Of a stretch of 23,400 nucleotides of DNA, positions 1 through 23,400 are shown one piece after another. Where the stretch lies: positions 1 through 23,400 of IMG/VR virus record IMGVR_UViG_3300031841_004534; one strand, 5' to 3'. The notes below the pieces were generated by a model that did not search any database, was not told the origin of the DNA, and saw nothing but the letters and a program-made list of their open reading frames with translations. The position numbers were made by a program, and so were the translations under genes. Every line of letters starts with the position of its first letter. Position 1 is the stretch's first letter. The DNA is from a virus.

Positions 1-82
1 GCGTTATGATGAACGCACAGTTAAACAAGCCAACTTAGCAAAAACATTAGGTAAACTGCGTAAGAAGAAGAAAGGGAAGTAA
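1..82 (+). CDS. 3' end of an upstream gene, product unknown (partial)
   Basis: The window opens inside a plus-strand reading frame. The first complete codon is at base 2 and the frame closes with TAA at 80-82. The visible 26 residues end in a strongly basic tail (KLRKKKKGK), as often seen in small nucleic-acid-binding or virion proteins. The stop codon shares one base with the ATG of the next gene (TAATG), the same tight coupling seen through the rest of the module, which supports it as a real gene end. No function can be assigned from this fragment. Confidence 0.6.
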   Translation, partial: RYDERTVKQANLAKTLGKLRKKKKGK

Positions 83-486
83 TGGCATTTAATTATCGTC
101 AAAGTTTAAAAGGTGAAACAGTTGCAAAAGGAGAATCTGTTGATAGTGGAATTTCTACAACTTCTTTTCCTACTGATTTTAAAGATAAGTTTGTAGCTAG
201 ATTTAAAGACGTTACACAAGATCCAAGCAAAGTATCTTTTGGTGTTTTTAGCAATAAAGATGCTGAAGAGTTTGCAAAATCAAAAATTCCAACTTTTGAT
301 AATGTACCAAACTTTGAAGATCCGCAATCTAATTTAAGAGCGCAAGATTTTTTAAATAAATATCGAGTTTCATTTATTGTTCCAGACGAAGAAAAAGCTT
401 CAGCAGAATCTACGGTAGGATATATTGCAGGTGATCCGCGTTCTAACTTAACAGGTAGTTTTCCAGGGGGCATGGAAGTATCATGA
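82..486 (+). CDS. Hypothetical virion-module protein, 134 aa
   Basis: This is a complete 134-residue reading frame starting at the ATG that overlaps the preceding TAA and ending in an ATGA overlap with the next gene, a typical arrangement for translationally coupled phage genes. The protein is hydrophilic and rich in Phe, Asp, Lys and Ser, with no membrane segment and no motif I recognise. A reverse-strand frame covers nearly the same interval. The plus-strand one is preferred because it is coupled at both ends to co-directional genes. Its place upstream of the terminase genes, among other probable structural genes, suggests a particle or assembly role, which is inference only. Confidence 0.7.
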   Translation: MAFNYRQSLKGETVAKGESVDSGISTTSFPTDFKDKFVARFKDVTQDPSKVSFGVFSNKDAEEFAKSKIPTFDNVPNFEDPQSNLRAQDFLNKYRVSFIVPDEEKASAESTVGYIAGDPRSNLTGSFPGGMEVS

Positions 487-1058
487 TTCGTCAAGCCGGA
501 CAAGCATTAGGAGCATTCTTTTCTCGCCCTGGTGTTCAAAAGTTTGCTAAAGAAGCCGCAATGAATGCTGCTATTGAAGGTGGTGTTGGTGTTGCTGCAG
601 AACAACTTCTTCCTCGTGCTTTGGGTGTTACACCAGAAGCTAGTGTTGCCGAAAGCGTTATTCGTCAAGGTGTTGGTGCAACTATTGGCTCTCCAGTTGC
701 TACTGCCTTGCAAAGTAAAGGTCTTCCACAATCAGTTGCTAACCTTGCTGGATCCTTTGCTGGACAACCTGTTGGTCAAGCTGTAGCTCAAGCTGTTTTA
801 CCTGGTCAACAATCCTATCCACTTGGCATTGATCCTGAACCCACAGAGGCAGGTCATGCTGGTTATGGACAACTCATGGCTAAACAACAAATGGAAGCCA
901 TCGCAGAACGTGAACGATATAACAATATGATCAACCTTGCGCTTGCTCGTAACTATAGTCCTCCAAGTTTTATTCATCATCAAAGCAGCGGAACCTCTCC
1001 CCAAGACACTGCAATGAATATTGTTAAAGCTGGTTTTAGCGCACCTAGCTACGGGTAA
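483..1058 (+). CDS. Ala/Gly-rich hypothetical protein, possible internal virion protein, 191 aa
   Basis: The 191-residue protein begins in an ATGA overlap with the gene before and ends two bases before the next ATG. The first ~110 residues are rich in Ala, Gly, Val and Gln, with amphipathic or weakly hydrophobic stretches such as AAIEGGVGVAAEQ and AVAQAVLPGQQ. The C-terminal part is more polar, with QMEAIAERERYNN, which looks helical. There is no signal peptide and no enzyme motif. Small Ala/Gly-rich, membrane-active proteins next to packaging genes are reminiscent of podoviral internal core or ejection proteins, but I recognise no family, so that role is a hypothesis. Confidence 0.75.
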   Translation: MIRQAGQALGAFFSRPGVQKFAKEAAMNAAIEGGVGVAAEQLLPRALGVTPEASVAESVIRQGVGATIGSPVATALQSKGLPQSVANLAGSFAGQPVGQAVAQAVLPGQQSYPLGIDPEPTEAGHAGYGQLMAKQQMEAIAERERYNNMINLALARNYSPPSFIHHQSSGTSPQDTAMNIVKAGFSAPSYG

Positions 1059-1060
1059 AC

Positions 1061-2278
1061 ATGAACTTTAACTATTTAACAAATAGTGCTGAGTTTGTAA
1101 AACGTTTTGCGGGAGACGTTGCTGATGCAATGCGTGCTGGCATTAATCGTGCGCCTTGGGGACAATACGTTAGTTCATTTGGAACACAATACGAAGGTCC
1201 GGGTGCTCAGGCTGTAGGAACAGCTGCACGTAAAACAGCAGAAGCGGCAGCAGATGTTTTAACTGATAAATCAAGACGTAAAGTTTGGGCATACACCAAC
1301 CCCTGGCGGATGGCTGGAATGGTGGGTCAAGAGCTTGGTCCAAGGCTTGGTGTTGGACCTACAGCAGGTGCCGTTGCAGCTTTTGGTATCCCCGCCATGA
1401 TTCATACTTTAAGCGGTACCTCAGGCTCTATTACTGAAGGATTACGTCCGGCTGGTTACAAAGCAGTTTATCCTGTTTCAAAAAAAGAAGATCCAACTGG
1501 TCGTACAGTTAAATCAGCACCGGTAGAATTTGGAATGCGTTATGTTTTAGGCCAACGTAGCCAGCTTTTACCATATCAAGAATTTAAAAAAGAACGTCCT
1601 GATGTAGCACCATCAACATTCTCTCAATATCGTCGTTATCAAACAATGAAACCAGAGGCTGGAGAACTGATTAAAGTTGATCCAGAAAGCCAATCTTTTA
1701 GTGCTTTAGGTGGCGTCATTCGTGGCAGTGCTCGTGGTCTTAATGATCCTGAGCTTCGCATTAAAGGTTTACCAATTACTGCAAGTGCCGCATTAGGTAC
1801 CGCTGCTGGCGCCGCAACAGTTCGTGGTTTGGCTGATACAATTAAACCTGCCCCAATTGATTCAAAAGTTACTAAAGCAGCTCAAGATCTGATGTTTAAA
1901 AAACGTGATCTTGAGAATGAATTAAGGCGTACTACTTCTTCTGAATTCAAAGAAGAAATTCAAAAAGAACTTGGTCGCACTGCACAAGAATATGCTGAAA
2001 CATTAAAAGGAATTCCCAAACTTAATGTTGCTCAAAAAGTTGGTCAAGCTTTAGGAGACTTTAAAGATCCAGCATTACTTGCGGCTGGTGCCGCTGCTGC
2101 ATTAGGTACAGCTGCTGTTACCAAAAAGTTAATGCAAAAAGCACAAGAACGTCGAATTAAAAAAGAAGATCCCGTAGAATATTTAAAGTATAAACATGGT
2201 GACTTTGCTACTGCTGCTCAAGCTTTAAAACAACCCGAAGCACGTAGCTGGGAACAACTTTCACAGTACGTTAAATAA
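1061..2278 (+). CDS. Hypothetical structural or ejection-type protein, 405 aa
   Basis: This 405-residue protein has alternating features. There is a polar N-terminus, an apolar Gly/Ala stretch around residues 85-125 (GPTAGAVAAFGIPAM), and a basic Tyr/Pro-containing middle. A second Ala-rich apolar segment lies near 240-255 (ASAALGTAAGAAT), followed by a charged helix likely to form a coiled coil (about 275-315). A third Ala-rich segment lies near 345-357 (AAGAAAALGTAAV), followed by a very basic region (KKLMQKAQERRIKK). Repeated apolar helices separated by charged linkers suit a protein that contacts membranes or packs inside the virion. No family is recognised. The gene sits 2 bases after its predecessor and its stop is 1 base before the next ATG. 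Confidence 0.75.
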   Translation: MNFNYLTNSAEFVKRFAGDVADAMRAGINRAPWGQYVSSFGTQYEGPGAQAVGTAARKTAEAAADVLTDKSRRKVWAYTNPWRMAGMVGQELGPRLGVGPTAGAVAAFGIPAMIHTLSGTSGSITEGLRPAGYKAVYPVSKKEDPTGRTVKSAPVEFGMRYVLGQRSQLLPYQEFKKERPDVAPSTFSQYRRYQTMKPEAGELIKVDPESQSFSALGGVIRGSARGLNDPELRIKGLPITASAALGTAAGAATVRGLADTIKPAPIDSKVTKAAQDLMFKKRDLENELRRTTSSEFKEEIQKELGRTAQEYAETLKGIPKLNVAQKVGQALGDFKDPALLAAGAAAALGTAAVTKKLMQKAQERRIKKEDPVEYLKYKHGDFATAAQALKQPEARSWEQLSQYVK

Positions 2279-2279
2279 A

Positions 2280-2711
2280 ATGAACACCGATTTTAGAACT
2301 GATTGGAATACTATTGGGGATTATACCGGTTTATCTGGTAAACCGTATGATTCAGGTTCTATTTGGTCTGGGCAAGATAAATGGAAAGACGCTTTATCAA
2401 AAGGCATAAGTTGGTTGTCAGGTACCGGTAAAGATAAGTACCGCTCACAAGCAGAACGTCAACAAGGCGGTGTTAGCTTTATGCCTCGTTCTGGTGGTGG
2501 AGGCCAATTCCAGCAAGTTGCACCCGACATTTCTGTTTGGATGCCACCACAGGATCAACCTTTTACCGCACAAGCACCAAAAAGTGGTGGTGGAATCGGT
2601 TCTACAATTGGTGGAGCACTTGGAACTGTCGGTGGTGCATTAATTGGTGGTCCTTTTGGTGCCTCAATTGGTGGTTCAGCTGGTAGTGCAATTGGTGGAT
2701 TATTTGGATAA
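2280..2711 (+). CDS. Glycine-zipper-containing hypothetical protein, 143 aa
   Basis: The 143-residue protein has a polar Trp/Asp/Lys-rich N-terminal half. Its C-terminus (about 103-143) is almost entirely Gly, Ala, Ile, Ser and Leu, with repeated GG spacing such as GGALGTVGGALIGG and GGSAGSAIGG. This is a classic glycine-zipper pattern for tight helix packing in membranes or in oligomeric pores. No signal peptide is present, so membrane insertion, if any, would happen from inside the virion or cytoplasm. The start follows the upstream TAA by one base. A promoter-like element lies just after the stop. The function is unknown; a role in DNA ejection or pore formation is inference. Confidence 0.75.
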   Translation: MNTDFRTDWNTIGDYTGLSGKPYDSGSIWSGQDKWKDALSKGISWLSGTGKDKYRSQAERQQGGVSFMPRSGGGGQFQQVAPDISVWMPPQDQPFTAQAPKSGGGIGSTIGGALGTVGGALIGGPFGASIGGSAGSAIGGLFG

Positions 2712-2731
2712 AAGGTTACTTCCTGTAAAAT
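2703..2731 (+). promoter_or_regulatory. Candidate sigma70-type promoter before the 2754 gene
   Basis: A TAAAAT hexamer (2726-2731) preceded by TG lies 17 bases downstream of a weak -35 (TTTGGA, 2703-2708). The spacer and -10 region (2712-2734) closely resembles the stronger promoter at 7222-7250: both read AGG, optional A, TTACTTCCT, R, TA, R, A, R, TGTT. The resemblance is the main support, because the -35 is poor. Confidence 0.35.
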
Positions 2732-2753
2732 GTTAATTAAGAGGTATTGAATT

Positions 2754-3518
2754 ATGGTTGGTGCTGCAATTCCAATTTTAAGTAAAGTTGCTCAGTTTTT
2801 ACCTTTGGCAACTGCAACGCTTGGTGCGCTACCAGGTCTTCGAGAAGGCGATCCCGTTAAAGCAGCAGCTGGTGCAGGTCTTGGTTATCTTGGTGGACGT
2901 TTTGCAAAAGGTAAAGCAGGAGTTACCCCAAGCGGAACAGCTGGTCTTGCAGCTGCTCCAACCGCAGCACAGCGAGCCTCAGGTATTGCACGAATGGCGG
3001 TTCCTCTTGCTTCTGCTCCTTTAATTGGTAATCTTGCATCTACAGGCGGCGGGGTTGTTTCAGGCTTGACTCAAGGGGCAGGCCGCATGGCAGGTGACCT
3101 TGCAAAAAGTGCTTCTCAGGCTGCTGGTCTTGGACGTGCAGCAACTTATTCGTATGATCCGACCACTGGAATGCCAGTTTATGATGCTGCTGCTGTTCCA
3201 GCAAATCTTCCTAGTCCTGCTGGTTTGCTAACACAGCAAAATCCGATTAGTGCATACCAAGCTAATCTTCTTTACAACAAACAACAAGGAGATATTAACA
3301 TAGATCAACTAAAGAAACAGACTCAATACATGGCGTCCATTCTGGATGAAGCCAAGCGCCGCGAAATGGAACGTCAACTTGCTGCTGCTAAAGTTCGCCA
3401 AGAACTTCAAACTGGTGCTCAACTTACTGCACAAGGTCAGCTTGGTGCACAAGCTCTTGCTCAACAAGGTATGGGTGCTATTGGTCAGGGTCTTACTGCT
3501 CAATATCAATATGGTTGA
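2754..3518 (+). CDS. Ala/Gly-rich hypothetical virion protein with C-terminal helical region, 254 aa
   Basis: The 254-residue protein starts at an ATG preceded by a good ribosome-binding site (GAGGT at 2741-2745, 8-base spacing). That matters because the gene follows a 42-base gap with a candidate promoter rather than being translationally coupled. The N-terminus is apolar (VGAAIPILSKVAQFLPLATATLGALPG), and more Ala/Gly-rich stretches follow to about residue 130. The C-terminal third (about 165-254) is Gln/Ala-rich and highly helical (KRREMERQLAAAKVRQELQ, then a Gln/Ala/Gly tail). This composition, hydrophobic first and Gln/Ala coiled coil after, fits an internal virion or ejection protein. 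No family is recognised. Confidence 0.75.
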   Translation: MVGAAIPILSKVAQFLPLATATLGALPGLREGDPVKAAAGAGLGYLGGRFAKGKAGVTPSGTAGLAAAPTAAQRASGIARMAVPLASAPLIGNLASTGGGVVSGLTQGAGRMAGDLAKSASQAAGLGRAATYSYDPTTGMPVYDAAAVPANLPSPAGLLTQQNPISAYQANLLYNKQQGDINIDQLKKQTQYMASILDEAKRREMERQLAAAKVRQELQTGAQLTAQGQLGAQALAQQGMGAIGQGLTAQYQYG

Positions 3519-3520
3519 TT

Positions 3521-4078
3521 ATGGCAATTACACCAAAAGGCCAGCTTTATAAATTTTCAGAAGAGATGAAGTTTAAGCCTTCAGAGGCTTTTGCTAATGT
3601 TCCTGCATTAAATATTGCTGAACGTGTCCCGTTTTCAGTTGTTGGAATTGATATGACAACTGGTAAACGTAATGTAGATATTCAGCAACCACAAGCTCAA
3701 CAACCTAGTATAATGTACGATGGAGAAGGTGCTATTCCTTCTTTTAAAAACTATTTAGAAGTTGTTGAACCTTTTATTGGTAGACAGCGGGGCCAACAAC
3801 TTGCGTTCCAAAAAGCAGTTTCCGATCTTGAAGCGCAACAACAAGTTGCTTTAATTAATCAGCTTTATCCAACAATTAGTAAAGCTGCACAAGAAGCAAC
3901 GCAACGTAACTTAGCGGCTACACTTGCTTATGAAAAAGGTTCTCCAAAACAACGTCAAGCTCGGATGCAATCAGCTCAAGCTGGTGAAGCTACAATGATG
4001 CAAGCCATTGCAAACCAAGCGCAAGCTGCAGCAGCAATGCGTGGTCGTTATCAAGGTAAAAACGTTGGAATTGCTTGA
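3521..4078 (+). CDS. Gln/Ala-rich hypothetical helical protein, 185 aa
   Basis: I place the start at the ATG at 3521 (MAITPKGQ), two bases after the previous TGA. A TTG at 3515 is in frame but would overlap the upstream stop and offers nothing better. The N-terminal ~60 residues are mixed, with a likely beta-rich segment (RVPFSVVGIDMTTGKRNVDI). The rest is Gln/Ala-rich and probably helical (KAVSDLEAQQQVALINQL, then QANQAQAAAAMRG-like composition). No known motif is visible. Composition and position group it with the genes on either side. Confidence 0.75.
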   Translation: MAITPKGQLYKFSEEMKFKPSEAFANVPALNIAERVPFSVVGIDMTTGKRNVDIQQPQAQQPSIMYDGEGAIPSFKNYLEVVEPFIGRQRGQQLAFQKAVSDLEAQQQVALINQLYPTISKAAQEATQRNLAATLAYEKGSPKQRQARMQSAQAGEATMMQAIANQAQAAAAMRGRYQGKNVGIA

Positions 4079-4111
4079 TTTAAAATTACACTACTGAGTT
4101 AATGGCAGACA

Positions 4112-5188
4112 ATGGGCGAAAGTAAACCATCACCACCAAAAGTAAAATATAAACCGGCGCCCTCGCCACCAAAACCGGCACCAGTACCAACGCAATCTTT
4201 TAGAACTCAACTTGAGCTTACTAAAGTTAGCAACGCTCAGCAGCGACTTAACATGGAGCTTGGTGCTGAGCTTGATCGTGCCAATGAAGAGTTCTTTGCT
4301 GGTCAAGACATTCGTCGTCTTCAAGCGCAAGGTGCTGAACAACGTCTCAGCACTCAGGTCGCTGCTCAAGAACAACGCAAGACAGTTGCTGCTACTGGTT
4401 TCCAAGAAAGGCTTAATATTGCTGCCACAGGTCAACAGCAACGCGCAACAGTTCGAGAAACTGGTGCAGAAGAACGTAAAACCATCGCTGCTACTGGTAC
4501 TGAACAACGTTTAACCCAAGCTCAACTTCTTGCAGGTCAGGAAAGACAAATTGCTCTTACCGGCCAAGAACAACGTGCAACTCAAGCCCAGTTACTTGCT
4601 GGTCAAGAACGTCAGATTGGTTTAACAGGTCGAGAACAGCGTGCAACGCAAGCCCAGTTACTTGCTGGCCAAGAACGACAGATTGGTATTACCGGTCGAG
4701 AACAACGTGCAACTCAAGCCCAGTTACTTGCTGGTCAAGAACGACAGATTGGTTTAACAGGTCAAGAACAACGCAAAACGCAAGCTCAGTTACTTACTGG
4801 TCAAGAACGCCAGATTGGTTTAACAGGTCAAGAACAACGTAAAAACATTATAACTACTGGAGAACAACAACGTCTGACGCAAGATCGATTACTTGCTGGT
4901 CAAGAACGACAGATTGGTCTTACTGGTCAAGAACAGCGTAAAACGGTCGTAACCAGTGGCGAACAAGAACGTCTTAATATTGCAGCAACCGGACAAGAAC
5001 AACGCAAAACGCAAGCCAAGTTACTTGCTGGTCAAGAACGTCAAATCTCATTGGCTGGCCAAGAACAACGTACTACCATTGGTAAAACCGCTGAAGAACA
5101 GCGTCTTACTAATCTTCAACAAGAGATGTTTAGGCGTTATAAGGAAGAGCGGGATTATCAGCAGGCCAGAAGTGCTTACAGATCATGA
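4112..5188 (+). CDS. 11-residue (hendecad) repeat protein, 358 aa
   Basis: The protein has a Pro/Lys-rich N-terminal segment (SPPKVKYKPAPSPPKPAP, about 6-27), a charged helical linker, then 24 consecutive 11-residue repeats from about residue 73 to 336, and a charged C-terminus (RRYKEERDYQQARSAYRS). The repeats alternate between a TGQEQRATQAQ type and an LLAGQERQIGL type, with near-invariant Gln-Glu-Arg/Gln-Arg cores. An 11-residue period is the signature of hendecad coiled coils or long straight helices, so a rod about 260 residues long is expected. The start at 4112 lacks a clear Shine-Dalgarno. The stop overlaps the next ATG (ATGA). The function is unknown; a fibre, spacer or internal rod of the virion is plausible. 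Confidence 0.85.
   Translation: MGESKPSPPKVKYKPAPSPPKPAPVPTQSFRTQLELTKVSNAQQRLNMELGAELDRANEEFFAGQDIRRLQAQGAEQRLSTQVAAQEQRKTVAATGFQERLNIAATGQQQRATVRETGAEERKTIAATGTEQRLTQAQLLAGQERQIALTGQEQRATQAQLLAGQERQIGLTGREQRATQAQLLAGQERQIGITGREQRATQAQLLAGQERQIGLTGQEQRKTQAQLLTGQERQIGLTGQEQRKNIITTGEQQRLTQDRLLAGQERQIGLTGQEQRKTVVTSGEQERLNIAATGQEQRKTQAKLLAGQERQISLAGQEQRTTIGKTAEEQRLTNLQQEMFRRYKEERDYQQARSAYRS
4517..4846 (+). repeat. Five tandem 66-bp units inside the hendecad-repeat gene
   Basis: Units begin at 4517, 4583, 4649, 4715 and 4781, each opening with CAAGC(C/T)CA and encoding one pair of 11-residue repeats. The units are close in DNA sequence, the central ones nearly identical. This indicates recent duplication or ongoing homogenisation by slippage or unequal recombination. 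Downstream copies to about 5120 continue the 33-base period but are diverged. Confidence 0.9.
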
Positions 5189-5670
5189 ACACTTGGTTAA
5201 ATACTTTACCTGAAAAAGACAAGGAAGCCTATCTAACCTTTTGTAAGAATATAAGTTCACCTATTCAAATGTACCTGTATGCCAGGTTTCTTGGCTTTAC
5301 AGGTACAATTGTTGAATGTGATCAGTGGTCTAAAGAAGAGTTTCAAAAGCGTAATCTTAATAAGATTCTTGAAGCTGAGATTGATTTTATGCAGAAAGAT
5401 ATTTCTAAGCTGCGTGATGGTATTGATCTTGGCGTTGTAAAGCAAGATATGGGTGCAGCACGTATTGCAATGCTTCAAAAAGAATTGCGTGGTGCTATCA
5501 AACAAATCAATGATGAAAAGTATTTATCAGATAAACAAGGTTTGATTCTTGCTGGTGCTGATCGTGCACTTAGGGAGATTCTACTCATCTTTAAAGATGA
5601 CCCAATTGAGCAACCGCTACAAGAAGCAACAATGGGCGTCTGGACTAAGATCTTGGCAGAAGAATCTTAA
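5185..5670 (+). CDS. Probable small terminase subunit (TerS), 161 aa
   Basis: The 161-residue, mostly helical protein lies directly upstream of the large terminase, the usual TerS position. Small terminases recognise the packaging site on phage DNA and regulate the TerL motor. Features consistent with this are an N-terminal helical part that could hold a helix-turn-helix-like fold (about 25-60), a long central helix (about 60-100, EAEIDFMQKDISKLRDG) typical of the oligomerisation core, and a more variable C-terminus. It begins in an ATGA overlap with the repeat gene. TerS proteins are very divergent, so the call rests on size, predicted helicity and position rather than on a signature motif. 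Confidence 0.6.
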   Translation: MNTWLNTLPEKDKEAYLTFCKNISSPIQMYLYARFLGFTGTIVECDQWSKEEFQKRNLNKILEAEIDFMQKDISKLRDGIDLGVVKQDMGAARIAMLQKELRGAIKQINDEKYLSDKQGLILAGADRALREILLIFKDDPIEQPLQEATMGVWTKILAEES

Positions 5671-5692
5671 GATTTAGTAGGTTAATCTTAAG
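5663..5692. promoter_or_regulatory. 12-bp palindrome plus half-site at the terS/terL junction
   Basis: AATCTTAAGATT (5663-5674) is a perfect 12-bp palindrome overlapping the terS stop codon, and its 9-base half AATCTTAAG recurs at 5684-5692, 21 bases away (two helical turns). As RNA, CTTAAGATT (5666-5674) pairs perfectly with AATCTTAAG (5684-5692), leaving the loop TAGTAGGTT, which holds the only Shine-Dalgarno-like bases before the TerL ATG at 5695. It could be a protein-binding site (TerS/packaging site or operator) or a translational hairpin. Confidence 0.5.
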
Positions 5693-5694
5693 TC

Positions 5695-7218
5695 ATGGCA
5701 AATACATCTCTTTATAGCGTTTACAGACGCACAGCTCGTGCTGCAGCAAAGCAACAAGTAGTTAAAAAAACATCTGACATTGATGTTGAAAAAGCAAGAA
5801 CAGATTTTGCATACTTCTGTAATGTTGTAGGAGATAAGCCACCAGCCAAACATATGATGCTTTGGCATGAGCATCTAAATACGCATGAAGACAGTGAATG
5901 CCTTGTTAACATTGCTGGTCCCAACGTTGATATTCTTGCTCCAAGGGGTAGCGCAAAATCTACAGTTTTAGGTTTGTTTACTGCATGGGCTATTGGCAAT
6001 CATGCAATGCATCGCAAGCCTCTAAAGATTCTTTATATCTCTTATACCGTAGATGTTGCACGTCCTAAAAGTGCTGCTATTAAAAGAATTATTGAAGAAA
6101 GTAAAGCATATCGTGAAATCTTTCCTAATGTAAAAATTGCAAAAGGAATTAACTCCAATGAATACTGGAGTATTGATTGGAAGTTTGCTGGTATTCGATC
6201 TACTGGTGAAGAAGAATTTACATTGTGTTGTGCAGGTCTTAAAGGTGCTGTGACATCTAAACGTTCGCATTTATGTATTATTGATGACGCGATTAAGTCA
6301 GCTGATGATATTAAAAATAAAGATATTCGTGTAGCAATGGAAGATAATTGGAACTCAGTTATTGTTCCTACTATGTTTGAAGGCGGGCGTGCTATCTGCC
6401 TTGGTACTCGATTCCGACATGATGATATTCATCAAACAACATTTACACCAAATAATGATTGGATTCAAATTGTTCAATCCGCAATTACCGTAGATAAAGA
6501 TGGAGAGGAAGAGTCGTATTGGCCAGAGATGTGGTCATTAGATTATCTTCGTGATCGCCGTAAAAAAGCACCAATTAGCTTTAGTTTTCAATATCAAAAC
6601 AAAATTGTTCAAACCAGTGAGATGTCAATCTCTCCTGACCTTATCATTAAAGGTCAGATTCCAACAGAGTTTGATTCCCTTGGTGTTGGCGTAGATCTTT
6701 CTGCTGGCATTAAAGAGCGTAATGATTACACTGTTTTTGTTATGGGCGGACGTATTAAAGAGAAGCTTTATATCATTGATTGCAAACGCATTAGGGTCAT
6801 GGGAAACATCGAAAAATTAGAAGCCCTAATGGAGATGATGTATGAGTGGGGGGTAATACATAAAGACGGTGACCAATATTATCCCACTGGCAGCAATATT
6901 GATATTTGGTCAGAAGCTGTTGCATACCAAGCATCGCTAGAAGCTGATTTCAAACGAATCTGTCTTGGTGAACACGGTCTTCATAATATGCTGTGGCATC
7001 CAGTTAAAGGATTCCGTGGAGATAAGGTTGCCAGGTTCCGTGGCATCATGGGTTTATTTGAACGTCATAAAATTACTTTTAATAAGTATCGTAAGTTCCA
7101 AGCACTTACTGATGAAATTATTAACTTTGGTGTTAGCTCACACGACGATACGGTTGATGCTCTTGTTTGGCTCTGTAACGGTTTAATGACTCGGGGAAAA
7201 CTCCAAGTTGAATTTTAA
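5695..7218 (+). CDS. terL: Terminase large subunit (TerL), packaging ATPase and nuclease
   Basis: The 507-residue protein has the complete TerL architecture. The ATPase part carries a Walker A motif (APRGSAKST, about 82-90) and a hydrophobic-then-acidic Walker B (LCIIDDA, about 193-199). A GTRF motif follows at about 236-239. The RNase H-like nuclease part shows the expected acidic residues: GVDLS near 331-335, the Glu in WSEAV near 406, and SHDDTVDA near 481-488. TerL translocates DNA into the procapsid through the portal and cuts the concatemer at initiation and termination. Length is normal for the family. The start at 5695 follows the junction palindrome. The next gene begins 67 bases later behind its own promoter. 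Confidence 0.95.
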   Translation: MANTSLYSVYRRTARAAAKQQVVKKTSDIDVEKARTDFAYFCNVVGDKPPAKHMMLWHEHLNTHEDSECLVNIAGPNVDILAPRGSAKSTVLGLFTAWAIGNHAMHRKPLKILYISYTVDVARPKSAAIKRIIEESKAYREIFPNVKIAKGINSNEYWSIDWKFAGIRSTGEEEFTLCCAGLKGAVTSKRSHLCIIDDAIKSADDIKNKDIRVAMEDNWNSVIVPTMFEGGRAICLGTRFRHDDIHQTTFTPNNDWIQIVQSAITVDKDGEEESYWPEMWSLDYLRDRRKKAPISFSFQYQNKIVQTSEMSISPDLIIKGQIPTEFDSLGVGVDLSAGIKERNDYTVFVMGGRIKEKLYIIDCKRIRVMGNIEKLEALMEMMYEWGVIHKDGDQYYPTGSNIDIWSEAVAYQASLEADFKRICLGEHGLHNMLWHPVKGFRGDKVARFRGIMGLFERHKITFNKYRKFQALTDEIINFGVSSHDDTVDALVWLCNGLMTRGKLQVEF

Positions 7219-7221
7219 TAC

Positions 7222-7250
7222 TTGACAGAATAAGGATTACTTCCTATAGA
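7222..7250 (+). promoter_or_regulatory. Near-consensus sigma70 promoter after terL
   Basis: A perfect -35 hexamer TTGACA (7222-7227), a 17-base spacer and TATAGA (7245-7250, 5 of 6 to TATAAT) sit in the 67-base gap between the terL stop and the AbrB-like gene. Initiation would fall near 7256-7258. This is the best host-type promoter in the window and should drive the AbrB-like, portal and scaffold genes up to the terminator at 10263. Confidence 0.7.
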
Positions 7251-7285
7251 GTGTTTACGAATTAGACTATCTAAAGTAATTCCTA

Positions 7286-7474
7286 ATGGCTTCTAATTTC
7301 TTTTACGAAGGTATTGAACTTGAGCAAGATGCTTATGGTTCTGCCATCATTAATCTTCCAGATGAACTCTGCCATGACCTTGGTCTCCAACCTGGTGAAC
7401 GGTTTGAAGTTGAAGCAGATGAAGAATCTCTGACCTTCAAGAGGATTGCACCTGGTTATGAAATTGAGGCATAA
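7286..7474 (+). CDS. AbrB/SpoVT-like swapped-hairpin protein, 62 aa
   Basis: This 62-residue protein matches the AbrB/MazE-type swapped-hairpin DNA-binding pattern over residues 19-54: a short strand (SAIINLPDEL), an Leu-Gly-Leu-x-x-Gly turn (LGLQPGERF), then two strands (EVEADEESLTFKRI). Members bind DNA as intertwined dimers and act as transition-state regulators or antitoxins. No toxin gene is adjacent, so an antitoxin role is unlikely. It is acidic for a DNA-binding protein. It sits alone between terL and portal and is the first gene after the strongest promoter in the window, so it would be made with the portal operon. It could be a phage regulator, a mimic of host AbrB proteins or a repurposed virion protein. 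The fold call is moderately confident; the role is unknown. Confidence 0.7.
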   Translation: MASNFFYEGIELEQDAYGSAIINLPDELCHDLGLQPGERFEVEADEESLTFKRIAPGYEIEA

Positions 7475-7495
7475 TAGAACAAAAGACTGTAGCTA

Positions 7496-9742
7496 ATGAG
7501 CGAGACCAAAGCAGTATTTGAACAAATGCTTAATTCGGTCGTCAACCGGGAGTCAACCGGTGGCGCCGACACAATGCTGATTAGCGCTCACCTATCTCAA
7601 ATGAAAATGTTTGGGATTAGGCAGGGTGTTGAGTTTTATCCCGAACAAGATAACTTTGGTACTCAGCGCTTTGATTTTATTCAGCAAGTCATCAAATTCA
7701 ATAAACTTGATGCCAGGTTAGATTCAATTTGGGATCGTTTCCTTGCTCATGGTAAAGGTCTTTTTTACATTAGACCAACAGAAAAAACGTATCGGTTGTA
7801 TTGGTTTGATAAAGATGCTTACCGTAGTTACTACACACCAGAGGGTGATCTAGAAGAAGTTATTATCATTTATCCTTATAAAGTAAAATCCTCTAGTGGT
7901 TTTGCTGGCGTTGGTCTTTCAACAGATAAACGTTACATGCGTCTTCGCATTACAGCAGATACCATTGAGGAGATGCATAGTGAACAAGAACTTAGTTTTG
8001 ATACACCAGAGGAATTTACAGCAACTCAAAAAAAGACGTTAACAAATACACTGCAGTTTATCCCTTGTGTTGAAGTCTTCAATAATCCTGATGCTTTTGG
8101 TACTGATGGTAATGGTGAGTTTGATTGGTTAGCAAACCAGGTCGTTGCTCATGATGAAATGGTTAAAAACATCAGGGCAAACCTTTCGTTCTTTGGTAAT
8201 CCGACACTTTTATCATCGCGTCCAAAGCAAGATATTGTTGAATCAAATAATCTTGATACACCACAACGTCCTAGTATTTCCAGTCAATCTGGTTTTACTT
8301 CTGACCTTAGTATTCTTCAATCAACATATAAACAGGATCCTGTAACAAGGAATCCTGCGGGCTACATCGGTAGCCCTGGTGGCGGAATGCGCGTACCACG
8401 TGTAATTGCAAACCTGGAACCAACTGATCGTGTTGGTTTTATTACTCCTAATGCAATTAGTACAGATCAAGCACGTTACGCAGAACAGTTGCGTTCTGAA
8501 ATTCGTCTTGCTCTGGGTGGTATTGATGACCTTTCAATTACTAATGTTACTGCAACTGAAATTAAATCTGCCTATGGTCGTGTGAGTGCTACAGCTAAAA
8601 AGAAATGTTTGCAATTGTATAACTATGGTATCTGTAGGTGTTTTGAGTTAATGATCTTCCAGGAAGAGCAAATCTTCCGCAAAACATTAGCGCACGCTTC
8701 TGGTATTAAATATCCAGAAGCACCGGCAGATGAAAGTAAAGAAGCACTTGAAAAGTATAACAAACAAAAAGCAACTTATGAAAAAAAATTAGACAAAACA
8801 ATTAACAACGCTCTGGAAACAAAAGAGGTTCCAGATGGTGTCTTAGGGCTTGCTCCTGATGGTGATCGAACTGTTTCATGGAGGTGGATGGGTCCTGTTT
8901 ATGAAGACACTGCACAAGATAAATTAAATCAATCTATCTTTACTCGTAACCTACAAGAGTTAGGGGTTGATAGCATTGAAGCACTGAAGTATTTGTTTCC
9001 TTCAAAAACGGATGATGAAATTGCCGGAATGCTTTCCGGTTTTCCATTCCGAATGGTTGGTCAAGTACAGAAGGCTTATTCGCAATTCATTGATTTAATC
9101 AATCAAGAAATGCGAACACCGCATCCTCAGCAACCGGATCTTCCAATGGCTGCGGATCCACGACTTGATCTCACTCCTTTCCTTTACAGAACTTTAGAAA
9201 GCCTACAAAAAGAGGTAACCTATGCAGGCCGATACCGTAATGCCGACCCAATCGGCACCCCAAGCATCCCCGACCCAACCGAGCAGCTACGCGGCTCCAG
9301 TCCAGACCGCAGCTACGGCTCCAGCGGTTTCTACCAATTCCCAATGGGTGGCACCACAGCAAACAACAGTGGCCCCAGCCCCGCAAATGCAGGCCCAGAT
9401 GGGGGTGCAGGAACAATACAACCCTACTCAATACTCCCCCCAGGTGCCCCAATCGGTACCACAGACGGACAACCCCTACAAGGAAGCGTTCAATCGAGTA
9501 GTGGGGCTCCTGAGTTCACCAGTGCAGCTCCCGTTCCTGGGTCAACAGTCGGCGCAGAACCAACAAGCCGTCCCGGCCAATTACAGTTCCCCGCAGGTTC
9601 CCCAGTACAACAACCTGGATCAGCCGATCTCGCAGCCTGGGATCGTGAACAACCCGGCTTACTCCAGCGGTTATTCCCAAACTTCGCAGGAACTCAGCCG
9701 GGACCAGCTCCTCGCAAACGGGGTAAGCGAAGCAAGTCTTGA
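7496..9742 (+). CDS. Portal protein with a Pro/Gly-rich C-terminal extension, 748 aa
   Basis: The 748-residue protein follows terL and precedes the scaffold and capsid genes, the standard portal position. The portal forms the dodecameric ring at the head vertex through which TerL drives DNA. Residues 1-575 have the mixed alpha/beta, Asn/Gln-rich composition of large portals. The region near 320-370 (PNAISTDQARYAEQLRSEI, then TATEIKSAYGR) resembles the central helices of podovirus-type portals. From about residue 576 the composition changes to Pro/Gly/Ser/Gln with no predictable fold, ending in a basic PRKRGKRSKS tail. That extension is the part also read in another frame as the start of the next gene. 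There is no earlier stop, so the extension is part of the protein unless a frameshift occurs. Confidence 0.8.
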   Translation: MSETKAVFEQMLNSVVNRESTGGADTMLISAHLSQMKMFGIRQGVEFYPEQDNFGTQRFDFIQQVIKFNKLDARLDSIWDRFLAHGKGLFYIRPTEKTYRLYWFDKDAYRSYYTPEGDLEEVIIIYPYKVKSSSGFAGVGLSTDKRYMRLRITADTIEEMHSEQELSFDTPEEFTATQKKTLTNTLQFIPCVEVFNNPDAFGTDGNGEFDWLANQVVAHDEMVKNIRANLSFFGNPTLLSSRPKQDIVESNNLDTPQRPSISSQSGFTSDLSILQSTYKQDPVTRNPAGYIGSPGGGMRVPRVIANLEPTDRVGFITPNAISTDQARYAEQLRSEIRLALGGIDDLSITNVTATEIKSAYGRVSATAKKKCLQLYNYGICRCFELMIFQEEQIFRKTLAHASGIKYPEAPADESKEALEKYNKQKATYEKKLDKTINNALETKEVPDGVLGLAPDGDRTVSWRWMGPVYEDTAQDKLNQSIFTRNLQELGVDSIEALKYLFPSKTDDEIAGMLSGFPFRMVGQVQKAYSQFIDLINQEMRTPHPQQPDLPMAADPRLDLTPFLYRTLESLQKEVTYAGRYRNADPIGTPSIPDPTEQLRGSSPDRSYGSSGFYQFPMGGTTANNSGPSPANAGPDGGAGTIQPYSILPPGAPIGTTDGQPLQGSVQSSSGAPEFTSAAPVPGSTVGAEPTSRPGQLQFPAGSPVQQPGSADLAAWDREQPGLLQRLFPNFAGTQPGPAPRKRGKRSKS
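9211..9216 (+). promoter_or_regulatory. Ribosome-binding site deciding the internal scaffold start
   Basis: AGAGGT lies 5 bases upstream of the ATG at 9222, inside the portal coding sequence. It overlaps the TAA (9216-9218) that closes the scaffold frame upstream. It supports independent initiation at 9222 rather than a later internal start. Confidence 0.6.
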
Positions 9743-10229
9743 AGTTATTGATCATTTCGGTGCTGATGCTCCTGCCATCTTAAATCAGTACAGCTGCAAA
9801 CTGGAAGATAACCTCATTCAAAATAATGAGCAGCTTCAGCAAGCTGTTGGTCTTCTTCAAGAATTGGCTGATGAGCATCGTGCTTATGAAAAGATCCTGA
9901 CCGATCCTGATGTGCTTGCTGATTACACCTGTGAGTTCTTTGGTGAAAATGGTCCTTATCCTATTCCCGATGAGGAAGTGGGTTATGGTCAAGCCCCTCA
10001 AATGATGCAGGCTCCTCAAGCTCCTCAGGCACCTCAGGCTGCCCCTCAACAGTACATGCGTCCCGAAATGCCGGTTCCCCCTCAGCCGCAGCCTCAGGGC
10101 AATCCTGCTGACTTCTGGAACAGCTTTGGTAACCTTGCTGATCGTGATCCTGCTAATGCCTGGCGTTATCTAAATGCTGCTCAGCAAAATCCTGAAGTGT
10201 TCCGCAGCAAAATGCTTGTGATGGAGTGA
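9222..10229 (+). CDS. Probable scaffolding protein, N-terminus overprinted on portal, 335 aa
   Basis: The frame opens abruptly: a TAA ends it at 9216-9218, one codon before the ATG, and a good ribosome-binding site (AGAGGT, 9211-9216) precedes the start. Residues 1-150 are Pro/Gln/Ala/Ser-rich and disordered. From about 156 (LSRDQLLANGVSEASLEVI) the protein becomes acidic and helical (LQQAVGLLQELADEHRAYE), then has an APQAPQAPQ repeat (about 262-273) and a short helical C-terminus (FWNSFGNLADRDPANAWRY). An acidic helical protein between portal and capsid is typically the scaffold, which shapes the procapsid and then leaves. The first 521 bases lie inside portal in the +1 frame. The terminator at 10263 follows. 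Confidence 0.75.
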   Translation: MQADTVMPTQSAPQASPTQPSSYAAPVQTAATAPAVSTNSQWVAPQQTTVAPAPQMQAQMGVQEQYNPTQYSPQVPQSVPQTDNPYKEAFNRVVGLLSSPVQLPFLGQQSAQNQQAVPANYSSPQVPQYNNLDQPISQPGIVNNPAYSSGYSQTSQELSRDQLLANGVSEASLEVIDHFGADAPAILNQYSCKLEDNLIQNNEQLQQAVGLLQELADEHRAYEKILTDPDVLADYTCEFFGENGPYPIPDEEVGYGQAPQMMQAPQAPQAPQAAPQQYMRPEMPVPPQPQPQGNPADFWNSFGNLADRDPANAWRYLNAAQQNPEVFRSKMLVME

Positions 10230-10230
10230 T

Positions 10231-10260
10231 CTTGTAAGTAATAATTACAAGTTGTAAAAT
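10231..10260 (+). promoter_or_regulatory. Candidate promoter overlapping the terminator, with a small inverted repeat
   Basis: TTGTAA (10232-10237) and TAAAAT (10255-10260) are spaced 17 bases apart, a plausible sigma70 pair. CTTGTAA (10231-10237) is also a perfect inverted repeat of TTACAAG (10245-10251). Initiation about seven bases after the -10 would fall inside the terminator's 5' arm, so such transcripts would not form that hairpin and could continue into the 10303 gene. This is weak evidence in AT-rich sequence. Confidence 0.3.
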
Positions 10261-10262
10261 AA

Positions 10263-10288
10263 GGGGTAGCAATAACTGCCCCTTTTTT
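10263..10288 (+). terminator. Rho-independent terminator after the scaffold gene
   Basis: GGGGTAG (10263-10269) pairs over its full length (one G-U pair) with CTGCCCC (10276-10282) around the loop CAATAA, followed by six T residues (10283-10288). It separates the portal/scaffold unit from the genes leading to the capsid gene. Confidence 0.85.
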
Positions 10289-10302
10289 ATTTAATAAAAA
10301 CC

Positions 10303-10656
10303 ATGATGATGAATAACAAGAAAAAAGAGCAGCGAATGGCTGGTGATCGCATGGCCTTTGGTGCTGGCAACATTACTGGCCCTGGTGAAGAACGCCGTCA
10401 ACCTGAGCAAGTGCAGATTGGTGATCCTCATGGTCAAGGTCAGATGATGCCTCAAGATCTTGCTGGTGGTTACCTCAACCTTGCAATTCCTGGTTCACCT
10501 CTTGGTCAAATGGGTTTGATGTCTGGCATTACTGCACGTAATGCTCAGATTACGCAAGATGCTATCCAAGCTCAACAATTGCAACAGCTGATGGCAATGC
10601 AAGCAATGCGTGGTCAGCTTCCTGTTGGCATGATGCCCCAACAACAACAAGGTTGA
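10303..10656 (+). CDS. Met/Gln-rich hypothetical protein, 117 aa
   Basis: The 117-residue protein begins MMMNNKKKEQ (ATGs at 10303, 10306 and 10309; any could start it). It contains 14 Met by my count, with many Gln and Gly and a C-terminal MQAMRGQLPVGMMPQQQQG-type segment. It has no membrane segment and no recognised domain. It sits between the scaffold terminator and the capsid promoter and pairs with another Met/Gln-rich gene three bases downstream. This suggests a small capsid-associated or assembly protein, which is inference from position only. Confidence 0.7.
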   Translation: MMMNNKKKEQRMAGDRMAFGAGNITGPGEERRQPEQVQIGDPHGQGQMMPQDLAGGYLNLAIPGSPLGQMGLMSGITARNAQITQDAIQAQQLQQLMAMQAMRGQLPVGMMPQQQQG

Positions 10657-10659
10657 TCT

Positions 10660-10917
10660 ATGGCAAAGTCAGCAAAAAAAGCCGTTAAGAAAGCACAGCA
10701 AGCAAAAGATATGATGTTGCAAGCTGCTATGCAAGCAGAAATGATGCAGCAAAGTGGACCAATTGATCCCGAAATTCAAGCGCAACAAGTTGCAATGCAA
10801 GTACCAACGGTAAATCCGTATGGACGCATGGGAACTGTTCCACCAAATATTTATGATTATGACAATCGTTTGAGTGGTTATATTGGTATGCAACCTGTAT
10901 TCAATCCTGAAGTTTAA
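10660..10917 (+). CDS. Small Met/Gln-rich protein with basic N-terminus, 85 aa
   Basis: The 85-residue protein starts three bases after the preceding stop. It has a Lys/Ala N-terminus (AKSAKKAVKKAQQAK) likely to be an amphipathic basic helix. A Met/Gln-rich helix follows (MMLQAAMQAEMMQQ), then a Pro/Tyr/Asn-rich C-terminus (PYGRMGTVPPNIYDYDNR). It has nine Met in 85 residues. A basic helix plus an extended aromatic tail could fit a capsid-interior or minor head protein, but no family is recognised. Confidence 0.7.
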   Translation: MAKSAKKAVKKAQQAKDMMLQAAMQAEMMQQSGPIDPEIQAQQVAMQVPTVNPYGRMGTVPPNIYDYDNRLSGYIGMQPVFNPEV

Positions 10918-10928
10918 TTATTAATCAC

Positions 10929-10951
10929 TATAAATAAACCCCTGATATAAT
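10929..10951 (+). promoter_or_regulatory. Capsid-gene promoter: extended -10, with an overlapping T4-late-type box
   Basis: TGATATAAT (10943-10951) is a perfect extended -10 element (TG, one base, TATAAT), which can work without a good -35; none is evident upstream. Within the same 23 bases lies TATAAATA (10929-10936), identical to the T4-type late promoter core. The surrounding gene order is not T4-like, so the second match may be chance. Initiation from the extended -10 would be near 10958, just upstream of the hairpin series. Confidence 0.6.
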
Positions 10952-10960
10952 TTTAAGTAA

Positions 10961-11050
10961 TGGGACTGTTGTTCCAGGAGTGATAACAGTTTGTCTGTTA
11001 TCGAAGTCTTTAGTTAAAGGCTTCTGACATCAGCTTACCCTTTACGCTGA
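10961..11050 (+). ncRNA. Structured 5' leader of the capsid gene: four consecutive potential hairpins
   Basis: Four stem-loops follow almost without gaps. TGGGAC/GTTCCA spans 10961-10976 with a 4-base loop and one wobble pair. GATAACAG/CTGTTATC spans 10982-11002 as a perfect 8-bp stem. GAAGTCTTT/AAAGGCTTC spans 11003-11024 with 9 pairs, one of them a wobble. TCAGC/GCTGA spans 11030-11050 with an 11-base loop. The capsid ATG follows at 11058 without a nearby Shine-Dalgarno; the only AGGAG (10976-10980) is about 80 bases upstream, between hairpins 1 and 2. I read this as a leader controlling translation or stability of the capsid mRNA. Confidence 0.55.
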
Positions 11051-11057
11051 ATAGACA

Positions 11058-12203
11058 ATGTTTATTGATAACGATTTTCCAAAACTGCTTGGTGCGGAAC
11101 TTTATCGTCCCCACCCTGCATACATCGTGGAAATGGCTTGCGAGCCTGTGGTTGTCCACGATTTTACTAAGCAGCCTGGTCAAACTGTTCAGTTAGACCG
11201 TTACCGGTTCTTCGGTAATCCTGGCACTAAGACCAGCCGTGAGCGTACCCAAGATCAAACGATTGGTACTGCTAACAGCCGGTCTATTGTCAAGGATAAA
11301 GTGCTGGTGTCTCTCCGTGAGTATACCGGTCCTGCTGATCCGAATAACACCAATCTTCCGAGCACCTTTAAAATTGCTCGTGAGACCTTAATGACTGCTC
11401 AGCGTCTGCTTCTGGACACTGGCAATCTGAACATGTTCCACCAGTCCATCGGCAGCCTCACCCTGCTTGATGACTACCGTCGTTGGCGCGATCGTGTCTT
11501 CCTTGATGAACTCTTTAAGGCAGAATCTCGCGGTCAATCTTCTGATACCCAAGGCGGTTATTACTATCCTAATAACAAAGCCAAGACTGGTACTACTACT
11601 CTGACTGCCTACTCTGCTACTGAGTATGCTTCTGAGCGCTTTAAGTTCAATGTAAAGACTGACCTCCTCGAAGTGGTCAAAGGTCTTCGTAAGCGTAACG
11701 TTCCCGTCTTCGCTGATGGCTACTATCGTTGTATTGCTGATCCCTCTTTCATGAAGGATCTGCGTGCCGATCAAGGCTTCCGTGAAGTGGCGCGTTACCC
11801 TGGCATGGGTCAGCCTAATCCCCTGATGGGTATGATGGCTCCTAACGCTGCTCTCTACGGTGGCGGCCAGTATGGTCAAGCCCAATTCGTGGGTGGTGAG
11901 CCTGTGATGCCTTCTGGTTTTGTGTTTGAAGGTGTGCGTTTCTTCGAATCCACCAACTTCCCCTCCAAGTCCATTACTGTGGACATTGGTGGCGGTTCTG
12001 GTGCTATTTCTCATGATACTCCCCCGGCTCTGTTCTTCGGTCCCCAGGCCGTTGGTGTTGGTATCGGTGGTCCTAACGCTCAAGTCCTCATCAACAACAA
12101 TGATGACTTCAGCCGTTTCATTATTCTTATCTGGCAACTCTACGCTGGTTTTGCTAATCTGAATAAGGACTTCACCACTGTTGCCTTTACCATTACTGAG
12201 TGA
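11058..12203 (+). CDS. Probable major capsid protein, 381 aa
   Basis: The 381-residue protein lies downstream of portal and scaffold, at a typical length for an HK97-fold capsid subunit. The fold cannot be proved by eye. Supporting features are a mixed alpha/beta composition with charged helices (DDYRRWRDRVFLDELFK, about 138-154), an extended Gly/Pro/Asn-rich segment, and an apolar beta-rich C-terminus. Codon choice is strongly biased toward codons such as CGT, GGT, AAC, TTC, ACC and CTG/CTC, unlike most neighbours, as expected for the most abundant virion protein. It has its own promoter and structured leader. The next gene follows at 20 bases with a perfect ribosome-binding site. A 249-codon open frame on the other strand here is a by-product of codon bias. 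Confidence 0.75.
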   Translation: MFIDNDFPKLLGAELYRPHPAYIVEMACEPVVVHDFTKQPGQTVQLDRYRFFGNPGTKTSRERTQDQTIGTANSRSIVKDKVLVSLREYTGPADPNNTNLPSTFKIARETLMTAQRLLLDTGNLNMFHQSIGSLTLLDDYRRWRDRVFLDELFKAESRGQSSDTQGGYYYPNNKAKTGTTTLTAYSATEYASERFKFNVKTDLLEVVKGLRKRNVPVFADGYYRCIADPSFMKDLRADQGFREVARYPGMGQPNPLMGMMAPNAALYGGGQYGQAQFVGGEPVMPSGFVFEGVRFFESTNFPSKSITVDIGGGSGAISHDTPPALFFGPQAVGVGIGGPNAQVLINNNDDFSRFIILIWQLYAGFANLNKDFTTVAFTITE

Positions 12204-12206
12204 TAT

Positions 12207-12213
12207 AGGAGGT
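12207..12213 (+). promoter_or_regulatory. Perfect Shine-Dalgarno before the 12224 gene
   Basis: AGGAGGT lies 10 bases before the ATG at 12224, the best ribosome-binding site in the window. It implies high translation of this second capsid-region protein, even though most genes here have weak or no Shine-Dalgarno. Confidence 0.8.
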
Positions 12214-12223
12214 TAATTAAACA

Positions 12224-13045
12224 ATGGCTACTTATCGTTCTGAAGCCGGTGCTGTCCTGCAGCCCGGTACTCAAATTAACCGCCTCTCCTCCTTCAATAC
12301 TGAAGGTGTGTACGGTTGGCCTGGTATCGAAGCTTATGAGCTGATTGGTTATGCCAAGGTTGAAAACTTGGCTGCTGATAAAGCTAGCTATAAAAGCTTT
12401 GATCTGATTATCCCTTCTCCTGATCGTCGTCCTGATGATCGTGTGCGTGATAATCGTACTTCTATGGTTGTGCAAGCTTCTGCTGCACGTCCTGCTTACG
12501 TTTACGGTGCTTCTATTGCTATTGGTCAGGACATTCCTGCTGGTGGCGAGCCCGCATTCCCTGCCTCCCCCGTGACCGCTAACCTCGGCGGTACCACTGG
12601 TGAGTTCATTCTGTTTGGCCCTGATAACGCTGGCGCACCTTTGGGTGTTCCTACTACTCAGGCCAACGGTCTGGCTGCTGCTAGCGCCATCACTCCTGCT
12701 GCTGCAAGCTCTGCTTGGGCTCAAGGTGTTGGCGATACCACCGTCGGTAACATTCCTTTCTGGACTACTGTTACCACTGGCGGTATTGTGGCCGCTGATG
12801 CTGCAGATTCTATGTTCTACAAGGTGACTGCAGACACCACATTCAAAGCATACAACGTTAATGGCGTTACCTCAACAACTGTTGATGGTGACGGTGTTTT
12901 TATCAGCGCTGATGACTCAACTGCTGGTAAAGCTGCTTATATCATCTGCCGTGTGAACTACCTGCGCCCAGCTGCTCAGGTATCCTGGAATGATATTCAA
13001 GAGTTTATCGACTTTGCTTCTCAGCAAGGCGGCGACGACACTTGA
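12224..13045 (+). CDS. Abundant virion protein, possibly capsid decoration or cement protein, 273 aa
   Basis: The 273-residue protein directly follows the capsid gene and ends at the terminator, so both are made from the same transcript. It is Ala/Thr/Gly-rich and beta-rich, with an N-terminal part (SEAGAVLQPGTQINR; EAYELIGYAKVENL), a low-complexity Ala/Pro/Thr middle (about 105-165) and a C-terminal beta region ending in an acidic helix (SWNDIQEFIDFASQQ). High-expression codon usage and the perfect Shine-Dalgarno suggest copy numbers near those of the major capsid protein. A decoration protein is the simplest reading; a second capsid or tail-tube protein is not excluded. No family is recognised. 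Confidence 0.65.
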   Translation: MATYRSEAGAVLQPGTQINRLSSFNTEGVYGWPGIEAYELIGYAKVENLAADKASYKSFDLIIPSPDRRPDDRVRDNRTSMVVQASAARPAYVYGASIAIGQDIPAGGEPAFPASPVTANLGGTTGEFILFGPDNAGAPLGVPTTQANGLAAASAITPAAASSAWAQGVGDTTVGNIPFWTTVTTGGIVAADAADSMFYKVTADTTFKAYNVNGVTSTTVDGDGVFISADDSTAGKAAYIICRVNYLRPAAQVSWNDIQEFIDFASQQGGDDT

Positions 13046-13067
13046 TCTTTTTAGATTAATTAAAATT

Positions 13068-13095
13068 GGGCTGGTCTTAGGATCGGCCCTTTTTT
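13068..13095 (+). terminator. Rho-independent terminator after the capsid genes
   Basis: GGGCTGGTC (13068-13076) pairs along all nine positions (two G-U pairs) with GATCGGCCC (13081-13089) around the loop TTAG, followed by six T residues (13090-13095). It closes the high-expression capsid transcript. Confidence 0.9.
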
Positions 13096-13144
13096 ATGTT
13101 TATAGGTAAAGTTTGGTATTGTATTGATAGCCCTTATTGCTTTG

Positions 13145-13585
13145 ATGCTTTATCAATACAAACCAACAGGTTCTCTTGTTGAAATGATCTCCAAACATGG
13201 AGATAGAATTGTGATGTGCGTTGATGCTCAAGATGAAGTTCTTTACGTTCATGAAGAAGATCTTCAACCCCATCTTGAAGCAACAACTGAAAAGATTAAA
13301 ACAGAAGAACGTCTTACTGAATCTCTGAAAGCAGAAGGTGTTAACCCACCAATTCCTGCCAAAAAAGAGACATTCCCTGTTGATACTAGAATTAATATCA
13401 ATACTGCCAGTGCACGTCAAATTGCTGATGCTCTCCCTGGTGTTGGTCTTAAAACAGCACGCGATATTAAAGATTTACAATCTTCCATGATGGGAGAGAA
13501 ATTTTTGAAACTTGAACAATTACGTGCAATTAAACGTATTGATTGGGATGAAATCTTTAAAGAGAATCTTGTTCGTGTAGAATAA
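13145..13585 (+). CDS. ComEA-like helix-hairpin-helix protein, 146 aa
   Basis: I start at the ATG at 13145 (MLYQYKPTGS). A TTG at 13124 would add only a short apolar stretch. Residues 1-45 look like a small beta domain (SLVEMISKHGDRIVMCVD, then VLYVHEEDL). A charged helical linker follows (EKIKTEERLTESLKAE). From about residue 83 to the end there is a ComEA-type double HhH: ININTASARQIADALPGVG, then KTARDIKDL, then FLKLEQLRAIKRIDWDEI. The INxNTAS...LPGVG signature is characteristic of this family, which binds DNA non-specifically through the backbone. In the head/connector region it may grip the packaged DNA end or act in head completion, which is inference. No obvious ribosome-binding site precedes it. 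Confidence 0.75.
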   Translation: MLYQYKPTGSLVEMISKHGDRIVMCVDAQDEVLYVHEEDLQPHLEATTEKIKTEERLTESLKAEGVNPPIPAKKETFPVDTRININTASARQIADALPGVGLKTARDIKDLQSSMMGEKFLKLEQLRAIKRIDWDEIFKENLVRVE

Positions 13586-13606
13586 TATTGGAAATAGTTA
13601 TTTGTA

Positions 13607-14086
13607 ATGCAGCTAGATAACTTCCTTAAGTCCAAAGTGCGATGGCACTTGGGGTACAATCAAACATCAATTCCTGCTGGTGATCTGGCACGACTTGAGG
13701 AAGCTGTTAGCAACATTCAAGATTCTTATTGGTACTCTAAAATTGTAGAGCAAGTTACGCGCTGCGATGAAGCAGAAAAGCGTACTGATATGACAGGTAG
13801 TGTTAACAATGACATTACTCCTGCTGGTCGCCGTGAAAACATTGCCGGTGATGTTGACCGTACCATCAGCACAACAGATTACAAAGAAACGTTGAAGACA
13901 TGGACACAGATCTACATGTATGAATGTGATCGTCTTGCTCTACATCTTTACGTTCCAAACTATCGTAATCCAGAACAAGCACGTTATCGTTTTAATCGAG
14001 AAGGTGCTGAGTTTATTCAAGCGTTACCAGGTCCAGCTGATGTTGCTGTTGGTACCAGGATTTATTTTGCTACTGAAGGTAGGTAA
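13607..14086 (+). CDS. Hypothetical protein, possible head-tail connector, 159 aa
   Basis: The 159-residue hydrophilic protein begins MQLDNFLKSKVRWHLGYN and has two helical stretches (LARLEEAVSNIQDSYWY near 27-43; YKETLKTWTQIYMYECDRL near 93-110) and a Pro/Arg-rich C-terminus. Size and position, after the capsid genes and before the lysozyme-like gene, fit a connector or adaptor protein. These are usually short and helical, but no signature confirms it. It begins 21 bases after the HhH gene and ends 2 bases before the next ATG. Confidence 0.65.
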   Translation: MQLDNFLKSKVRWHLGYNQTSIPAGDLARLEEAVSNIQDSYWYSKIVEQVTRCDEAEKRTDMTGSVNNDITPAGRRENIAGDVDRTISTTDYKETLKTWTQIYMYECDRLALHLYVPNYRNPEQARYRFNREGAEFIQALPGPADVAVGTRIYFATEGR

Positions 14087-14088
14087 TC

Positions 14089-14841
14089 ATGGCAAATCCA
14101 AGACGTGTTCTAGACATTATTGGTAAGTATGAATCTGATCCAGTTGGTGGTTACCAAGCTGTTAATCAAATTGGAGTTGCAGGTGGTCGCGGAGTTTTAG
14201 GTTATAGCGGTGACATCCGCAAAATGAAGCAACATGGTGGCCGTCCTCTCACTGATATGACTGTTGGTGAGATTATGAATCTACAAAAAGACACAGGAAT
14301 TTCTAATTCTGAATGGATTAATAAAGGAAAACTACATGCAGTTGGACGTTATCAATTTATTGGTCCAACTTTAAGAGAACGGGTTTCAAAACTTAAAATT
14401 GACCCCAGTCAAAAATTTACTCCAGAACTTCAAGATAAATTAGCCTTAGATTATATTAAAGAAGCGGGAAGTATTAGTCCTTGGATTGGACCAAGCGATA
14501 AAGCAACAACTGCTGAACGCGCAGACATTAGTGCATTTTTAAAAAACCCTAATCAACCCATAACACCAAATCAACAAAAAGAATTTAAACCAGAGACAAC
14601 ACAACAAACGGTTCCCACACAAACAACGCAGACTCAACTACCTGGTCAGCCAATTAACATCAACTTAATTGTTCCTGGGGCAACAACACAGAAAGAAACT
14701 AAAGATGATCTTGGTTCTCAATTCTTGAAATACTATATTGGTAAAGGTTTGGAATCTCCTCAAATGTTTACAGGACCTAAAATTGATCCTATAGGGCTTC
14801 TTACAAAAGCTTTTTCTGGCTCTACAAATTATTTTAGTTGA
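14089..14841 (+). CDS. Lysozyme-like (muramidase or transglycosylase) virion protein, 250 aa
   Basis: The N-terminal ~150 residues carry a lysozyme-superfamily pattern: an early Glu in a helix (IGKYESDPVGG, Glu15, the likely catalytic acid), a VGRYQFIGPTL motif (85-95) as in phage muramidases of the lambda-endolysin-like type, and TPELQDKLALDYI (111-123), which matches the usual helix after the active site. The remainder (about 155-205) is Pro/Gln/Thr-rich linker, followed by a C-terminal segment ending SGSTNYFS. The enzyme would cleave peptidoglycan glycan strands. Placement among structural genes and the long linker favour a virion-associated lysin that opens the wall at entry over a lysis endolysin; both remain possible. 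An AAGGTAGG stretch precedes the ATG. Confidence 0.75.
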   Translation: MANPRRVLDIIGKYESDPVGGYQAVNQIGVAGGRGVLGYSGDIRKMKQHGGRPLTDMTVGEIMNLQKDTGISNSEWINKGKLHAVGRYQFIGPTLRERVSKLKIDPSQKFTPELQDKLALDYIKEAGSISPWIGPSDKATTAERADISAFLKNPNQPITPNQQKEFKPETTQQTVPTQTTQTQLPGQPININLIVPGATTQKETKDDLGSQFLKYYIGKGLESPQMFTGPKIDPIGLLTKAFSGSTNYFS

Positions 14842-14843
14842 TT

Positions 14844-15056
14844 ATGGCAAAGAACAAAATGCCTCCTGAGCTTCTTGAACACTTCAAGAAAAAAGCTGCT
14901 AAGAAAAAAGGTAAAGGTGTAGAAACAGATGAAAACAAAAAAGAATCTGATAACTCACGTCGCAAAGAAGCAGTAAAGAAAGCTCGCGTTAAGATGGAAG
15001 AAAAGAGTCGATCTAATCGTGACAAGCAAAAAAAAGCTAATCAAGAACGCTCTTAA
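14844..15056 (+). CDS. Small highly charged Lys/Glu-rich protein, 70 aa
   Basis: The start is the ATG at 14844, two bases after the preceding TGA; a TTG at 14838 is in frame but unlikely. The 70 residues are dominated by Lys, Glu, Arg and Asn, with blocks such as HFKKKAAKKKGKG and RRKEAVKKARVKMEEKSR. They should form a charged helix or remain disordered. There is no hydrophobic core and no motif. Its 3' end overlaps a 48-aa gene read in the +1 frame. The function is unknown; nucleic-acid binding or virion packing is possible from its charge. Confidence 0.65.
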   Translation: MAKNKMPPELLEHFKKKAAKKKGKGVETDENKKESDNSRRKEAVKKARVKMEEKSRSNRDKQKKANQERS

Positions 15057-15165
15057 GCAGCCTGAGTTCTTTGCACCAGAAGAAATTATGTATATGCAGT
15101 TCTGGCTTTCAGAACATAAACGTCAAAAGCAGGCAAAAAAATTGAACAAACATCTTGATGTTTGA
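15019..15165 (+). CDS. 48-aa basic protein in a +1 overlap (GTG start)
   Basis: A GTG at 15019 opens a 48-residue frame (TSKKKLIKNALKQPEFF, then APEEIMYMQFWLSEHKRQK) overlapping the last 38 bases of the gene before and filling what would otherwise be a 140-base gap. The pattern, a basic helix followed by an aromatic E-x-x-Y-M-x-x-W-L motif and a basic C-terminal helix, looks like real protein, and I recall similar tiny proteins in cyanophage genomes. An internal ATG at 15085 would give only 26 residues. The overlap and unusual start lower certainty. Confidence 0.6.
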   Translation: MTSKKKLIKNALKQPEFFAPEEIMYMQFWLSEHKRQKQAKKLNKHLDV

Positions 15166-15187
15166 TCAGCTAAAATAAAAACAACAT

Positions 15188-15202
15188 AAGGTAGAAACAT
15201 TG
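15188..15202 (+). promoter_or_regulatory. Ribosome-binding site supporting a TTG start
   Basis: AAGG (15188-15191) stands 8 bases before TTG (15200-15202). The encoded AASSSNKQPLLVDRPASS reads as a normal virion-protein N-terminus and no ATG is available near it, so TTG is the likely start. Confidence 0.55.
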
Positions 15203-15997
15203 GCAGCATCAAGTTCCAATAAGCAACCACTTTTGGTTGACCGTCCAGCGTCCTCTAGTACACTACTGACTGTTGCATCTGGTCAGTTGTTTGCTACCAG
15301 TTTAATTCCAACTGCAGTTGGCAATGCAACAAAAGTTTTTGATGTTGATTCTGCATTGACAGATACATCAATTAGTGGTGCTTATATTGATGAGATTTAT
15401 CTTCGTTACACCAAAGATGTTAACCTTTTTGTTGATGCCAAAACTGCCCTGACTGGTACCTATGTTCAGAGTAATGATGGTTCTACTTTAGGTACTCCTG
15501 GTACTGTTTTAACTGTTACTGCTTCCAACCATAACTTGAAGGTTGGTCAAAGCCTTTATTTAAACTTTACCAGTGGTACAGCAACTGATGCTGAACTAAC
15601 AGTTACTGCCATTACCGGCACCACATTTACAATGACTGCTGGTAACAGTCTTGATACTTCCGGTAACGTTAATATTTACAATCCAATTGATATTTGTTTC
15701 TACGCTGTTAATACCGGAATCATTACAAGCACCAATCAATTCTTGCCTTTGTTTGTGGTTAATGTAGAAGCAACTCCTGCAGATCAAAATTACAGTTTAA
15801 CGCTTAAAGAGAAACTCCCTCTTATTAATCATCCAGTTCCTCACGCTGGTTCTAACTTTGGTTCTGCTAACAATGAAGTAGCACCAAAAATGCGTGGATT
15901 GATGCTTCCTCGTGGTATTGCTCTTTATGCTGCAGTTAGTGGCACTACTGCGCTGACCAATGGTTTTTACGTTAATGTCCAAGCTGGTTACTATTGA
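15200..15997 (+). CDS. Beta-rich virion protein with one HGL-type repeat domain, 265 aa
   Basis: The 265-residue protein starts at TTG with a suitable AAGG upstream. It is Ser/Thr/Asn-rich and almost entirely beta by composition. Residues about 98-160 form one copy of a domain found three times in the 769-aa protein downstream: a VLTVTASNHNLKVGQ segment, an LNFTSG turn, ELTVTAITGTTFTMTA and a DTSGNVNIY end. The C-terminal ~80 residues (LPLINHPVPHAG; MRGLMLPRGIALYAAVSG) look like a virion structural domain, perhaps a tail or decoration protein. It shares a TGATG stop/start overlap with the next gene. Confidence 0.7.
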   Translation: MAASSSNKQPLLVDRPASSSTLLTVASGQLFATSLIPTAVGNATKVFDVDSALTDTSISGAYIDEIYLRYTKDVNLFVDAKTALTGTYVQSNDGSTLGTPGTVLTVTASNHNLKVGQSLYLNFTSGTATDAELTVTAITGTTFTMTAGNSLDTSGNVNIYNPIDICFYAVNTGIITSTNQFLPLFVVNVEATPADQNYSLTLKEKLPLINHPVPHAGSNFGSANNEVAPKMRGLMLPRGIALYAAVSGTTALTNGFYVNVQAGYY

Positions 15998-16143
15998 TGC
16001 AAGATAATCGCAAACAAGACAATATTAATTGGCGTTTAGCTGTTAACATTGCCAATAATTGGCGAAGAATGATGGGTGTTCCTGAGGTAAATTATCTTTA
16101 TCCAGGATCACCAGATAAAAAGTTAAGTATCAATGCCGCGTAA
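15997..16143 (+). CDS. 48-aa hypothetical protein between two virion genes
   Basis: A 48-residue frame starts in a TGATG overlap with the gene before and ends with TAA at 16141-16143, overlapping the next gene's first 11 bases. It therefore exactly bridges the gap between the two large genes. The protein is helical and polar at first (QDNRKQDNINWRLAVNIANNWRRMMG), then extended (VPEVNYLYPGSPDK). Trp and Arg pairs and the coupled overlaps at both ends support a translated gene. The function is unknown. Confidence 0.75.
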   Translation: MQDNRKQDNINWRLAVNIANNWRRMMGVPEVNYLYPGSPDKKLSINAA

Positions 16144-18442
16144 AAAAAAGAGTTTTGGTGGATCTTTTGATGCTAGCTTCAAAGGATTTGATGATGTAAG
16201 TAAAAAGAGTAAAAAGAAATATGATCTTGGAGATAATGATCCTTATAAGTTCACACCAGATGATTACTCTGTAACCAGCCGCATTAGATTTTATGATCAC
16301 GACAGCCTCTGGTCTAGATGGAGGCGTGGTTACGATTTATACTGCATTACTCAAACGTACTTAGGATCTAATGCCACAGAACGCAACACCCGTGGCGACT
16401 TTAGGATGTACGTTGCTTTCCAGCAGTTTCCTGGTGTTTTTATTCCAGCACGAGTATTTACGTTCCCAAGCAGCAATCCAGAAATTGGAGAACAGATCGT
16501 TGCTGTTCGTGATACGAATAGTTTTAGTTTTTATAACTTTGGGTTACCTATCGAAAGTGTTCGTTATCTAACAGCACCCACACCTGGAAACTATTCTCAG
16601 ACTGGGACAACTATTATTGTCACACTAAATGAGCATGGTTTATATCCAGGAGAATCTGTTTATCTTGTTTTTACTTCAGGTGCTGGTGTAAATGAAACGC
16701 TTACAATTACATCAACAACATTAAATACATTTACCTGTACTGCTTCTGCTTCTGTTACTACTAGTGGCAATGTTCAGGTCCGACAGAACACAACATTTGA
16801 TAATCCAGTGTGGACAGAGATGCGTGTTGCTTTACGCTTCTTGCCCACACCTGTTAATTTTTTTGGTGGTGAACGTTTAGCTGATCGCGTCATTGAACGT
16901 GATCCAGGTGTTGTGTTCAATTACTCTCAAACTGGTACAACTATTACAGTTAACTGTTCTTCCGCCCATGGTCTTTCTAACGGTAATAAGGTACTTCTTG
17001 TTTTTTTTACTGGTATTTCTATTCCAGGTTTATACGATGTTACTGTCACAAGTTCAACACAATTCACTGTTACATCTGTGGCGCCAGCAACAACTTCAGG
17101 TACTGGTGTTTTAAGTAGAAGAATTCGTGGTTACAATTACAATGATTATGTAGGTTACACCGTTACAGGCGTTGACATTACAACTAATGAAATTTTATTT
17201 CAACGTGATGATAGCTATGGTAATCGTATTTTTGACCCTGAAACAGGGTTGCCTGCCACCCAAGGCATCACAAAAACAATCACGCCAGCGTATCGAGGTT
17301 TTGAAGTTGGACGCTACTTAACAACTGAGATTCGTTATCAATGCACCTGTCAAGATTTTTTACGCCGAGAAAATTATAACTTTTACAAAGATTCTTCTAA
17401 AAGTAAATTTCCAAGAACACCAGGAAATATTGTTAAACCTGGTCAACGTTTAAATCGTGATGGTAATGTTGTTAACACCAGAGATAATGTTGGCGTTTAC
17501 AACGACTTTGGTTATGTCCCTGTCAATAATTTTTATGAATTACCTGGTTATGAAGATAAGGCAAATTTTTCCTATCCCAACTTACTTTATTATCAGGCAA
17601 GGTGGTGCAAGCATATCTACGCTGCAATGTGGTCTGTTGTTCATGATGAAGGTAATGATTCAATTAATCTCAATGCACGTTATGAACAAGCAGATGGACC
17701 TAACATTATAATCAATGCAGAAGGACATGACCTTGGAGTCAACACAAGAATTGAATTAGATTTTACAAGCGGTAACGCAATTTCTGGTGAATACACTGTT
17801 ACGCAAGTTATTGACGACAATAATTTTGTTATTATTTATCCGTTCAGTCAAACTACAAGTGGTTATTGCACTGTAAGAAATCTTCGTAACCATGAGTACG
17901 TTAATACGTGGCTTTTAGAACCTAATGACCAACCTATTGGCGATGCCTTAATTAAGTTCTATGAACGACTGACCAAAGAAAATGAACGCACAAAAGAGCA
18001 AGCAGAACGTCTTGCTATGATGAATTACGGTATGCCTTGGACTGGCGCTAAAGAAATTACAGGTGCGCGTAATCAACCAGAACAGGTTGGAAACTTTGAT
18101 GCGAATCTTATTAGCATGATGATGACAGATGATATTAGAAGAGAAAGCAATGAATTGAATCGTGATGGCGTAAGGGTTAATACAACAACAAATATGTTGT
18201 TGATGATGAATAAAGTATTTAATATTGATCAAAACTTAATTCAAGATACCAAAATTGGTATGCTGGATCAACCACTTACGGATTACACCAGTGACTTTCA
18301 GTTTGGTGAGATTGATGGTGGTAAATACCTAAATGGACAACCAGTTCCATCAGGAGTTAACAGTACATTAGATTGTACGACCTATGATCCGTTTGTTCCG
18401 CAGGCCATCATTGTTGATGCTGGCATCTATCTAAACACTTGA
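16133..18442 (+). CDS. Large virion protein with three HGL-type repeats and a SWIM-like CxC...CxH pattern, 769 aa
   Basis: The 769-residue protein has a very basic N-terminus (PRKKKSFGG), an aromatic first domain (about 45-145), and beta repeats at about 150-218 (YSQTGTTIIVTLNEHGL), 257-330 (YSQTGTTITVNCSSAHGL) and 516-583 (INAEGHDLGVNTRIELDFTSG). Between repeats 2 and 3 it has CTC (Cys404, Cys406) and CKH (Cys492, His494), with 85 residues between the pairs, a widely spaced version of the SWIM zinc-binding pattern. The C-terminal part includes a charged helix (FYERLTKENERTKEQAERL, about 608-626) and ends in a beta segment. Size and position suggest a tail nozzle, tail or baseplate-like protein, but I do not recognise a specific family. 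Confidence 0.75.
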   Translation: MPRKKKSFGGSFDASFKGFDDVSKKSKKKYDLGDNDPYKFTPDDYSVTSRIRFYDHDSLWSRWRRGYDLYCITQTYLGSNATERNTRGDFRMYVAFQQFPGVFIPARVFTFPSSNPEIGEQIVAVRDTNSFSFYNFGLPIESVRYLTAPTPGNYSQTGTTIIVTLNEHGLYPGESVYLVFTSGAGVNETLTITSTTLNTFTCTASASVTTSGNVQVRQNTTFDNPVWTEMRVALRFLPTPVNFFGGERLADRVIERDPGVVFNYSQTGTTITVNCSSAHGLSNGNKVLLVFFTGISIPGLYDVTVTSSTQFTVTSVAPATTSGTGVLSRRIRGYNYNDYVGYTVTGVDITTNEILFQRDDSYGNRIFDPETGLPATQGITKTITPAYRGFEVGRYLTTEIRYQCTCQDFLRRENYNFYKDSSKSKFPRTPGNIVKPGQRLNRDGNVVNTRDNVGVYNDFGYVPVNNFYELPGYEDKANFSYPNLLYYQARWCKHIYAAMWSVVHDEGNDSINLNARYEQADGPNIIINAEGHDLGVNTRIELDFTSGNAISGEYTVTQVIDDNNFVIIYPFSQTTSGYCTVRNLRNHEYVNTWLLEPNDQPIGDALIKFYERLTKENERTKEQAERLAMMNYGMPWTGAKEITGARNQPEQVGNFDANLISMMMTDDIRRESNELNRDGVRVNTTTNMLLMMNKVFNIDQNLIQDTKIGMLDQPLTDYTSDFQFGEIDGGKYLNGQPVPSGVNSTLDCTTYDPFVPQAIIVDAGIYLNT

Positions 18443-18443
18443 T

Positions 18444-18872
18444 ATGACCATTCAAATCCTTAGCAGGCGTTCCACTCTTCTTAATGACAGACCATTCCCA
18501 ATTCGCATTGGTGATGGAGAGCTAGCATTAAATCTTAATCCTGCTGATCCGGGTCTTTACTTTGCGGATAGCACCGGAGCACCTTCTACAGGGCTCATCA
18601 AGGTTGGTCCGGTTCATGTAGACTCAACGCCACCTAACGCAGCACCTACAGGCTTTATAAACCTTTCTAAAGGTGAGCAGTGGCTTAATACAACCTCAAG
18701 TCCTATTCTTAATATCCATGATGGAACCTCCTGGCAACAACCTAAAGCAGTTGCTTCCGTTAGCTCTGGTTCTTTTCCCACTATTCCTATTAACGGCCAG
18801 CTTCATTACGATGAATCTGTTACAACTTTATACATCTATCGCACATCTACTGCCAGCTGGACTGCAATTTAA
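18444..18872 (+). CDS. Fibre- or tail-associated beta-rich protein, 142 aa
   Basis: The 142-residue protein starts one base after the preceding stop (TGATATG). The N-terminus has the pattern RxGELALNLNPADPGLYFADSTG plus LIKVGP, which I recall from tail-fibre-type proteins of marine phages, where it precedes fibre modules. Two small repeats follow: GEQWLNTTSSPILNIHDGTSWQ-like (about 76-97) and GQLHYDESVTTLYIYRTSTASW-like (about 118-140), each ending in a Trp, as in short beta modules that show a chemical or glycan-facing edge. It ends in a 4-base convergent overlap with the reverse-strand gene. Confidence 0.65.
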   Translation: MTIQILSRRSTLLNDRPFPIRIGDGELALNLNPADPGLYFADSTGAPSTGLIKVGPVHVDSTPPNAAPTGFINLSKGEQWLNTTSSPILNIHDGTSWQQPKAVASVSSGSFPTIPINGQLHYDESVTTLYIYRTSTASWTAI

Positions 18873-19120
18873 TCCTTTGCTTGCTTAATCATAAATTCCC
18901 AGATACGATCTAACTTTTGATTAAGACCATTCATTTCTCGAATGTAATCTTGCTTAAGGACATAATCTCTAATCATATCTTCTTCTACATCATCAATTTT
19001 ATCTTCTAACTCATCGAATTTTTTTTTAATTTTTTCGTTAAAAGTGTTTAATGCTCTGCCTACGCCAGTGAATGCAGCAAAGGCACTTGTAATTATTACG
19101 GCAATAATTTCAGGTGCCAT
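18869..19120 (-). CDS. Reverse-strand small membrane/coiled-coil protein, 83 aa
   Basis: This is the only convincing gene on the minus strand. The 83-residue protein has one apolar N-terminal segment (about 4-21, EIIAVIITSAFAAFTGVG) followed by a charged coiled coil (about 28-80: FNEKIKKKFDELEDKIDD, then NQKLDRIWEFMIKQ). One membrane helix plus a cytoplasmic or periplasmic coil is compatible with a holin-like, lysis-accessory or membrane-anchored protein. Similar small proteins appear in cyanophage genomes as I recall, without a proven function. Its stop overlaps the plus-strand gene's TAA (TTAA). Transcription must begin in the 75-base gap to 19195, which holds a perfect inverted repeat with outward-facing -10-like boxes. 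Confidence 0.75.
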   Translation of the reverse strand: MAPEIIAVIITSAFAAFTGVGRALNTFNEKIKKKFDELEDKIDDVEEDMIRDYVLKQDYIREMNGLNQKLDRIWEFMIKQAKD

Positions 19121-19145
19121 TGTTCATTGCATTTATTCCTACTAC

Positions 19146-19174
19146 TATTCTAAAGGATTTAACAACTTAGAATA
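19146..19174. promoter_or_regulatory. Inverted repeat with divergent -10-like boxes between opposed genes
   Basis: TATTCTAA (19146-19153) and TTAGAATA (19167-19174) are a perfect 8-bp inverted repeat with a 13-base centre. Each arm carries TAGAAT (5 of 6 to TATAAT), facing outward: the minus-strand copy toward the gene ending at 18869, the plus-strand copy toward the gene at 19196. The -35 regions are poor. It may be a divergent promoter and/or an operator. Confidence 0.4.
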
Positions 19175-19195
19175 AAAGAAATAATTTAAGGTCAT

Positions 19196-19723
19196 ATGGC
19201 AACAGGATATGAGCCCAACATAGAAGGCGCTCTTGCTGTCCTTGTTGATCTTATGGTTGGAGAGGGCATAACCATGGCGCGTGGACCTTACGCTCTTAAC
19301 TTCAGGGGTCTAGTTGATGCTTTAATTGATTTAAAAGAAAATTACCCAACCAGAGTACCTAGTAGTTTTGAACTTAATTTGGTAGCTGGTGAAAACATTT
19401 CTCAAAGTCAAGTTGTTTACATTGACGTTTCTAATGGTGAAGTCTATAAAGCAATTGCAAGTGGAACTGTAAATGAAGCAACAGTCTTAGGTTTTGCAAA
19501 AGAAAATAAAAATGCAGGACAAGTAATTAGTATTCAAGTTGGTGGCATTCTTTCGTTGTCAGGATTGGATGAAGGAGAGATTTATTTCTTGTCTGCTGCC
19601 TCTGCTGGTTCAATTACATTGACACCACCTTCAACTGCTGGCCAGTTTGTAACTAGGGTTGGAGAAGCTGGTAGTACAGCACAGATGTGCATTAAACCTG
19701 AAGTTCCTATTCTCTTAAGCTAA
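19196..19723 (+). CDS. Tail-fibre or particle-surface beta protein, 175 aa
   Basis: The 175-residue protein has AAGG six bases upstream of its ATG. The N-terminal third is helical (GALAVLVDLMVGEGITMARG; FRGLVDALIDLKENY). From about residue 62 there is a beta domain of the type AGENISQSQVVYIDVSNGEVYKA..., with VLGFAKE, GQVISIQVGG, GLDEGEIYFLSAASAG and a closing AGQFVTRVGEAGS. This alternation of strands is typical of small phage surface or fibre domains also seen in decoration proteins. It follows the divergent promoter region and precedes clear fibre genes, so a fibre or adhesin subunit is likely. Confidence 0.7.
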   Translation: MATGYEPNIEGALAVLVDLMVGEGITMARGPYALNFRGLVDALIDLKENYPTRVPSSFELNLVAGENISQSQVVYIDVSNGEVYKAIASGTVNEATVLGFAKENKNAGQVISIQVGGILSLSGLDEGEIYFLSAASAGSITLTPPSTAGQFVTRVGEAGSTAQMCIKPEVPILLS

Positions 19724-19727
19724 TATT

Positions 19728-20864
19728 ATGGCAACTCGTAAAGCGCTAGCATTAGTCAGTGGTTATTTTGAGGAGGTCAACACTCCTACAGATAAACTTG
19801 ATTTTGCTGGCAATACTACTACTGATTTAACTGAGGGCACTAATCTTTATTACACTGACGCACGCGCACGCGCTTCAATTTCTGTTACAAATACTAGCGG
19901 CAATGGTTCTTTAAGTTATAACAACAGCACTGGCGTCATTACCTATACAGGTCCATCTGGATCTGCATCTGAAATTCGTGCTCACTTCAGTGTTGCTGCT
20001 GGATCAGGTTTAACTTATGACAGTGGTACGGGTGAGTTTGGTACCAATGCCATTCCCAATGCTCAGCTTGCTAATAGTTTAGTAACACTTGGTAGCACCC
20101 TTGTTAATCTTGGTGATACTAAAACAACGCTTTCGGGTTTTACTTTAATTGAATCAGCACAATATAACGTTAACGGTCTAGGGATTCAATTTGAAGGCAT
20201 AACACCAGATGGTTTTGAAACCTCTTTAGTTGTTGAAGATCCAACAGCTGATCAAATAATTACACTGCCTGACTCTACAGGTACAGTTGCACTACTTGAA
20301 TCGTTAAGTGCAACCAATACAGGATCTGGTTATGGTTCACTGTCTTATAACAATACTACTGGGGTGTTCGATTTCTCAGTTGTTACTGATGCTAACATCC
20401 GTGGTTCTATTTCTGTTACGGATGCAGGTGGAGATGGATCTTTATCCTATAACTCTGGAACCGGTGTTATTACTTACACTGGCCCCAGTGCTAGTGAAGT
20501 AAGAGCACATCTTAGTGTTGCAGTTGGTTCTGGATTAACGTATAACTTAGGTACTGGGGAACTTGGTACCAGCAACATTCCCAACAGCCAGCTGCAAAAC
20601 TCAACCATCACAGTAGGTTATAGTTCAGTAGCGCTGGGTAGCACTCTGACAACAATTGCAGGATTGACTTCAGTTACTTCGGCTGCATTGATTACCAATG
20701 ATAATGGTTTTAGGGTACGAGATAATGGTGACAATACAAAACAACTTGCTTTTGAATGCTCTAGTATTACAACTGCAACGACACGTACAATGACAGTTCC
20801 AGATAGCAATGGGACAATATCAACAGAAGATTTTGCTACTGCTGTAGCTATTGCATTAGGATAG
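19728..20864 (+). CDS. Tail fibre protein with duplicated beta modules, 378 aa
   Basis: The 378-residue protein carries an early LTEGTNLYYTDARARAS segment (about 36-52) characteristic of trimeric fibre proteins of T4-like and marine phages. A module of about 55 residues follows, present twice (about 58-115 and 233-290): GSLSYNNSTGVITYTGPS, a short spacer, then GSGLTYDSGTGEFGT and IPNAQL. Further fibre motifs are DPTADQIITLPDSTGTVAL (about 173-191) and, near the C-terminus, TRTMTVPDSNGTIS (about 348-361). Repetition, Ser/Thr/Gly richness and lack of cysteine suggest a shaft that trimerises. Receptor-binding specificity probably resides in genes downstream. The two modules differ at several positions, so the duplication is not recent. 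Confidence 0.8.
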   Translation: MATRKALALVSGYFEEVNTPTDKLDFAGNTTTDLTEGTNLYYTDARARASISVTNTSGNGSLSYNNSTGVITYTGPSGSASEIRAHFSVAAGSGLTYDSGTGEFGTNAIPNAQLANSLVTLGSTLVNLGDTKTTLSGFTLIESAQYNVNGLGIQFEGITPDGFETSLVVEDPTADQIITLPDSTGTVALLESLSATNTGSGYGSLSYNNTTGVFDFSVVTDANIRGSISVTDAGGDGSLSYNSGTGVITYTGPSASEVRAHLSVAVGSGLTYNLGTGELGTSNIPNSQLQNSTITVGYSSVALGSTLTTIAGLTSVTSAALITNDNGFRVRDNGDNTKQLAFECSSITTATTRTMTVPDSNGTISTEDFATAVAIALG

Positions 20865-20868
20865 AATT

Positions 20869-21273
20869 ATGTCAACTCAAGTACAATTTCGTAGAGGTAC
20901 AACTGTAGAGCACTCAGGTTTTACTGGTGCTATTGGAGAAGTTACGGTTGATACCGTCAAACAAACTTGTGTTGTCCACGATGCCACACAAGCTGGTGGT
21001 TATCCTCTTCTCAGAGAAGATTGTACCAATGCAGCTCTATCTCTTGGTTCACTAACAAGTTGCGCTTTAAAATTTGCTGGTGATTCTGATACTGGTATCA
21101 TTAGTACAGGTACAAATCAAATTGCACTTGTTACCGGTGGGGTTGCTAGACTTACAATAGATGGATCAGGTGCAGTTACTATTCCAGGTAACTTAATTGT
21201 CTCAGGAAATCTTACTGTGAACGGATCCTTTTCTTCTACTGACCAGCTTGCACTTATTGTTGCTTTAGGCTGA
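20869..21273 (+). CDS. Fibre-associated protein with Mtd-N-like head, 134 aa
   Basis: The 134-residue protein starts QVQFRRGTTVEHSGFTGAIGE, the RRGTT...GEVTVDT pattern seen at the N-terminus of phage adhesins such as the major tropism determinant N-domain family. That domain trimerises and attaches to the tail. After a short linker it has one copy of the FAGDSDTGIISTGTNQIAL module also present in the 387-aa fibre downstream, and a GNLIVSGNLTVNGS beta stretch. The short C-terminus (TDQLALIVALG) resembles the end of the preceding fibre. It has the parts of an adaptor but lacks a large receptor-binding domain, so partner fibres are expected. Confidence 0.7.
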   Translation: MSTQVQFRRGTTVEHSGFTGAIGEVTVDTVKQTCVVHDATQAGGYPLLREDCTNAALSLGSLTSCALKFAGDSDTGIISTGTNQIALVTGGVARLTIDGSGAVTIPGNLIVSGNLTVNGSFSSTDQLALIVALG

Positions 21274-21274
21274 T

Positions 21275-21619
21275 ATGGCAAATACTTTTAAAAACGATAC
21301 AAAGTCAAGCCTCGTAACTGCTGTTATTACTGATGCATCAGCAACAGTAGTTACTGCCGGTAGCACTGCAACACTTATTATTCTGGGTTTTCTTGCTTCC
21401 AACAAAACAAATACCAGTGCCAATGTTGATGTTTATATCGATAAAAACAGTGGTGATAATGTTTATTTGATTAAAGATGCTCCTGTTCCCGCTGGTTCTA
21501 CACTCGAAATTATCAACGGCAATAAGATCATTCTTGAATCTAGTGATAAGATTCAGGCACGCTCTGGAACAGCAACTGCAATTGATTTAACTGTTAGCTA
21601 TCTTGAGCAGACACCATAA
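21275..21619 (+). CDS. Small beta-rich virion protein, 114 aa
   Basis: The 114-residue protein starts one base after the preceding stop. It is a single beta domain: AVITDASATVVTAGSTATL, ILGFLASNKTNTSANVDVYI, then an APVPAGSTLEIINGNKIIL segment and a final ATAIDLTVSYLEQ. Such small one-domain proteins appear among the fibre genes of many marine phages in my recollection, where they may cap or decorate fibres. No catalytic residues are evident. Confidence 0.65.
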   Translation: MANTFKNDTKSSLVTAVITDASATVVTAGSTATLIILGFLASNKTNTSANVDVYIDKNSGDNVYLIKDAPVPAGSTLEIINGNKIILESSDKIQARSGTATAIDLTVSYLEQTP

Positions 21620-21623
21620 GGAG
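21618..21623 (+). promoter_or_regulatory. Strong Shine-Dalgarno before the chaperone-like gene
   Basis: AAGGAG lies 7 bases before the ATG at 21631. It fixes that start and gives the chaperone-like gene a much better site than its immediate upstream neighbour. Confidence 0.6.
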
Positions 21624-21630
21624 AATAGTT

Positions 21631-21999
21631 ATGGGTTTAACAACTATTTCTAATATTGGTAACATTGAAAAAAAAACGGAAGATTTAGAACATTATATTT
21701 ATTTTTTAGAAAAAAGAGTCAGCATATTAGAGTTAAAAATTTATGAAATTCAGCACCCAGAAAAAGTTCTACAGCTTGATGACTCTTCTTGGGATAATAT
21801 TAGAAAGAAGCGAGATTATATTTTAAAATCAACAGATTGGGTTATGACGCCAGGATCAACCTTGGACCAATCTCAATGGGCAGCTTATCGACAAATTCTT
21901 AGAGACATTCCTCAAAAGTATTCTAAATTGAGTTCTGAATCTGTTGTATGGCCTAAACAACCTTCTTTTGCTGGCCCTAGTGCAGATCCAGTAAAATAA
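21631..21999 (+). CDS. Tail-fibre assembly chaperone-like protein, 122 aa
   Basis: The 122-residue protein starts behind a strong AAGGAG. The N-terminus is a coiled coil (about 9-42, EKKTEDLEHYIYFLEKRV). The C-terminal half has the well-known tail-assembly chaperone pattern: a WDNIRKKRDYILKSTDWVM segment, then SQWAAYRQILRDIPQ, then VVWPKQPSF. The Trp/Arg-Asp/...-DW...YRQ-LRDIP...WP sequence is the signature I recall for phage tail-fibre assembly chaperones, which bind and help fold or trimerise a neighbouring fibre. The gene precedes the 387-aa fibre, its most likely client. The coiled-coil fusion at the N-terminus is less common and could aid oligomerisation. Confidence 0.8.
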   Translation: MGLTTISNIGNIEKKTEDLEHYIYFLEKRVSILELKIYEIQHPEKVLQLDDSSWDNIRKKRDYILKSTDWVMTPGSTLDQSQWAAYRQILRDIPQKYSKLSSESVVWPKQPSFAGPSADPVK

Positions 22000-22013
22000 T
22001 AAATAACAAGATT

Positions 22014-22027
22014 AAAGGAAAACCGTG
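22014..22027 (+). promoter_or_regulatory. Ribosome-binding site supporting a GTG start
   Basis: AAAGGA (22014-22019) lies 5 bases before GTG (22025-22027). The resulting N-terminus (YLGNNLQVAF) matches a fibre N-terminal motif, so GTG rather than a later ATG is the start. Confidence 0.6.
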
Positions 22028-23188
22028 TATCTAGGTAACAATCTTCAAGTAGCATTTCCCAGCTATACAAATATTGATGATATTAGTGGCTCTTTTAATG
22101 GCGCGACTACTTCATTTCCTTTAACTGTAAACGGCTCTTCTCCTGTTCCCTTTCCTTTATCTAGCAATCAATGCTTAATCTCTGTCAATGGCGTTGTACA
22201 GCGTCCAGATGACAGTGGTACTGAAGGTTTTAGGTTGAGTGGCGGCAATATTATTTTTAGTTCTGCACCTGGTTCTGGACAAGATTTTTTTGGCGTAATT
22301 CTTGCTGGCGCTGACTATGTCAATGTTGGCGCTACTTATCCTTCTGGGTCTAGTGCTGTTCCTAGCATTACATTTGATTCCGACCTAGATACAGGTCTTT
22401 ATAACCCTGGCGCTAATCAACTTGGCATAAGTTGCGGTACAACTACCAGTGCAATATTTACTGCTACTGGCTACTCCTTCTTAGCAGGTAGCGCAGCATC
22501 TCCTGGACTATATCCTGCAGACGACACTAACACCGGTCTGTACAGCCCTGGCGCTGATCAAGTTGGTATTGCAACTGGTGGAACTTTACGTTTAAGTTTA
22601 TCAACTACAGCAATTACACCAACGCTTCCTTTTCTTTCTCCTTTAGGAAGTAATAGCGCACCTTCTTATAGTTTTACTGGCGACACCAACACCGGTCTGT
22701 ACAGCCCTGGCGCTGATCAAGTTGGCTTGACAACAGGAGGTACAGATCGTCTGACAATTGACAGTAGTGGTAACGTAGCAATTGATACAAATGTTCTTTA
22801 TGTTGATGCTGCCAACAACCGTGTTGGTGTGGGCACTGCTTTTCCCGCTGCTAATACTAAGTTTGATTTAAGTGGAACTTACGCAGCAAATATTACGGCT
22901 GTAGCAAATCTTGATATTGATTGCAGTACAGCAAATTATTTCACTAAAACCATTAACGCTAATAGTACATTTACATTTAGCAATGTTCCTTCTTCCAGAG
23001 CATATTCTTTTACGCTTGAAGTTGATGTGACTGGAACGAGCACTGCCATTACATGGCCTGCGTCTGTCAAATGGCCTGATGATACGGCACCGAGTTTGAC
23101 AGATACGAAAACGCACTTGTTTATGTTTGTCACGAATGACGGCGGCACGACATGGCGCGGCGCTGCGCTTGTTGATTACACCACCTGA
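22025..23188 (+). CDS. Tail fibre / receptor-binding protein, 387 aa
   Basis: The 387-residue protein starts at GTG with a fibre N-terminal domain: YLGNNLQVAFPSYTNIDDIS, then FNGATTSFPLTVNGSSPVP and ISVNGVVQRPDD (to about 95). Two near-identical modules, TNTGLYSPGADQVGIATGG (about 167-185) and TNTGLYSPGADQVGLTTGG (about 220-238), follow, with a third diverged copy (LDTGLYNPGANQLGISCG, about 122-139). The C-terminal ~100 residues (NITAVANLDIDCSTANYF; TWPASVKWPDDTAP; FVTNDGGTTWRGA) form the globular tip domain seen in many marine phage fibres. Together these describe a trimeric fibre whose tip binds the receptor. Codon use toward the 3' end shifts to GCG/ACG-ending codons, unlike the 5' half. 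Confidence 0.85.
   Translation: MYLGNNLQVAFPSYTNIDDISGSFNGATTSFPLTVNGSSPVPFPLSSNQCLISVNGVVQRPDDSGTEGFRLSGGNIIFSSAPGSGQDFFGVILAGADYVNVGATYPSGSSAVPSITFDSDLDTGLYNPGANQLGISCGTTTSAIFTATGYSFLAGSAASPGLYPADDTNTGLYSPGADQVGIATGGTLRLSLSTTAITPTLPFLSPLGSNSAPSYSFTGDTNTGLYSPGADQVGLTTGGTDRLTIDSSGNVAIDTNVLYVDAANNRVGVGTAFPAANTKFDLSGTYAANITAVANLDIDCSTANYFTKTINANSTFTFSNVPSSRAYSFTLEVDVTGTSTAITWPASVKWPDDTAPSLTDTKTHLFMFVTNDGGTTWRGAALVDYTT
22522..22566 (+). repeat. First copy of a 45-bp direct repeat in the fibre gene
   Basis: The 45 bases here are repeated at 22681-22725 with one difference (T at 22528, C at 22687). They encode the TNTGLYSPGADQVG module. The copies are offset by 159 bases, 53 codons, so recombination between them would stay in frame. 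Confidence 0.9.
22681..22725 (+). repeat. Second copy of the 45-bp direct repeat
   Basis: This is the partner of the copy at 22522-22566, identical at 44 of 45 positions. Synonymous drift is nearly absent, which points to recent duplication or gene conversion, whereas the third, diverged module (from about 22388) shows the older state. Confidence 0.9.
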
Positions 23189-23192
23189 GGAG
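23187..23192 (+). promoter_or_regulatory. Strong Shine-Dalgarno before the last gene
   Basis: GAGGAG overlaps the TGA of the fibre gene and lies 7 bases before the ATG at 23200, fixing that start. Confidence 0.65.
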
Positions 23193-23199
23193 ACTAATC

Positions 23200-23400
23200 A
23201 TGGATCCTATTACACGCCCAATGTTCATGGGGGCTGCCGGGGAGGAAAGTCTTATCGGCACGTTTCTTGAAGGAGGGTATTTTGCTGGATACATTAGCCA
23301 AACTGCAGATGGTAATGCAACGCATGGCCTTATTGTTGCACCTGCGGCTTCTGGCTATAACGGCGGATCAACGTTGCAATGGCAAACAACAAACACCAGC
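23200..23400 (+). CDS. Fibre-region protein, N-terminus only (truncated by window end)
   Basis: The first 67 residues are visible, from an ATG behind a strong GAGGAG. The start (DPITRPMFMGAAG) is followed by FLEGGYFAGYISQTADGNA and THGLIVAPAASGYNG, a glycine-rich pattern I recall from phage tail-tip and fibre-associated proteins, with a Trp near the cut end (TLQWQT). It continues the fibre cluster. Codons ending in C or G (ACG, GGC, GCG) are frequent, as in the 3' end of the gene before. The end of the gene, and so its domain content, lies outside the window. Confidence 0.7.
   Translation, partial: MDPITRPMFMGAAGEESLIGTFLEGGYFAGYISQTADGNATHGLIVAPAASGYNGGSTLQWQTTNTS

Follow-up and report, generated by a model that had tools for sequence, protein, structure and literature searches.

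A long out-of-frame overlap of the portal gene and a probable scaffold gene in the S-EIV1 lineage of cyanophages

Out-of-frame gene overlap in tailed phages is exemplified by the Rz/Rz1 spanin genes of lambda-type phages, whose products both act in one process, while lambda C and Nu3 illustrate a scaffold gene sharing DNA with another head gene, in this case in the same frame and with a shared C-terminus. The locus described here, part of a 23.4-kb virus record (the window), differs from both. Rz1 is short, nested and involved in lysis, whereas in the lineage of the window the end of one head-assembly gene runs over the start of another for 464-677 nucleotides (nt), and Nu3 is in frame with C, whereas the frames of the portal gene and its neighbor, f2, differ and yield two unrelated sequences. 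Phage T7 (genes 8-9-10) and phage N4 (94-kDa protein, gp58, gp57 and major coat protein) resemble the window in gene order, with a portal, one or more intervening genes and the major capsid protein (MCP) in succession, yet neither has a portal overlap. Overlaps in dsDNA viruses are generally short, those beyond 2 kb being cited for ssRNA+ viruses, and a survey of 12,609 virus genomes reported a median of 14 nt (interquartile range 8-26) for same-strand +1 overlaps (PMC8903798). Likewise, 84% of annotated virus overlaps measure under 50 nt (PMC7017920). The overlap of portal and f2, two head-assembly genes of a tailed phage that are read out of frame with each other, is unusually long and stable. 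No out-of-frame portal-scaffold overlap was reported in the literature searched, although such a report may exist elsewhere. The lineage, which is widespread, has kept dual coding of this length through deep divergence. With hundreds of sequences available, it provides a natural case in which the sharing of constraint between two proteins can be measured for each base, as well as a concrete test of why long overlaps persist.

Layout of the overlap in the window

The portal open reading frame (ORF; 748 aa, ATG start) occupies positions 7496-9742 of the window, and the ORF of the second gene, f2, a probable head scaffold (335 aa, ATG start), occupies positions 9222-10229. The two share 521 nt (9222-9742), with f2 in phase +1 relative to the portal. 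Both ORFs and all their parts named below lie on the plus strand, as do the genes of the terminase large subunit (TerL; 5695..7218; PHROG 38, E=1.4e-77; Pfam Terminase_6C) and of the MCP (11058..12203; PHROG 1357 major head protein, E=1.8e-15). The portal frame alone encodes a structured core of residues 1-575 (7496..9221), while the overlap (9222..9742), with selection on both frames as described below, encodes the portal tail (residues 576-748) together with f2 residues 1-173. An f2-frame stop, TAA (9216..9218), stands one codon upstream of the f2 ATG, and a Shine-Dalgarno-like AAGAGG (9210..9215) is embedded in the portal codons Lys572-Glu573-Val574. An earlier sequence-only reading had described both ORFs, the 521-nt overlap and the preceding TAA, all of which were recovered exact to the base and in phase +1, and its hand counts of G+C per 60 bases (41, 35, 17 and 23) were all exact on recount. 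The G+C content is 0.397 in 7496-9221, 0.593 in 9222-9742 and 0.485 in 9743-10229, and the GC-richest 521-nt stretch of the whole window begins at 9212 and is thus essentially the overlap. When the portal tail was recoded with synonymous codons, the f2 frame was still open in 19-27% of trials, and when the f2 protein was recoded, the portal frame was still open in 0.04-4%, with a mean of 9.6 portal-frame stops under core codon usage. Evidence from the single genome for an overlap beyond chance is modest; that from the comparison of related sequences is decisive.

Other features of the neighborhood include a 62-aa AbrB/MazE-like ORF (7286-7474) between TerL and the portal, for which the matches are either weak or fall short of the curated cut-offs (phrog_661, E=2.7e-7; TIGR01439, E=0.005), and a small head-region protein with a helix-hairpin-helix domain (13124-13585; PF12836, E=3.7e-6). 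The MCP of the window also shows a match, weak and below the cut-off, to the N4-gp56 capsid family (E=6.7e-5).

Relatives of the window and the isolate S-EIV1

Synechococcus phage S-EIV1 (KJ410740) is the nearest isolate to the window and the only relative in culture that was found. The TerL, portal and MCP of the two are homologous and best matches (65%, 52% and 70% identical, respectively), which places the window in the S-EIV1 lineage of cyanophages. S-EIV1 also carries the portal/f2 overlap, here 554 nt long, in the same phase and with the same start context, its portal being ~52-57% and its f2 ~41% identical to those of the window. This overlap is unrecorded in GenBank because f2 is annotated solely as a 3' remnant (AHV82225.1, 59863-60264) following the portal stop at 59840, and for the sole isolate that the phage collection contains, the annotation consequently omits the N-terminal half of this conserved structural protein. 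A second misannotation in GenBank concerns the S-EIV1 major capsid gene (60859-61983 by tblastn; locus L002, KJ410740.1 60784-62010), which is given as an antisense ORF (AHV82227) and a C-terminal piece (AHV82228).

Among 192 distinct related portal sequences, counted once duplicates and broken loci had been left out, all 192 have the overlap, in the same phase and with its start at the same portal residues, its length ranging from 464 to 677 nt. These portals fall into four clades, each monophyletic with a support of 0.91-1.0, between which the portal cores are ~47-57% identical; the overlap measures 476-548 nt in clade A, 518-677 nt in clade B, 500-506 nt in clade C and 464-536 nt in clade D. 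The first two locus sets showed an overlap of several hundred nt in 129 of the 130 loci with a readable portal end, and the two more distant clades came from a third set. The sole exception among the 130, L107, has its portal stop in the last bases of the contig and an open f2 frame, and is uninformative. Across loci, not one f2-frame stop occurs in 22,107 codons of the overlap, as opposed to 4.35% per codon in the portal core. A single indel breaks or swaps both frames in L223, most simply an assembly or sequencing error, and the portal frame of L184 and L165 is broken upstream of the overlap.

Searches of isolates with the portal (E up to 10) recovered S-EIV1 alone, those with f2 gave two further matches at chance level, and a search of genome-assembly contigs yielded four loci, all of the same phage lineage. 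Degenerate patterns built to exclude the four clades gave no matches and hence no overlap-free relative; one further pattern had a single match, L286, which is unrelated. The sequence-only reading had listed three findings that would speak against dual coding, namely relatives whose portal stops near 9220, close relatives with stops in one frame, and an indel artefact. All three were sought and not found, and a sequencing indel or assembly artefact as the source of the overlap is ruled out by the 192 distinct sequences. Comparison across the lineage indicates that the overlap is genuine and old in the S-EIV1 lineage of cyanophages. Four contigs of the lineage (L163, L164, L165 and L166) are binned in assemblies labelled Bacteroidetes, Puniceicoccaceae or unnamed bacterium, and are probably misbinned phage contigs.

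The two products and the start of f2

The ORF at 7496-9742 had been read as a portal gene, an identity that is supported by a fold search with a structural model. Although the AlphaFold2 model (m7014d8538097) is of low overall confidence (pLDDT 43.5), its more confident parts match portal proteins, and the top PDB ranks of its Foldseek search are all portal proteins, the best being that of 80alpha (E=1.5e-6), followed by those of NF5, SaPI1, cyanophage P-SCSP1u and T7. In addition, the protein matches the head and packaging profile PHROG 20475 (E=1e-212) and, weakly, the portal protein profile phrog_64, and its gene sits between those of TerL and the MCP; no homology to the N4 94-kDa protein was detectable. 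The C-terminal crown of known portals points to the inside of the head. The overlap begins within the last predicted long helix of the portal core (555-582), which makes the tail an addition beyond a complete portal. This tail is rich in Pro, Gly and Ser, is predicted to be disordered and has a basic end in all clades (RKRGKRSKS and relatives; 9713..9739 in the window), the net charge of the last 20 residues lying between +4 and +8 in 14 clade C/D sequences and, with two exceptions, in 118 clade A/B sequences.

The product of f2 is acidic, with a net charge of -21 in the window and -13 to -24 across relatives, and its AlphaFold2 model (m377d5df0c702; mean pLDDT 50, low confidence) predicts a disordered N-terminal half, a helix at 85-98, a helical domain at 160-240 and C-terminal helices at 295-333. 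Both products of the overlap had been described as disordered, which is mostly borne out, the exceptions being an invariant helix of f2 (NPYKEAFNRVVGLLSSPVQLPF) as well as conserved motifs and the basic C-terminus of the portal tail. In all clades, f2 is the only common gene between the portal and the MCP, and the gap separating it from the MCP gene, 112 to 4680 nt long, differs in gene content from clade to clade. No matches to f2 were found in Pfam, PHROGs, NCBIfam, PDB sequences or BFVD folds, nor was homology to T7 gp9 or N4 gp57 detectable, so that neither its sequence nor its predicted fold resembles a known scaffold. Scaffolds diverge fast, however, and missing similarity does not exclude such a role. 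The earlier designation of f2 as a scaffold is a reasonable inference from gene order and composition alone, and we consider this role probable. Clade D carries a gene for a sigma-70-type factor between f2 and the major capsid gene (L188:6767-7705 and L178:5329-6270, both on the minus strand), which in L188 is full, with Pfam regions 1.2, 2, 3 and 4; clades A and B have small unrelated ORFs at this place.

Translation of f2 most likely starts independently inside the portal gene, as suggested by the sequence ahead of its start codon. Portal Lys572 is written AAG in 97 of 97 and Glu573 GAG in 98 of 98 clade B sequences, compared with core codon shares of 0.34 and 0.30, and the same holds for all eight clade D sequences at each residue (AAG 8/8, GAG 8/8), where, as in clade B, these codons make up ~30-45% of their families in the core. 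Synonymous choice thus keeps AAGGAG/GAGG ahead of the f2 start. Clade A writes AAAGAGG or AAGGAAG at this position, and clade D has AAGGAG in front of a GTG start; clade C starts at an ATG a few codons further on and has no clear ribosome-binding site before it. In all four clades, nearly every sequence has an f2-frame stop just ahead of the f2 start. Consensus folding around the start gave only five pairs and no covariation, pointing to a region that is not structured, and there was no match in Rfam. It had also been proposed that the overlap ties portal and scaffold levels. Both genes would indeed be on one message, but the portal frame continues for 521 nt past the f2 start before it stops, and coupling by termination and reinitiation is therefore not possible.

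Selection on the two frames and competing explanations

Constraint in both frames among related phages, as called for by the sequence-only reading, was measured by classing each possible and observed difference as silent or replacing in either frame for 59 disjoint pairs of relatives, with intervals obtained by bootstrapping codon columns; the counting logic is reportedly that of the OLGenie and Wei-Zhang methods. Over the overlap, the f2 w (NN/NS, with the portal effect fixed) is 0.28 (0.24-0.33), compared with a control of 0.70 (0.63-0.78) in the same phase of the portal core, which holds no second gene and hence reveals the bias of the method. Conversely, the portal w, with the f2 effect fixed, is 0.44 (0.35-0.55), compared with 1.21 (0.95-1.50) in the same phase of the part encoding f2 only. 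By clade, the f2 w is 0.32, 0.32, 0.52 and 0.39 for A, B, C and D, with matching controls of 0.71, 0.78, 0.78 and 0.90, clades C and D being represented by three pairs each and the clade C interval touching its control. Portal-silent changes are ~6.5-fold rarer in the overlap than in the core (d=0.115 against 0.754), whereas those silent in both frames remain common (d of 1.40 in the core and 1.16 in the overlap), so that the constraint is coding and is not explained by a nucleotide element or a low mutation rate. Judged against the unused-phase controls, these values indicate purifying selection on both frames.

The heavier constraint alternates between the frames along the overlap, being strong for the portal at 9222-9280 and 9608-9685 and for f2 at 9278-9380 and 9461-9540. 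The most constrained f2 stretch, NPYKEAFNRVVGLLSSPVQLPF (f2 residues 84-105; 9471..9536), has invariant columns in the alignment and an f2 w of 0.04-0.14 in windows at 9461-9497, and the NP(W/Y)..A of this helix stretch is kept in four clades. In the portal tail, the most constrained stretch is GSADLAAWDREQPGLLQRLFPNF (portal residues 708-730; 9617..9685), with a portal w of 0.10-0.22 in windows at 9608-9656, and its G-x-x-D is likewise kept in four clades. Portal synonymous variation is already about two-fold lower (close pairs) over the ~285 nt that precede the f2 start (8936-9218) in clades A and B, with a partial effect in C and hardly any in D; this stretch has no other open frame, and its third positions change from T to A/G.

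The best explanation, which we regard as very probable, is a dual-coded overlap in which both readings are needed, one giving the portal tail and the other the N-terminal half of a scaffold-like protein, and which would be kept for this reason. Dual coding itself is strongly supported by universal conservation, by purifying selection on both frames and by a ribosome-binding site kept through synonymous choice; translation, the identity of the scaffold and contact within the head are inferred. One mRNA would bear the portal gene, and ribosomes would also start internally on f2, using a ribosome-binding site of its own at the end of the structured portal core, and would read the following 521 nt in the +1 frame as well. 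The portal frame would use the shared bases for a flexible Pro/Gly/Ser tail of ~173 residues with a conserved motif and a basic C-terminus, and the f2 frame for the N-terminal half of a head-assembly protein that is acidic and scaffold-like. The tail most likely projects from the crown into the procapsid, where it may contact the scaffold or packaged DNA, and the N-terminal half of f2, with its helix at 84-105, may serve in nucleating the head at the portal.

Alternatively, f2 alone could be functional in the overlap, the portal tail being a passive extension left open by GC-rich, stop-poor sequence. The predicted disorder of the tail and a portal w that is near neutral (about 0.85-1.3) at ~9302-9380 and also close to the very end would fit, yet this is improbable given the portal w of 0.44 over the whole overlap against 1.21 in the unused phase, the minimum of 0.10-0.22 at 9608-9656, the motifs and basic C-terminus kept in four clades, and the mean of 9.6 portal-frame stops that recoding of f2 introduces. 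The opposite view, that the true start of f2 lies beyond the portal stop and that its frame before this point is spurious, has the GenBank annotation of the only isolate on its side, but it is contradicted by the selection tests (f2 w of 0.28 in the overlap and 0.04 at the helix motif), by the complete lack of stops and by the conserved start and ribosome-binding site, and is very unlikely.

There is equally little chance that the overlap is the junction of a programmed +1 frameshift yielding a portal-scaffold fusion, besides or instead of the separate proteins: the +1 phase would permit it and the fusion would join functional neighbors, but f2 is equipped with a start and a ribosome-binding site of its own, and one codon ahead of that start an in-frame stop is present in nearly all sequences of the four clades. 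A minor fusion product might nevertheless be made. Finally, a DNA or RNA element, such as a packaging site or RNA structure, might account for the conservation, as could be argued from the reduced synonymous variation upstream, at 8936-9218, where there is no second frame. The near-equal frequency of double-silent substitutions in overlap (1.16) and core (1.40), the mere five pairs without covariation at the f2 start and the absence of an Rfam match make this extremely unlikely.

An origin of the overlap by de novo extension through overprinting, as the sequence-only reading had suggested, is plausible. The recoding trials mildly favor an extension of f2 over an older portal tail, bearing in mind that both frames have shaped the present sequences. 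Neither frame has typical codon usage, the portal frame departing from it slightly less (-0.19 versus -0.29; 96 of 118 loci). It could also be speculated, with considerable doubt, that the overlap acts as a linkage lock, the portal tail and scaffold N-terminus being two interacting head parts that lie on the same bases, so that neither is exchangeable by recombination alone, while other genes freely invade the adjoining scaffold-to-capsid gap (112-4680 nt, with a sigma factor in clade D).

Follow-up and report, generated by a model that had tools for sequence, protein, structure and literature searches.

Why a phage should place a row of potential hairpins, and no Shine-Dalgarno sequence, directly ahead of its major capsid gene is the question raised by this locus, which lies in a 23.4-kb virus record (the window, analyzed over its whole 23,400 nt). 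The preliminary description had called for a thermodynamic fold, and when positions 10940-11075 were folded, the four stem-loops that it had marked came back at the same coordinates (Table 1), with stems of 6, 8, 9, and 4 bp for H1 to H4. The minimum free energy (MFE) was -33.1 kcal/mol (z-score -2.2; 4 of 200 shuffled sequences were as good), which is modest for a single sequence, and the fold also contained a stem across the AUG that was absent from the earlier list. The extended -10 promoter reported there was present, AGGAG was found between H1 and H2 at 10976-10980, and no Shine-Dalgarno match of at least 4 nt precedes the ATG. The leader had also been described as unlike anything else in the window, and as far as we tested this it is: an H4-plus-ATG pattern, a TATAAT-plus-H1 pattern, and a covariance model of the leader (R1) each matched once, here.

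Table 1. Elements of the capsid leader and of its transcription unit in the window
Feature	Position	Strand	Basis or remark
Extended -10 promoter, TGaTATAAT	10943..10951	+	TATAAT upstream in 68/68 distinct leaders listed from loci chosen by capsid similarity
H1, UGGGAC-UGUU-GUUCCA, promoter-proximal	10961..10976	+	Fold; predicted to start at about +3/+4
H2, 8-bp hairpin	10982..11002	+	Fold; belongs to the variable middle, and many relatives lack it or have another sequence there
H3, 9-bp hairpin, fixed position, covarying stem	11003..11024	+	Fold and stems of relatives
Linker before H4	11025..11029	+	UGACA here; many relatives have a GGU-type linker that could pair with the ACC ahead of AUG
H4, near-invariant UCAGC-loop-GCUGA	11030..11050	+	R1 match 11002-11060, 34.5 bits
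Major capsid protein gene	11058..12203	+	phrog_1357 major head protein, E 1.8e-15
Second gene of capsid unit	12224..13045	+	AGGAGGT Shine-Dalgarno; no family match
Intrinsic terminator closing two-gene unit	13068..13089	+	Strong

The leader adjoins the start of the capsid gene, for which Pfam gave no match; in an annotated phage collection the single matched record was Synechococcus phage S-EIV1, 70.5% identical in DNA across 59% of a 1.9-kb query. Relatives were gathered from virus contigs, comprising at least 80 loci found with the window capsid, at least 80 with the S-EIV1 capsid, and at least 120 with a leader pattern; two outlier capsids used as further queries gave at least 80 loci each, many of them overlapping. 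The capsid start was identified in 249 of 284 sequences, the other 35 being dropped for too little upstream sequence or an unrecognizable N terminus (intron-split or truncated where inspected), and duplicates were removed from the leader set. Since the leader pattern includes H4, the loci chosen by it were selected with H4, and counts of H4 that include them are inflated (71 of 86 at 10 nt). The anchoring counts for H4 and TATAAT (68 distinct leaders) were taken from loci chosen by capsid similarity only; pattern-chosen loci are included in the counts for MFE, Shine-Dalgarno, AGGAG, the H3 stem and tree, and the second gene and terminator. Four of 97 leaders, which have no H4, were omitted from the compact-stem counts for H3 and from the GGU-ACC counts (n = 93).

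The relatives fall into two leader types. Type A runs TATAAT, H1, a variable middle, H3, a linker, UCAGC-loop-GCUGA, mostly 8-11 nt, and ATG, and type B, that of S-EIV1, runs TAAAAT, a AGAUAAGACA..UGUCUGAAUCU hairpin (seen by eye, not folded), GGAGG, and GTG. The window is of type A, having TATAAT, H1, H3, and H4 at a near-fixed distance before ATG, and its leader contains none of the type B marks (TAAAAT, the AGAUAAGACA..UGUCUGAAUCU hairpin, GGAGG before GTG). In the S-EIV1 record itself (L081, KJ410740.1; L081:2930-4156) the capsid is annotated for its C-terminal part only (61540-62010), with an opposite-strand CDS over the start; an open frame from the GTG at L081:3005 gives a 383-aa protein.

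Among the distinct relatives listed, a terminator follows the second gene in 60 of 73 of type A and 30 of 55 of type B (90/128), compared with 4% of shuffled stretches, and GGAGG stands ahead of the second gene in 71 of the 73 type A loci. As read from the sequences, promoter, leader, capsid gene, second gene, and terminator are one transcription unit. In type B, GGAGG was seen ahead of the second gene in 5 of 55 loci listed, the reverse of the capsid gene, the starts being mechanically picked and possibly wrong. The GC content of the unit is 0.49, compared with 0.37-0.39 at 13-18 kb and 0.52 at 9-10 kb; since it exceeds that of the 4 kb behind but not that of 9-10 kb, composition gives no clear sign of high expression. 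A further strong intrinsic terminator lies at 10261-10284, upstream of small genes at 10303-10917, which may thus form a unit of their own.

All 88 distinct type A leaders listed folded with MFE z-scores below -2 (mean -3.8; 40 shuffles each). Compensatory changes in related phages had been proposed as a check on the hairpins, and in H3 they are plentiful. A compact H3 stem of at least 5 bp at a fixed place was found in 89 of 93 leaders listed, compared with 40% of dinucleotide shuffles, and strong H3 stems in 74 of 93, compared with 8% of shuffles. These 89 leaders hold 66 distinct H3 hairpins; by parsimony on a capsid-gene tree, each of the five outer pairs changed 15-24 times, a count that registers H3 by its outermost pair and that register shifts may inflate somewhat. 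In the model-guided alignment, whose H3 register is imperfect, changes had occurred on both sides in four of five H3 pairs, and the whole structure was 91% paired, whereas column shuffles gave 84% and slid versions 29-56%. Two of five covariation measures were not above shuffles (pairs changed on both sides, reached by 291 of 500 shuffles; additional pair types, reached by 321 of 500).

Several other routes to this comparison were abandoned. A whole-leader MAFFT alignment with RNAalifold misaligned H1 and H3 and gave little covariation (1 of 9 pairs), and a core-only alignment with a covariance model was used instead. An early assignment of H3 partners, which often chose the wrong ones, was replaced by a second assignment. 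A first test of stem length discriminated poorly from shuffles (H1, mean 6.5 vs. 5.0 bp; H3, 7.2 vs. 6.2) because the longest stem at any position was counted; the later test asked for a compact stem at a fixed place.

On comparative grounds, the type A leader is a structured RNA under selection, and the four hairpins of the window belong to a conserved RNA element, beyond chance. The conserved core consists of promoter, H1, H3, H4, and AUG; H2, listed originally beside the others, is not part of it.

We then considered the two ends of this core in turn. At the 5' end, TG precedes TATAAT in 65 of 97 leaders listed, a chance TATAAT farther upstream having been taken in some, and the distance from TATAAT to the first base of H1 is 8-10 nt in 81 of 86 parsed leaders (the other five were parsed from a second TATAAT). 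With the start taken 7 nt after the -10 element, this spacing would place H1 at about +3. A transcription start past about 11000, which the preliminary description recognized would remove most hairpins, is unlikely given that TATAAT keeps a near-constant distance from H1 among relatives. A promoter-proximal hairpin is readable in the aligned type B leaders too (by eye, unfolded). Farther upstream, some type B leaders carry a palindrome, GTTGATAAATTATCAAC, ahead of the -10 element (upstream of TAAAAT; e.g., L084 and L085), and some type A leaders carry TTGATAAA about 9 nt ahead of TATAAT; either could be a phage promoter element.

Two explanations would make this 5' region act on something other than the capsid start. 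Of 97 leaders listed, 85 have an AUG or GUG 7-9 nt past TATAAT, from which a leader peptide might control the capsid gene by attenuation. We find this barely credible: the frame varies from 2 to 34 codons, in one case has no stop, and is not conserved, and a purine start followed by the H1 stem explains the triplet. The tandem hairpins could, alternatively, resemble the put RNA of phage HK022, binding polymerase so that transcription passes the terminator at 13068 and enters the following genes. In the part of PMC9378689 available to us, HK022 putL is a ~70-nt RNA with two stem-loops just behind the promoter, paired from A3 on, much as H1 would be from about +3; the genes behind the capsid unit lie on the same strand and have weak promoter-like sites only, no commoner than in shuffles. 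The kept terminator by itself argues neither way. We nevertheless regard a put-like role as improbable, since the tie of H4 to the AUG and the absent Shine-Dalgarno would go unexplained and the number of middle hairpins varies. The shared feature is tandem stem-loops directly behind a promoter, and the HK022 element differs in preceding early genes and acting on polymerase, whereas the last module of the capsid leader is tied to a start codon.

At the 3' end, none of the 89 type A leaders listed has a Shine-Dalgarno match of at least 4 nt at the capsid start, whereas all 47 type B leaders listed have one of at least 5 nt. In the window, 24 of 30 starts, that of the capsid gene included, match by at most 4 nt, so the absence alone is unremarkable; what is remarkable is its systematic occurrence beside H4, together with the presence of a Shine-Dalgarno in the branch without H4. 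A split Shine-Dalgarno, in which the hairpins bridge the remote AGGAG to the AUG, is one alternative. It has precedents in T4 genes 25 and 38 (PMC3014915, in the part available), where a hairpin that related phages retain directly ahead of the AUG brings a Shine-Dalgarno close, and a far-upstream AGGAG is indeed carried by 8 of the 11 leaders whose H4-AUG spacing is 8 nt and by the four leaders of the L021 group. With 10-nt spacing, however, just 2 of 80 leaders have it, and Shine-Dalgarno matches of at least 5 nt, counted over the whole leader, are no more frequent than in mononucleotide shuffles (24 of 103 distinct leaders, or 23%, vs. 25%). Thus, none is enriched in the capsid leaders, unlike the T4 case, and a general role for AGGAG finds no footing; across the 103 leaders we consider the bridged arrangement very unlikely, and for the window alone, where AGGAG is present as it is in its neighbors, it is possible.

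The module that stands in this place in type A is H4, found in 64 of 68 distinct leaders listed from capsid-chosen loci. In these 64, GCUG ends 10 nt ahead of ATG in 52 and 8 nt in 7, with 9, 11, 17, or 18 nt in the other 5; the window has 8 nt, most relatives 10 nt. H4 has 4 bp in the fold of 10940-11075 and 5 bp when the leader (L082) is folded without upstream sequence. Four of its five pairs are invariant in the model-guided alignment; among the leaders listed, the closing pair changes from U-A to A-U in one clade only (L067, L287, and L288), and L021, L022, L365, and L368 retain a shorter CAG/CUG. Since H4 hardly varies, comparison lends its pairing weak support: H4 is conserved in its sequence, and a paired form of it is plausible.

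The covariance model R1 was built from 49 sequences, among them the window's own copy (L082), so the match in the window arises by construction. Run on 82 sources, R1 gave 77 hits, which comprised the leader in the window and in 75 of 80 capsid-chosen loci, plus an extra hit in L054 (E 0.84) taken as chance; no leader hit came from L002 (which has just 16 nt of upstream sequence), L021-L023, L067, or S-EIV1. Twelve type A partial genomes searched whole held no second credible copy, four hits with E 0.1-1 being taken as chance; having been picked as leader-bearing, these records are informative only in lacking a second copy. There was no match in five type B records (S-EIV1 and four relatives). 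In 38 more sources, mostly of type B, a capsid-start match was obtained only in L163 and L164, which have type A capsids, and weak hits in L105 (E 0.14) and L165 (E 0.19) lay away from the capsid start. In these R1 searches, H4 was thus not found at type B capsid starts. L163 and L164 (QQUU01000104.1 and QQUU01000043.1) are two contigs of one Bacteroidetes metagenome-assembled genome, with capsid genes 92% and 89% identical to that of the window, and probably represent phage sequence contaminating the bin.

The R1 leader also occurs at six capsid loci that are split by an insert (three distinct sequences, outside the model), directly before exon 1 and more than 800 nt upstream of exon 2; the three that were scanned contain a group I intron (Rfam RF00028). 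Such introns (88-97 bits) occur in both branches, in type A L035, L043, and L077 and type B L094, L111, and L149, splitting the capsid at about the fourth codon as judged from the inferred splice site. The inserts measure about 815 nt in L035, L043, and L077, about 280 nt in L094, and 830 nt in L149, and the sole forward open stretch of at least 60 codons in the type A inserts is one of 62 codons in L035.

Between H3 and H4, the linker offers two further pairings. ACC lies just before the AUG in 54 of 55 leaders with GGU and in 9 of 38 without it, and a nested GGU-ACC pairing was reached in 0 of 1000 permutations, a figure without control for relatedness. A pseudoknot between linker and H4 loop (AGGU/ACCU, AAGU/ACUU) is possible in some clades (64 of 1000 permutations, weak) and, by eye, not possible in L287 and L288; ACC is in the H4 loop without GGU in 16 leaders. 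On the tree, supported branches provide only five independent pairs, which is not enough for either pairing to reach significance, and neither pairing is present in the window.

The near-invariance of H4 raises the possibility of a translational operator, at which a protein, whether the capsid protein itself, some other phage product, or one from the host, would bind H4 and block or time initiation. We know of no capsid gene under such control in a tailed phage. Conservation of both H4 arms in sequence, when the neighboring H3 is kept only as structure, suits sequence-specific binding, as does the near-fixed distance from the AUG, and nested GGU-ACC pairing would close the start region in relatives that have it, which the window does not. 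Against this, the sister S-EIV1 branch lacks H4 at its capsid starts and no candidate binder was identified. T4 gp43 and gp32 act at hairpin or pseudoknot leaders (PMC3014915, in the part available), and the T4 gene 43 and gene 32 operators share with the capsid leader a structured mRNA region upstream of the start codon with a conserved hairpin or pseudoknot. They precede replication genes, bind their own product, and involve the ribosome binding site, whereas the leader in the window belongs to a capsid gene, has at most a putative binder, and has no Shine-Dalgarno. We regard operator control as the leading rival to the function favored below, albeit less likely than not. It is less likely still that H4 together with H3, 8-10 nt ahead of the AUG, is itself a new kind of Shine-Dalgarno substitute, recognized directly by the cyanobacterial ribosome or by a ribosome-associated phage factor, in which case the capsid mRNA would initiate efficiently in infected cells and be set apart from other messages. 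Pairing of AUCAGC with 16S rRNA would presumably need bulges.

The function that we consider most likely, with confidence falling a little short of even, combines protection of the 5' end by H1 with Shine-Dalgarno-independent initiation set by H3 and H4. H1 would hide the mRNA 5' end from the pyrophosphohydrolase/RNase E route and so give a longer-lived message, as 5' secondary structure protects mRNA from RppH and RNase E in Escherichia coli (PMC3997798, in the part available). H3 and H4 would keep the rest of the leader compact and position the AUG at a defined spacing, allowing ribosomes to start without a Shine-Dalgarno; in the type A branch, the H4 module would stand where the S-EIV1 branch has its Shine-Dalgarno. 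This proposal is supported, at the level of sequence, by the z-scores of all 88 leaders, covariation in H3, anchoring of TATAAT and H4, the Shine-Dalgarno contrast, the intron-split loci, and the terminator. Against it, the predicted start region opens only slightly more easily than in shuffles (4.63 vs. 4.90 kcal/mol; lower in 58 of 88 leaders), so that an enhancer role is not favored, and the stem predicted in the window crosses the AUG. The modeled GGU-ACC pairing of many relatives would hinder rather than help initiation, and alignment reveals almost no covariation in the H4 pairing. Of the functions first suggested, mRNA stabilization and initiation by an alternative route fit this anatomy, and binding of a factor for feedback may also apply; H2 as a conserved member and a general role for AGGAG are not supported.

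Individual pieces of this design have counterparts. The 5' stem-loop stabilizers of the papA type likewise have a hairpin within a few nucleotides of the 5' end, a position that H1 occupies by prediction, and the capsid leader differs from them in its further conserved modules near the AUG. The T7 gene 10 leader, another major capsid gene leader and one credited with high expression, differs by its strong Shine-Dalgarno. Rfam 15 gave no match in the window at the gathering cut-off; when the threshold was relaxed, Aar alone appeared, below its own cut-off (17.5 vs. 60 bits; E 2). We found no published description of the capsid leader in the open-access PMC literature, and the word "capsid" is absent from the part of PMC2864571 available to us. 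A structured phage mRNA leader is thus a known kind of element, and the present architecture at a capsid gene appears to be undescribed.

Together, these results give a cyanophage lineage found in many metagenomic contigs, at least those listed here, a cis-acting RNA element that had not been described. Two sister branches, one with a Shine-Dalgarno and the other with a near-invariant hairpin in that position, make it possible to test how phages safeguard production of their capsid and how initiation proceeds in cyanobacteria when a Shine-Dalgarno is absent.
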